The notes under the pieces are model-generated. The model was given only the letters and a program-made list of their open reading frames with translations. It had not been told where the DNA came from and did not search any database. Shown here one piece after another: positions 1-46,257 of a stretch of 46,257 bases of DNA. The position numbers and the translations under genes were made by a program. This DNA is from a virus. The stretch spans positions 1-46,257 of the IMG/VR virus record IMGVR_UViG_3300015264_000011. The stretch is one strand, 5' to 3'. Position 1 is the stretch's first letter. Every line of letters starts with the position of its first letter.

Positions 1-77
1 ACTGGGATGGAATCCTGGAAGTCCCCAGCAAATCGGAAAGTATCTTATTGATGATCTCGGTTTACCAGTGGTTAAGA
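1..77. repeat. Terminal direct repeat, left copy
   Basis: These 77 bases are identical to the last 77 of the window. Because the DNA polymerase frame runs through the junction without a stop, the repeat is best read as an assembly overlap of a circular or circularly permuted genome rather than a biological terminal repeat. The unique length would be about 46,180 bp. Confidence 0.97.
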
Positions 78-1045
78 AAACACCCGCAGGCAAACCTTCA
101 TTTGATAAGGAAGCTCTAGAAGAATATGAACTACATTTAGACGCATTAAACGATGAAACAGCTCAAAAAGTACTAACTTATCGTGGTTGGCAGAAAACAG
201 TTAGTTCTAACTTTCAGGCTTATTTAGATTTGAAAGATGAGAATGATGTCGTACACCCCAACTACAAAGTACATGGTGCTCGCACTGGTCGTCTCAGCTG
301 TGAGAAACCTAATCTTCAACAGATTCCGCGGGAAAGTGTAAAACCTTGGAATGGTGATGTTAAAAAAGCTTTCATTACACGCGAGGAAGATCTATTTATT
401 GACCTTTGGAGAGCCGAACAGCGAAAGCGTAGCATATCAGGTAGAACTAGACTACGCACGTTCGACTTCAAACAAGTTGAGTTTCGCCTTGCGGCTGCTT
501 ATGCCAAAGAACACGAACTTATTGAACTCTTCAATTCGGGTGCGGATATATTTGAACAGATGGCGATACGTTTGGGACGACCGCGTCATCAAATTAAAAC
601 ATTTGTGTATTCAACTCTATATGGCGCAGGAAAAGCAAAAGTTGCACTAGTACTTAAAATGCCTAGAAGTGAGTCTGATGAGCTTTACGATGAATATCAC
701 GGGACATGGCCTGGCTTTAAGCAGATTGCAAATAAAGCGACGTTACTTGCTACAAATGACGGGTATATCGACTATTGGACAGGGCGTCGTCGTCATCTAC
801 ATAAGAGTGAAGCCCATAAAGCATGGAACTCAATCCTGCAAGGGGGTGCATTTGAAATTGTCAAACGGCGTATGCTTGCACTTAAAGACGAACCAATCGT
901 TCTTCAAGTCCATGACTCTATTACAATTGAAGACGATGACAATTGTGAAATTGACCGTATTAAGAGAGTGCTAGAGAACGTTCCAGAAAGTCGACAGCTA
1001 GGCGTTAAGTTTGAGATAGACATGGTTGTGGAAGGACAGAAGTGA
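1..1045 (+). CDS. DNA polymerase, family A, polymerase domain only (C-terminal part, continues from 46029)
   Basis: Template-directed DNA synthesis on the phage genome. Read across the circular junction from ATG at 46029, the protein is 398 residues. Family A landmarks are in order: TGRLS near residues 146-150 followed by PNLQQIP, motif A DFKQVEFR near 206-213, the motif B block (R...K...YG) near 244-259, and motif C QVHD near 353-356. Motif C ends in HDS rather than the usual HDE. There is no room for a 5' nuclease or a 3'-5' exonuclease domain. A separate DEDD exonuclease is encoded at 41371-41892, so the enzyme appears split. About 20 extra residues lie between the PNLQQIP block and motif A. 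The 3' end overlaps the next gene by four bases (GTGA). Confidence 0.95.
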   Translation, partial: LGWNPGSPQQIGKYLIDDLGLPVVKKTPAGKPSFDKEALEEYELHLDALNDETAQKVLTYRGWQKTVSSNFQAYLDLKDENDVVHPNYKVHGARTGRLSCEKPNLQQIPRESVKPWNGDVKKAFITREEDLFIDLWRAEQRKRSISGRTRLRTFDFKQVEFRLAAAYAKEHELIELFNSGADIFEQMAIRLGRPRHQIKTFVYSTLYGAGKAKVALVLKMPRSESDELYDEYHGTWPGFKQIANKATLLATNDGYIDYWTGRRRHLHKSEAHKAWNSILQGGAFEIVKRRMLALKDEPIVLQVHDSITIEDDDNCEIDRIKRVLENVPESRQLGVKFEIDMVVEGQK

Positions 1046-1293
1046 CTCAGAACGAGGATAAAACAAATTATTTAGAGTACACCTATGATATGGAATATGA
1101 TAGAAAACATAAAGTGGCTACATCAGAAATGTCAGAAAAGATGATTACTTTCGCAATCGAGGTAGTTGAAGAAGTAGTAGAAAAGATGTATGAAGCAAAA
1201 TTTGCAGGGACTACTAAGCCTCCAGATAAAGATACATTTAAGGCTTCTGCAATGGCTGAAATAGCTAGGAGGATCAAAAACAAAGCACACTAG
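1042..1293 (+). CDS. Hypothetical 83-aa protein following DNA polymerase
   Basis: The GTG start overlaps the polymerase stop (GTGA), which implies translational coupling. The protein is acidic in its first half and predicted mostly helical, with a repeated Glu/Val stretch (VVEEVVEK). I do not recognise a domain. Its place between polymerase and a RuvC-like resolvase suggests a replication-linked accessory role, but that is only context. Confidence 0.75.
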   Translation: MTQNEDKTNYLEYTYDMEYDRKHKVATSEMSEKMITFAIEVVEEVVEKMYEAKFAGTTKPPDKDTFKASAMAEIARRIKNKAH

Positions 1294-1322
1294 TTAGAAA
1301 ATGATTACTATGAAGGAAAACC

Positions 1323-1475
1323 ATGAACTTCATTTGTGAACCGTGTAAAAATGCAGGAGATTATCCTTTCGGACCGCCTGATGTTGTTATACTCTGGAAA
1401 CGAGCTTTTCACAATAAGTGCAAGGGTATTACATGGTGTGATTGTCAGCATCGAATTGGAAAGAAGAATGTCTAA
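1323..1475 (+). CDS. Small Cys-rich (zinc-ribbon-like) protein, 50 aa
   Basis: ATG at 1323 has a good ribosome binding site (AAGGA, 1313-1319). The protein has CEPC near its start and an H-x3-C ... C-D-C-x-H set near its end, a likely zinc-binding arrangement. Small ribbons of this kind are common in actinobacteriophages and are mostly of unknown function. Its TAA shares one base with the ATG of the following resolvase gene. Confidence 0.75.
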   Translation: MNFICEPCKNAGDYPFGPPDVVILWKRAFHNKCKGITWCDCQHRIGKKNV

Positions 1476-1963
1476 TGCTTCTACAACGAAATGAATTTGA
1501 ACGATTTGAAGAGACCGTCAACTCCGATCACAATCCTGTACTGTATTTAGGAATTGATCCCGGTAGAGCAAACGGCGTCTGTGGCTATGATGCTAGATAC
1601 TATGTTGTATTTATGTACACTATTAATTCCCTGGACATGGTGCATTTCTTAGCTCAGTTAAAAAAGGTCAAGAAGTGTGTTATTGAAGACTATCTACTAT
1701 ATCCTGACAAAATGAAACAACAAGTCTATTCGGACATGGAGACTCCTCGCGTTATTGGAAGAGTTGAATCATGGGCTGAAGCTCAAAATGTAGAACTTAT
1801 TAAACAAGGTGCCAGTATTAAATCTACTGGTTACAAATGGATTGGGCGAAAGCCACTCCCGAAGAGCAATCCCTTGAATCATGAATTAGATGGTCACGTA
1901 CATTTTATGTACTGGGCAGTTAAGAATGGCAAAATTAACGCAGCAGATTTACTGAGAAAATAG
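1475..1963 (+). CDS. RuvC-like Holliday junction resolvase / endonuclease
   Basis: Probably resolves branched DNA from replication and recombination before packaging. The 162-residue protein shows the RNase H-fold signature of RuvC-type nucleases: LGIDPGRANG with Asp28, a second acidic strand CVIEDYLL with Glu71, and a C-terminal HELDGHVHF helix with Asp139. A TTG start at 1442 is possible, but ATG at 1475, overlapping the previous stop as TAATG, fits the coupling seen throughout this genome. It is the last enzyme gene before the convergent terminator. Confidence 0.85.
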   Translation: MLLQRNEFERFEETVNSDHNPVLYLGIDPGRANGVCGYDARYYVVFMYTINSLDMVHFLAQLKKVKKCVIEDYLLYPDKMKQQVYSDMETPRVIGRVESWAEAQNVELIKQGASIKSTGYKWIGRKPLPKSNPLNHELDGHVHFMYWAVKNGKINAADLLRK

Positions 1964-1964
1964 T

Positions 1965-2120
1965 ATGCCTAGACAAATCTTCATGAACAAAGTAACGGGA
2001 CGCCTCGTTGCAGTTATAAAGGTAGAAGGTAATTACGTAAGAGTTCAATACGACGTATCAAATCATAGATCCTGGTTCGATGTAGAAGATTTTAAACGAA
2101 TATTCACACAGGTGATTTAG
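1965..2120 (+). CDS. Hypothetical 51-aa protein
   Basis: The ATG is two bases after the resolvase stop and the TAG abuts the next ATG. The sequence looks like a small beta-strand protein (alternating Val/Tyr/Arg around GNYVRVQYDV). No family is recognised. Tight packing between two genes supports it as real. Confidence 0.6.
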   Translation: MPRQIFMNKVTGRLVAVIKVEGNYVRVQYDVSNHRSWFDVEDFKRIFTQVI

Positions 2121-2228
2121 ATGGCGCTCACTCCGGAAGATAAAGCTGCAATGGATAAAGCAGCTAAAGAGCTTAAAGAACTAAATAAAAAAGTAAAGGA
2201 ATGGAAGGAATCACAAAAGAAAGAATAG
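2121..2228 (+). CDS. Hypothetical 35-aa Lys-rich helical protein
   Basis: This is a very short, highly charged sequence (Lys/Glu with Ala/Leu), likely a single amphipathic helix. Its ATG immediately follows the preceding stop and has AGGTGA upstream. It is the last gene of the rightward arm, ending ten bases before the terminator hairpin. Function unknown. Confidence 0.55.
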   Translation: MALTPEDKAAMDKAAKELKELNKKVKEWKESQKKE

Positions 2229-2237
2229 TAAACAAAA

Positions 2238-2273
2238 AGAAGCCCCTGACTCGATGATGAGTCAGGGGCTTCT
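2238..2273. terminator. Bidirectional intrinsic terminator between converging arms
   Basis: A perfect 15-bp stem (2238-2252 with 2259-2273) has a six-base GATGAT loop, an A-rich run on its left and T-rich bases on its right. It can therefore terminate both strands. It lies between the rightward gene ending at 2228 and the leftward gene ending at 2275. Confidence 0.92.
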
Positions 2274-2274
2274 T

Positions 2275-2556
2275 CTATTTACAATCATAATCGTTTGATA
2301 ATTTTTCCATGGCATTACCCAGTTTTTGTCCAACAGGAGTTGGTCTGGGATTACTTTTATACGCTTCATTAGACAGTACGATCACGCCACAGAGGCGCTG
2401 ATTACTTCTCCTGTCAACATAATTAGCCCATTGAATTGAACCTGCAACTCCTATAAATAAACACACATAAGCTGTTATTGCTGTAATCACCAACTTTCTA
2501 GGAACCATAATGTACACAGCTCTAGTCTTGTATTCTTTCTTATTAGGATCAGCCAC
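2275..2556 (-). CDS. Single-pass membrane protein, possible lysis accessory
   Basis: About 93 residues with one strongly hydrophobic segment (near residues 18-38), followed by a soluble tail containing QRLCGVIVLSNEAY and a Pro-rich piece. This pattern is common in actinobacteriophage small membrane proteins next to lysis genes. I chose GTG at 2556, just after the stop of the upstream holin-like gene and preceded by AAAGAG. ATG at 2508 is an alternative. A longer frame to 2712 exists but would overlap the holin gene and reads like noise. It is the last gene of the leftward operon. Confidence 0.65.
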   Translation of the reverse strand: MADPNKKEYKTRAVYIMVPRKLVITAITAYVCLFIGVAGSIQWANYVDRRSNQRLCGVIVLSNEAYKSNPRPTPVGQKLGNAMEKLSNDYDCK

Positions 2557-2569
2557 AGTCAACTCTTTA

Positions 2570-2818
2570 TCAACTCGAAGAAGATTTGTCCTGCTCCTGT
2601 TCCAAAGATTCCTGCTGAGAGGCCGATGATTGTAATACGATGGGTGAACTCTTGATAAGTGAGATGATGTGGGCCAATCCTGGAACCCCCGACATCGCTG
2701 TGAATATACCAAGTAAAACTATATTTATTTCGCCAGTCCATTGCTGGTAGGCAATACCTGCTAATCCGGCTAATAGAAGAACCCAACTTTTTACCTGGTT
2801 GTCCTGTTCCTTTTTCAC
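2570..2818 (-). CDS. Holin-like small membrane protein
   Basis: 82 residues with a short charged N-terminus, two hydrophobic segments (about residues 11-26 and 32-53, separated by a turn) and a Ser/Gln/Glu-rich tail, which is a class II holin-like topology. The GTG start has GAGGA seven bases upstream. It directly follows the virion M15 peptidase gene, so a role in membrane permeabilisation or in virion-lysin function is plausible. A second holin candidate is at 43389-43688, so either may be the functional one. Confidence 0.7.
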   Translation of the reverse strand: MKKEQDNQVKSWVLLLAGLAGIAYQQWTGEINIVLLGIFTAMSGVPGLAHIISLIKSSPIVLQSSASQQESLEQEQDKSSSS

Positions 2819-2845
2819 GCAAGGTTCCTCAAGCTCCTATCAATA

Positions 2846-3598
2846 TTAACTATTGAAGGAAACGTGCACATGATCTTCGTGGTTAGAGGGGCCGCTATAC
2901 TTAGACCATCCTCTACCTGGATGCCAGATGTAATCGTACCAAATGACATATTTTACATTCAATGCTTTATAATTTGAAATAACATAATTGGCTAACTGAG
3001 TTCCTCGGGCTTTTCCATTAGATGTGTTATTAATCATGAAGTCAAGAGCAAGACCCTTAGGGTGGTCAGATCCAGGAACAGATCCAGGACCTTTACCGTA
3101 AACAGTTTTAATTCCGAATTTAGAACCTAGAGCATCAGCAGCAGTTCCTACATCTGAAGCAATACCTTTTAAGTGATACTTTCTACTAACACCGTCATAA
3201 GTAAAATTAGCACTAATTCCACCAAGAGCGCTGTTAGCTGCTGCTTTATCAGCCGCTTGTTGTCTTTCTAATTCAGCCTGTTGTCTATTCGCAGCTTCAG
3301 TCTCTGTAACTGTAGTAGCTAATCTAGATACATCTCTAAAAGTACCTAAGGCTCGATAGTATGAACTAGGATCAAAGGGAATACTCTTGAAATCAAAACC
3401 TACAGGAGTTCTCTTAATTCTTGCATTACCTGCTGCCGAATGATTAGCAATTAAGTCTGCCACCCACGATTGTTGTGCCTGTGGCTGCTGTGATTGTTGA
3501 ACTGGATTAGAAGTATCTTGCTGATCATCTTGTTGAGATTGATAATTTTGTGGACTATTTTTAAGTAGTGCTAAGATACTATCTGCCGCTGAAGTCAT
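2846..3598 (-). CDS. Virion-associated peptidoglycan hydrolase (M15-like peptidase domain)
   Basis: The protein likely opens the cell wall during DNA entry. It has a Gln/Ser-rich disordered N-terminus (1-45), a linker with a short coiled coil (about 95-120), and a C-terminal domain with the zinc-peptidase pattern SDHPKGLALDF (His179, Asp186) and HEDHVHVSF (His243, His245). This is the ARB_07466-like/M15 arrangement found in actinobacterial and phage cell-wall enzymes. The start overlaps the large internal virion gene by four bases, which argues for a structural rather than free-lysin role. A separate lysin is encoded at 42490-43392. Confidence 0.82.
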   Translation of the reverse strand: MTSAADSILALLKNSPQNYQSQQDDQQDTSNPVQQSQQPQAQQSWVADLIANHSAAGNARIKRTPVGFDFKSIPFDPSSYYRALGTFRDVSRLATTVTETEAANRQQAELERQQAADKAAANSALGGISANFTYDGVSRKYHLKGIASDVGTAADALGSKFGIKTVYGKGPGSVPGSDHPKGLALDFMINNTSNGKARGTQLANYVISNYKALNVKYVIWYDYIWHPGRGWSKYSGPSNHEDHVHVSFNS

Positions 3599-6500
3599 CT
3601 ATAATCACCGCGATTATTCTTTGCCATTTGCGTTAGTAATTGACGAATTTCTGTTTGACCTTGAGCCTGATAAGGACCAGTTCCAGTAACACCTAAACCG
3701 GTAAGCCAATTAATTAGTTGCTCTGGATTATAAGGTTCGTTATTTCGAGAATTACCAGATAATCTCTCACCTAAACCAATGGCAGGAAATGCTTGCTGAG
3801 CTACATACCCAGAAGCGCCTCCTTGTACATTCTCTAAAGGAATTCCAAGAGGGGTTTGTCCAGTTAATAATGAAATAGGAATACTCGCCACAGGGCTCAA
3901 ACCACTTAATAGCGTCTGTTGAGGATTGCCAATTTGCTGTAACTGATCTAAGAAAGGTGTACTAGGATTAACAATAGTGTCTCCTGGAGCATGTCCTCTC
4001 CAGTCATCTTGTCTACCAAGTCCACTTTCAGGACCTAAAATAGGACCAATTCCTTTTTCTTTAAGCCAATCAGGAAACATCTGATCAACGGGGAAGGGAT
4101 TACCAGGTCCCTGAGATTCAATTCCAGTTGCGTACTGAATGTCTGCCATAGCTTTAGGAAACGCTAATGTAATATGAGGTCGCATAACTGCACCTTCAAT
4201 TACCAGCGGTGTGGCTTTTCTCATCCAAGAATAAAAAGGAATTATTCTACGAAGTACATTTTGTTCGAATCCTGTGAGGTCCATTCCGTCTGGGTGAAAT
4301 TTCTTGACTCTTCTTGCAGCCTGTTCAACAGCTGTACTAAGGGGTCCTTTGGATTTAGAAAGAATGTCTGCAAAATGGGCAAGTCTAACCCAATGTTCTC
4401 TAAGTTCGGAAGTTCTGGTTGCGGCATCATATACCTTACCGTTAAAGGGCTTAAATTTAGATCCAAAAGTTCCAAACGCAGGAGATCCGCCTCCTGTCAA
4501 ATCCTCGATAGAGACCGCCCTGGGGAACAATCCTCGACTCTCAGCAGCCTGGTAAAGCATCTCAGCGGTCATTTTCTCACCACTACGTGTAGTCAGCACG
4601 ACATTGCCAGGACGAGCCCTTAATGCAGCCTCTCTGAGTTTCGGGTCCATAATTTTAAAAACAGATTCAAGATCTTTATATCTCGTTGGGAAAGCGTGGA
4701 GAACCTTAGTAGCAATAGCATAAGGACGGGGACTAGTAACTCCATCAAGAGCAGCAAGATAAATGTCGCCATTTAAATTCCTAATATGATGAGAAGGAGA
4801 GTAGATAGTAACTCCGGTTTTCCACATTCTCTGTACTTTATCAAATAGTTCAATAGCCTTATGAGGAGTCTTGAAGACATCACGATCCAATTGATTCTTG
4901 AGGTTATTAAGCTGAGTAGCAATCTGCTGAGGAAAATGTGTTCCTTTTAAACGAGGAATAGCACTAGCTTCATGCTGATATTCTGCTCCCTTTAAAGGCA
5001 TTCCCCAACGTGCAGCAGCATCATCCCACATAGCATTCTTACGTGTAACTAGCTGTAAAGATCTAGTTAATTGATAAAGGGATTCAGCAGGTTCAGTTGT
5101 TTTCCACTCTTTCCAAGAATCCATCCAATTACCTTTACTGTAATCGAATGTTCTACCCAGTTCATCTGCACCCTTCTTATCAATAAATTGTAGAGCTTTT
5201 GGAAGCTCATCATTTAATTCCTTTAAAACAGTTCCACTTCTCAGAACGACAGCTTCTGCATTATCTGTAATTCCATGAGTTCCCATTAAACTTTCAATAA
5301 TATACTTAAAACGATCTGCTAATTGCTGCTCTGCTGGTGATCCTGCTATAGCTTTACCTTGAGCTACAGACCATGCAATTTTACGTTGACTAACAGTTGT
5401 TGCCTCTACTAGTGGTTTCATAGTTTCACTGAAGGCAGCAGCAACATTTCTAGCTGTATCAATGTATTCACGAGAGAAAGGTTTGAGATCTTTAGCACCC
5501 CACCAAGTTGCAAATTTAGTCATGATACCTTCAACAACTTTACTCTGTTCTAATTGCCTACCCAGAATTTTGGGATTAGATCCTAGAGCTTTGTAAGTCT
5601 CTTCAGAAATGTGCTGCAAAGTTGTAGGATTAGTAACTCCAGTAGCAGACTGTCGAACAAGATTACGTGCTTCCTGCTGTACAGTACTGTATAATTTATC
5701 ACGTACAGGATTAAACATGTCATCAATAAACTGCTTAGCCATTCCAGATTCTCTACTGGAAGCACCAGCCTGCTCAGCAATCTTTCTTAATGCTTTAGAA
5801 ATCTCACTACCAACCATTACTGTTTGACTAGGAGGTAACTGTGCAAGCATTGGAGCAAGTTCTTTACCTGTTTGAATCACAGGATCAAGAATCTGACTCG
5901 CAACCTGTGGCGTGGTAAAAGCTTTCAAATTTTCAATTCCTTGAGAGGGACGAGCCCGACGAAAATCATCAACTAATTTAGAATTAAGAGCTTTAGGACC
6001 ACCAAGCATATTAGCTACATCACTTAATCTAACACTAATACCTTCAGCATCAGTCAGATGTCTACCAGATTTTAAAACTTCTTCTTCAGCAATTCTAAGC
6101 ATTTGAAGAACGTGGAAAGGTCTACGATCTTTACGTACTTTACTAGCAGCGTGTAGAACCCTATTGTATAAATTAGTTTGTCCTACGTGATTAATATCTT
6201 TCATTCGTGTAGTTTTTAAGAAACTCTGAGCTGCTTCCTTAGCAGAGTTAATCCAACGTTGTCCGATAGTTAAAGCAGGGAATAACGGGGGAGTAGTTCT
6301 AGCTTCACTTAGAATGTCAGCAGGTCTAACCCCTGCTTTAAGTTTTTCTACTTGACCTCTAAGAATGTTCTTGGCCACAGGGCTCTTAACGGATTCAATC
6401 TGTGCATTCAATTCTTTAATACTAGCAAGAGCTTCAGTTTCAGGTTTAACAGCTGTGGGTAGTGCTTTCATTGGAACACTTTGTCGAATGTCCAAAGGTA

Positions 6501-7287
6501 ACGTAGGTTCTTCTAAATTAGCACCTAAGTTGGGTTTAACTCTACCTTCTTCAATTGCCTTACCAAGTTCATCAGTTACTCCAGGAACACCAGGACCGGC
6601 AGCAAATGTTCTAGGAGGACTTCCAATTGGGGGAGCAGGCTCTCCAGCTTTAGGAACTACAGTGTCAAGTTCTCCAGCTTTTTTACTAGCATCTCTAGCA
6701 ATTTGTTCAGTTAAACTTTGTGCTGTTTTTCCTGTACCTTCTTCAACTGCTTTTAAAGCTTCAGTACTAAGCTTTGCTGCTTTTCCTAACTTACCAGGAA
6801 TTCCAGCTCCACCTAGATAAGTTAAAGGATCAGCAGCGATATCAATACCAAAACTAAGAGCGAATTTCTCAGGTCCAGAAAGGTTATCTCCAATATGATT
6901 CTGTTCAAGAATGTCTTTACCTGTAGTCTTTTCTTTACCAGCTAATCCAGCCCATAGATCTTTGAGACTGGCAGCACTGGTACTCTCCTTAAGATTATTA
7001 AGTACTCCTCCACCTTCAGCATCTGCACGTTCATAGGCTTTTTGAGCGTGATTTAAAATAGCGTATTCAGGACGCGATAGGATATCAAGAATTCTATTAA
7101 CAAAACTAGGTCCGCGAATGTCAGCAGCATTTTGAGGAGCACCAGAATTGTATGGATTCTGAATAGGAATACCAGAAAGAATAGCTTGAGAAAGTCCTGA
7201 TACTTGACTCATACTTGGCAAGGGTCCACGTGCTGCATTATTTCTAACTAAATCTGCAAGAATATCTGTTAGCTTTTGATCCGTCAT
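3595..7287 (-). CDS. Large internal virion / ejection-type protein, 1230 aa
   Basis: This is the longest gene of the window. It lies between a Gln-rich structural gene and the virion peptidase, the place where podoviruses encode ejection proteins. The sequence is mostly Ala/Leu/Lys-rich helix with a Pro/Gly-rich region near residues 210-270. A hydrophobic patch at about 1010-1030 follows RRIIPFYSWMRKATP, and the C-terminal 200 residues are Gly/Pro-rich. There is no catalytic motif I can defend. It starts as TAATG on the stop of the upstream gene. The inferred role is formation of a DNA-translocation channel or delivery into the host cell. Confidence 0.7.
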   Translation of the reverse strand: MTDQKLTDILADLVRNNAARGPLPSMSQVSGLSQAILSGIPIQNPYNSGAPQNAADIRGPSFVNRILDILSRPEYAILNHAQKAYERADAEGGGVLNNLKESTSAASLKDLWAGLAGKEKTTGKDILEQNHIGDNLSGPEKFALSFGIDIAADPLTYLGGAGIPGKLGKAAKLSTEALKAVEEGTGKTAQSLTEQIARDASKKAGELDTVVPKAGEPAPPIGSPPRTFAAGPGVPGVTDELGKAIEEGRVKPNLGANLEEPTLPLDIRQSVPMKALPTAVKPETEALASIKELNAQIESVKSPVAKNILRGQVEKLKAGVRPADILSEARTTPPLFPALTIGQRWINSAKEAAQSFLKTTRMKDINHVGQTNLYNRVLHAASKVRKDRRPFHVLQMLRIAEEEVLKSGRHLTDAEGISVRLSDVANMLGGPKALNSKLVDDFRRARPSQGIENLKAFTTPQVASQILDPVIQTGKELAPMLAQLPPSQTVMVGSEISKALRKIAEQAGASSRESGMAKQFIDDMFNPVRDKLYSTVQQEARNLVRQSATGVTNPTTLQHISEETYKALGSNPKILGRQLEQSKVVEGIMTKFATWWGAKDLKPFSREYIDTARNVAAAFSETMKPLVEATTVSQRKIAWSVAQGKAIAGSPAEQQLADRFKYIIESLMGTHGITDNAEAVVLRSGTVLKELNDELPKALQFIDKKGADELGRTFDYSKGNWMDSWKEWKTTEPAESLYQLTRSLQLVTRKNAMWDDAAARWGMPLKGAEYQHEASAIPRLKGTHFPQQIATQLNNLKNQLDRDVFKTPHKAIELFDKVQRMWKTGVTIYSPSHHIRNLNGDIYLAALDGVTSPRPYAIATKVLHAFPTRYKDLESVFKIMDPKLREAALRARPGNVVLTTRSGEKMTAEMLYQAAESRGLFPRAVSIEDLTGGGSPAFGTFGSKFKPFNGKVYDAATRTSELREHWVRLAHFADILSKSKGPLSTAVEQAARRVKKFHPDGMDLTGFEQNVLRRIIPFYSWMRKATPLVIEGAVMRPHITLAFPKAMADIQYATGIESQGPGNPFPVDQMFPDWLKEKGIGPILGPESGLGRQDDWRGHAPGDTIVNPSTPFLDQLQQIGNPQQTLLSGLSPVASIPISLLTGQTPLGIPLENVQGGASGYVAQQAFPAIGLGERLSGNSRNNEPYNPEQLINWLTGLGVTGTGPYQAQGQTEIRQLLTQMAKNNRGDYR

Positions 7288-8555
7288 TACTTATTACCAT
7301 AGTATAGCTGTAAATACATGAGAAGTGCCTGATGGGTAGTAGGGTCGATTGTACCGTCCTGAAGCATTTTATCAGCCTGTGCCATGTACCACTGAGGACT
7401 AGTATCAACAAAAGTACCAGGAACTGGATTACGAGGATCTTGTACCTTACCGTAAACAGCTTCAGGACTTCTCTGCAATTGCGTAAAAGCACTTCCAACT
7501 TCCTGCTGCACCTGCTGTGGAAGCTGACTCATAAAGGTATCAGGAGTTAATTTCTGCTGAGTATTACTACTTTGTAATTGACTCTGTAACATCTGCCACA
7601 GCATCTCTTGTCTACGTGCAGTTTCAGTTTGAGCTGCTTGCTGCTGTTGTCCTAGATTACTTTGAGCTTGTCCTAATTGCTGAAGATAACCTGTTTGAAT
7701 TCCCGAAGTACGTTCACCTTCAGTTTGCTGAATGTAGTCCTGTAACTGATTAAGTAAATTAGTAGATTCTTCATTACCTCGCATAAGAGAATTTGGAGAA
7801 CCTTCACGATAATACGTGGAATCCATCTGACCAATATCTGCGTAACGTTGCTGCTGTTGTGCTTGATTCTCAGATGCTGCTGTAGTTGCTTCAGTAACAG
7901 CAGGAGCTTGCTTAGCTAAAACAGAAGGAAGTGCGTCCTGAATGCCTAACTGTTTAAATTCATCGCCCTGCTCTTGAGAAACACGAGAGTAACTACCTTC
8001 AATATTACTTCTTAATTGTCCATATAGATCTGCAACTTGTGCCTGTGCATCTTTAGCTTGTGCTACCTGCTGTGGCGCTAATCTTTCATAATCTTTAGCT
8101 AGATCTCCATATAAGCCTTGAACATCAGCCTGTGCTCTTTTATTTTGTGACTGAGCCACAGCTTCGCGAGAATCATAAATTGGATTAAGGGCTGATTGAA
8201 CTTGCTTCATTAAATCGGCAGTATCAATACCTGTAGGTGCACTAACTGGTTGCTGTAACTGATCTACTAATTGCTGATATAAAGTCATTAAAGGATCTTG
8301 TTGCTGTCCATTTCCACTAAGTGCATTAAGTAAATTTCCCATACTGGCACCAAAACTAGCACCACCTGTACTACCTTGCTGTGCAAGTGTTAATGTATTT
8401 CCACTTCTAGGAGAAGCACCCATACCCGGTCCTGCACGTAAAGGACCAGATACTTGAGGAAGTGCATTTCTAACTGAACTAATTCCAGACTGCACACGAG
8501 GATTAGCAATTAATGCTGCAATTGCAGCTGCGATACTTGGATCACCATAGCCCAT
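7287..8555 (-). CDS. Gln-rich internal virion protein
   Basis: 422 residues with extreme Gln/Ala content and long predicted helices (about 85-350), suggesting a coiled, extended virion protein. The C-terminus (TSPQWYMAQADKML...) is more ordinary. A good ribosome binding site (AAGGAAG) precedes ATG 8555. Position between a Gly/Ser-rich structural gene and the 1230-residue protein suggests both belong to the internal or tail-tip assembly. No enzymatic motif is visible. Confidence 0.65.
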   Translation of the reverse strand: MGYGDPSIAAAIAALIANPRVQSGISSVRNALPQVSGPLRAGPGMGASPRSGNTLTLAQQGSTGGASFGASMGNLLNALSGNGQQQDPLMTLYQQLVDQLQQPVSAPTGIDTADLMKQVQSALNPIYDSREAVAQSQNKRAQADVQGLYGDLAKDYERLAPQQVAQAKDAQAQVADLYGQLRSNIEGSYSRVSQEQGDEFKQLGIQDALPSVLAKQAPAVTEATTAASENQAQQQQRYADIGQMDSTYYREGSPNSLMRGNEESTNLLNQLQDYIQQTEGERTSGIQTGYLQQLGQAQSNLGQQQQAAQTETARRQEMLWQMLQSQLQSSNTQQKLTPDTFMSQLPQQVQQEVGSAFTQLQRSPEAVYGKVQDPRNPVPGTFVDTSPQWYMAQADKMLQDGTIDPTTHQALLMYLQLYYGNK

Positions 8556-8576
8556 AGTTAAACTTCCTTAGACTAA

Positions 8577-9230
8577 CTAAGCGCCAATTTTGTACTGCGC
8601 AGCTCTGCGATTTAACGCTTCCTGCTTTGCAGCCTGCATAGCTAAATCTTGTTCTCGCTGATAGTTCTTTTGCTGAGACATCAAATCAGCTAATAGCCCA
8701 GTTTGCTGCTGATCTAAAGCAGTTCTCTGATCTGTAAACTGCTGCTGAAATTTTCCTTCTTCCTGACCGTAAAGACCAGACTGAATAAGTCCACGAGAAG
8801 CGAATTCATCACGTAAATCTGATAACTGCTGAGTCCTATCACGTTCCATATTTGCACCAGTTTGAGTGTACTGAGTTGTAGCTTCTCCACGCTTACGATT
8901 CAATTCACTAATAAAATCAGCAAGAGTTCGTTTTCCACCACTAAGTGCGTTCTGATAAGTTGAATCAGTACCTAAATAAGCAGCAAGTGAAGGAACAGTG
9001 ATTGCAGGCTTAGAACTCCCTCCACCTCCACCAGAACTTCCACCGCCCCCTCCCGAACTTCTTCCAGAAGAACTAGAAGAACTTCCACTACTCCGAGAAA
9101 CAGATTTCCTGCTTCCACTTGAAGTTGCTCCACGACTAGTTGTTTTTGATGCTGTCTTCCTAAGAGTACTTGCTAATGCTGCTCCAATTCCTGCACCTGC
9201 GGAACCTCCACCACTGTCATATGCACGCAT
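8577..9230 (-). CDS. Minor structural protein with Gly/Ser-rich linker
   Basis: The N-terminal third is a low-complexity Ser/Gly/Arg region ending in two Gly-rich runs (about residues 35-75). It is followed by a helical Gln-rich domain (about 105-215) resembling the style of the next gene. Such a flexible linker plus helical body is typical of small internal or tail proteins. The ATG has AAGGAA upstream. Function unknown. Confidence 0.65.
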   Translation of the reverse strand: MRAYDSGGGSAGAGIGAALASTLRKTASKTTSRGATSSGSRKSVSRSSGSSSSSSGRSSGGGGGSSGGGGGSSKPAITVPSLAAYLGTDSTYQNALSGGKRTLADFISELNRKRGEATTQYTQTGANMERDRTQQLSDLRDEFASRGLIQSGLYGQEEGKFQQQFTDQRTALDQQQTGLLADLMSQQKNYQREQDLAMQAAKQEALNRRAAQYKIGA

Positions 9231-9443
9231 TTAAATATTCCTTCCCACATCAGCGCTTCCAAAATTACCTGACTGTTGTGCTTTTAATCTACGCAGCATC
9301 GCTGTTCGTCTAGCTTGATATTTTAAATCTCGCTCCCTGTGGCCAGTAGGATCTACAGGACCAATATTAGGAGCATCTCTCCCCCCACCATACGTTTTAT
9401 TTCCAGCAGCATAGGGAAGATACTGTTTACCCTGATATATCAT
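9231..9443 (-). CDS. Hypothetical 70-aa structural-operon protein
   Basis: Basic protein (several Arg in the second half, RRTAMLRRLK) with a Gly-rich middle. The ATG has GGAGAAAG upstream, overlaps the preceding gene by 17 bases and ends directly before the next ATG. No recognised domain. Confidence 0.65.
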   Translation of the reverse strand: MIYQGKQYLPYAAGNKTYGGGRDAPNIGPVDPTGHRERDLKYQARRTAMLRRLKAQQSGNFGSADVGRNI

Positions 9444-9654
9444 CTTTCTCCTCTACTACGAGAGGCCATAAAAGTACTGGTGGACCGTAGTGTTCAGTAT
9501 CAACAAGTAACTGAGGTGGACCGTATGCTAATTCTCTGCCAATAGACTCTGCAAACTCTGCTGTTTTTCTACTGTATAAACCATGAAAGGTTACCTTAAG
9601 ACTAGGATGCATAGGATATAAAGCAGTAATTATGTAATCACGAGACTCGGGCAC
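9427..9654 (-). CDS. Hypothetical 75-aa structural-operon protein
   Basis: The GTG start lies inside the end of the upstream 525-residue gene (17-base overlap). The sequence has an aromatic/Pro-rich middle (YGPPQLLVDTEHYGPP) and an acidic end. No family recognised; a minor connector or tail component is possible from context. Confidence 0.6.
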   Translation of the reverse strand: MPESRDYIITALYPMHPSLKVTFHGLYSRKTAEFAESIGRELAYGPPQLLVDTEHYGPPVLLWPLVVEEKDDISG

Positions 9655-11215
9655 TGACCATCTGCTTAATCGCTACGATTGCAGTGAATTGAAAAACCTT
9701 CGTTGGTTCGTCAGATGTTCCATTAGTTATAAGCATAATTGAGAAATTAGCTTTTCTGAATCGCATAGCTTTACCGAATTTAATTAACTTATTTGTATTA
9801 GCGATGTCATCACCGTTGATAGTTTCTTGGAAAGTGTTAGCTCCCATAGTGGGATTGCCCCACGTATTTAGATCACTCCATTTTTCTAGATTTAAAGCAT
9901 TCCAGGTTGTAGAACTGATAAGTGTAATAGGTGTAATAGAGCCTGTAACATCCTGACCTGTAATAACGTCAGCACCCCACCAGAATAGTCTCTTATACCT
10001 GATAGGATCTGCCATGTCATAGTCTTTAGTGGTAGCAATACAAAAGAAAGTATTGACGTTAGTTAAACCTTCAAAAGCTGCACTAGACCTACCATCAATA
10101 ACTTTAATAATTTTATATCCACCAGAAGATACATCAAAGGAATAACCTGTGTAGTAGCTATCTAATCCTGATCCTGCTAAATCTCTAGCTCTTACTAAAG
10201 GACCAAATACGTGCCATTCAATAGTTGAAGTATCATCTGTCTTTGACCACTCACACCATGTACGGGTGCGTAACTGGAAAGAATAGGTACGATTGTAATA
10301 CCTGACAATTAGTCGCTCACCCACAAGACTCAAATGTTGTGTTTCAAATCGTGCAGTAGTTCCTGTAGGTAGAGCATTGTCAAATACTAGAGGAACTTTA
10401 AGATTCAATAGTGAGAAGTTGTAGTTTGTGACTTCATATACCTTGTTACGATGTAGTACATAAATAGTATTCTCGTACTGTACTACTCCAAAACTACCAC
10501 CTGAACCTACAACAGGATTAATCTCACGTAGAATAGCATCAACAGGATCTAAGTCGTACGCAAGAACGTGAGTACTTTCTCCTTTAAAGATAAGTAGATT
10601 ATCTTGATAGACAACCACGTTATTGAGAGTATCGCCATCGCCAGGCTGTACATCAATAAAATTAGCACCAGGCCATGTAGTAAAATCGGCCGATTGCGAA
10701 AAGGTAAGACGAGACGAATTAGAAGTTGCATTTTCACCTGGACAAGTGTAAAGACGATTTTTATGAACTACACATTTGTCAGCTCTCGGCATTGCTGCTT
10801 GTGCAACTGCTCCACCGCCAACAGTCCATGAAATTCCACCATTAGCACTACCTACTGTGGCAGGCATCCATACTGTATTATTGTATACTTCCATACTTTT
10901 ACATTCACGCGAAAGTCCACCAGGATTTAACTGTGTCCACGAACTTCCCGCATTAGAGCTAACAAAAGTACTTCCAGATTGTGTACCGAATAAATAAAGA
11001 ACACCAGAAAACACAACAGAACCAAAGATAAGAAATCTTCCATTTGATCCTCCCTGAAAGGCAACTTGAATAGCTGGTCTAGAAACTAGAGAACCGTCAA
11101 TATCTAATTCAAGATTTAAGCAAGCGATAAGTTCAGTATCTGCAACAAGAACGGGATCTGATCCAATATTTAATCCACCTGTAAATGGTCCTAACCTTAG
11201 AACTTGAGTAGTCAT
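9638..11215 (-). CDS. Tail/connector structural protein, beta-rich, 525 aa
   Basis: Strand-rich sequence with repeated short W/F-S and G-V motifs over residues 60-330, consistent with a beta-propeller-like fold. The N-terminal GPFTGGLN ... D.DGSL.SRP block is of the type found in phage stabilisation/tail proteins of short-tailed phages. It follows the head-tail adaptor gene in order of transcription (TAATG overlap), so it most likely forms the tail tube or nozzle. It could instead be a surface-exposed appendage. Confidence 0.65.
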   Translation of the reverse strand: MTTQVLRLGPFTGGLNIGSDPVLVADTELIACLNLELDIDGSLVSRPAIQVAFQGGSNGRFLIFGSVVFSGVLYLFGTQSGSTFVSSNAGSSWTQLNPGGLSRECKSMEVYNNTVWMPATVGSANGGISWTVGGGAVAQAAMPRADKCVVHKNRLYTCPGENATSNSSRLTFSQSADFTTWPGANFIDVQPGDGDTLNNVVVYQDNLLIFKGESTHVLAYDLDPVDAILREINPVVGSGGSFGVVQYENTIYVLHRNKVYEVTNYNFSLLNLKVPLVFDNALPTGTTARFETQHLSLVGERLIVRYYNRTYSFQLRTRTWCEWSKTDDTSTIEWHVFGPLVRARDLAGSGLDSYYTGYSFDVSSGGYKIIKVIDGRSSAAFEGLTNVNTFFCIATTKDYDMADPIRYKRLFWWGADVITGQDVTGSITPITLISSTTWNALNLEKWSDLNTWGNPTMGANTFQETINGDDIANTNKLIKFGKAMRFRKANFSIMLITNGTSDEPTKVFQFTAIVAIKQMVSARVS

Positions 11216-11868
11216 TACATATCACAATCTCTTACTGTAATGACAGGATATGTTGCAGTGGCCTCCGTAGTCTCTCTTGTACGTAATAGGTCAGAATCAG
11301 ATTTGAAATCTGCTGCGTACATCAATGCAGGATCATTATCTTCATCTAATAGACTAGCCTGCCACATACAGTATTTAACAATAGTATTGTGGTAGATAAG
11401 AGGCAAAGCTAAGGTATCAGACTGATTAACGACATCTGCTGGTTTCTGATTATATAGTACTTTAATACCACTTACTAAGGATTGATCAGGAATAGGAAAG
11501 AGCATGGCCTTACCTTCGTACATAGTAAAGAACTGCGGATGGCCAGTAGAGAACATAGTTCCATCCCAGCCATCAATTGCTTCATCAAACTGTGCCATAC
11601 TCTTATATTTCAAAGCACAAAAACTTAACATATCACTATACTTATATCTCAAAGAACGAAGAATCATTAAATCAGTAGGAAGAGTGTATTGTGCTTGTCC
11701 AGTAACAAGATCAATGAGATTCGTTTTCTGAAGAGCACCATCATTATGTTTAATAATTTCAATCTGACCGTCATTAATCCAGCGCACAATATCATCGTCT
11801 GTAACCTGAACTGCTGCTTCATCACCAAAAATTCGTCGTACTCTGGTTGTAATATCGCTGACAATCAT
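11215..11868 (-). CDS. Head-tail adaptor-like protein
   Basis: 217 residues beginning MIVSDITTRVRRIFGDE, with WINDGQIEI and later LYNQKPADV ... LIYHNTIVKYCMWQA. This layout resembles the phage adaptor family (DUF6682-like) that sits below the portal: helical N-terminus, central beta insertion and C-terminal helices. The gene order (capsid, small proteins, adaptor, tail protein) supports it. The call is by similarity of pattern only. Confidence 0.65.
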   Translation of the reverse strand: MIVSDITTRVRRIFGDEAAVQVTDDDIVRWINDGQIEIIKHNDGALQKTNLIDLVTGQAQYTLPTDLMILRSLRYKYSDMLSFCALKYKSMAQFDEAIDGWDGTMFSTGHPQFFTMYEGKAMLFPIPDQSLVSGIKVLYNQKPADVVNQSDTLALPLIYHNTIVKYCMWQASLLDEDNDPALMYAADFKSDSDLLRTRETTEATATYPVITVRDCDM

Positions 11869-12305
11869 TAATCAATCACTGTCGTTTTAGGACCTAAATT
11901 TCTAAATTCATCGTCATAAATCTTACCGTTATGTTCCCAGCGGCTCTTAGTATTTTTCATTACGAAAGCAGTAAGATCCATTGCAGCAGCTCTAGCATCA
12001 TCTCGCGCACGTCTTTGAAGTTCTTCAGTAGCTTTGTTGTGAGCATCTAAACGATTAAGAACACTGCCACGAGTACAGTCACTACTATATAAAGCTGCAA
12101 GAATTTCATCGGGTCTAGTTAAAGAATCAGCATGCATAATAGTCGAATTATTACGATCATCTACAATTCTAAAAACTTTACCTTGATCAATTAGTTCATC
12201 ACGTAAATTAGGAGGAACCATTTCAAGCCACAGGTGTTGGTCGTATTCATTAATGGCGTCCGCCAAGCGCTGAAACTCAGCGGACACCCATTCATGTGCA
12301 AACAT
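11868..12305 (-). CDS. Hypothetical structural-operon protein, 145 aa
   Basis: Helical protein with EYDQHLWLEMVPPNLRDEL in its first third, a pattern I associate with conserved head-proximal proteins of actinobacteriophages but cannot assign a function. Starts as TAATG on the Tad2-like gene stop and ends the same way on the adaptor gene. Confidence 0.65.
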   Translation of the reverse strand: MFAHEWVSAEFQRLADAINEYDQHLWLEMVPPNLRDELIDQGKVFRIVDDRNNSTIMHADSLTRPDEILAALYSSDCTRGSVLNRLDAHNKATEELQRRARDDARAAAMDLTAFVMKNTKSRWEHNGKIYDDEFRNLGPKTTVID

Positions 12306-12529
12306 TAAACGATATACCAGTCTTCAGCTAAAAGATCAGACTGAGAAGCAACCCAAGGAACTAATTCTCCATCAATAGGAGACATGTAAATATACGGTCG
12401 GCGCATCTTAGAATGATTATCGGGCACTTGTAACTGAATCCACATTCCCTTTCCATTCCATCCATGACGAGAAACTAATCGACCACTCTTTAGTTCCCTT
12501 AGTGCAAAACTAAAGTCATTCGGTTCCAT
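12305..12529 (-). CDS. Tad2-like anti-Thoeris protein (DUF2829 family)
   Basis: 74 residues spanning nearly the whole DUF2829 domain: FSFALRELKSGRLVSRHGWN at the start, GKGMWIQLQV, and the diagnostic end VPWVASQSDLLAEDWYIV. Tad2 proteins of this family bind the cyclic ADP-ribose-type messengers of Thoeris and so block the host suicide response; some homologues also bind other cyclic nucleotides. That function is known for characterised members and is inferred here. The gene is embedded among capsid and connector genes and overlaps the upstream acidic-protein gene by 14 bases. Confidence 0.85.
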   Translation of the reverse strand: MEPNDFSFALRELKSGRLVSRHGWNGKGMWIQLQVPDNHSKMRRPYIYMSPIDGELVPWVASQSDLLAEDWYIV

Positions 12530-12965
12530 TTACATCATCCTCATCTACGTAATCCTCGTCGCGGTCAAACTCTTCTTCAGGACCGACAAGTCCCTTATCG
12601 TCAAGTTCAGCAGGCTCTGCATACACAGTTTCAAAAACAGTACTAGAAACTCGTGCCTGCTCGGAAGACTGTCCAGTAACAATTACATCAGGGTGTACAG
12701 TTGCTAAATTCTGGTCGTGGTTCTCTTCCCATGTGTGTACGTGGTCCTTGCTGGGATCTACCTGAATAGGCTTTGCATAAATATTATCACTATCTTCAAG
12801 TGCAGGAGAACCAGCATTTCCAATCACAGGTTCTCCATTTTCTGTCTGTCCCATGACAGTTTCTTCTTCTTCAGAATTAGGGTTTTCATCATTCTTATTT
12901 CCAACCAAATCAGCTAAAGAAGGCACAGTCTCCTTAGCCGGAGTAGCTTTCTTTGCGGGAGTCAT
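12516..12965 (-). CDS. Acidic low-complexity structural-operon protein
   Basis: About 149 residues with a basic N-terminus (TPAKKATPAKE), the rest strongly acidic and disordered (runs of Glu and Asp, especially the last 25 residues). ATG at 12965 has AGAAAGGA upstream. A TTG seven codons earlier lacks this. The phrase PSLADLV near residue 17 recurs as PSLADLL at the end of the 18598-19188 protein, perhaps a shared docking peptide. Possible head assembly or packaging cofactor; function unknown. Confidence 0.65.
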   Translation of the reverse strand: MTPAKKATPAKETVPSLADLVGNKNDENPNSEEEETVMGQTENGEPVIGNAGSPALEDSDNIYAKPIQVDPSKDHVHTWEENHDQNLATVHPDVIVTGQSSEQARVSSTVFETVYAEPAELDDKGLVGPEEEFDRDEDYVDEDDVNGTE

Positions 12966-13032
12966 TCTTGAATCCTTTCTAGACAATCTAGAATAAAGGG
13001 TGGCTGCAACCTAAATTACAACCACCCGTTTA

Positions 13033-13278
13033 CTATTCCTTATCGTGTGTTTCTTTGTTACTACAGGTACATCCGTCGACGGGATTCCAACTAGAACATA
13101 TTGAAGTGATCTCTGCTTTATGGCCACAGGGATGGTTATAGAATCCTTCTTCATCACAACCACAACGATCTGGATTATGCCAATAACGAACTGGTTCTTT
13201 ACAGTTATCACAAATAAAGAAAGGATTAGCGAACCCAATAAGAACATGGGTCCTGGTATGGGTTCTAGTAACTACCAT
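13033..13278 (-). CDS. Cys/His-rich protein, probable zinc fold, 81 aa
   Basis: Contains CDNC, CGC, HPCGH, a further Cys and CTC, enough for two zinc sites. It begins where the upstream gene ends and is followed by a 47-base gap before the next gene. Another frame over the same bases is less plausible because it lacks this organised pattern. Function unknown. Confidence 0.65.
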   Translation of the reverse strand: MVVTRTHTRTHVLIGFANPFFICDNCKEPVRYWHNPDRCGCDEEGFYNHPCGHKAEITSICSSWNPVDGCTCSNKETHDKE

Positions 13279-13601
13279 TAGTGGTTAATTTTCTCTGCAT
13301 ACATATTGCAAGAAGCGGTATCCGCCGCCCCTGTGGCTGTATTTAACTGCATAACAAGGTTAATAGGAGCATTATTTACATCAATAACAACGGGACCAAA
13401 AGCAGCAGTGTCATTAGGCCCAGAAGTTAAAACTAAGTTAATTGGACCTGTAAGTTTTAGACCATCAGCTAGTGTGTGTCTCGCCATTCCCCATATTCTA
13501 TACCTACCAGGAGTAGGAATAGCTATAGTAGCTACAGCGAAATTTTGTGCCTGATTGTTACCTGCTGTTCCGTAGACGGAAAGAGAAGTATCTTGTCTCA
13601 T
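13278..13601 (-). CDS. Putative capsid-associated (decoration-like) protein, 107 aa
   Basis: Beta-rich sequence with IPTPGRYRIWGMARH and repeated NLV strands, ending just after the capsid gene. Small beta proteins directly downstream of the major capsid gene are often decoration or head-fibre base proteins. The role is inferred from position and composition only. Confidence 0.6.
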   Translation of the reverse strand: MRQDTSLSVYGTAGNNQAQNFAVATIAIPTPGRYRIWGMARHTLADGLKLTGPINLVLTSGPNDTAAFGPVVIDVNNAPINLVMQLNTATGAADTASCNMYAEKINH

Positions 13602-13603
13602 AA

Positions 13604-14827
13604 TTACGCTTCAGTAATGCTAGTCATCATGCCATGACTGTTACGACGGTGAGTACCTAACTGGCAATACTTGTAAAGACGAGCACGATAAGCGTCATAT
13701 TCACCAGCCGAGTCCATGAAACGCTGCCAATTAGAACCATCACGACTCATGAAAGACCAGTCACCAGCCTGGTAAAGCTTAATTTCCTTTTCGTTCAACA
13801 GATAAAGGCGACCAGGCTGGCAATCGAAATCTGCAATAAGAGGAACATCACCGTAGTCAGTAGTAAACGCAATACCCTTGAATCCACCAGTAAAAGTAGT
13901 AGTATTAACATAACGGCGCTGCTGCTCTAGCAGATTAGCGTAAGCACGCCGAACACCAAGAGAACAGAAACCAACAGTAGTAGTTCCACCGCGCTGACGA
14001 ATAAGGTCAATTAAGTTAATGATACGACCTTCAGAAATAGCTCCTGCGGTCGAGTCCATATTGCCAGTCCACGTTGCGTGAGTAATACCAAATAAAGCAC
14101 CGGTACCATCACCCAGAACATTGGTGTTAGTTAGTCCAGCAATGATCTGCTCAAAACCAAGCATTTCCTTGCTTCGCGAACCGGTACGAGTAAGGAAGAA
14201 ACCGGTAGCTGTCGAAGTAACCGTGGTACCAAACGTAACAGTAGAAACGCCTGCGGCAGCAGTAATATTCGTAATCTGAACGTTAGCGTTAGCTAAAACG
14301 TTAGCACTGTTAGTATCAGTAGAGTTGTAAAGATCAATAAACATACCAATTTCAAGGTATTGAGCATTTGTAGTAACAAAAGTAGTAGTAGACCCTGCCC
14401 CAGTTGCAACAGCTAAAATACCAGTGTTAGTACCGTACGTCTGACGGTTAGTATCCTTCTTAAGTCCCTCTCGGATACCTTCCATTTCCTGATCTAGAAC
14501 ACTAGCAAAAGCCTGAACATTACTTTCCGCTAATTCAAAAAGCTGACCAGAAAGCTGAATTGCACCATAAAGATAAGCAAGCTTTAAATTCGAAGAACGG
14601 TAGTCCTGAGTCTTCGGATTAGGAAGAGCTTCCATTTCGTTACGCGCACCAATACCCTGGTTACGCTGAACACGAACACCAAAACGAACGAATCGACCAC
14701 CAATAGCGTCAGATTCAACACCTTCGGAAGTCTTCTGAATACGAGAAAGCGTAATAATCTCAGACTGTAGCTGATCCCTCACTCGGGGCTCGTATACTTC
14801 CTTGAGAATATTATCAGCCGTCGTCAT
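13604..14827 (-). CDS. Major capsid protein
   Basis: 407 residues placed directly after the scaffold-like gene, the usual position of the capsid protein. The N-terminal helix (ADNILKEVYEPRVRDQL), an E-loop-like stretch rich in charged residues (RFVRFGVRVQRNQGIGARN), a long helix around 100-130 and beta-rich, Thr/Gly-rich middle support an HK97-type fold, though I see no diagnostic motif. The codons are visibly richer in C-ending forms than neighbours, as expected for an abundant protein. The only strong Shine-Dalgarno (GGAGGG) is about 17 bases before the ATG, unusually far. Confidence 0.82.
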   Translation of the reverse strand: MTTADNILKEVYEPRVRDQLQSEIITLSRIQKTSEGVESDAIGGRFVRFGVRVQRNQGIGARNEMEALPNPKTQDYRSSNLKLAYLYGAIQLSGQLFELAESNVQAFASVLDQEMEGIREGLKKDTNRQTYGTNTGILAVATGAGSTTTFVTTNAQYLEIGMFIDLYNSTDTNSANVLANANVQITNITAAAGVSTVTFGTTVTSTATGFFLTRTGSRSKEMLGFEQIIAGLTNTNVLGDGTGALFGITHATWTGNMDSTAGAISEGRIINLIDLIRQRGGTTTVGFCSLGVRRAYANLLEQQRRYVNTTTFTGGFKGIAFTTDYGDVPLIADFDCQPGRLYLLNEKEIKLYQAGDWSFMSRDGSNWQRFMDSAGEYDAYRARLYKYCQLGTHRRNSHGMMTSITEA

Positions 14828-14931
14828 TGTAGTAGTAATAGCTACTGCCCTCCAAATAAGATTTAACTAACAAATTTACAATAATAGAATTTGAAGTGCT
14901 GCAACTACGTTGAGAATTTTAGCTCTCAGTA

Positions 14932-15681
14932 TTACTTGTTACTTTCATCAATTCCATGCTGCATCATTTGTGCAACAAGACTCTTAGTTCCTGCACTATC
15001 CAACTTCGTGACATCTACTGCTTTCCTAGGAACAACACCACCACTCCCTAAAAGCATTGGAGAAGGTCGGCGACTCCTAAGTTGTGTTACCATTCCTGAA
15101 TATTCCTGAAAAGCATCTTCAGCACTCATACCCTTATGCAGCATTCGCATGAGCACTTCTTCTTCGTTTACTTCACCTTCACCATATTTATTCTTTAACG
15201 CAGTCATATCTTTTTCAAGAATAGCTTCTTGTTCTGCCACCTGCTGTTCCTCAGTACTCATTTTACGCTGCGCTAGAGCAATCTGCGCTAACGTATCAAT
15301 TTGCTGTTGCATAGTCTGGAGACGAGGATCTTCTCCATTCTCTTCCGTAACATCTTCAAGAGTTTCAACAGCAGCCTTGGCCTGTGTAGGTGTAATATTT
15401 AAATATTTAGCAAGAGTGTCGTATATCTGACGAGGATTGTTCTCAATAGCAGAGAAAATATTAAGTGCAGCACCAACGTGATCGGGAGAAACTCCAGACT
15501 TCTGGAGATCTTCCCACTGCTTTAAAGGAGCATAAGAAGCATCACGAGCATCTAAACGCTCTTTAAGTCTCGGAGCTAATTCTGCTCGTCGATCTTCAGG
15601 AAGTGCACCTACAATATCGTTCCACTCTGCACCTAAACCTTCATAAAGTGGAATATCTCCCGGAGGAGTTGCCTGCGTCAT
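14932..15681 (-). CDS. Scaffolding-like protein
   Basis: 249 residues, acidic, Gln/Glu-rich and helical with a coiled-coil stretch (about 120-165, DPRLQTMQQQIDTLAQIA and following), immediately upstream of the capsid gene. This size, composition and position match scaffolding proteins that shape the procapsid and then leave it. Start ATG overlaps the preceding stop (ATGA). A 104-base gap separates it from the capsid gene. Confidence 0.75.
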   Translation of the reverse strand: MTQATPPGDIPLYEGLGAEWNDIVGALPEDRRAELAPRLKERLDARDASYAPLKQWEDLQKSGVSPDHVGAALNIFSAIENNPRQIYDTLAKYLNITPTQAKAAVETLEDVTEENGEDPRLQTMQQQIDTLAQIALAQRKMSTEEQQVAEQEAILEKDMTALKNKYGEGEVNEEEVLMRMLHKGMSAEDAFQEYSGMVTQLRSRRPSPMLLGSGGVVPRKAVDVTKLDSAGTKSLVAQMMQHGIDESNK

Positions 15682-15848
15682 GAAAGACTCGCTTTCTTCA
15701 ACTTCAACCTACGTTTGATAGCAGCTTTCTGCGCTGCAACCATATTATCTGGAACCTGTGTCGTTTCTGAATCATTACTATCAGGAGTTTTAGAGTTACT
15801 TTTATAAAAATCGCTGTATCCTGTAGCGGCACTTTTACCGTATGCCAT
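15678..15848 (-). CDS. Hypothetical 56-aa protein
   Basis: Starts by TAATG overlap with the upstream gene and ends by ATGA overlap with the scaffold gene, so it is translationally linked on both sides. The first half is Ser/Thr/Asp-rich and the last 15 residues are basic (KAAIKRRLKLKKAS). Function unknown. Confidence 0.65.
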   Translation of the reverse strand: MAYGKSAATGYSDFYKSNSKTPDSNDSETTQVPDNMVAAQKAAIKRRLKLKKASLS

Positions 15849-16327
15849 TAGATAGATCCAGGATCATCACTAAGACGTAACTGATAATCCTTATCATTCT
15901 CTGTTAATTTAGAAACATAGAGAGCAGTAAATCCAAGAGTAACTAAACGACGATCCTTTTCACCAATACTTGCAGTATTACTACCGATAACCTGTCGCAT
16001 AGTATCAGTTGAAATAGTCGCCACAGCAGCAGCAGGAGCAAATGTAACAGTTGTAGAACCTGCAACTGCCTGACCCGTAACACGAAAAACAGTTTCTTCC
16101 TTTAGTACACCAGCAGCAGTAAAAAGTTTAAATTCATCATCATTACGTACAATATTAGTACCAGCACCAGGAGCAGCATTAGCACCAACAATAGTAGTAG
16201 TAGAACCACCTGCATTTGCAGTAAAGATAATTGGACCTGTTACTACACGAGTTTCAAAATCATCACGATACTTACGTCGCTTATCTACGTATCCAGGGTG
16301 CGTCACCAATGCAATCTGATGTGTCAT
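15848..16327 (-). CDS. Hypothetical structural protein, 159 aa, between portal and scaffold genes
   Basis: Beta-rich Ala/Thr/Gly/Val sequence flanked by a charged N-terminal piece (HPGYVDKRRKYRDDFETR) and an acidic C-terminus. Overlaps the portal gene by four bases (ATGA). It may be a head decoration or completion protein. The Ala/Thr bias gives a repetitive look but there is no exact repeat. Confidence 0.6.
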   Translation of the reverse strand: MTHQIALVTHPGYVDKRRKYRDDFETRVVTGPIIFTANAGGSTTTIVGANAAPGAGTNIVRNDDEFKLFTAAGVLKEETVFRVTGQAVAGSTTVTFAPAAAVATISTDTMRQVIGSNTASIGEKDRRLVTLGFTALYVSKLTENDKDYQLRLSDDPGSI

Positions 16328-18423
16328 CCTGTTTCACTTCCTCCCTGAGAACTATCTCCACTTAATTGAGGGGTAGGAACGGGACCTGTAGTTCCTGAAT
16401 TACTACTGCCACTTTCTTTTGTTAACTGATCCATTGCGGCTTGTTCATCTTGTGGATCTTGTGCATTAGGATCACTTGGCATCATTCCAGTCATTGGATG
16501 TAACATCATATTTGCTGAAGCATCCATGTGCTGACGAACGTGTTCCTCAAAAAGAGCTTTAACAATAGGATCGACACTTTCAAAATTCTGACTCTTGCGG
16601 TAATCATTATGTACTTGAATGTGAACGTCGTGGTTATCATAGGTATTAACACTTACAATTAGAGGAGGTTGTAGTGGTAACTGTTTAGTATCTGCGTCAG
16701 TCATTGCAGCAGGATGACTCTGCATAAACTCTTGCTGCTGTTGCATAATATCATCCTGCGTTACAACACGCATCTTTAGATTTTCCCGCTGTGCCTGTCG
16801 CTTATCAATTTGAATACGTTCATAGATACTATTAAGTCCACCAACTTCCATAATTTCCAAACCTTGATCAGGGGGAATGAATCCCATCTTCATAAGGTCC
16901 ATAATAAAAGCTTGCTTAGCAGCACGCGAGGTAGGAAGTGCACTACCTGCTTCTACTCTAATATCAGTATTACCTCGAAGATCTGCACCCTTGAAAGTCT
17001 GAACATCGAAAGTACCTTCAATACCCACAATTTTAACAGTTCGTGCTTCATCCCAATAAACCTTTACATAACTTAACGACTGTCCAGCTACCTTTTCAAC
17101 AGCTTCTTCAACTGAAGTGTAATGGGTTGCAATCAAACTCTCATCTTGCTCCTGCAAGAAACTAATTGCAGTTGCGGCGGTTACCCCAGGCGGCGTACTC
17201 CCATTACTTACTTCGTGCTGTCCACTGAGATCAGATAGATCAGTATATAATCGGTTAATTTCTTCTGTCACATAACTAGGTAATCCTTGTAACGGAAGCG
17301 GCTGTGGCGGATCAAAACCAACAGCATATTCGATAAGCTGTCCGGGTTCTGTAGTAATTTTACTAGCAACAACTGCACCCTTTTGAGCTACAAGCTGTGG
17401 CTTACTCATTCTATTCTTAGATTCAATTAGCTGTGCTCTAGAACGATTAAGTTCCTGCTGTAGAGGAATTAGATCTTCAATAGTAGATGCAGTATAAAAC
17501 TTACCAGTAGGCATAGAATCTAATTTAGAAAATGGATACTGTCCATGTTCGTAAGGCCAATCATCAAATCCCTGAACTACCTGATTACCAGCAATAGTAA
17601 ACATGCCACCGTTGGGTAATTCAGGAAGGTAGCCGGGCTTAACCCAAACTTCAAGAATAATAGCCTGATCTTTTTTGCTTGTATTTCTACTAATACCCAT
17701 TACATTCTGTGCAGGTTCATCTACAGATTCTAGATTATCACTTGTAGCATCAATCTTATAATTTTCTTTAATCCACGCATGCGTTTTAACTTGAGCATGG
17801 ATTACATAAGGTTGATCTTCAATCTCTGTACACATCAAATCAGGTACAAAAATATAGAAGGGACTTACACTTACAATTTTGATGTCACCTTCAGTATCCG
17901 CGTCAGGATCTTTTGCAGTGTTATCCCAGTAACTCTTAATAAATCCGTTACCACAAACTGCCTGCCAGAAAATAGCCTCTCTTAAAGATTTATTAAATTT
18001 CAATCTTCGCCACAGGGAGTCCCAAATCTGCTCTCCCGCTTGAGCAGCAAATACGTCAGCATCTTCACTAGAAGCAGGAATAACAAAAGCGTTGGGTTTC
18101 TGTGCTGTCAGTCTGGAAATCTCTTTACGAATAATCTTACGTACCTGATTGACAACAATTCTAACCCTATAATAGGGTGCCTTAGGAGTATAAAGATCGA
18201 ATCCACCACCTTGTACAGACTTAAACTGTACGTGCTGATGACCGTAGTAGAACGCTAAGTTAAGATACCATTGACGTTCTTGTTTAATTCTATCGTTTTG
18301 ACACCTATGAAACCATTGCATTCCAATTGCGGCTAATCGTTCACGCTGCTTATCCGCGTCTCTACCTTCATCAGTAAAGAATCCAACACTAGTCAAACCT
18401 GCTGAATTATCGGGATAGGTCAT
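16324..18423 (-). CDS. Portal protein
   Basis: 699 residues, the usual size for the larger portal proteins of short-tailed phages, directly downstream of the terminase cluster. The sequence carries a portal-like stem region (long helices around residues 320-460 with INRLYTDLSDLSGQHEVSNG) and a C-terminal Gln/Met/Pro-rich tail. It would form the dodecameric ring at one capsid vertex through which DNA is pumped. The C-terminal low-complexity tail is rich in Ser, Gly and Gln. Confidence 0.88.
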   Translation of the reverse strand: MTYPDNSAGLTSVGFFTDEGRDADKQRERLAAIGMQWFHRCQNDRIKQERQWYLNLAFYYGHQHVQFKSVQGGGFDLYTPKAPYYRVRIVVNQVRKIIRKEISRLTAQKPNAFVIPASSEDADVFAAQAGEQIWDSLWRRLKFNKSLREAIFWQAVCGNGFIKSYWDNTAKDPDADTEGDIKIVSVSPFYIFVPDLMCTEIEDQPYVIHAQVKTHAWIKENYKIDATSDNLESVDEPAQNVMGISRNTSKKDQAIILEVWVKPGYLPELPNGGMFTIAGNQVVQGFDDWPYEHGQYPFSKLDSMPTGKFYTASTIEDLIPLQQELNRSRAQLIESKNRMSKPQLVAQKGAVVASKITTEPGQLIEYAVGFDPPQPLPLQGLPSYVTEEINRLYTDLSDLSGQHEVSNGSTPPGVTAATAISFLQEQDESLIATHYTSVEEAVEKVAGQSLSYVKVYWDEARTVKIVGIEGTFDVQTFKGADLRGNTDIRVEAGSALPTSRAAKQAFIMDLMKMGFIPPDQGLEIMEVGGLNSIYERIQIDKRQAQRENLKMRVVTQDDIMQQQQEFMQSHPAAMTDADTKQLPLQPPLIVSVNTYDNHDVHIQVHNDYRKSQNFESVDPIVKALFEEHVRQHMDASANMMLHPMTGMMPSDPNAQDPQDEQAAMDQLTKESGSSNSGTTGPVPTPQLSGDSSQGGSETG

Positions 18424-18686
18424 TAGTCATCAACTACAGGAGCACGGGACCACTGATCAATATCTAGACCTAAACCAAAATCTTGTATTGAATAAGATTT
18501 AACATCATCAGTTGTTAAAATTTCAGCTTTTTCATTACCATTAAATTCAGCAATACGTTTAGCTTCTGATTCATCATCTCTAGGAACATATTCTTGATCA
18601 GGAACTTTCGTTGAGGAGGTCTGCAAGGCTAGGAAGGTTTTTAGATCCGGAGCTTGAAGTCGATTTAACAGGTCTCGGTTTTGTTG
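18423..18686 (-). CDS. Hypothetical protein between terminase and portal; start uncertain
   Basis: The end of this frame (QEYVPRDDESEAKRIAEFNG and following) is clearly coding and abuts the portal gene as TAATG. I chose ATG 18686 (88 residues), which overlaps the upstream gene by 89 bases. The frame is open further back to TTG 18821, where it would add a transmembrane segment and a coiled coil (NQELIRLNRELMQQNRDLL). Codon use in that extension favours the other frame, so I regard the extension as unproven. Confidence 0.6.
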   Translation of the reverse strand, partial: QQNRDLLNRLQAPDLKTFLALQTSSTKVPDQEYVPRDDESEAKRIAEFNGNEKAEILTTDDVKSYSIQDFGLGLDIDQWSRAPVVDD

Positions 18687-19188
18687 CATCAGTTCCCGAT
18701 TTAACCTTATCAGTTCCTGATTCAGTGGTTGGCGATTCAGTGACCACGCTAGTACTAGTATTAGGGATAGGATCATCCCCAGTAATACGTAAGTCAGCAA
18801 AGTATTTTTGCACCTCCCCAAAAGTTTGTAGTAAGTCAGCCCGAAGATCTACACCCTGCTGTTGTACATTCCTAATTTTAAGTAGAGAATCATTTGCAAT
18901 AGCGAGTCTATCTTCTAATTGTTTGAAAAGTCCCATAGATTGAGCTATATCTTGTAGACACCTACCACATAAAAATACAGCTCCGAACCAATCAACGTGC
19001 AGTCCGAAGTCTATATACTTTCTTCCATCATTCTTACAGGAGCCACAGTTGGCGCACTTACTGGTTTCTATATCGGGAGTATCTAAAATCCGATACTTAC
19101 TCATACGCAACATCTCCAGGTAGTCAGGATCAAACTCCGTTGGCAGTCTGCCATAAGTGTGGATAAACCGGTCTACAAGAGAAGACAC
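18598..19188 (-). CDS. Zinc-finger protein between terminase and portal
   Basis: 196 residues: an N-terminal domain with YLEMLRMSKYRILDTPD, CANCGSCKNDGRKY and later LCGRCL, giving a four-Cys zinc site, a central helical part (about 90-130), and a Thr/Ser/Lys-rich tail ending PSLADLLNESS. Proteins of this pattern sit beside the large terminase in actinobacteriophages with short structural operons, so a packaging or head-assembly role is likely but unproven. The start is GTG, overlapping the terminase stop (TAGTG). Confidence 0.7.
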   Translation of the reverse strand: MSSLVDRFIHTYGRLPTEFDPDYLEMLRMSKYRILDTPDIETSKCANCGSCKNDGRKYIDFGLHVDWFGAVFLCGRCLQDIAQSMGLFKQLEDRLAIANDSLLKIRNVQQQGVDLRADLLQTFGEVQKYFADLRITGDDPIPNTSTSVVTESPTTESGTDKVKSGTDATKPRPVKSTSSSGSKNLPSLADLLNESS

Positions 19189-20636
19189 TAAATCTCTCCA
19201 AAAGCTCGATCTTCTTCTCCACGGTCTTGCATGAAATTGGAATCAACATCCCAAGGAAAATCTTCCCTATTAGTTAGCGTTTTACTGACACCATTTTTAG
19301 TAAGTACCCTAAGATTATTTGTATTAATATACGGCATAAAATTGAAGAAGTAACCACACGAATCCATGGAGTGATCATTTTTCTTATTAGGTTCTTCGCG
19401 GACATTATTACGATCTGCAATCTTCGCTGAATTAAAGATCTTAAATGCATATCCTCTAGCTTCTTTAATTGTATTAACACAATTGTCTGTAATGTGCCAT
19501 TTATTGTATTTCAAATATTCATTCATTTTATTAATACGAGCAGGCACATCCTTCTTACCTTGCATTAAAGGAATACCATGTCGCCTGTATTCACTAAGAG
19601 CAGACGTTCCAGTAATTCCATTTCGCTGACTCATAGAAGGATCACCCATGTAAAGACTAGGCTCTCTTCCCAATTCATAATTAACTTGCTTTATTTCCTT
19701 AACTAAATCTTCAATAATAACTTTACTTTTATAGATCTCTCGAAAAGTAACAACATCGTTATCTGGAGATACTGCATGCCAAAGAATTGCAGACGGCGCG
19801 TTATATCCATGATCAATAGAAGTGTATATAGTCCAATAAGCAGGTACAGTTCCATGAGACTCAATAACATGTCTATTATAATCAAATTCTTTTAATACCA
19901 AACCGCCTTTGGGTACAAAAAGACCTTGACGTCGGACTTTCTTTTCGTCCTCATCAAGGTCATCATCTAGGAGCTCAAGTGCTTTTTTATTTAAGTGTGG
20001 ATTGTCTGTGATGTCCACTTCGAACATCTCGACATTCTTTTGTGCTGTATTAATGAATCTATCAAAAATCCAATCTTGTCCAGCCACAGGGGTCATTGTC
20101 ATATACCAACAACCGTTATAGTCGATTAAACGAAGACGACATTCATTGAAAATTGCCTTCGGTGGTTCTTCATCAAACCAACACCAGTGAAGGGGGATAC
20201 CTGCGAACGATTCAACTTCCTGTTGGTGTGTCTTGATCTCAATTGTAGAGCCATTACGAAAGGTGAATACTTTATTAGATATACTATATGAATCTTCCCA
20301 TGAACCATTAATACGTTCACTAACAGGAATCCATTGCTTTAGCAAAGGTAAAATAATCTGATTAACACCAGCATCTTTATCAACAGTTACTATTCGACCT
20401 CGTGTAGGTACATCATGAGTTACTTGATAAGGATGTTTACCTGTAGATCTCCCAACACTTTCTACTGTACCAGCAACAGACTTACCAGAGCGGTTACCTC
20501 CAATAAGAACTCTGCCAATTTTAGTAGATTTGTGAAAAGCTTCATGAACAGGTGAATTGGGAACATAGCTAAGTACGTTGGGCTTTTTAGCCGCATCTCT
20601 TAAGTCTCTTGCTAACTGTTCTAGAAAATCTGTCAT
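19188..20636 (-). CDS. terL: Terminase large subunit (packaging ATPase-nuclease)
   Basis: Motor that pumps and cuts phage DNA at the portal. 482 residues: Walker A GGNRSGKS (46-53), Walker B ending in WCWFDEE (155-157), and the RNase H-type nuclease domain with SIDHGYNAPS (Asp276), GDPSMSQRNG (Asp333) and a C-terminal DHSMDSCGYFF acidic site. Domain order and length are standard. ATG overlaps the upstream small gene (ATGA). A separate HTH protein at 23343-24089 is the likely small subunit, but three fibre-like genes and a homing endonuclease lie between them. Confidence 0.95.
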   Translation of the reverse strand: MTDFLEQLARDLRDAAKKPNVLSYVPNSPVHEAFHKSTKIGRVLIGGNRSGKSVAGTVESVGRSTGKHPYQVTHDVPTRGRIVTVDKDAGVNQIILPLLKQWIPVSERINGSWEDSYSISNKVFTFRNGSTIEIKTHQQEVESFAGIPLHWCWFDEEPPKAIFNECRLRLIDYNGCWYMTMTPVAGQDWIFDRFINTAQKNVEMFEVDITDNPHLNKKALELLDDDLDEDEKKVRRQGLFVPKGGLVLKEFDYNRHVIESHGTVPAYWTIYTSIDHGYNAPSAILWHAVSPDNDVVTFREIYKSKVIIEDLVKEIKQVNYELGREPSLYMGDPSMSQRNGITGTSALSEYRRHGIPLMQGKKDVPARINKMNEYLKYNKWHITDNCVNTIKEARGYAFKIFNSAKIADRNNVREEPNKKNDHSMDSCGYFFNFMPYINTNNLRVLTKNGVSKTLTNREDFPWDVDSNFMQDRGEEDRAFGEI

Positions 20637-20920
20637 GACCCAAAGCCAAGAGCCCTAAGTGCGTCAATAATAGCTTGAATCTGTGCCTGAGTATATGCAG
20701 CTCCTGCTGTTACAGGAAAACTTAAATTAAGTCCTTTACCAATTCTCTTAGAAGAGTGACCGTCATGTTTGTGGTCTCCCGGACTACTCTGATTGTGATC
20801 AATACCTAGTGTGTGATGTTGTGCTGTAATAGCACTATCTGAATCTGAATTGTTATGAAACTTATTAACGTCAGTTGATGAAACCGATGTTGCCGATGGT
20901 GAAGAACTTGGTTGTGTCAT
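20633..20920 (-). CDS. Small structural protein with HHTLG...HKHDG motif
   Basis: About 95 residues, Ser/Thr-rich N-terminus, then AQHHTLGIDHNQSSPGDHKH followed by DG, a histidine-rich motif common in head or tail proteins of actinobacteriophages, possibly metal binding. ATG 20920 has AAAGGG upstream and overlaps the preceding gene by four bases. A longer frame begins at 20977 but lacks a site. Lies directly before the terminase gene. Confidence 0.65.
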   Translation of the reverse strand: MTQPSSSPSATSVSSTDVNKFHNNSDSDSAITAQHHTLGIDHNQSSPGDHKHDGHSSKRIGKGLNLSFPVTAGAAYTQAQIQAIIDALRALGFGS

Positions 20921-21483
20921 ACTGTGGGTACCCTTTGGTATTGAGCAGAGAATGAAATTCCATCTTGTACAGCCCATGTAATTCCTGAACCAGCTTCTCT
21001 AAGTTCTCTAAACGAAGAACCTGATTGCATTTTAATTCCGAATAAAACATCTGTAGAGTTCTTTAAGTGCACAGTTAAAGGAACTCTTCCGGCATTAGAA
21101 CTAAAATCAAATATCTGACCGTCACCAATTGTAATAGCTCGACCTGGAGTATTACTAGCACCCATTAAAGTATTAGCAGGAAAAGGAAGACTCATAGTAT
21201 AAATACCATTACCGTTAGCAATACCAGCAGTTCCAAATCTAAATTCAGCATATACAAAAACCTGATCAAATATTAAATAATACCATCCCTTAGCAAATCC
21301 ACCAGTACCTAATGTCGGGGGAGTGGTGTCAGCACTCACGTTAGGAGTATAGGTACCTAGGGGATCAGTACGTAGTGCCAGTGTCCCCGCGTAATTGTCG
21401 ATCTTATCCATGTTAACTGCGTTTTGTCCTGGGAAGTCTTTAATAAAATTAGAACCTACGGGATCAACTAAATCTAATGTCAT
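20917..21483 (-). CDS. Fibre/receptor-binding-like protein, paralogue 3
   Basis: 188 residues. Shares a plan with the proteins at 21483-22049 and 22431-23030: a short N-terminal NLxxPxxxxFIKDFPGQN-type segment, a Tyr-Thr-Pro linker, then a beta sandwich with G-T-GG-KGWYYLIFDQVFVYAEF, followed by GNGIYTMSLP. The shared G-x-G-x-Y-x-x-SLP pattern suggests tandem duplication followed by divergence. Probably a trimeric tail appendage or host-recognition protein. TAATG start. Confidence 0.65.
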   Translation of the reverse strand: MTLDLVDPVGSNFIKDFPGQNAVNMDKIDNYAGTLALRTDPLGTYTPNVSADTTPPTLGTGGFAKGWYYLIFDQVFVYAEFRFGTAGIANGNGIYTMSLPFPANTLMGASNTPGRAITIGDGQIFDFSSNAGRVPLTVHLKNSTDVLFGIKMQSGSSFRELREAGSGITWAVQDGISFSAQYQRVPTV

Positions 21484-22049
21484 TACGCATCACCTGTTGG
21501 ATACATACCATAGCCTGAAAGAATATCACCAGTCGCTAAAGTAATTGGAGTAGTACTTCGCCAAGCGTCTCCATCATTCTTTCTAAAGAACATCTTACCC
21601 CCTGCAACTGCAAACATTGTTATAAATGCATTACATGTAGCAATAGTAGATGCATCAAATAGAGAGGCTTTACCAATTGCAGTTGTATCATTAAATGTTG
21701 CGAATTCAGCAGCCACAGCCACAGGGGGCAAAGTTAGTGAATATAATCCAGAACCTGCACTGAATCCGGCAGCACCCATTACAATTCTAAAATATACAAA
21801 TACCATCCTAGGTTGTACACGAATATACTTACCTTCAATAATTCCACCAGCGCCAATTACAGGATTGCCTACATCAGCCGTCCATACAGGTACGTAGGTA
21901 TGAATTGAATTTCTAAATAATCCATCAATAACATCACAGTTCGCACCATTCTGTACAGCCCATCCAGCAAAGGTTGGCAAATTGGCTTTAATTGATTCAG
22001 CATCGTCAGGCTTAATTAATGCAAGATTAGAAGTAACCGTGGTTCCCAT
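21483..22049 (-). CDS. Fibre/receptor-binding-like protein, paralogue 2
   Basis: 188 residues with the same layout as its two neighbours: NLALIKPDDAESIKANLPTF at the N-terminus, a YVPVWTADVG linker, IIEGKYIRVQPRMVFVYF, then GSGLYSLTLPP. N-terminal NxALxKPDD is shared most clearly with paralogue 1, the strongest sign of common origin. A homing-endonuclease-like gene separates it from paralogue 1, ending two bases before this ATG. Confidence 0.68.
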   Translation of the reverse strand: MGTTVTSNLALIKPDDAESIKANLPTFAGWAVQNGANCDVIDGLFRNSIHTYVPVWTADVGNPVIGAGGIIEGKYIRVQPRMVFVYFRIVMGAAGFSAGSGLYSLTLPPVAVAAEFATFNDTTAIGKASLFDASTIATCNAFITMFAVAGGKMFFRKNDGDAWRSTTPITLATGDILSGYGMYPTGDA

Positions 22050-22050
22050 T

Positions 22051-22422
22051 TCAGGAACCCCACGTTTCGAATTTCTTAAGTGCTACTTCGTATTGTTCTT
22101 TTCTCTTATCACTTAACCAGTTCCACATACTTTCCATAATGTACTTAATTTCATCAGGTTTTGTTACTACGTACATGTAGATAGCTTTAGTACCTAATTT
22201 ATTATTACTATTGATATAGGGCCCATAAACTTTACCAACTTGCATGATATCTTCAAATAAAGATAAGGGTTGACTATCGGTCATAGATATTTTTAACTGT
22301 AAACTTCTATCTAAAAAATTATTCTTACCTTTTGGTTTGACAGTACACGTAATACATCCTTCTCCCTCAAACAATCCAGCACAGTATAGATTAGCAGGAT
22401 TGTCAGAATCTACTTCTAACAT
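22051..22422 (-). CDS. LAGLIDADG-type homing endonuclease-like protein
   Basis: 123 residues with CAGLFEGEGCI (about 14-24), a match to the LAGLIDADG helix that carries the catalytic acid, followed by the strand-rich SLQLKISMTDSQPLSLFEDI region typical of the family and a Trp/Lys-rich C-terminal helix. One motif only, so it would act as a homodimer. It is free-standing, placed between two paralogous fibre genes, with its own AGGGGG ribosome binding site. Such genes spread by cutting a cognate allele; the target here may be the fibre locus. Confidence 0.8.
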   Translation of the reverse strand: MLEVDSDNPANLYCAGLFEGEGCITCTVKPKGKNNFLDRSLQLKISMTDSQPLSLFEDIMQVGKVYGPYINSNNKLGTKAIYMYVVTKPDEIKYIMESMWNWLSDKRKEQYEVALKKFETWGS

Positions 22423-22430
22423 TCAGCCCC

Positions 22431-23030
22431 CTAAAGTTTTTTGTAGAGGAAGTGTCCATTAATATTATCCCCTGTGGCGACTGCAAAAGGCATTGAATCT
22501 CTAAATACTCTCGCTGTCTTAACTGGAGCAGTAAAAGCCTCTGTCCAAATTCGAGCGTAACTAACTCCAGCAACTGTAACTACATCTAAAGAAGCTGTTC
22601 CAGATGTAGCAACTGCACTAATATCTAAAATATATCCTTCACCAATACAGGAGAGTGAACCAGTTGCATCATTAAAAGTAGTACCCACAATATGAAAAGT
22701 GTTATCCACCACAAACGGTAAACTAAATGCGTATTCTCCGGAACCAACTGCAACTCCGGGATCAACAAAGTCAACGCTAAAACTACCCATAATGAATCCG
22801 TTAAGATTTTGATACTGTCCCTTAGGTCCTGCTCCTACTCCGGAACCAGAATTAGGAGCTGATGTAGTAGCCGTTAGAACTGGAGTGTAGGAAGTTAGAG
22901 GAATGTTAATGTTATTCTCAACTTTAAGGTTATTGGCAGCTTGTAGCATTGTAAATCTAGCCCAGTTAGCAGCTAGTTCTGTGTCATCAGGTTTATTCAA
23001 TGCTATATAAGGCGTTTGACTGACAGCCAT
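22431..23030 (-). CDS. Fibre/receptor-binding-like protein, paralogue 1
   Basis: 199 residues: NIALNKPDDTELAANWARF at the N-terminus, LTSYTPVLTATTSAPNSGSG linker, KGQYQNLNGFIMGSFSVDF and GSGEYAFSLPF, matching the shared plan of the next two fibre genes. Start ATG has GGGAGG upstream and lies inside the end of the small upstream gene. Likely a small tail or head appendage; host binding is inference from family layout. Confidence 0.68.
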   Translation of the reverse strand: MAVSQTPYIALNKPDDTELAANWARFTMLQAANNLKVENNINIPLTSYTPVLTATTSAPNSGSGVGAGPKGQYQNLNGFIMGSFSVDFVDPGVAVGSGEYAFSLPFVVDNTFHIVGTTFNDATGSLSCIGEGYILDISAVATSGTASLDVVTVAGVSYARIWTEAFTAPVKTARVFRDSMPFAVATGDNINGHFLYKKL

Positions 23031-23164
23031 TTACAATAGCACCTCCCTTCCGAATCGTGATCCATGATGTAGACTGAATTCCGAATCCAAACAGGTTCCT
23101 GAATTTTACTAATTACTTCAAATTCTCCAGGTTTGTTCTCGAAGATAGCTAATACTAGTTCCAT
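23003..23164 (-). CDS. Hypothetical 53-aa protein
   Basis: Begins by TAATG overlap with the preceding small gene and overlaps the fibre gene by 28 bases. Contains EVISKIQEPVWIRNSVYIMD with a Cys-x-Cys near its end. Not recognised. The double overlap supports translation. Confidence 0.55.
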   Translation of the reverse strand: MELVLAIFENKPGEFEVISKIQEPVWIRNSVYIMDHDSEGRCYCKWLSVKRLI

Positions 23165-23343
23165 TAGATATTCTTAAGGTAGTAATAGGGAGACATGATG
23201 TTTCGTAGTGCTTTAATGTTCTCAACCGATAGGTGGTCAATCTTCTTAGGTCTGCTAATCGTAGATAAGTCTAAAGGCTCACTACCTTCAAGAACAGCTC
23301 TTAAATGAGAAACACTAAACGTCTCTAACCTGTCGCCGCCCAT
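23164..23343 (-). CDS. Hypothetical 59-aa protein after the small terminase candidate
   Basis: The ATG shares a base with the stop of the upstream HTH gene (TAATG) and its own stop overlaps the next ATG. Sequence is helical and ends in SPYYYLKNI. No family recognised; context suggests a packaging accessory. Confidence 0.6.
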   Translation of the reverse strand: MGGDRLETFSVSHLRAVLEGSEPLDLSTISRPKKIDHLSVENIKALRNIMSPYYYLKNI

Positions 23344-24089
23344 TATCCAATTCCCAATTGTTTCTTAGCACGCTCTAATTCAACATCTTCTACAACCTCT
23401 CCCGTAATGGCGTGTTGATTGTTGAGAGATTGAGGGTTTACAGTTTCTAAGTGTCTGCTCTGAGAAACACGTAACAAATCATCTGCAATTGCTACCATTA
23501 CATCTGGGTCTTTAATGTGCTTCTGTAGAACTTCAAGAACCATAATCATCGTCTGTTCAATAGGAGTTGTGTTGGTGTTACCGATAGCTCCTGTAGTATC
23601 TAGGTAATATCTAATAGCATTCCAGTCACCCTTGTTAATTAGTTTAGTGAATTCAGCCACAGCGGTAGGTCTAATATTCTTCAAATTCTGATCAGACAAC
23701 ATATCAATTAAATTCTTAAATTGTGGGTCATTCAACCAAGCGTAGTAAGTAGCTGGCAGAATTCCAAGTTGATCTAATTTCTCATCGTTACTTCGAACAT
23801 CAGTAAAGTTCATCATGGTAATAGCGGCTGCTACCTGTGTGGCTGTTAGTTCACTTTGAGTGTGTTGTCTCCAAGGAATTCCATGTTTATCTAGAGCTTG
23901 GATAACAGGCTTTCTAGCTAAATAGTAATTAACTGTAATCTGAGTTAATTTAAGATATTTAGCAACTTCTTCAATTGTGGGAACGTTATGCCTCAGGTGC
24001 CACTGTAATTCGTAGAAGGCAATTAACTCTTTTTCTTTCTTAGTTAACGTGTTCTTAATTGCCCAGTACTGAGCTTTACTTACAGGCAT
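23343..24089 (-). CDS. HTH protein, probable terminase small subunit (phBC6A51-type)
   Basis: 248 residues. The N-terminal half has a helix-turn-helix (NVPTIEEVAKYLKLTQITVN, about 35-55). The middle has a second one (SNDEKLDQLGILPATYYAWL), followed by a helix carrying KLINKGDWNAIRYYLDTTG, which is the layout of the phBC6A51-type helix-turn-helix family often acting as small terminase. It would recognise the packaging site, plausibly in the adjacent control region at 24715-25944. An AGGAGG site precedes the ATG. It could alternatively be a regulator. Confidence 0.75.
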   Translation of the reverse strand: MPVSKAQYWAIKNTLTKKEKELIAFYELQWHLRHNVPTIEEVAKYLKLTQITVNYYLARKPVIQALDKHGIPWRQHTQSELTATQVAAAITMMNFTDVRSNDEKLDQLGILPATYYAWLNDPQFKNLIDMLSDQNLKNIRPTAVAEFTKLINKGDWNAIRYYLDTTGAIGNTNTTPIEQTMIMVLEVLQKHIKDPDVMVAIADDLLRVSQSRHLETVNPQSLNNQHAITGEVVEDVELERAKKQLGIG

Positions 24090-24097
24090 TCCTCCTC

Positions 24098-24433
24098 CTA
24101 TGAATTACGAGCAATCCCCGCATTAGCCCACATCATAACTTCTTCAAGATGAGTAAGAGCAAGCGCCTGCTCACGTCCATTAGGAACTAGTAATTTAATT
24201 GTAATAGCTAAATCTAAACAGGAATTTCTAACCTTTCCGTGGTCTTTCGCAATTTTGTCATTAGCTGGAGGGTGCCATTCGAATCTATTTCGTAAATCTA
24301 GCATTACTTCTTCAGTAATTTTAAGAGGCGGTGCTTCACGAATTAATTCTGTTTGAAGTTGTTCCATCTTCTTACTCAGATCAATCTCTAGAGCTTTCTT
24401 AGGGTCTTCTGGATCTACTTCTTCAGTAAACAT
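24098..24433 (-). CDS. Acb2/Tad1-hairpin-domain-like anti-CBASS protein
   Basis: 111 residues. The C-terminal 65 match the Acb2/Tad1 hairpin-domain pattern: NRFEWHPPANDK, a central helix with LDLAITIKLLVPNGREQALA, and the signature end LTHLEEVMMWANAGIAR. Characterised Acb2 proteins form hexamers that soak up cyclic di- and trinucleotides made by CBASS (and some bind Thoeris signals). The first 40 residues are an acidic extension not needed for the domain. Starts on the stop of the first operon gene (TAATG). Function is inferred from the domain. Confidence 0.78.
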   Translation of the reverse strand: MFTEEVDPEDPKKALEIDLSKKMEQLQTELIREAPPLKITEEVMLDLRNRFEWHPPANDKIAKDHGKVRNSCLDLAITIKLLVPNGREQALALTHLEEVMMWANAGIARNS

Positions 24434-24714
24434 TAACTAACTACCTCATCGTCCACAGTCACGTTATCGAACTTCTTATAAGCATCAATGTAGAGTTGCT
24501 TCTTATCTCCGTTATAAGTTAGTTCGTAGTACATCTGATCCGGAAGTGTGGAGGCCATTAAGCACTTCCAGTTCTGTAAAGTCTTTGAGAACCAGACAAT
24601 GTAAACTTCAAAACTGGCAAGAGGGTCAGACTTATCTAAGTGACTTGTAATGTATTCTGTGAGAACTCGTTCTGCCTTTTCCATATAAGTTTCACTATTA
24701 GGGTCGGTATTCAT
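24433..24714 (-). CDS. DUF6275-like protein, first gene of leftward operon
   Basis: 93 residues with VYIVWFSKTLQNWKCLMAST, LPDQMYYELTYNGDK and DAYKKFDNV, the hallmark blocks of the DUF6275 family of actinobacteriophages. Function of the family is unknown to me. Being the first gene of the late arm, it sets the 5' end of the operon. No strong ribosome binding site precedes the ATG (only GGA at about ten bases), so it may be initiated from a short leader. Confidence 0.8.
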   Translation of the reverse strand: MNTDPNSETYMEKAERVLTEYITSHLDKSDPLASFEVYIVWFSKTLQNWKCLMASTLPDQMYYELTYNGDKKQLYIDAYKKFDNVTVDDEVVS

Positions 24715-24963
24715 AAGTTAGTCCAATCTGTACTTTTCAGGGACGTTGAGCCTATAGGCCCATGTTAAAACTACAATTAGGGGTGATCGAATACAAGGGT
24801 TAGTGACCCACATCACACCCTAGGACAGCCTCTCCTTTCTCCTCAGTCCCTCATTAGCCAGGTAAGCGCTTTCCTTGCCAATCTCAGCCACTTTCAGCCT
24901 TCCTACGTCTCCTTGTCTAGGTAAGAGCTCTCAGAGGCTTAGAGAGGCTCTCAGGCTGTCACG

Positions 24964-24991
24964 TTGACATATGGGCCGATTTAATTATATT
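24964..24991 (+). promoter_or_regulatory. Sigma70-type promoter candidate, rightward
   Basis: TTGACA (24964-24969), 16-base spacer, TATATT (24986-24991). This is a near-consensus arrangement, but the next rightward gene is about 950 bases away, so it would make a long leader or an untranslated RNA. Confidence 0.5.
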
Positions 24992-25082
24992 TTGCCAGAC
25001 TACTTTAAGAGCCACATCCAGGAGGGACGACTGTTGTTTAGATTAATTAGTTGTGACCTAGGAACTAGGACGAATTAGCTAA

Positions 25083-25146
25083 ATTTTTCTGGGATTTTTG
25101 TAATTTTTCTAAGGTTTTTAATTTTCTGAGATTTACTAGGATTTTG
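25083..25146. other. Phased T-tracts, probable curved / easily melted DNA
   Basis: Runs of three to five T occur at about 25084, 25095, 25104, 25115, 25122, 25132 and 25142, mostly spaced near one helical turn. Such phasing predicts intrinsic bending and easy strand opening, as seen near origins and strong promoters. Confidence 0.5.
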
Positions 25147-25300
25147 GGAATTAGGAACCTTCAAATTGAGATAGGGTCCACCTCTCATAAAATCGACTGG
25201 AAATTCGAGACAACATATTGAAACGTTATAACTACAGAGCGTCATTTGAAGATTCAAGTAACTAAGAGTTAGTTTAGATTTCAAATAACTCTAAGTCACA

Positions 25301-25328
25301 TTGACCTTGGTCTCTATTAAAGTATATC
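25301..25328 (+). promoter_or_regulatory. Sigma70-type promoter candidate, rightward
   Basis: TTGACC (25301-25306), 16-base spacer, TATATC (25323-25328). An inverted repeat starts at the -10 edge (GATACAT at 25329-25335, ATGTATC at 25353-25359), well placed for an operator. Confidence 0.45.
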
Positions 25329-25359
25329 GATACATGAATGTAACACACCGCAATGTATC
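25329..25359. promoter_or_regulatory. Inverted repeat next to promoter candidate
   Basis: GATACAT and ATGTATC are perfect inverted arms with a 17-base spacer. The centre-to-centre distance is about two and a third helical turns, suitable for a dimeric DNA-binding protein or an RNA hairpin in the leader. Confidence 0.45.
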
Positions 25360-25390
25360 TATGATAGTATGATCTTATAAAGCGATGTTG

Positions 25391-25410
25391 TATCAATCTA
25401 TCAATCTATC
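25391..25410 (+). repeat. ATCAATC iterons, first cluster
   Basis: Two tandem TATCAATC units followed by a partial TATC. A second cluster with the same core lies at 25581-25598, and a variant CTATCAACC at 25562. Short repeated units of this kind are typical binding sites of origin or regulatory proteins. Confidence 0.5.
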
Positions 25411-25535
25411 GTCTTAATAGGTCTAACTTTTAAAGCGCTTGAATTGGACTAATCTCTTATATGAGGTTATCGACTGGAAAAATGGGCTTGTCGGGTATAG
25501 TAGTCAATAATTAAATAAGACGTACTAATAGTTTA

Positions 25536-25553
25536 TCACATCTCATAATGTGA
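25536..25553. promoter_or_regulatory. Dyad TCACAT-N6-ATGTGA
   Basis: Perfect six-base arms (25536-25541 and 25548-25553) with a six-base spacer, the geometry of a CRP/FNR-type or other dimeric regulator site. Whether it is bound by a host protein cannot be told from sequence. Confidence 0.4.
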
Positions 25554-25580
25554 CTAATCACCTATCAACCTCTCTAAAGT

Positions 25581-25598
25581 GATCAATCCTATCAATCC
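25581..25598 (+). repeat. ATCAATC iterons, second cluster
   Basis: Tandem GATCAATCC and TATCAATCC, sharing the ATCAATC core with the cluster at 25391-25410. Confidence 0.5.
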
Positions 25599-25640
25599 AT
25601 ATATACAGGCAATCTTCCAACTTCATATTTACAAAAGCGT

Positions 25641-25684
25641 GTATATGGTGCCTGCCCGGCCACGGGCGTATTGGCACAATATAC
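25641..25684. promoter_or_regulatory. Long hairpin / cruciform-forming inverted repeat
   Basis: Outer arms GTATATGGTGCC and GGCACAATATAC pair at 11 of 12 positions. Inside them GCCCG and CGGGC form a second GC-rich stem with a GCCA loop. There is no T-run after it, so it is not a classical terminator. It could be an origin hairpin, a protein site or a leader RNA structure. Confidence 0.55.
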
Positions 25685-25772
25685 TTCGCGATACCTTTTT
25701 ATACCCGAATAGATGAAAAGCATAATTGACAGTTCTACCGTCAAATGCTTTGAATCTATGAGGGGTGCCACT

Positions 25773-25870
25773 TATGCCAGAATGATGTCAGTATGTTCCG
25801 GTACCGTTCCAGCATGTTTGACACTCCATTCCACCTATGCCAGAATCATTCCGGTATGGTGTGGTATAGA
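25773..25870 (+). promoter_or_regulatory. Operator cluster and extended -10 before the HTH gene
   Basis: TATGCCAGAAT occurs twice, about 63 bases apart (25773 and 25836). The second copy forms a dyad CCAGAAT-C-ATTCCGG (25840-25854). Further half-sites GTTCCGG and GTTCCAG lie between. Directly after it is TGGTATAGA (25862-25870), an extended -10 element. The arrangement suggests a regulated promoter for 25945-26562, whose product is an HTH protein that may bind here. Confidence 0.5.
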
Positions 25871-25944
25871 TCATGACCAGGGGAAATATAGGACAGACTA
25901 GGGGTAAAACCGGACATTTGCTAGCTCTCTAAATAGGAGGATTT

Positions 25945-26562
25945 GTGAGTAATGATAAGTACTATGATGCCTTATTACCATATATCAATGAGCATGGTGA
26001 AACAGGAGTTAATGTCCTAGCTAAACAGTTAGACGTACCACTTAGTACATTACAAAGATATTTAGAACGACAGACGTACTTTCGTAAGACAATCAATCGT
26101 AAATGGGACATTCCAAATAATGTGGATGCGGACATAAAGAGTAATACCATGACATTGATGGTAAACTCAGTGGAAAATGCACTAATGTTGCTAGACTCAC
26201 AACTATCTGAAATACAATCAAACGTTCAAAACGCTCTTATGCCAGTAGGTACGCTAAAAAGAGCAGTAATCGGACTATCCGCACCTGTGGCTGATAAATC
26301 AGATGAAATGCACCCATTTATAGTTGAAATGGATAAAGGTATTAAAGAAAGTTATATGGTATTTAAAAAGTATATGTCTAAAATTCCAGAAGAGTACCAA
26401 GAACTGATTAAAAATGTGGATTTATACCGACTTAGCGTTGATATGGGTACTAAATTTATGGAGAGTGATTTCAATGTGGACATATCATCCTTATTACTAG
26501 AGAAAACTACTGAATTATCAGAAGATACGGTTGAAATCCTTAAAGAATACCAAAAACGATAA
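25945..26562 (+). CDS. HTH DNA-binding protein, first gene of rightward arm
   Basis: 205 residues. The N-terminal 60 contain a helix-turn-helix (GVNVLAKQLDVPLSTLQRYL, about 20-39); the remainder is helical with a hydrophobic heptad-like stretch (about 70-95) suited to dimerisation. GTG start with AGGAGG upstream. As the first gene after the control region it is a good candidate for an early regulator or an origin-binding protein. The N-terminal layout also resembles that of the small terminase candidate at 23343-24089, but I see no full-length similarity. Confidence 0.75.
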   Translation: MSNDKYYDALLPYINEHGETGVNVLAKQLDVPLSTLQRYLERQTYFRKTINRKWDIPNNVDADIKSNTMTLMVNSVENALMLLDSQLSEIQSNVQNALMPVGTLKRAVIGLSAPVADKSDEMHPFIVEMDKGIKESYMVFKKYMSKIPEEYQELIKNVDLYRLSVDMGTKFMESDFNVDISSLLLEKTTELSEDTVEILKEYQKR

Positions 26563-26711
26563 ATCAGACAATCAAGACAAAATTCTGAGTGGCATAAATC
26601 GTACATATCGGTCAATACTTCATTTTCAGATAGTGAATAACGATGTACTAATGTCCAGATTTGGGGGATAATCAAAGAAGGCAGAGGACTATCTAGCAAA
26701 GGGAGCTCGCA

Positions 26712-26978
26712 ATGCTTATCCAGACCATTCAGTTCGGAATGCACAACACCGATGACACTTTCATTGTGCCCAACACGGCATTGAATTATGAATTGATTGC
26801 TGCGAATCGGTTCACCCGGCAGATTCATTTTGTTGAGATGTTCAATTTCCTTTTCGACAAGCAGGTCAAGGCTCCCACTTTCCTTATCGAGGAATTGACG
26901 CAGATTCTGCTTGACGAAATGGTGACAATTGAAGAGTCCGAGCCTTTCGATAACGATGAAATGGTCGGGAGCTATTAA
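26712..26978 (+). CDS. Hypothetical 88-aa acidic protein
   Basis: AAAGGGAG upstream of ATG and a TAATG junction with the next gene support it. The C-terminal third is acidic (EESEPFDNDEM). No recognised domain. A longer frame on the opposite strand (26352-27017) overlaps it but looks like an antisense shadow. Confidence 0.65.
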   Translation: MLIQTIQFGMHNTDDTFIVPNTALNYELIAANRFTRQIHFVEMFNFLFDKQVKAPTFLIEELTQILLDEMVTIEESEPFDNDEMVGSY

Positions 26979-27142
26979 TGACTGAATATCAATTGCGCCT
27001 TTTGATTTGGGATGCACTTAATAATGATCCTGAATTCCGTAAGCTCGCCATTACTACTCGGATGGCTAAATCACTTGCAGATACTGCGATTAGATTTGCA
27101 GTTAAAGACGAACTAATTGAATTGGGTCCTGATATTAATTGA
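26978..27142 (+). CDS. Hypothetical 54-aa helical protein
   Basis: Coupled to the previous gene by TAATG. Sequence is amphipathic helix (RLLIWDALNNDPEFRKLAI). Its stop overlaps the first copy of a repeated intergenic RNA element. Function unknown. Confidence 0.6.
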   Translation: MTEYQLRLLIWDALNNDPEFRKLAITTRMAKSLADTAIRFAVKDELIELGPDIN

Positions 27143-27212
27143 TGGCGACTCGGGTGCACCATCGATTCAATGGTGCATCCTATGGCGTTCTTAATTAGAT
27201 TGGAGAATTGAA
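27140..27212 (+). ncRNA. Repeated intergenic RNA element, copy A
   Basis: Begins at the TGATGG around the upstream stop codon, then GACTCGGG, a hairpin TGCACCAT/ATGGTGCA with a seven-base loop, a short linker, and the leader TTAATTAGATTGGAG that provides the next ribosome binding site. Copies B (27545-27621) and C (28538-28607) share this order; their stems differ in sequence but still pair. Confidence 0.6.
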
Positions 27213-27353
27213 ATGTTGAATTACGTCTACGTTACGCCGTCCGATGATTACTACACCATTGTTTCTCGTGATAACAATTATCTTTATGTCAGGTACGGTA
27301 AGGTTAGTCTGTGCTGGTGGCATGACATTTCACGTAGCATGATTGGGAGGTAA
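27213..27353 (+). CDS. Hypothetical 46-aa protein
   Basis: ATG follows GATTGGAG at a normal distance. Tyr- and Trp-rich small beta protein. It sits between two structured leaders and is six bases from the next ATG. Function unknown. Confidence 0.6.
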   Translation: MLNYVYVTPSDDYYTIVSRDNNYLYVRYGKVSLCWWHDISRSMIGR

Positions 27354-27358
27354 ATGTA

Positions 27359-27544
27359 ATGTTCAAAGTTGGCGATTGGGTATACCTTAATCCCAAATTA
27401 ATTGGTAGGGTTGATACTCAACTAGGAATTGTTGAGAACGTACTTCAAGATAGTCATGGTCGTAACCGCATTGCTGTATTCTGGGAGCTAGCGAAATATG
27501 ATGATGGGGGTGATTGGCGCGAACATTGGTTGATTAAAGTTTAA
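27359..27544 (+). CDS. Hypothetical 61-aa beta-barrel-like protein
   Basis: GDWVYLNPKLIGRVDTQLGI followed by RNRIAVFWE and DWREHWLIKV suggests a small SH3/KOW-like barrel, a fold often binding nucleic acid or protein partners. GGGAGG lies upstream. Family not certain. Confidence 0.6.
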   Translation: MFKVGDWVYLNPKLIGRVDTQLGIVENVLQDSHGRNRIAVFWELAKYDDGGDWREHWLIKV

Positions 27545-27621
27545 TTGATGATTGCTTGAGTGCACACAATTCGACTGGAATTTGTGCATTCAGTGAAGTT
27601 ATCAATTAGATTGGAGTTGAA
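27545..27621 (+). ncRNA. Repeated intergenic RNA element, copy B
   Basis: TGATGATTGCTTGAG, then arms TGCACACAATTC and GAATTTGTGCA that pair with one bulge, then GTTATCAATTAGATTGGAG leading to the next ATG. TTGAT at the 5' side can also pair with ATCAA at the 3' side. The same order as copies A and C with different stem bases. Confidence 0.6.
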
Positions 27622-27846
27622 ATGACTAACGAAGAACTCATACGACTAATTCAGGAGAAAATCAATAAAGCTAGTGCTGAAAAGTCAGCTATTATTGTTC
27701 TAAAAATCCATGAGCCTATTGATACTGTACGTTGGAATACCTTTGTCCAACTCGAAAAGGATTTGAAGTCTCACATTAATAATTTGGAGTGGACACTTAG
27801 CTACTTTGAAGAGTACAACGTCCAATTAGACTGGAGACAGCCATGA
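27622..27846 (+). CDS. Hypothetical 74-aa protein
   Basis: Helical with Lys/Glu pairs (EELIRLIQEKINKASAEKSA) and an aromatic end. ATG follows GATTGGAG. Overlaps the next gene by four bases (ATGA). Not recognised. Confidence 0.65.
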   Translation: MTNEELIRLIQEKINKASAEKSAIIVLKIHEPIDTVRWNTFVQLEKDLKSHINNLEWTLSYFEEYNVQLDWRQP

Positions 27847-28091
27847 GTTATATCAAACCTCAGGATATCTACACTTTCGTTTCTCAGAAACGGGATCACG
27901 CTGCTATTTGGACGTTTATGGAATTCATGCCTAATGATCCGGGTGTTGTTTCACGTAGTTTAACTGTGCAAGCGCGTGATGGGCAATGGTATTTGGTAAT
28001 GCGTGATCTGTACAACACAAATGAACAGGCCATGAAATCTCTCGATCACCGTTACTATTCAGATAGTCATGAAATTGTCGTTATGCTTTAG
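27843..28091 (+). CDS. Hypothetical 82-aa protein
   Basis: Translationally coupled to the previous gene. Mixed alpha/beta sequence with RDGQWYLVMRDLY. Not recognised. The leader GATTGGAGAAATAGA that follows resembles the leader part of the repeated RNA element but has no hairpin. Confidence 0.65.
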   Translation: MSYIKPQDIYTFVSQKRDHAAIWTFMEFMPNDPGVVSRSLTVQARDGQWYLVMRDLYNTNEQAMKSLDHRYYSDSHEIVVML

Positions 28092-28105
28092 ATTGGAGAA
28101 ATAGA

Positions 28106-28267
28106 ATGCGAACTGTGACTATCATCATTGAAATTCCGGACGAGTGTTTGGAAAAGGAGGAAACAATCGAAGAAACTACGGAAGCGATTTCACAGGGAGA
28201 TTTGACAATCCCTGAATGCATGGACACTGAGGAAATTACCGTCCGAATTGGTGCTGTTGACAGTTAG
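28106..28267 (+). CDS. Hypothetical 53-aa acidic protein
   Basis: Highly acidic (many Glu, KEETIEETTEAIS) with a VTIIIEIP strand at the start. GATTGGAG ribosome binding site. Could be a DNA mimic or inhibitor by charge alone, which is speculation. Confidence 0.6.
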   Translation: MRTVTIIIEIPDECLEKEETIEETTEAISQGDLTIPECMDTEEITVRIGAVDS

Positions 28268-28279
28268 AAAGGAATTGAA

Positions 28280-28540
28280 ATGGCTATTCGCGTGGTTAAT
28301 GGTGACTATAAGTGGGGAAGAAACACCAATATTCAATTTCCGACTGGAATTGTCGCCACAGGGTGCAAAAAGCAAACTCATTTGTACCTTGAGTACACGA
28401 AACACGGTGTTGAATACCACCAAATCCGAATGTCTGACGTGCAGATTGGTCTATGGCACAAATATTGCGTTAGAGCTAAATCCAATGATGTAGAATTGCT
28501 AGAAGAATGGGCTGACTTTTTGGCAGAAAGAATTAGCTGA
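28280..28540 (+). CDS. Hypothetical 86-aa protein
   Basis: Preceded by AGAAAGGA. Beta-rich first half (RVVNGDYKWGRNTNIQFPTG), Cys-containing middle, helical C-terminus with EEWADFLAER. An overlapping frame at 28248-28493 lacks these features. Stop overlaps copy C of the RNA element. Confidence 0.65.
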   Translation: MAIRVVNGDYKWGRNTNIQFPTGIVATGCKKQTHLYLEYTKHGVEYHQIRMSDVQIGLWHKYCVRAKSNDVELLEEWADFLAERIS

Positions 28541-28607
28541 TGGGGACTCGGGTACGCAGACTAAACGCTGTGTGCCCTGTGGCTTTATCAACTAATTGGA
28601 GGTAGTA
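28538..28607 (+). ncRNA. Repeated intergenic RNA element, copy C
   Basis: TGATGGGGACTCGGG start nearly identical to copy A; arms GGGTACGCAG and CTGTGTGCCC pair over ten positions including two G-T wobbles; then TTTATCAACTAATTGGAG leads to the next ATG. TGAT and ATCA at the two ends can close an outer stem. Confidence 0.6.
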
Positions 28608-29060
28608 ATGGTTTCAATGGGTGGTTTTTCGGGAGAATCAATGGGTTATCGGCCTATCGAGGAAATTCAAGCCGAATTGGAAGCTGCAATAATCGCCAGA
28701 GATAAAACAGAGGCAGAGTTGGCTAAGAGTGTGAAACCTATGTACATCTTTACTCTGGTTTTACACACTGATAAGTTTGATTTGGCAAAGGTATTCGATC
28801 CTTCTTGTAGTTTGTACCGCCTCGTGGGCAGATGTACTAATAAAAAAGAAATGGAGGCCGTACACAAATTCCCTCATGAAGGTGCAATGACTTATGTATT
28901 CAACACGCTGTCCCATAAGTTTGTGATGGCTGTTGGAGGAGGCTCTATCTTTACAAGTGATGCTGAAGCTTGGGAAGAGTTGAGTGATTTCGTTTCTTAC
29001 GGACATTCACAAGGTGGCGATGTTACACACATCGTTAGTAAGTACTTTCCGAAGGGATAA
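28608..29060 (+). CDS. Hypothetical 150-aa protein
   Basis: GGAGG upstream fixes ATG 28608, four codons after the first in-frame start. N-terminus Gly/Met-rich, then a coiled coil (IEEIQAELEAAIIARDKTEA), then an alpha/beta domain with DPSCSLYRLVGRCTNKKEME and a Gly-rich loop. No family recognised. It is the largest of the early small-gene block. Confidence 0.68.
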   Translation: MVSMGGFSGESMGYRPIEEIQAELEAAIIARDKTEAELAKSVKPMYIFTLVLHTDKFDLAKVFDPSCSLYRLVGRCTNKKEMEAVHKFPHEGAMTYVFNTLSHKFVMAVGGGSIFTSDAEAWEELSDFVSYGHSQGGDVTHIVSKYFPKG

Positions 29061-29062
29061 TA

Positions 29063-29200
29063 ATGGCTGAGTTGAAGTGTACTGTTTGTGAGCACACTCG
29101 TAGAATGCACAGTTTTATGGGGTGTGAGCACAGAGGTAAGACAAAAGCAGAAGACTGTAAGTGCCCTGTGGCTCATTCAGATAAGGATAGTTTTAAGTAA
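29063..29200 (+). CDS. Small Cys/His-rich protein, 45 aa
   Basis: CTVCEH, GCEHRGK and DCKCPVAH form a probable zinc site. Ends directly before the ATG of the next gene. Function unknown. Confidence 0.6.
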   Translation: MAELKCTVCEHTRRMHSFMGCEHRGKTKAEDCKCPVAHSDKDSFK

Positions 29201-29287
29201 ATGAAGCAATGGATGAGTGATAACCTAGTTTACATTATTGCTTTCTTTTGTGTTTTAGTACTATTAATTGGTTTAGCGTTAGGATAA
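29201..29287 (+). CDS. Single transmembrane micropeptide, 28 aa
   Basis: A short polar start (MKQWMSDN) then one continuous hydrophobic helix ending at the C-terminus. Starts immediately after the previous stop. Such peptides can be membrane-targeting toxins, inhibitors or superinfection factors; nothing decides here. Confidence 0.5.
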   Translation: MKQWMSDNLVYIIAFFCVLVLLIGLALG

Positions 29288-29293
29288 AGTGAG

Positions 29294-29491
29294 ATGACAG
29301 ATAAACAACTACGACGTTTGATTCGAGAATTATTTAACACTGAACCGCAGTTGATGAATCAATCAGTATTTGTTATGAATAACTCCATTGAGGTAGCTTT
29401 GAAAATTGCAGCTGAAATGGGATTACTCACGACGGATACTAATATGCAATCAACAGTAGACGATCCTTACAACGGAATCGACCGGAATTGA
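29294..29491 (+). CDS. Hypothetical 65-aa protein
   Basis: Helical N-terminal half (KQLRRLIRELFNTEPQLMNQ) and disordered acidic end. Weak GTGAG site before the ATG. Not recognised. Confidence 0.55.
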   Translation: MTDKQLRRLIRELFNTEPQLMNQSVFVMNNSIEVALKIAAEMGLLTTDTNMQSTVDDPYNGIDRN

Positions 29492-29507
29492 TCTTGGAGG
29501 TAATTGA

Positions 29508-29603
29508 ATGACAAGTTGTAAATTGTGCCGTAAGTACTTAGCGTATGAAACAGCCAAGGAGAGAGCTAGACTACATCGAAAATATCACAGTAAGCAAAAG
29601 TAA
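29508..29603 (+). CDS. Basic micropeptide with CxxC, 31 aa
   Basis: MTSCKLCRKY followed by a Lys/Arg/His-rich helix. GGAGG precedes the ATG. Last gene before the terminator at 29614. Confidence 0.5.
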   Translation: MTSCKLCRKYLAYETAKERARLHRKYHSKQK

Positions 29604-29613
29604 TTAGGCAAAA

Positions 29614-29650
29614 AGAAAGGCCCCGACCTTAATTGGTCGGGGCCTTTTCT
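29614..29650. terminator. Bidirectional intrinsic terminator
   Basis: AAAGGCCCCGACC pairs with GGTCGGGGCCTTT (13 bp, loop TTAATT) with A-rich and T-rich flanks. It ends the rightward small-gene block and the convergent leftward gene 29659-30525. Confidence 0.92.
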
Positions 29651-29658
29651 AGTTCCTT

Positions 29659-30525
29659 TTAGCCCTTCTTCGAAATTACAAAGTGCAGGCCGTTGTCATC
29701 GAATTCAACCGGAGTCTTGACAGTCTTCTCAGGAGTATTACCAACCTTCTCCCAAACAGTCCGAAGAGTATCAGACTTAGGCGCCTTGCCGCGCTCATAT
29801 CCAAAAGTAGGCTTAGTAAGCGCAAGAGCAGTCTTAGTAAAGCCATCCTCGTCAAGAAGAGTCTCACCATCCTTTGTAATCTGAACGTGAACGCGATACT
29901 TAGGAGTAGAAACTCCTTCACTTCCAAAACTACGAGTCTGCTCGCGACCAATAGCCGGAAGAGGATTCTTAGCGAGGAACTCAAGGACAGCAGAACTTGC
30001 CGTTTCGTCATTCGTCATCTTGGCAAGCATGTTGAGGTTGGTTCCGATTTCAATTGCAATCTTACGCTTTTCCTTGAGAGGAGCTTCCAACTCCGGACTA
30101 CGCACCTCCGTAGCAGAAAGCGTAATGTTCAAAACCTTCGAAGTCTTATCAAGGACACTCTTGCGTGCGAGGTTCATTGCATTAACTGAATCCTCCCATA
30201 CCTTCAATGCCTTACTGATATCCTCGTTCGGCTTGGCATCCTTATCAGTAGGACGCCCCAACTCTCGTGCCTTTTCGAGAACCTTAGTTGAATTCCATTC
30301 CGAATCCCGATCAGCCAAAACCTGCTTGTTATATTCCGTGATCTCGTCGAAAGAAGCGAGATAACGTCCGCAAAACTCTGCGAGAATAGGATTGGCGATA
30401 AGAGCCTCAGGAATCCGACTTACTTCCTTTTCCTCAACAACAACTTCCGGAGTGTTATCCTGAGTAGGCTCAACCTTAGCCGGAGATGCCTTAGAGGGGT
30501 TAGTCTTAGTAGTCGACGTGGTCAT
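29659..30525 (-). CDS. Abundant-looking protein of unknown function, lone leftward gene
   Basis: 288 residues: disordered Thr/Lys/Pro/Glu-rich N-terminus (1-35), a helical charged middle with EKARELGRPTDKDAKP, then a beta-rich C-terminal domain with PKYRVHVQITKDGETLL and FGYERGKAPKSDTL. ATG 30525 has GGAGGAAACGAAA upstream; five codons earlier there is another in-frame start without a site. Codons favour C-ending forms (TCC, AAC, GTC, CGC), unlike neighbours and like the capsid gene, suggesting high expression. It is monocistronic with its own terminator, inside a rightward arm. A DNA-binding or internal abundant protein is possible; no family is recognised. Confidence 0.75.
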   Translation of the reverse strand: MTTSTTKTNPSKASPAKVEPTQDNTPEVVVEEKEVSRIPEALIANPILAEFCGRYLASFDEITEYNKQVLADRDSEWNSTKVLEKARELGRPTDKDAKPNEDISKALKVWEDSVNAMNLARKSVLDKTSKVLNITLSATEVRSPELEAPLKEKRKIAIEIGTNLNMLAKMTNDETASSAVLEFLAKNPLPAIGREQTRSFGSEGVSTPKYRVHVQITKDGETLLDEDGFTKTALALTKPTFGYERGKAPKSDTLRTVWEKVGNTPEKTVKTPVEFDDNGLHFVISKKG

Positions 30526-30773
30526 TTTCGTTTCCTCCAAAAAGGAATTGGGAAAATGAACAGACTAGAAAGCTAACCGGAGTCAACTTGTAAATATCCA
30601 ATTGTCAAATTTACAGCCGACCCCGGACAGCCGTCGTCCGTTCGGTACCCCTTGAGTCTAGTCGCTGACCAGGGAATATGCCAGTGTTTGATCTCCTCAT
30701 CTCAGAAAAAGTTATGTCCGTTTTGTCCAATTTTACCTGGTGAATCTTCCAATAAATAAGTGAAGAAATAAAC

Positions 30774-30789
30774 CTTAACGATCGTTAAG
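30774..30789. promoter_or_regulatory. Perfect 16-bp palindrome, probable operator
   Basis: CTTAACGATCGTTAAG, centred about 34 bases upstream of the -35 box of the promoter at 30816. A perfect palindrome of this length is typical of a dimeric regulator site. Confidence 0.6.
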
Positions 30790-30815
30790 TTATATGGACA
30801 TAGATGGGGGTCTAT

Positions 30816-30844
30816 TTGACCATACCTTTTTGAGAGAGTACAAT
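30816..30844 (+). promoter_or_regulatory. Near-consensus sigma70 promoter
   Basis: TTGACC (30816-30821), 17-base spacer, TACAAT (30839-30844). The expected start of transcription is about 30851, 31 bases before GTG 30882. This is the best match to a host-type promoter in the window. Confidence 0.78.
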
Positions 30845-30881
30845 GGGTGCTAGTGGACGAACCATGTCAGGAGGCCGTTAA

Positions 30882-31064
30882 GTGGAAAAAGGGCTTGATT
30901 ATTCGGATGATAGTATATTTCCAACACGAGGATTAATTCCTGAGGTAGATGCAATTCGAGATCGTAGAATAAAAGAAGCACTTAATGACACTTGTATTCA
31001 TTGTCTTTCTAAAACTTGCGTTGGTAACTGTAGAGAATCTAATTATACAGAGATGGAATACTAA
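30882..31064 (+). CDS. Small Cys-rich protein, 60 aa
   Basis: GTG start with AGGAGG upstream. Contains DTCIHCLSKTCVGNC, four Cys that could hold zinc or an iron-sulfur cluster. Last base of the stop is shared with the next ATG. First gene of the promoter at 30816. Confidence 0.65.
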   Translation: MEKGLDYSDDSIFPTRGLIPEVDAIRDRRIKEALNDTCIHCLSKTCVGNCRESNYTEMEY

Positions 31065-31345
31065 TGGCACACATGATTTCATCAGAAGTTACTAAAGCAA
31101 GAGTTGCTAAATGGATAGAGCAAGCCACACCGGTAAGTGCTAATCCCACTTGGACAGAGCGACGACTCGCCATTGATTTTGGAGGACATACGTATCTAGT
31201 AGTAAAAGGTCAGGTATTTCAGTGTGCACATTGCGGACACTACGATCCGGAATGGAAAGCACACGAGGTATTGGCTTTCTTTGAAGAGACATTCGGCATT
31301 AAGCCTCATGAGATTGAAGTCACCTGCACTGTGGCGGTATCGTGA
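31064..31345 (+). CDS. Hypothetical 93-aa protein with CxxCGH
   Basis: A helical N-terminus, a beta segment (RRLAIDFGGHTYLVVKGQVF), then FQCAHCGHYD and an acidic helix. TAATG junction with the previous gene. Probably a zinc-containing small domain; function unknown. Confidence 0.65.
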   Translation: MAHMISSEVTKARVAKWIEQATPVSANPTWTERRLAIDFGGHTYLVVKGQVFQCAHCGHYDPEWKAHEVLAFFEETFGIKPHEIEVTCTVAVS

Positions 31346-31346
31346 A

Positions 31347-31619
31347 ATGGCTAGTCGTAAAGGAATACAGAATTTAAATCCTAAAAGAAGACAACGTATT
31401 GATCGCGCACTTCTTAGGAAGTACGGGCAATATTGTCAATGGTGCGGTAAATGGATAGATAGAACACTACCCGATAATGATCCTATGTGTTGGTCAAGAG
31501 ACCACATCATCACTGTGGCTGATGGTGGATCTAACGATATAGAAAATCTACAACCAATGCATAAACTATGTAATCAAAAGCGCGATGAGTTTTTACATTC
31601 ACAAGATGAGAAAGTTTAA
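31347..31619 (+). CDS. HNH endonuclease
   Basis: 90 residues: zinc pair YCQWCGKW (Cys30, Cys33), RDHIITVADGGSNDIENLQP with the catalytic Asp52-His53, Asn66, and MHKLCNQK with His72, Cys75 and Asn76. This is a complete minimal HNH nuclease. A basic N-terminus (NPKRRQRIDRALLRKYG) may bind DNA. ATG is two bases after the preceding stop. HNH genes may serve packaging or recombination or behave as homing elements; position among tiny genes before the tRNAs suggests mobility. Confidence 0.88.
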   Translation: MASRKGIQNLNPKRRQRIDRALLRKYGQYCQWCGKWIDRTLPDNDPMCWSRDHIITVADGGSNDIENLQPMHKLCNQKRDEFLHSQDEKV

Positions 31620-31622
31620 TAC

Positions 31623-31763
31623 ATGAGAACATACTTAATTATTCATGCCTACGCAATTCTGGTCTATATAGGTCTCAGTATTCTACTTCGGGTTATTCTT
31701 GGAAAGCCAACTGAGAAAATCAAAGAAGAAACGACTGGAAATAGAGAAATAGAAGTACATTAG
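31623..31763 (+). CDS. Single-pass membrane protein, 46 aa
   Basis: One hydrophobic segment (about 3-25, YLIIHAYAILVYIGLSILL) followed by a charged tail. Ends four bases before the hairpin that precedes the tRNA gene. Function unknown. Confidence 0.5.
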   Translation: MRTYLIIHAYAILVYIGLSILLRVILGKPTEKIKEETTGNREIEVH

Positions 31764-31766
31764 TAC

Positions 31767-31812
31767 TTCCGTCTATCTCATAGGGAAACCGAACCTTAAG
31801 GGATAGACGGAA
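31767..31812 (+). other. Hairpin directly upstream of tRNA
   Basis: TTCCGTCTATC (31767-31777) pairs perfectly with GATAGACGGAA (31802-31812), with a 24-base loop. Three bases later the tRNA begins. It may guide tRNA processing or reduce read-through. Confidence 0.6.
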
Positions 31813-31815
31813 CCT

Positions 31816-31885
31816 GGGAGTGTAGCTCAATTGGTAGAGCAGCATTTAGGATATGTTGATTTGGGTTCGAATCCCAGCATTCCCT
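31816..31885 (+). tRNA. Atypical tRNA, best-fold anticodon AGG (Pro)
   Basis: A perfect or wobble 7-bp acceptor (GGGAGTG with CATTCCC), D-arm GCTC/GAGC with GGTA in the loop, and T-arm TTGGG-TTCGAAT-CCCAG are present. Between D- and T-arms only 20 bases remain, two or three fewer than normal. The only pairing gives loop TTAGGAT (anticodon AGG) with no base 26 and a three-base variable region. Isotype is uncertain and G1-C72 is not the usual Pro end. No CCA is encoded. Length 70. Confidence 0.65.
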
Positions 31886-31918
31886 CGTGAATTTAAGTAA
31901 CTAATGAAAGGAAAGCGC

Positions 31919-32218
31919 ATGTCACTCCGAGATGATCTATTGGCAGAGCAAGCAGAGGTTAATCGCAAATTGGCCATTCTCAATAGTGCACCATCTGATA
32001 CTTACAACCTTGGAACAGTTGTAGTTTTTGCCTCGGGTGCTGGTGGTGTAAATAAGTGGCACTATGTAAAAGTAAACGAAGAAACTTGGAAGGATTTTCA
32101 GTCTAACGGAACTAAATCATTAGCTGAATGGATTCTCTTTATTACTGATTTAAACGTGGGCTATTTTGAGGTATACGTTCTTACTGTAGCTCCTGCACCT
32201 ATTTATGCATCAGCATGA
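31919..32218 (+). CDS. Hypothetical 99-aa protein
   Basis: ATG 31919 is favoured over 31904 because of AAAGGAAAG upstream. N-terminal short coiled coil (DLLAEQAEVNRKLAIL), then beta strands (VVVFASGAG, WHYVKVNEETWKDF). ATGA overlap with the next gene. Not recognised. Confidence 0.62.
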   Translation: MSLRDDLLAEQAEVNRKLAILNSAPSDTYNLGTVVVFASGAGGVNKWHYVKVNEETWKDFQSNGTKSLAEWILFITDLNVGYFEVYVLTVAPAPIYASA

Positions 32219-32391
32219 AATTAGTAGAGTTACATACTCTAATTGCAAGTTTAATGCAGGGGAATAAAGCTCCTGTTGGTTTAATGGTTACTTCTGAAAA
32301 CGGTTTAAGAGACGTTACTGGTATTGATTTTTGTGTAGAGTGTAGTGAGTTTCATATTAAATTGGAGAAACGAGATGCTTCACGATCCTGA
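32215..32391 (+). CDS. Hypothetical 58-aa protein
   Basis: Coupled to the previous gene by ATGA and overlaps the following gene by 17 bases. Contains DFCVECSEFH, a possible half zinc site. Not recognised. Confidence 0.55.
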   Translation: MKLVELHTLIASLMQGNKAPVGLMVTSENGLRDVTGIDFCVECSEFHIKLEKRDASRS

Positions 32392-32620
32392 AGTTGGGGA
32401 CATTGTACAGAGTATGCACAATGAAAAAACTGGAAAAGTTGTTGAAGTTAGTAATCGGTACGGTTGGTGCAAAGTAGAGTATCCCGATCGTAGCTACTAC
32501 AGATTTAATATTACTAGCTATGGTGAAAACCAAGCGCTTAGGAAGTTAACAGCAGAGGAAAGAGCCGATTACTTTCTTAAGTTAGAGAACGCAGGCATTA
32601 CTGATTTCTGGCAAGACTAG
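32375..32620 (+). CDS. Hypothetical 81-aa SH3-like protein
   Basis: ATTGGAG lies upstream of ATG 32375. DPEVGDIVQSMHNEKTGKVV followed by WCKVEYPDRSYYRF suggests a small beta-barrel of the SH3/KOW type. The end is helical. Function unknown. Confidence 0.62.
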   Translation: MLHDPEVGDIVQSMHNEKTGKVVEVSNRYGWCKVEYPDRSYYRFNITSYGENQALRKLTAEERADYFLKLENAGITDFWQD

Positions 32621-32630
32621 GAGTAAGAAT

Positions 32631-32870
32631 ATGAGAGAGTATTCAGGGCAATTGATAGGAGGTCCTGATGACGGTAATTTTGTAACAGCATCTAAAGACA
32701 AGATTCCCGTTGTTAGTACTAATGAGATGTGGCTAGATGGTGAGGGAGTTGATGCTACTGTTACTATTATAATTATTAGAGGTTCATATATTTGGCAAGA
32801 AACTAGTAGTCTATATATGTGGACATTTGAGACGAGTACAATTTATAGTAAAAAAGTTGAGGCAGTTTGA
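32631..32870 (+). CDS. Hypothetical 79-aa protein
   Basis: Begins REYSGQLIGGPDDGNFV, a segment I have seen in small actinobacteriophage proteins of unknown function, then beta-rich with VDATVTIIIIRGSYIW. AGGAG upstream of the ATG. Followed by the tRNA-Leu gene. Confidence 0.62.
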   Translation: MREYSGQLIGGPDDGNFVTASKDKIPVVSTNEMWLDGEGVDATVTIIIIRGSYIWQETSSLYMWTFETSTIYSKKVEAV

Positions 32871-32902
32871 AATAGTGCTACTACAATTACGTAGTAGCAT
32901 AG

Positions 32903-32983
32903 GCGGGTGTGGTGGAATGGCATACACAACTGACTTAAAATCAGTCGCCGAAAGGTTTACGGGTTCGAATCCCGTCATCCGCA
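32903..32983 (+). tRNA. tRNA-Leu (anticodon TAA)
   Basis: 81 bases. Acceptor GCGGGTG/CATCCGC, anticodon stem ACTGA/TCAGT with loop CTTAAAA (anticodon TAA), long class II variable arm, T-arm ACGGG-TTCGAAT-CCCGT, discriminator A. No encoded CCA. Decodes UUA, a codon used freely in this genome but rare in high-GC actinobacteria. Confidence 0.95.
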
Positions 32984-33018
32984 CGTGCATCAAAAGTGTG
33001 AAGATAGGAGGTTGCTAG

Positions 33019-33222
33019 ATGAAATTAAAACTGATGCGTAAACACTACACAAAAAAGTCGAATGGTATTTGGGTTCCTAAAAAGTCGTTTAATTCTGAAT
33101 TAGAAATTAAAGAAAAATTAGGTTACAATCCTGAAGAATGTGACATCTACACTTGTACTATTTGTAATACCCTTCATATTGGTACTCCGACTAGAATTAA
33201 AAATAGGAATAAAATCAAATGA
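33019..33222 (+). CDS. Hypothetical 67-aa basic protein with CxxC
   Basis: Lys-rich with DIYTCTICNTLHIG, possibly half of a zinc ribbon. AGGAGG precedes the ATG. Overlaps the helicase gene by four bases (ATGA). Confidence 0.65.
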   Translation: MKLKLMRKHYTKKSNGIWVPKKSFNSELEIKEKLGYNPEECDIYTCTICNTLHIGTPTRIKNRNKIK

Positions 33223-34955
33223 CTGCTGAAGCGGATCTTACAACTCTTGATAGCCAACTCGTCGAATTTACAAATGAAATTAAGCAAGTTGATGAAAAAG
33301 AGCTCATTCTAAACACGCAGATTGCTGCGATCCGTTTGGAGATTGCTAAACTCAAAGATGTTAAATACTCCATCAAACAGCGCATTCGTAATACAGAACT
33401 TGACAGAGAATCTGCCGCTCGTAAATTTGAATTAGAAAAAGAAGCTGCTGCAATTCAGCAGTCTATTGAAGAAAAGAAAAAAGAAGCAGAAGAAATTCTT
33501 GCTAACGCACCTTGGAGAGATACTGCTTTCGAATGGCAGATCGAAGGTGCTCTTCAACTACCTGCTAGAGCTCTGCTTGCGGACAAACGAGGAATGGGTA
33601 AAACGCTTAGTGCTATTATCTGGAGGAAACTCCAGAAGTCTAAGAAGACTCTCGTATGTCTGCGTAAAGAAGTTGCTTCTGATTTTATTAAAGAGATTTA
33701 TATTCGTGAACCTGGTCTATTTGTATATCCTCTTATTGGTGCTAGTACTGAACAACGTAACATAGCTGCAATGCTTCTTAAGAGCCAGACTGAATTTGTA
33801 GTTGTTACAAATATTGAATCCTGGAGACGTAGCGTTGAAAAGACCACAGAAGATATTCTTGAGATTGAATATGATGCTGTTATTCTTGACGAAGCACATC
33901 ACATTAAGAATTCAAATACAGGAACAGCCAAAGGTTTCTTCAAACTTGCCGAAAGAATTCCAAAGGTCCTTGAACTCACCGGTACTCCGATTAAGAATCG
34001 GCCGCAAGAAATGTATTCCCTACTCCATGCCCTATATCCGAATCTATTTCCTCGCGAGAACAAATTCCTATTTGATTACTGTATTCAAAGTGGTCAGAAT
34101 AAATGGGTATTTACGCCACAGGGTGTAAAGAACCTTGTCCAAAAGATTAGTTCTTTCTACTTAGCTCGTAGTCCGGAGGATATTGGTAGAGAAGTGCCTC
34201 CTCCGCGAATGATTGAATACAAGTTGAACTTTGACAACCACGAATTGCAAAGAGAAGCTTACAAGGCCATGGCTGAACGTAGCATGGCTATTATTAACAC
34301 GGATAAAGTTGTGCCTATTATTAGTCAACTTGCTGTAATGACTAGGCTTGCTCAAACTGTAAGTTGGCCTTGTCCTATTCATTTTACAGATCCTGATACA
34401 GGAGAGGTTTTTACTCTTGAAGTTCCTCAGTCTGTTAAGATGGATTGGGCAGAAGAGCTAATTCAAGAATTGGTTGAAGAAGGAGAACGAATTGTAATGT
34501 TCTCCCGATTCAAGCCTGCTATTTATGAAATGAAAAGGCGCCTTGAAATTGATGGCCTGCGTGTGGCTGTTATTACAGGAGATGAAAAAGCAAAAGGTAA
34601 TACTGAAATGGTTTTTAATGACTTCGACTTGAAAACTGCTGATCCTGAGAACTACCAATTTGATGTGTTACTTGCTACTTATCAGACTGTAGGTGAATCT
34701 GCTAATTTGAATGCTGCACGTCATATGATTCTGTATGATCGTTTCTGGAATCCCGGTAACGATGACCAGGCTATTGGTAGAATCGACCGGATTAATTCAC
34801 TTGACCAGGCTACTGTGCATTTGCCGCAGGTAGAAACTTCAATTGATGATTATATGGTTGAACTTATTGATAATAAGCGTAGTATTGTAATGGACTTTAA
34901 AGATGCTGCCAGCCAGCAAGCTAGTTTATTGAAGCATTTGGAGAAGAGTCTATGA
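33219..34955 (+). CDS. SNF2-type superfamily 2 helicase/translocase
   Basis: 578 residues. An unusual N-terminal coiled coil (about 5-95) precedes the ATPase: FEWQIEGALQLPARALLADK, GMGKTLSA (Walker A near 124-131), VILDEAHHIKN (motif II near 225), ELTGTPIKNRPQEMYSLLHA (motif III), and in the second RecA domain IVMFSRFKPA, ATYQTVGESANLNAA and QAIGRIDRI (motif VI). DNA translocation powered by ATP; phage members probably aid replication, recombination or removal of bound proteins. It lies upstream of the recombination/replication genes. Confidence 0.93.
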   Translation: MTAEADLTTLDSQLVEFTNEIKQVDEKELILNTQIAAIRLEIAKLKDVKYSIKQRIRNTELDRESAARKFELEKEAAAIQQSIEEKKKEAEEILANAPWRDTAFEWQIEGALQLPARALLADKRGMGKTLSAIIWRKLQKSKKTLVCLRKEVASDFIKEIYIREPGLFVYPLIGASTEQRNIAAMLLKSQTEFVVVTNIESWRRSVEKTTEDILEIEYDAVILDEAHHIKNSNTGTAKGFFKLAERIPKVLELTGTPIKNRPQEMYSLLHALYPNLFPRENKFLFDYCIQSGQNKWVFTPQGVKNLVQKISSFYLARSPEDIGREVPPPRMIEYKLNFDNHELQREAYKAMAERSMAIINTDKVVPIISQLAVMTRLAQTVSWPCPIHFTDPDTGEVFTLEVPQSVKMDWAEELIQELVEEGERIVMFSRFKPAIYEMKRRLEIDGLRVAVITGDEKAKGNTEMVFNDFDLKTADPENYQFDVLLATYQTVGESANLNAARHMILYDRFWNPGNDDQAIGRIDRINSLDQATVHLPQVETSIDDYMVELIDNKRSIVMDFKDAASQQASLLKHLEKSL

Positions 34956-35161
34956 ATATAATTGAATTTCAAAGTAATATTGATGACATTGTAGATAAAC
35001 CGGGTAAGCCTTTAAACATTTCTATAACAGTGCATACCGGAGGTGATAGCTGGGAACAGATTGTAGATGTTGTTTATTGTCAACAATGCAATCAATACCA
35101 CATTATTTCAGAAAGGATGAAGGATGGACCTGTCGATCCTCTCAAAGGGAGCTATTACTAG
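34952..35161 (+). CDS. Hypothetical 69-aa protein with CQQC
   Basis: ATGA overlap with the helicase gene. Beta-rich with VVYCQQCNQYHI; possibly zinc binding as part of a larger complex. Not recognised. Confidence 0.6.
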   Translation: MNIIEFQSNIDDIVDKPGKPLNISITVHTGGDSWEQIVDVVYCQQCNQYHIISERMKDGPVDPLKGSYY

Positions 35162-35309
35162 GATTGAAAGAATTAAAGAACTAAGACCTAAATTGACAGA
35201 TGATCAGATTATAGAAAATGCAATTACTACTTATTGGTTAGCTCTTGAAAGACGTTCAGAAAAAACAGGAAGAATAGCTGACAGGGCTCCAAGTGTACAA
35301 TCCATTTGA
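35124..35309 (+). CDS. Hypothetical 61-aa basic protein
   Basis: Overlaps the previous gene by 38 bases in another frame; AAAGGATGAAGG precedes ATG 35124. Helical, with RIERIKELRPKLTDDQIIEN and ending in a short basic tail. Function unknown. Confidence 0.58.
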   Translation: MDLSILSKGAITRIERIKELRPKLTDDQIIENAITTYWLALERRSEKTGRIADRAPSVQSI

Positions 35310-35598
35310 TGTAGGTGATCCTTATATTGAGTGGGCAGAAGAAAATGCTTCACGAGAGCCTGAGTTAGCAGAAGAATTATTTATTAGGGAGAATAGCAGT
35401 ATGGAATACGTTCAGGTTATGGAAACCATGAAGAATGATGTTGTTAATCTTCTAGTGGCTCAGTACGATTTTACTATTGAGGAGGCGGAGGAGACTGTTG
35501 GGGAGTCGGCAAGTGTTGCTCACCAGGATATGTGGAACGAGAATGCCAATCCTGCCGATCTTGCTAAGTTCCTTGCATCTGAAGACAGTGACGACTAG
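35293..35598 (+). CDS. Hypothetical acidic protein, 101 aa
   Basis: GTG 35293 lies within the end of the previous gene. An alternative ATG at 35401 has a better ribosome binding site (GGGAG) and would give 65 residues. The C-terminal part is very acidic (YDFTIEEAEETVGESA ... DDD) and ends before a strong terminator. Helical, unrecognised. Confidence 0.6.
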   Translation: MYNPFDVGDPYIEWAEENASREPELAEELFIRENSSMEYVQVMETMKNDVVNLLVAQYDFTIEEAEETVGESASVAHQDMWNENANPADLAKFLASEDSDD

Positions 35599-35610
35599 AA
35601 TCTGATGTGC

Positions 35611-35638
35611 GGGCCCCTTATCTACAGGTAAGGGGCCC
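35611..35638 (+). terminator. Intrinsic terminator hairpin
   Basis: GGGCCCCTTA and TAAGGGGCCC pair over ten bases around an eight-base loop, followed by CTTTT. It should reduce transcription from the SNF2 gene block into the next block. Confidence 0.8.
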
Positions 35639-35686
35639 CAGGCTTTTGTGTGCCCGAAAAATCATCCGTCGCGGGGAGGGATGATC

Positions 35687-35884
35687 ATGAAACCACCTAA
35701 GCCTCCTAAGCTTAAACCAACTAGATTTGAGCGATTCTCTCGCTGTCTTGCATGTGATAAGTTTACTCCTGATAATAGAATATTTAAACACGAGGGCAGA
35801 TATTGGATTCTATGTAGAGTTGATTACGCAGATTACTGGGAAAATACGGATGAGTTATCGTCTGACTACAAGGGATATCTGTGA
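35687..35884 (+). CDS. Small Pro/Lys N-terminus protein with CxxC, 65 aa
   Basis: GGGGAGGG supports ATG 35687. Begins MKPPKPPKLKPTRF, then CLACDKF, HEGRYWILC and a Tyr/Asp-rich end. Probable zinc ribbon. The stop overlaps the next GTG. Confidence 0.6.
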   Translation: MKPPKPPKLKPTRFERFSRCLACDKFTPDNRIFKHEGRYWILCRVDYADYWENTDELSSDYKGYL

Positions 35885-36282
35885 GTTCTTATTACAAGTT
35901 CTATAAGGCTGTTCCTATTGACGTGTATGGTAAGGGAGAATATTTTGGTCCTGAATGGGTTTTAGGAATTTGGGAATTTACTGAAAATAGGCCACAGTGG
36001 GGGCTTATGTATTTTAATCAGCCCACTCTGATGTCCTATGGTTTGGAATATGCAAAGCCTCAAGATGCAGTTGAGAAATTAGAACATCGTAAATTTGTTA
36101 ATGGAGAAGAGATTGCAAATCCCGACACCGATTGGTATTTTGATGCTGGACGTAAGGTAACTGTAAAGAAGGATGATCTAGAGAGAGCTTTTAAGGAACT
36201 TGATATTTGGAATTGGAACGATAAGGATAAGTGTCATTGGTGCATGTCAGGTCGTATTGATTGTCCAAGAGTAGGACATTAG
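35881..36282 (+). CDS. Hypothetical 133-aa protein with C-terminal CxxC
   Basis: GTGA overlap with the previous gene. Aromatic-rich beta domain (YFGPEWVLGIWEFTENRPQW) and a C-terminal KCHWCMSGRIDCPRVGH zinc-like motif. Not recognised. Confidence 0.62.
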   Translation: MSSYYKFYKAVPIDVYGKGEYFGPEWVLGIWEFTENRPQWGLMYFNQPTLMSYGLEYAKPQDAVEKLEHRKFVNGEEIANPDTDWYFDAGRKVTVKKDDLERAFKELDIWNWNDKDKCHWCMSGRIDCPRVGH

Positions 36283-36284
36283 TG

Positions 36285-36380
36285 ATGTGTTGGCATTTGT
36301 GGAGGAAACGCTGTAATCAACATAAATCATGTTGGCCGTGCCATGTCAAAGGTTGGATAAAAGAAGATTGGCCAGAGTAA
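36285..36380 (+). CDS. Cys/His/Trp-rich micropeptide, 31 aa
   Basis: C-W-H, C-N-Q-H, C-W-P-C-H within 20 residues, an organised metal-binding pattern. Weak ribosome binding site. Function unknown. Confidence 0.5.
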   Translation: MCWHLWRKRCNQHKSCWPCHVKGWIKEDWPE

Positions 36381-36416
36381 TGAATGAATTTACCTCAAGT
36401 ATAAAGGACTTTTGTA

Positions 36417-36518
36417 ATGGGAACTAATTTATTGTGGTTTACTGGAGGCGCAATCTTTGGTGCCTTTACTGTAATCCAGTCATTTAGGGTAATGATTCGT
36501 AAAGCTAAAAGGAAGTGA
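36417..36518 (+). CDS. Single-pass membrane micropeptide, 33 aa
   Basis: Hydrophobic helix LLWFTGGAIFGAFTVI with a basic end (RVMIRKAKRK), the usual N-out arrangement. AAAGGA upstream. Function unknown. Confidence 0.5.
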   Translation: MGTNLLWFTGGAIFGAFTVIQSFRVMIRKAKRK

Positions 36519-36519
36519 T

Positions 36520-37005
36520 ATGGGTTGTATAGCCTGTGGCCGAGGTTTTCATGATGAATGTGACATAGGTTGTACCAAGTGTCATGCTAATGTAGAAAAG
36601 ATAGCTAGATCTATTATTGCTGGTAATAGGGGGGCTCCTTCAAAGGAACCAGGAAAAGTAAAAGATGTTCTCTCTACTGGGAGAAAAAGAGCAGCACTTC
36701 TCTATCCTATATTTGAAGATAAACCATGTGAATGGCAGGGTCAAAAAGACTGTGGTGGAGGTCAGCCAATCACTGGTTGTATTAGTGGATTACAAATTGA
36801 TAGACACCATGGACCTGTTAAGAATCCATTAAGGAATGAACCTGGTAATGTTCACCGGATATGTAAGCATTGTCATAATCGATGGCATGCAGTGAATGAT
36901 CCTATTTATGATGAAGAAGAATATGATAAAACTACTCATGATCCTCAGCCTGCTACTGAAATTGAGTTAATAGCTAATGAAATGGAATGGAAGATGAAAA
37001 GGTGA
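36520..37005 (+). CDS. HNH-type endonuclease with zinc ribbon
   Basis: 161 residues. N-terminal CIACGRGFHDECDIGCTKC zinc site, then CEWQGQKDCGGGQ, and an HNH core LQIDRHHGPVKN ... NVHRICKHCHNRWH with the His-His, Asn and Cys-x-x-Cys-His expected. Resembles phage HNH proteins used in recombination or packaging. ATG starts two bases after the preceding stop. A different gene from the HNH at 31347. Confidence 0.75.
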   Translation: MGCIACGRGFHDECDIGCTKCHANVEKIARSIIAGNRGAPSKEPGKVKDVLSTGRKRAALLYPIFEDKPCEWQGQKDCGGGQPITGCISGLQIDRHHGPVKNPLRNEPGNVHRICKHCHNRWHAVNDPIYDEEEYDKTTHDPQPATEIELIANEMEWKMKR

Positions 37006-37133
37006 AGGTCAGAGTTATGTTTAGATGGTATGATTTGTGGGTAGGTGTTTATATAGACAAGTCTCCTTATTTAACTACTCGTATTTACATTTGTTTCATA
37101 CCCATGATAGTACTACGATTGGAAGTCAAGTGA
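37002..37133 (+). CDS. Small conserved-type protein 'YDLWVG', 43 aa
   Basis: GTG overlaps the previous stop. VRVMFRWYDLWVGVYID followed by a hydrophobic C-terminal strand. Short proteins with this WxDLWVGxYxD core recur in actinobacteriophages; function is unknown. Stop overlaps the next GTG. Confidence 0.6.
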   Translation: MKVRVMFRWYDLWVGVYIDKSPYLTTRIYICFIPMIVLRLEVK

Positions 37134-37978
37134 CTAGAACAATTAGCTACTCCGAACTGTTTACTTGGGACTCGTGTGAGCGGCAGTATTACTATATGTA
37201 TGATCGAAATCTCAGGCCGCAGCACATGTCTGATCCTATGACTACGGGTACTAAGGGACATCGACTTTTGCAGTCTTTTTATGAAGCTCTACGTGAGGGA
37301 GATACAAAAGAAGAAGCCCAACATCGTACGCGTATTAAAGCACAAGCTATGATCAGTACTGAAAATATTTCTGAGGTGGGTACGTTACTTACATCTTGGA
37401 CTCTTGTTGATAACTACATTAGAGATACAGATTTCTTTCCAGAGGCTGTACTTGTAGAAAATCGCTTTCTAATTCCACTGTCTATTTTTACAGACGATCC
37501 TAATCTGGCTGATGTGCAGGTTGGATTTACTCCTGATGTTGTATTCGAGCGTAAGGGGGGATTCTTTGATGTAGAAGATGCTAAGTTTGTTGGACGCGCT
37601 TGGTCTGCTAAGAAATTGAATAGATTCCCTCAAGCTAAACTGTATCAGATATTTCTTAATGCTATGGGATATAACGTTACTCGTACTATTGTTAGATTTT
37701 TTAATACAAAAACTGGAAAGGTTAATGCACAGAATTATACACTTAAGTCTGGTGAAGAAGATATTCTTATCCGTGATTTCATTAATGCAGTTAGAGAGGT
37801 ACTTGCATTCAGGGAACAATACGAATTTGCTAGAAGTGAAGCACGTCGTACTATGAATTATAGTACTTGTCAGTACTGTTTCTTCGAAGCACCTTGTAGT
37901 CTTGAAGCTGAGGGTAAGGATGCCTCTAAAACACTTGCTTATGAATTTGTGAAGAGTGATTATGACTACAACTCCTAA
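37130..37978 (+). CDS. Cas4/RecB-like PD-(D/E)XK exonuclease
   Basis: 282 residues from the GTG that overlaps the previous stop; a longer frame to 37037 covers that gene. Motifs: SCERQYYYMY (Cys16), GTKGHRLL (His44), VGFTPDVVFE (Asp136), VEDAKF with Asp150 and Lys152, and a C-terminal CQYCFFEAPC (Cys247, 250, 256). The four Cys can hold an iron-sulfur cluster as in Cas4. Processes DNA ends for recombination, next to the Sak4-like ATPase and SSB-like genes. Confidence 0.85.
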   Translation: MTRTISYSELFTWDSCERQYYYMYDRNLRPQHMSDPMTTGTKGHRLLQSFYEALREGDTKEEAQHRTRIKAQAMISTENISEVGTLLTSWTLVDNYIRDTDFFPEAVLVENRFLIPLSIFTDDPNLADVQVGFTPDVVFERKGGFFDVEDAKFVGRAWSAKKLNRFPQAKLYQIFLNAMGYNVTRTIVRFFNTKTGKVNAQNYTLKSGEEDILIRDFINAVREVLAFREQYEFARSEARRTMNYSTCQYCFFEAPCSLEAEGKDASKTLAYEFVKSDYDYNS

Positions 37979-38189
37979 TCCTCCACAGTATAACAATGAA
38001 CCAGTTATTTTGATTCATTTGACTGTAAAGCCTAGACGAATACCAGAAGATGAAATACTTCCAGGTATATATAGAAACTATCCAGATAAGTATTGGTGTG
38101 CACCCTATGATGTTGTAGAACCTAGTGAAAGTCTTTATCCAAATATTCCTCGTGTTCAATGTCCCGCATGTGCAAAGGCTGCTAAATGA
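37962..38189 (+). CDS. Hypothetical 75-aa protein with C-terminal CxxC
   Basis: Starts within the end of the nuclease gene; ATG 37962 follows GAAGAG. Pro-rich, ending YPNIPRVQCPACAKAAK. Overlaps the ATPase gene by four bases. Function unknown. Confidence 0.6.
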   Translation: MTTTPNPPQYNNEPVILIHLTVKPRRIPEDEILPGIYRNYPDKYWCAPYDVVEPSESLYPNIPRVQCPACAKAAK

Positions 38190-38950
38190 CTACAATTCCT
38201 AAACCAACTGAAGCTGAATATCGACAAGAAGCTAATAAGTATGCAACTCTAAGTCCTTACTTTGTAACTGTTCTATACGGTGATCTAGGTAACTGTAAAA
38301 CAAGCACAGCTTGTTCTATGGTAGGTGAAAGGGGGCTGCTACTAACTTCTGATAATAGTTGGAAAGTTATGAAGAAACCTCGCCACAGTGCGGATTTTGC
38401 TAAGATTAAAGTTGTTCCTCTTCAAGGATTGGATCAATTTCCCTATCTAGACTTTACAGGTTACGACACTATTATTTGGGACACTCTCAGTCAGTCAATT
38501 GATGAATTCCTTGACCTGCTTTATGATGAGGCAGATTGGGGAGGTAAGTATCGAGATAAACTTACTACTAAAAATTCTACACTTAAAGCTATGAATATCG
38601 AAACTCTGGCACCCGTGGATTACCGAGTTACTCGGGATACCACCAGGCCAGTATTCAATAAACTATTTAAGGAGACTGAAGCTCACATTATTTTTACTTC
38701 TCAGTTTGTTGATCCTATTCCTGGACTTAGTGCTAACCAACAGAAGAGACCTTCTATTCCTCAGGCCACTTTTAAGATTGTTGGAACTAGGGCTGACATT
38801 ATTGCACATACTAAACTCAATGGCACTAAAGGTACTGCGGACGTAACCAATGGCTTAACCCAATTAGGTAAAAGCCGACTCGAAGGAATTCAGGGTTCAA
38901 TGGACCTTGATAAATTTGTAGCTAAGTATAAGGAGATTGTTTTCAAATGA
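38186..38950 (+). CDS. Sak4-like RecA-fold ATPase (single-strand annealing/recombinase group)
   Basis: 254 residues: VLYGDLGNCKTSTACSM (Walker A 32-40), GYDTIIWDTL (Walker B, Asp99) and a C-terminal part with FTSQFVDPIPG. This is the layout of phage AAA_24/Sak4 proteins that promote recombination with a partner SSB. The SSB-like gene follows directly by ATGA overlap, as in known Sak4-SSB pairs. Confidence 0.87.
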   Translation: MTTIPKPTEAEYRQEANKYATLSPYFVTVLYGDLGNCKTSTACSMVGERGLLLTSDNSWKVMKKPRHSADFAKIKVVPLQGLDQFPYLDFTGYDTIIWDTLSQSIDEFLDLLYDEADWGGKYRDKLTTKNSTLKAMNIETLAPVDYRVTRDTTRPVFNKLFKETEAHIIFTSQFVDPIPGLSANQQKRPSIPQATFKIVGTRADIIAHTKLNGTKGTADVTNGLTQLGKSRLEGIQGSMDLDKFVAKYKEIVFK

Positions 38951-39420
38951 GTATTTTTGGTAAGCTTGACGCTGCTGCTATTCCTACTAACCCTTACTAT
39001 ATTGAGAAGGGTGAGTATGAGGCTGAAGTTACTAAGGCACAGTACAAGATGAATCGGGACCAGCAGAAGCAGCTCCACATTGAATATACTATTACTGATG
39101 AAGGTTCGCAGTTCTTGGATTCTAAGGCTACTCAGTTCTTTACTCTTATTGATCCTGACATGGACAGTGAGGCTCTTGCACTTCTTCCCGTCGATGAGCA
39201 GAAGAGTATTCGACGTGCAATCTCTGGCCTTAAGCGGACTCTGTGTGGTAACGATAACAACACTTCACAAAAGGGTCTCGGCGTTGACATTGACGATTTG
39301 AACGATGAGAGCTGGAATCCCGAGGTTCTTGTAGGTACTAAGGTAAATATTGGCATCAGTAACTATGGTGCCAATAATGAAGGTGTTAATCTTAAGTGGG
39401 TTAATCTTCGTGAAGAGTAA
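38947..39420 (+). CDS. Single-stranded DNA-binding-like protein
   Basis: 157 residues: KGEYEAEVTKAQYKMNRDQQ, DSKATQFFTLIDPD, then VLVGTKVNIGISNYGANNEG and a short C-terminus ending in acidic residues. The pattern is that of the phage DUF2815/DUF669-type SSB partners that follow Sak4. Likely coats ssDNA during replication. The codons are rich in GCT/CTT forms and it looks well expressed. A 284-base leader with unusual RNA features follows. Confidence 0.78.
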   Translation: MSIFGKLDAAAIPTNPYYIEKGEYEAEVTKAQYKMNRDQQKQLHIEYTITDEGSQFLDSKATQFFTLIDPDMDSEALALLPVDEQKSIRRAISGLKRTLCGNDNNTSQKGLGVDIDDLNDESWNPEVLVGTKVNIGISNYGANNEGVNLKWVNLREE

Positions 39421-39434
39421 ATAGTACAAGGTCC

Positions 39435-39468
39435 GGGTACCTATCTTATTGCCGTGAGGTAGGTACCC
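39435..39468 (+). terminator. Hairpin after SSB-like gene, possible terminator
   Basis: GGGTACCTA (39435-39443) pairs with TAGGTACCC (39460-39468) around a 16-base loop. Only CCTCC follows, so it may be a processing or attenuation hairpin rather than a strict terminator. It sits four bases before a tRNA-like fold, as the hairpin at 31767-31812 sits before a tRNA. Confidence 0.55.
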
Positions 39469-39472
39469 CCTC

Positions 39473-39542
39473 CGGGATGTCCGTAAAGAAAGCTGCGCAG
39501 TTTCTGGACGGATTTGGTAGAGTTCGAGTCTCTCCATCCCGA
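39473..39542 (+). ncRNA. tRNA-like structure or degenerate tRNA
   Basis: A perfect seven-base acceptor-type stem (CGGGATG with CATCCCG) and a T-arm with four pairs and loop TTCGAGT end in a free A. A D-arm CGTA/TGCG is possible, but no good anticodon stem exists. Instead TCCGT/ACGGA and AGAAA/TTTCT make one long central hairpin. Length 70, no CCA. It may be a decayed tRNA (Pro-like C1-G72) or a functional tRNA mimic. Confidence 0.55.
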
Positions 39543-39568
39543 CGTATATAATTATGAGGAGGCCCATC

Positions 39569-39577
39569 ATGGTCTAA
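39569..39577 (+). other. Two-codon minigene ATG GTC TAA
   Basis: GAGGAGG (39556-39562) precedes ATG by six bases, an excellent ribosome binding site for a frame of only two codons. The upstream frame from 39554 ends at the same stop. See also the second minigene at 39621. Phage lambda bar minigenes (ATG ATA TAA) are the known precedent. Confidence 0.45.
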
Positions 39578-39620
39578 TTTAATAATATAATTGCTAGTAT
39601 ACGAGTCACTTGGAGGCAGT

Positions 39621-39629
39621 ATGATGTAA
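39621..39629 (+). other. Two-codon minigene ATG ATG TAA
   Basis: GGAGG (39612-39616) is four bases before the first ATG and seven before the second; the stop follows at once. It lies 52 bases after the first minigene in the same leader. Confidence 0.45.
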
Positions 39630-39658
39630 ATTAAAGGAAGCCTGAGACTGTCTGCACG

Positions 39659-39688
39659 GGAGCCTACTTATGAAGCTAGGTAGGCTCC
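39659..39688 (+). promoter_or_regulatory. Hairpin before the primase-helicase ribosome binding site
   Basis: GGAGCCTAC pairs perfectly with GTAGGCTCC around a 12-base loop, only five bases before GAAGGGAGG of the next gene. It could act in attenuation or translation control. Confidence 0.55.
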
Positions 39689-39704
39689 ACTCGAAGGGAG
39701 GTTC

Positions 39705-41402
39705 ATGACAAATGAATTTTTGAATGACCTCTTCGAAGGTCAAGAAGGAATAGTATATGCTCCTGTAAAAGGAGAAAGATGGGAGCAGCATTTTTTTAAT
39801 TGGCCACAGGAGCGCAACAAGTTAGAAAGACATTTAAATGACTTTGACAAACGAGATGTGTATATATCACCAGTCTTGTTCAGTAGTAAAAAAGTTGAAT
39901 CTACAACATTCAAAGGTACTAGCTGGCTCTGGACAGAGTTTGATGGTACAGTCCCTACAAATGCCATTAAGCCTACGATGCGAGTCATGTCCTCTCAAGC
40001 AGGTCATGAACATTGGTACTGGAAACTAGATTCTTTTATAACTGATAAAGCTATTCTTGAAGATTTAACTCGAAGGATTGCGTATTACTATGGAGCAGAC
40101 TTATCTGTTTGGGATTATCAGAATGTACTACGGCCAGTTGATACTTGGAACCACAAACGAAATAAACCTGTCACTCTCTTGGATCGTAATGACACCTTAT
40201 ATAGCATCTCTGATTTTCTTGGGATTCCTATTCCTCCCGCTGGTTCCCGCGTTGACATTTCGCTCGGAGTTCTACCTAGCAAAGATCAAATCTTAGCTAA
40301 GTACCGATTCACGATTGACGCGTTGGATCTCCTGTTCAAAGAAGTTCCACAGGGTAAGAGATCTGATGCGCTAGTCAGACTAGGCTATGAATGCGTAGAA
40401 TGTGGGTTAAGTAATGAAGAAACCTATGTCCTCTTGGAAGACAGAGATACAGCCTGGGGAAAGTTTGTTGGAAGAAACGATAGAGATAAACAACTCCAAG
40501 GAATTATTGCCTCTGTCAGAAGAAGAAAAGCAACAACTACTGAAATTGTTCACGGAACACCTGAAGTTTATAGATTCCATGATTTCATGCGAACCAATGT
40601 CAATCTCAAATGGGCTATTGAAGGATTATTGCCTGTGGCAGGGTCGATGGTTATATTTGGAAAACCAGGAATTGGCAAGAGCACCTTCTCCCTTAGATTA
40701 GCTATTGACTTAGCTCTTGGAAAGGATAAATTCTTACTCTGGAATATTGTAAATAGGCAACGAGTAATGTTCATATCCCTTGAAATGCAACACTACGAAC
40801 TCAAAGAGTTCTTTAAAGATATGGAGTTGTCTGATGAGCTACAGACAAAACTTCAGGAACAGCTATTTATCTGGCCCATCGGAGCAGCCTACCCTTTCGA
40901 TACTCCTGATCAACAATCTGAAGTGCTCAAATATATCAAACTGCATAATATTGAACTCATTATTATCGATTCCCTTAGTCTGTCCATGTATGGTTCGGTT
41001 ACCAATGATGACGACATCAAAAGACTTAACTCTTTTCTCAATGAAGACATCCGAAGAGACAACGGCTGTGGATATATATTCATCCATCATCCGCGTAAAG
41101 AAGGAATTGAAAAACTTAAGGTACTTACCTTAGATGACGGATTCGGTTCACAGTATATCGGAGCTAATGCACAGACGGTGATTGCTCTTGAACAAAAGAA
41201 AGGATCAACACATCTACACGTAAGATTCTTAAAAACACGTATGGCTAAAGTAATGCAAGATTTTGATATCGTTCGTACTTCGGACAGGGGGTTTGAACTT
41301 GTCGGTAGTCAACTCTCCATTAACGCCCCTGTCACTGAAGGGGACGGAACTACCAACGAAAAGCCAGCAGATGGCTCACTTGGAAAATTGTTTGGGCTTT
41401 AA
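39705..41402 (+). CDS. Primase-helicase (AEP-like primase + RecA-fold helicase)
   Basis: 565 residues. N-terminal domain (1-180) has features of archaeal-eukaryotic-type primases: WLWTEFDG (Glu78, Asp80), SSQAGHEHWYWKL, and NVLRPVDTWNHKRNKPVTLL. The C-terminal half has VIFGKPGIGKSTFSL (Walker A 319-327), ELIIIDSLSLS (Walker B ending near 422) and a conserved IFIHHPRKEG stretch as in RepA/DnaB-like ATPases. It should open the fork and make primers. Start is ATG after AAGGGAGG. Overlaps the exonuclease gene by 32 bases. Confidence 0.82.
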   Translation: MTNEFLNDLFEGQEGIVYAPVKGERWEQHFFNWPQERNKLERHLNDFDKRDVYISPVLFSSKKVESTTFKGTSWLWTEFDGTVPTNAIKPTMRVMSSQAGHEHWYWKLDSFITDKAILEDLTRRIAYYYGADLSVWDYQNVLRPVDTWNHKRNKPVTLLDRNDTLYSISDFLGIPIPPAGSRVDISLGVLPSKDQILAKYRFTIDALDLLFKEVPQGKRSDALVRLGYECVECGLSNEETYVLLEDRDTAWGKFVGRNDRDKQLQGIIASVRRRKATTTEIVHGTPEVYRFHDFMRTNVNLKWAIEGLLPVAGSMVIFGKPGIGKSTFSLRLAIDLALGKDKFLLWNIVNRQRVMFISLEMQHYELKEFFKDMELSDELQTKLQEQLFIWPIGAAYPFDTPDQQSEVLKYIKLHNIELIIIDSLSLSMYGSVTNDDDIKRLNSFLNEDIRRDNGCGYIFIHHPRKEGIEKLKVLTLDDGFGSQYIGANAQTVIALEQKKGSTHLHVRFLKTRMAKVMQDFDIVRTSDRGFELVGSQLSINAPVTEGDGTTNEKPADGSLGKLFGL

Positions 41403-41892
41403 ATACTTAGCTGTAGATACGGAAGGTTATGCACCTAACATCTTGGGCATCTCTATTGCTCATCCTGCTTTGGATTCAATGTATTTTCCTGTTGGGCACA
41501 AGGAAAATTGCAATGTCGATGCAGAGACAAATGAATTTATTCAACATGTCCTTCGGACAGTTCCTTTTCGCGTGTTTCATAATGCTGGTCATGACCTCAT
41601 TGCCCTCCCTTATCTTTTTGATCTGCCTTTTGTCTGCACTATGATTCTAGGCCACATGATCGATGAGAATGTGATGTCTAAAGGTCTTGATTATATGCAC
41701 AAATTTTACTGTGGAGGAGGTGGTAAAGAGCAAGATCCAGTTATGACTTCTATTATAAAGACAATGGGGTGGGAATACGTACCTTATGCACTAATGTACA
41801 ACTATGCAACTGTCGATGCAAAAATTACGATGGAGTTATTTCTAGAGCTACTGCCCAAGTATGAAGAACAGTTTGGTCCTCTTTGGAGTTAA
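41371..41892 (+). CDS. Stand-alone 3'-5' exonuclease (DEDD, DnaQ/Pol I type)
   Basis: 173 residues: YLAVDTEGY (Exo I, Asp and Glu), VFHNAGHDLIALP (Exo II, Asn and Asp), and YNYATVDAKIT (Exo III, Tyr and Asp), the complete DEDDy set. In family A polymerases this domain is fused upstream of the polymerase domain; here the polymerase is a separate gene starting at 46029, 4.1 kb downstream. It presumably proofreads in trans. I chose ATG 41371 over a longer frame to 41263 that lies wholly inside the helicase gene. Confidence 0.85.
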   Translation: MAHLENCLGFKYLAVDTEGYAPNILGISIAHPALDSMYFPVGHKENCNVDAETNEFIQHVLRTVPFRVFHNAGHDLIALPYLFDLPFVCTMILGHMIDENVMSKGLDYMHKFYCGGGGKEQDPVMTSIIKTMGWEYVPYALMYNYATVDAKITMELFLELLPKYEEQFGPLWS

Positions 41893-41894
41893 GT

Positions 41895-42065
41895 GTGAAC
41901 TTGTTTCAGTTCTTGCGTAAACCGAAGAAAGCACCAGTTGTATCTACTGCTAAACATCGGTCACCTACTAATGAACGTAATAAATGGAGAAGGGAAGTAT
42001 TAGCCACAGAGGAAGTAGTCGAAAGAAAGTTCTTTGCTGACCTCGAAAAGAGGCCAACCGTTTAA
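41895..42065 (+). CDS. Hypothetical 56-aa basic protein
   Basis: GTG 41895 has TTGGAG upstream. Lys/Arg-rich (LRKPKKAPVV ... NERNKWRREV) and likely helical in its second half. TAATG junction to the next gene. Might bind nucleic acid by charge; unrecognised. Confidence 0.6.
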   Translation: MNLFQFLRKPKKAPVVSTAKHRSPTNERNKWRREVLATEEVVERKFFADLEKRPTV

Positions 42066-42271
42066 TGGAAAGACACTATTACAAGGGAGCAATTAGCACA
42101 GGAAATCCTTTTCAGCCGCTAGGCAAACATAGAGATTGTGCAATGCTAAAGGGTGTAGGATTAATTCCTTTGGGTGATAGAGATAGAGATATTCCGGAAG
42201 GTATAGGCGTTCTAGAGGAGAGGCTAAGTGTTGACAAATATTCCAAGTATTCCAGCAGACTCGGTTTCTGA
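42065..42271 (+). CDS. Hypothetical 68-aa protein
   Basis: TAATG start on the previous gene. Gly/Asp/Arg-rich middle (LIPLGDRDRDIPEGIGVLEE). Overlaps the next gene by 44 bases in another frame. Not recognised. Confidence 0.55.
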   Translation: MERHYYKGAISTGNPFQPLGKHRDCAMLKGVGLIPLGDRDRDIPEGIGVLEERLSVDKYSKYSSRLGF

Positions 42272-42497
42272 GTATCCTACAAAGTGGCATCCTATCGATG
42301 CTCTCAATGGCGTTGAGTGCCGCCAACTGTCCGATGACACTTACCAGTTACGTTCTCCTATTACTGTTATTACTATTAATGCAGAAGGCTTTGCTCTCTA
42401 CAGAGATCACACATTTGATGGTCAATTGAGTTTTAATGTTTGGTTGCGTGATAACAACATTGTAGCTTACGATAGGAAAAGTCATCCTAATGGCTAA
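42228..42497 (+). CDS. Hypothetical 89-aa protein before lysin
   Basis: GTG 42228 (or TTG 42231) follows GAGGAGAGG. Beta-rich, aromatic sequence with SPITVITINAEGFALYRDHT. Overlaps the lysin gene by eight bases. Function unknown. Confidence 0.6.
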   Translation: MLTNIPSIPADSVSEYPTKWHPIDALNGVECRQLSDDTYQLRSPITVITINAEGFALYRDHTFDGQLSFNVWLRDNNIVAYDRKSHPNG

Positions 42498-43392
42498 GAA
42501 TCCTAATCCTCTCATTATTACAGATCCAATGTGGAAATTGTGGGAAGGCTGTCCCGTTCCTGGTGTGAAGCTGAGTGGAATTTATGCCAACAAAGCTGGT
42601 TACCACAACACTGTAAATGCTAATCTCCACTATTATCCAAGTAATTATTCAGTCAAATTGCCTTTAGATTTAGTACCTGAAAACAGAACACGAGCACGAG
42701 CTATTGATCTCACGATGTCTGATACTGAGATGGTCAAATGGACCACGAGAATGAAGACGTCTTTCGAAAACCCACTGGATACACGTCTTGACGCCGTCAA
42801 AGAGTTTTATGGGACTCTAGATAATAAGACTGTATTCGGACTTAGTAAGGATAAGCTACGAGGTCCCGTACGTAGAGTTTCAGCTGATAAAACCCACCTG
42901 TGGCACGGTCACACTAGTATCTTTACTCATTTTGTAAATAATTGGCCAGCTCTTGCTCCTCTACTTTCTGTATGGGCTGGAGTTCCCTTTTCAGAATGGA
43001 GTGTTGGTGGTATGCCATTACCAAAACAGGGTGACACTGGAGAAGAAGTTAAGTACTGGCAGCAGATGCACAATGAAGTTAGGTCGACTGTCAATCCTGC
43101 GTCTCCGGCTATCATTGTGGATGGAGATTACGGTACTAGTTCTGCTGCTGCTTTTGCTGATTTCTACCATAAACATCTAGGATCTGCTACCTACAAAGGT
43201 GAGCTAATTACAGGGTGGCTCGCTGTGGCTTATCAAAAGGCTTTTGTTAAACTTAATGGCACAGTTCTTTCACCTGCTGTTGATCCTTTAGTCGTTAAGT
43301 CTCTTGTAAATGCTTGGCTTGAAGCTAATTTGGGTAGTGAAGATTCTCTCCAGATTACGGGTAGTTTAACTGCTAAGATCGCTTTGCCATGA
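42490..43392 (+). CDS. Endolysin: M15-like peptidase with peptidoglycan-binding domain
   Basis: 300 residues. N-terminal domain with RAIDLTMSD (Asp) and a pair LWHGHTSIF (His-x-His), as in D-Ala-D-Ala-type zinc peptidases of the M15 group. The C-terminal part has QGDTGEEVKYWQ and VDGDYGTSSAAAFADFY, the two halves of a PG_binding_1 domain (about 180-235). No signal peptide is visible, so export needs the holin. The holin-like gene follows by ATGA overlap. Confidence 0.82.
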   Translation: MAKNPNPLIITDPMWKLWEGCPVPGVKLSGIYANKAGYHNTVNANLHYYPSNYSVKLPLDLVPENRTRARAIDLTMSDTEMVKWTTRMKTSFENPLDTRLDAVKEFYGTLDNKTVFGLSKDKLRGPVRRVSADKTHLWHGHTSIFTHFVNNWPALAPLLSVWAGVPFSEWSVGGMPLPKQGDTGEEVKYWQQMHNEVRSTVNPASPAIIVDGDYGTSSAAAFADFYHKHLGSATYKGELITGWLAVAYQKAFVKLNGTVLSPAVDPLVVKSLVNAWLEANLGSEDSLQITGSLTAKIALP

Positions 43393-43688
43393 CTATCTCC
43401 AAGTTGGATACCTTTCTGAACGTTAAGAATAAAGAAGATAAAGAACCTGCTTTAAGAGTTGGAGTTAGCACAGCCGGTGTGGCTGGTGTTCTAGCTTTAG
43501 TTTCTTATTTATTTCCTCATCTTTTAAATGAACGTCAGACTGCTCTTATTTTTGTAATTAGTGCTTTTGCCCTTCCCATTATTACTGCTATTTTTACGAG
43601 AGGTAAAGTTTGGTCTGTTGCTAGTGTTGAAGAAGTTATTGAAGAAGCTGTACAAGATGCATTAGCCACAAGGGGCAAAAATGAGTGA
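43389..43688 (+). CDS. Holin
   Basis: 99 residues with two hydrophobic helices (about 25-46 and 52-71) joined by LLNERQT, charged N-terminus and an acidic Glu/Asp-rich C-terminus. Size, topology and position directly after the lysin are typical of a class II holin. Overlaps the next gene by eight bases. Confidence 0.82.
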   Translation: MTISKLDTFLNVKNKEDKEPALRVGVSTAGVAGVLALVSYLFPHLLNERQTALIFVISAFALPIITAIFTRGKVWSVASVEEVIEEAVQDALATRGKNE

Positions 43689-44160
43689 TTTTAGTAAGAG
43701 AATTGGTCTTATTTTTTCTCTGATTATCGCACTTTTAGGAGTATCTGCACCAGTTCAGGCAGCACCTTATTTGGGCTGTAATGACAGTTCTATTTGTCTA
43801 ACTCAGGCACGTAATTTCCAGCAGAATATGTGGCAATCTAGTCTCAATAATGTTCATTTGCATACTTCTGGTGGGGTTAGTTCTTGTTTGAATTTTGCAC
43901 CCGCCACATGGGCTAACGGAACTCCTGTTGCTGACAATTCTGGAAGTATTATCGTTAACAATCGAACAGATGCTGCTTGGACTCAGTATAATGTTTATTT
44001 GTTTAACTGGGTCAATTGTAATCCAGGTGGTGGCTACGACTTCTATACAGGTGGATCATTGATGTCAGTACCTTACTTAGACCAGCATTTCTTTATCGGG
44101 GCACCTAGTATTTCTGAATATCATGCATTTACGTCTGTGGGTTTAATTCCTAAGGCGTAA
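43681..44160 (+). CDS. Secreted I36-inhibitor-like protein in the lysis cassette
   Basis: 159 residues with a clear signal peptide (basic KR, hydrophobic core LIFSLIIALLGVSAPVQA, cleavage after VQA). The mature part resembles the peptidase inhibitor I36 type of actinobacteria: APYLGCNDSSICL at the start, later IIVNNRTDAAWTQYNVYLFN and NCNPGGGYD. It contains four Cys, two possible disulfides. It follows the holin directly. Possible roles are protection from proteases, block of superinfection at the surface or help in lysis; none is shown. Confidence 0.7.
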   Translation: MSDFSKRIGLIFSLIIALLGVSAPVQAAPYLGCNDSSICLTQARNFQQNMWQSSLNNVHLHTSGGVSSCLNFAPATWANGTPVADNSGSIIVNNRTDAAWTQYNVYLFNWVNCNPGGGYDFYTGGSLMSVPYLDQHFFIGAPSISEYHAFTSVGLIPKA

Positions 44161-44168
44161 GGAGATAA

Positions 44169-44195
44169 GGGATCTGGCTCAAGTAGTCAGATCCC
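44169..44195 (+). terminator. Hairpin after lysis cassette
   Basis: GGGATCTG (44169-44176) pairs with CAGATCCC (44188-44195) around an 11-base loop, followed by CCTTAAAA. A moderate terminator; T-run is poor. Confidence 0.6.
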
Positions 44196-44218
44196 CCTTA
44201 AAAGGAGGTTATAGGGGA

Positions 44219-44389
44219 ATGGTTTCAGCGCCAGTTCTTAAAAGGACATGTCCTATTTGTGGACATGTGACTAAAATTCCTCACTGTAAAAGTCCTTACT
44301 GTCAATGGCGTTGTTGTTTTGCGTGTAATACAAATGGATCTCCAGTTATTATTGGTAATTGTACATACTTCGTTTGGAAAAAGGAGTAA
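44219..44389 (+). CDS. Cys-rich zinc-binding protein, 56 aa
   Basis: Two CPICGH-type and YCQWRCCFAC groups give seven Cys plus two His, so one or two zinc sites. AGGGGA precedes the ATG at four bases, with AAAGGAGG further upstream. Ends two bases before the GTG of the next gene. Confidence 0.65.
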   Translation: MVSAPVLKRTCPICGHVTKIPHCKSPYCQWRCCFACNTNGSPVIIGNCTYFVWKKE

Positions 44390-44391
44390 TT

Positions 44392-44652
44392 GTGGAGTAT
44401 CGCACTACACCTACTAATTTTGTTGAAGAAGTTCCTGGTAACTTGCATAAAATTCCAGATTTTGACTCCCGTTCTGGAGACCATTATTGGATTGTCATTA
44501 CATCTTACAAGGTAAGCCCTGAGAATCTTGAATCTGGAGAAAAAGCTTTCTTTGATCATGAGGCTCTCGTATCTGTGGCGGGACCTGTTTGTTATTATTG
44601 TGAGAAGCCTTATACTCAATTACTAGCTACCCGAAGGTGTAAGGGTGAGTAA
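44392..44652 (+). CDS. Hypothetical 86-aa protein
   Basis: GTG 44392 has AAAAAGGAG upstream. Mixed alpha/beta with FDSRSGDHYWIVITSYK and a C-terminal CYYCEKPY that may bind zinc with later residues. Overlaps the next gene. Confidence 0.6.
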   Translation: MEYRTTPTNFVEEVPGNLHKIPDFDSRSGDHYWIVITSYKVSPENLESGEKAFFDHEALVSVAGPVCYYCEKPYTQLLATRRCKGE

Positions 44653-44857
44653 AATGAAGGTAATTTGGAAATACGGAGATGGATTAAATAGTACCGTGAA
44701 ACACGCCTTTTTCGCTGAAAGTAGAACTTCAGCTATTTGTGGTGAAAGTCCTGTTTGGTATGGAGGAAAATGGAATAATGATAAGGTAGAATTAAAGAGG
44801 CGTCGTTCTTGTAAGAAATGTGTACGAATTATTAAAGTGGAAAACTCAACTTTGTGA
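44645..44857 (+). CDS. Hypothetical 70-aa protein with CxxC
   Basis: Starts at GTG 44645 (or ATG 44654). VIWKYGDGLNSTVKHAFFAE and SCKKCVRIIK at the C-terminus; a pattern like small 'HYT/KYxDG...CG' actinophage proteins of unknown function. Followed by a 170-base non-coding gap. Confidence 0.6.
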   Translation: MSKMKVIWKYGDGLNSTVKHAFFAESRTSAICGESPVWYGGKWNNDKVELKRRRSCKKCVRIIKVENSTL

Positions 44858-44860
44858 CTT

Positions 44861-44980
44861 ATGAGGCGACCTAGTCCTCATCTGGCGTCCATGATCACCT
44901 CAGGTAGCCTGCCAGGATCAACGCTACGGACCTAACGGGGGTCAACCCATACCTCTGTGAGGGTACCTAGTGGATCATGG
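44861..44980 (+). ncRNA. Candidate multi-branched structured RNA
   Basis: A first hairpin ATGAGG/CCTCAT (44861-44881) is followed by an eight-base closing helix CCATGATC (44889-44896) with GATCATGG (44973-44980). Inside are CAGG-TAG-CCTG (44901-44911), GACC/GGTC (44929-44943) and CCTC-TGT-GAGG (44952-44962). The domain is GC-richer than the surroundings and has no open frame. Confidence 0.5.
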
Positions 44981-45030
44981 CTTAGATTCGGTCGATATGT
45001 CAAGATTGTGAATTAGAAAAAGGAGGATTG

Positions 45031-45231
45031 GTGGGTAGATCTAAATTTTCACAATTTCAGAGATCAGTAAGACAGAGTCTAATTGAAGATTTTAAATGGC
45101 CTTCAAATAAAGCCACAGCGGCGGGTAAGAAACACTACAGACTTATAAAGGAAAAGTATAACTGCTGTTATCCTGTGTATAAAACCGCTAAAATACTGGA
45201 TGATATGAGGTATTCACGTGTTAAATCTTGA
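45031..45231 (+). CDS. Hypothetical 66-aa basic protein
   Basis: GTG 45031 after AAAGGAGG. Lys/Arg/Ser-rich, with two Cys (NCCYPVY). Overlaps the next gene by 14 bases. Function unknown. Confidence 0.6.
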   Translation: MGRSKFSQFQRSVRQSLIEDFKWPSNKATAAGKKHYRLIKEKYNCCYPVYKTAKILDDMRYSRVKS

Positions 45232-45520
45232 TGAAGAAATGCGCCTAGCTTCTATTCTTGACATGCTTAAGGATGAAGAATTAGGTAAGTCGGATTATCA
45301 CCTACCAATTGAAACAGTGGTGTGGCTAGCTACTAAACTTAAAGAGTTAAGTGATGACTTAGTAACTACCACAGGAGTGAAGTGTACAGGTAGTGAAAGG
45401 CATTGGCACTACCAGTTAGAATCTCGCTCTTACGTTAGTCACGAACACGCTCATTCAAATCGATATTTACACTTTAATAATCTTCACCATCACTCTCCTA
45501 CGGAGCACAGAAAAGCGTGA
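45218..45520 (+). CDS. Hypothetical 100-aa protein with His-rich C-terminus
   Basis: GTG start. Helical N-terminal half (MRLASILDMLKDEELGKS, VVWLATKLKELSDDLV) and a C-terminus with many His (HEHAHSNRYLHFNNLHHHS), possibly metal binding. The VVWLATKLKELSDDL stretch resembles FWMTSREFQLLATRVIELND of the protein at 45687-45893, hinting at a related fold. GTGA overlap with the next gene. Confidence 0.6.
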   Translation: MLNLDEEMRLASILDMLKDEELGKSDYHLPIETVVWLATKLKELSDDLVTTTGVKCTGSERHWHYQLESRSYVSHEHAHSNRYLHFNNLHHHSPTEHRKA

Positions 45521-45681
45521 ATACACCAGAAGAACTAATAAGTGCAGCGAAAGCAAAACTTATGGATGCTTACGGGATTAATGAAGAACAAGCTCACCAT
45601 TTCATTCTACACACTGCAATGCACACTAGACGTACTAAGATCTCTGTGGCCAAACAACTTATTAAGCTAGAAAGGATATAA
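45517..45681 (+). CDS. ANTAR-like RNA-binding antitermination protein, 54 aa
   Basis: Almost the whole protein matches the ANTAR helix bundle pattern: AAKAKLMDAYGINEEQAHHF (compare A-K-x-x-L-M-x-x-x-G-x-x-x-x-x-A), then an AMHTRRTKISVAKQLI segment (compare x-M-x-x-R-x-x-x-V-A-x-x-L). ANTAR domains bind paired hexaloop hairpins and prevent termination. Here it stands alone without a receiver domain. GTG start overlaps the previous stop. It precedes the DNA polymerase by two genes. Confidence 0.65.
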   Translation: MNTPEELISAAKAKLMDAYGINEEQAHHFILHTAMHTRRTKISVAKQLIKLERI

Positions 45682-45686
45682 TAAAA

Positions 45687-45893
45687 ATGCTGAGTGAAAA
45701 AGAAGAAAAGAAAATTATTAGTCGACTACAACAACTAGCTGTATTAACTAATCTTGATGTTCAAGTGTACTTCTGGATGACTTCACGAGAATTTCAACTA
45801 CTAGCTACTAGAGTTATAGAACTTAATGATGAATTAAAAATTGTTAGCGCAGAAAGAGATGCTCTTCAAAAGCAGTACGTAGAGGGAGCTTAA
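45687..45893 (+). CDS. Hypothetical 68-aa helical protein
   Basis: Charged helices with a C-terminal coiled coil (RVIELNDELKIVSAERDALQ). AAAGGA site upstream. Its stop shares a base with the next ATG. Not recognised. Confidence 0.62.
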   Translation: MLSEKEEKKIISRLQQLAVLTNLDVQVYFWMTSREFQLLATRVIELNDELKIVSAERDALQKQYVEGA

Positions 45894-46063
45894 TGCATAA
45901 ATGTAGAGTATTTAAATCCGGCGGTGATCCTGGATATCCTTGGTGGACCTGGTGCTACAAATGCAGATTTAATAGATCACATGGTACACATGAAGAGGCT
46001 CTATTAAACGCATGCTGGCATAGATTGTATGGATGTGATGACTCAGACTTTATGGGAAACTGA
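45893..46063 (+). CDS. Small Trp/Cys/His-rich protein overlapping DNA polymerase
   Basis: 56 residues with GYPWWTWCYKCRFNRSHGTH, two Cys pairs and several His, like small actinobacteriophage zinc proteins. GAGGGAG upstream of the ATG and TAATG coupling. Its last 35 bases overlap the polymerase start in another frame. Confidence 0.65.
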   Translation: MHKCRVFKSGGDPGYPWWTWCYKCRFNRSHGTHEEALLNACWHRLYGCDDSDFMGN

Positions 46064-46257
46064 AGCTGATTTTATTCGATTAATGGCAAGAATTAAAGAA
46101 CGTGGTATTAAAGTTGATACAGTATTTTCTAGGAAAAAGGCTATTGAAGGAACAAAGATACTTAATCAAATTCAAGGGGAACTGGGATGGAATCCTGGAA
46201 GTCCCCAGCAAATCGGAAAGTATCTTATTGATGATCTCGGTTTACCAGTGGTTAAGA
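46029..46257 (+). CDS. DNA polymerase, family A (N-terminal part; continues at position 1)
   Basis: The frame from ATG 46029 runs to the window end and, across the 77-base overlap, continues at 1-1045 without a stop. I chose 46029 because the preceding in-frame stop is at 46005; ATG 46038 is an alternative. No clear Shine-Dalgarno is present, so coupling to the overlapping upstream gene is likely. This part holds the N-terminal helix TLWETEADFIRLMARIKERG and the GWNPGSPQQIGKYL segment, the family A 'NxxSPxQLxxLL' helix. Confidence 0.9.
   Translation, partial: MDVMTQTLWETEADFIRLMARIKERGIKVDTVFSRKKAIEGTKILNQIQGELGWNPGSPQQIGKYLIDDLGLPVVK
46181..46257. repeat. Terminal direct repeat, right copy
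   Basis: Identical to 1-77; marks the closure point of the genome. Confidence 0.97.

Follow-up and report, generated by a model that had tools for sequence, protein, structure and literature searches.

What is the function of the 284 nt that separate two neighbouring genes of a phage replication operon? The stretch of DNA analysed here (the window, 46,257 nucleotides) comes from an uncultured phage whose record looks complete, since its ends repeat each other and a DNA polymerase gene spans both of them. The gap in question, positions 39421-39704, is flanked by an SSB-like gene, itself preceded by a Sak4-like ATPase gene, and by a primase-helicase gene. Annotated phages with a related primase infect Arthrobacter, Microbacterium and Gordonia, all with less than 60% identity; the window shares the order ATPase, SSB-like, primase-helicase and DNA polymerase with annotated phages, among them ctEqG8 and Jasmine. 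In these two, the annotated gap ahead of the primase measures 94 and 45 nt, compared with 284 nt in the window, and it contains one large hairpin 3' of the SSB-like gene; a single large hairpin in this place is also found in several distant relatives. DNA polymerase I is encoded in two genes in the window, an exonuclease (41263-41892) and a polymerase (46044-46256, continuing at 2-1021), which lie some 4 kb apart with other genes in between. Two separated matches are also seen in phages G001, G002 and G008, and one continuous match in G009-G011.

Anatomy of the leader

An initial, sequence-only reading had described the gap as 284 bases holding two hairpins, a tRNA-like structure and two minigenes, and had interpreted it as an attenuator. 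The flanking genes and the parts of the leader are as follows.

38947-39420, plus strand: SSB-like gene upstream of the leader (ORF call; weak DUF669 similarity, best E 0.0057, in relatives)
39435-39468, plus strand: hairpin H1, 15 bp with a 4-nt loop, z -5.2
39473-39541, plus strand: tRNA-like fold, acceptor/T half, with comparable folds at the same place in relatives L006 and L035
39558-39577, plus strand: minigene 1, SD GGAGG at 39558-39562 and ATG GTC TAA at 39569-39577 (Met-Val-stop)
39612-39629, plus strand: minigene 2, SD GGAGG at 39612-39616 and ATG ATG TAA at 39621-39629 (Met-Met-stop)
39659-39688, plus strand: hairpin H2, 12 bp, z -3.5, part of a hairpin-7nt-SD cassette with equivalents in relatives
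39696-39704, plus strand: primase SD GGGAGG (39696-39701) and spacer, the SD starting 7 nt after H2
39705-41402, plus strand: primase-helicase gene (phrog_3123, E 5.5e-76; DNA primase/helicase families; AAA_25)

The extent of the gap, the hairpin at its start and the second hairpin just before the primase's own ribosome binding site were thus all read correctly. Taken together, the 284 nt of the leader have a better fold than each of 200 shuffles (z -3.35). In the predicted fold, H1 pairs with probabilities of 0.85-1.0 in context. The middle stretch (39540-39660) is without special structure (z +0.5). The foot of H2 lies at about -17 from the primase start codon, where the mRNA leaves the ribosome. 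The primase SD is predicted to pair with early coding sequence and to be unpaired with a probability of about 0.25, a partial concealment that sets the window apart from most relatives in the predicted folds. H2 does not pair with the primase SD in the predicted fold, and the predicted accessibility of the SD does not change when the 5' arm of H2 is taken away (0.24 versus 0.23). There is no terminator-like site in 38900-39900, and a promoter search of the leader returned nothing convincing. DNA similarity revealed no match to the leader among annotated phages, and tRNAs were the sole Rfam hits above threshold in the window, the leader and the relatives.

The tRNA-like fold comprises a perfect acceptor stem of 7 bp (39473-39479/39535-39541) and a T-stem of 4 pairs (39519-39522/39530-39533) with a canonical TTCGAGT loop; a long middle arm (39480-39512) replaces the anticodon arm, and neither a D-arm nor a CCA is encoded. 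A 7-bp acceptor stacked on a canonical-loop T-arm makes this a tRNA-like structure by its architecture; in shuffled sequence this combination turns up about 3 times in 1.2 Mb. By folding energy alone the tRNA-like fold does not stand out (z -1.7). When the 284 nt are folded alone the tRNA-like part lies outside the minimum-energy structure, and it becomes probable once 56 nt of the gene are added. Neither ARAGORN nor Rfam, even at E = 10, calls a tRNA at 39473-39541; neither scores the stretch as tmRNA, and the T-box model of Rfam finds no match even at E = 10. The 70-base tRNA-like structure of the initial reading is real in its acceptor/T half, and falls short in the missing D-arm and in the absence of a tRNA call by either program. 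Both tmRNA and the tRNA-like structures of plant viruses keep the acceptor and T-arm, have no D-arm and carry a long helix in place of the anticodon arm. The fold in the window shares all of these features; it differs from them, and from tRNA punctuation, in lying inside an mRNA leader.

The two two-codon frames with strong ribosome binding sites are also borne out, at least two such GGAGG minigenes occurring in a dinucleotide-shuffled leader with P = 0.0005. The part of the leader that bears them is AU-rich (38% GC, with 53-54% on either side), and the stop codon of minigene 2 lies 29 nt 5' of H2, beyond the ribosome footprint. In anatomy this is the arrangement of a stabilising leader minigene, for which an ORF of 2-6 codons follows a strong SD and the surrounding leader is AU-rich. 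Minigenes of 2 to 6 codons with a strong SD have been reported to raise expression in the LEE4, LEE1 (ler) and axe-txe leaders, and mRNA protection has been proposed for them (PMC8708949). The window likewise has short strong-SD ORFs in an AU-rich leader before a larger gene; the likeness is anatomical only, and the window differs in that the operon is a phage replication operon, that hairpins and the tRNA-like fold flank the minigenes, and that the phage leaders studied here hold one or two minigenes each.

Recurrence in related phages

Relatives were obtained from scans of IMG/VR. Six have a primase that is 62-71% identical (L002, L003, L004, L021, L007 and L006, of which L006 is a fragment; L005 is a duplicate of L004), the identity is near 50% in two further IMG/VR relatives, and no primase relatives were found in bacterial genomes. 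The leader sequence does not align with those of the relatives, and blastn finds the window itself alone; despite this, parts of the leader recur. Conservation in relatives, on which the attenuator proposal had been staked, thus holds for the layout of minigenes and cassettes and fails for the sequence. The comparison supports a functional leader of the primase gene, because related phages have this architecture in the same position despite their different sequences. A layout that is rebuilt from different sequences points to what would be a real control or RNA-protecting element, and not to a tRNA-sensing switch.

Six leaders, including that of the window, hold 6 SD-minigenes (strict SDs, 2-5 codons) where 0.25 are expected, a count reached by none of 1000 shuffles. 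The minigene of L007 is Met-Val-stop, as is minigene 1 of the window; elsewhere the peptides are MINL (L004), MYITH together with a TTG-started minigene (L003), MRELW (L021) and, with a weaker SD, MGGK (L002). Their position is constant, between the structured part and the next hairpin or gene. The peptides are mostly unrelated across relatives, and no regulatory codon is conserved among MV, MM, MGGK, LIANS, MYITH, MINL and MRELW. To our knowledge, little is known about conserved minigenes in phage leaders; here the layout is conserved while the peptides change, so that a role of ribosome occupancy is directly testable. A small gene of 64-92 aa lies between minigene and primase in L002 (2810-3004), L004 (2733-3011) and L007 (2758-2976); its proteins are apparently related, and the gene is missing from the window, L003 and L021.

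The hairpin-7nt-SD cassette consists of a perfect 10-15 bp stem that starts with GG (GA in one case) and ends with CC (TC in one case), followed by AGGAGG or similar. Besides H2, the window contains a second one:

44169-44208, plus strand: hairpin-7nt-SD cassette preceding a small gene, hairpin at 44169-44195

This downstream small-gene cassette is present in five phages, the window and four relatives. A cassette stands before the primase in the window, L003 and L021, before the small gene that precedes the primase in L002, L004 and L007, and before minigenes twice in L003 and once in L007. Every cassette is oriented with its gene, and up to three occur within one leader. All 14 cassettes have standard pairs at the outer ten positions, and similarly placed cassettes use different pair types. 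The linker measures 7-8 nt at 13 of the 14 sites (mostly 7, 8 in two, one other ambiguous), and in the distribution of linker lengths 11 sites form the peak at 7-8 nt, against a background of roughly one site in each bin. It is important to point out that the cassettes were found by a hairpin search; because pairing was thereby partly selected for and the linker was not, the fixed linker is stronger evidence than the pairing. The ESAS of cluster K mycobacteriophages are inverted repeats directly 5' of the SD-containing start region of several genes per phage (PMC3203893). The cassettes share with them an inverted repeat immediately 5' of the SD, at several genes. They differ in that the SAS sequence GGGATAGGAGCCC is absent (0 matches allowing up to 2 mismatches), that the arms vary from site to site, that the 7-nt linker is fixed and that up to three stand in one leader. 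The fixed 7-nt spacing between hairpin and SD makes this a simple, portable cassette for tests of translation or stability.

The place of H1 and the half-tRNA-like fold is taken by a structured RNA motif in relatives and by tRNA genes in more distant ones. The motif, element A, is a three-way junction of the form GGG-P1-(P2, often GGTAAT, P3)-P1'-GAGTGGGAG-n-GGTACCCCACA, and lies between the SSB-like stop codon and the first minigene in L002, L003, L004 and L021. Pattern scans placed it in six further, more distant phages; two viral scans also gave chance matches, and only matches with GGG and a complementary P1 were kept. The 12 instances found in all come from at least ten IMG/VR phages, and most of them follow an SSB-like gene. 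Element A was located at these positions:

L103 761-862
L057 3568-3654
L062 2378-2466
L063 12245-12335
L055 2455-2501
L056 9637-9703, minus strand
L059 5640-5704, minus strand
L060 867-933
L104 6392-6475
L098 333-419, minus strand
L082 11451-11530
L085 11542-11666

It directly follows the SSB-like gene in L055 and L104 and lies within about 200 nt of it in L059; in L098, tRNAs lie between the two. Across ten sequences every P1 and P4 cell is paired and five pairs change on both sides; the covariation score is matched by none of 500 shuffles, and slid controls collapse. A covariance model (R1) found two copies outside its building set (E 8.5e-6 and 1.6e-5), of which one immediately follows the SSB-like gene in G011. 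When the loci with the ten model sequences were scanned with Rfam, tRNA was the only family to match, and element A is a covarying motif absent from Rfam release 15. The window leader itself scores 2.9 bits at best against R1 (E 0.25, filters off), compared with 47-75 bits for the building sequences; H1 and the tRNA-like fold occupy the place of element A. The motif was found in none of six annotated phages with related primases, blastn against phage records gave chance matches only, and the single match to its core pattern in bacterial genomes, on a contig of Akkermansia, has neither GGG nor P1 beside it. We discarded a peptide-coding role for element A (V-V-P-H-I), since its loop lengths are not multiples of three and its stem covaries. 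Phage HK022 has, in put, a short structure formed by the nascent RNA of an early operon. Element A shares this description; it differs in its mid-operon position and in its absence from the window. A new RNA motif in the relatives is the more surprising by-product of this analysis.

Half-tRNA-like folds stand directly 5' of the primase in the window, L006 and L035, each with the acceptor/T half kept and the D and anticodon arms lost. The tRNA-like stem of L006 ends 7 nt before the primase SD, where other phages place a hairpin. The element of L035 (253-372) is 120 nt long; its acceptor and T-arm are perfect, its middle measures 90 nt, and it sits between tRNA-Lys and the primase. Most close relatives have no tRNA-like part and carry the other RNA motif there instead. 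True tRNA genes in or near the slot belong to more distant relatives: L028 has a tRNA-Gln gene in it, L034/G008 has tRNA genes right after the SSB-like gene, and G011 shows the order SSB-like, element A, hairpin, tRNA-Leu, tRNA-Ile, SD, gene.

Candidate roles of the leader

From this anatomy we infer, tentatively and with somewhat less than an even chance of being right, a modular 5' leader of the primase cistron that serves processing, protection and independent translation. Protection and processing are favoured because of the AU-rich minigenes, the published precedents, the position of the H2 foot at about -17 and the slot filled with tRNAs. Stable folds would set the primase message apart from that of the SSB-like gene, and a candidate cut by RNase P or RNase Z at the tRNA-like fold could add to that separation. 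The AU-rich stretch would be shielded by 30S subunits and ribosomes that load repeatedly on the minigenes, which would slow degradation by RNases, such that minigene occupancy would protect the AU-rich 5' end of the primase message. H2, at the mRNA exit of the ribosome, would leave no single-stranded landing pad upstream of a bound ribosome and may keep the primase SD free of upstream pairing. Translation of the primase would then be stable and set on its own, probably at a modest level, with no particular tRNA being sensed. Counting against this modular leader are the lack of a D-arm and an encoded CCA, the exclusion of the tRNA-like part from the minimum-energy structure of the 284 nt, and the partly hidden SD. 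A bolder version, in which functionally interchangeable slot RNAs (element A, the D-armless tRNA-like fold, tRNA genes) combine with minigenes and cassettes into a new kind of modular leader controlling the processing and stability of replication messages, is on the unlikely side.

An attenuator, in which minigene translation or the level of a tRNA switches alternative hairpins to control primase transcription or translation, is suggested by the co-occurrence of hairpins, minigenes and a tRNA-like fold 5' of a key gene, by the partly paired SD and by a CCTCC after H1 that could pair with GGAGG. We nevertheless consider it improbable. Sensing of tRNA or ribosome state is unsupported because there is no terminator-like site, no conserved regulatory codon among the minigenes, and too great a distance from the minigenes to H2 (29 nt from the last stop); in addition, the SD is predicted to be equally accessible without the 5' arm of H2, most close relatives do not conserve the tRNA-like part, and Rfam gives no T-box match. 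Somewhat more probable is tRNA punctuation, whereby the slot is an insertion site for tRNA genes, a decayed or unusual tRNA survives solely because RNase P/Z can split the operon at it, and the minigenes are incidental. The tRNA genes in or beside the slot in L028, L035, L034 and G011 fit this, as does the retention of the acceptor/T half alone in the window, L006 and L035; the strong enrichment of minigenes speaks against it, Rfam does not score the fold as a tRNA and cleavage is only putative, and overall we regard it as doubtful.

The minigenes of lambda bar have two codons, a strong SD and a UAA stop. Those of the window agree in all three respects and differ in their second codons, in their place in a primase leader and in a length that varies among relatives. 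They might act in trans, peptidyl-tRNA drop-off hampering host translation, and their features are those reported as most toxic, yet an axe-txe minigene with the same features is not toxic (PMC8708949). As relatives also use four- and five-codon minigenes, and their constant position ahead of the primase points to a role in cis, toxicity is the least probable of the explanations considered. The hairpins could also act at the DNA level, as parts of a replication origin or as protein-binding sites, in keeping with the neighbouring replication genes and with the large hairpins that distant relatives also have downstream of the SSB-like gene; this is very improbable given the fixed 7-nt spacing to the SD and the presence of cassettes at other genes, which argue for RNA, and given that all cassettes are oriented with their genes.

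Like elements elsewhere in the window

The claim that nothing similar precedes the other replication genes is true of the core replication genes only. Elsewhere in the window like elements do occur, namely the cassette at 44169-44208 and a second composite leader:

31767-31884, plus strand: hairpin 31767-31812, CCT, tRNA-like/tRNA-Pro 31816-31884, SD

A gene near 31904-31919 follows it. Its counterparts in relatives (G001 5226-5320, G002 718-785, G003 43556-43644) score as tRNA in Rfam and have hypervariable anticodon arms, among them a 33-nt loop, a 2-nt 'anticodon' and a very long stem; because these arms are so variable, several of the counterparts can hardly decode. Two other stretches of the window may be mentioned. 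The intergenic positions 44857-45027 are strongly folded (MFE -53 kcal/mol over 171 nt) and have no match in relatives. At 35611-35690, a hairpin and about 55 conserved nt precede a small gene, a candidate further leader that is 70-82% identical in five relatives despite being non-coding.
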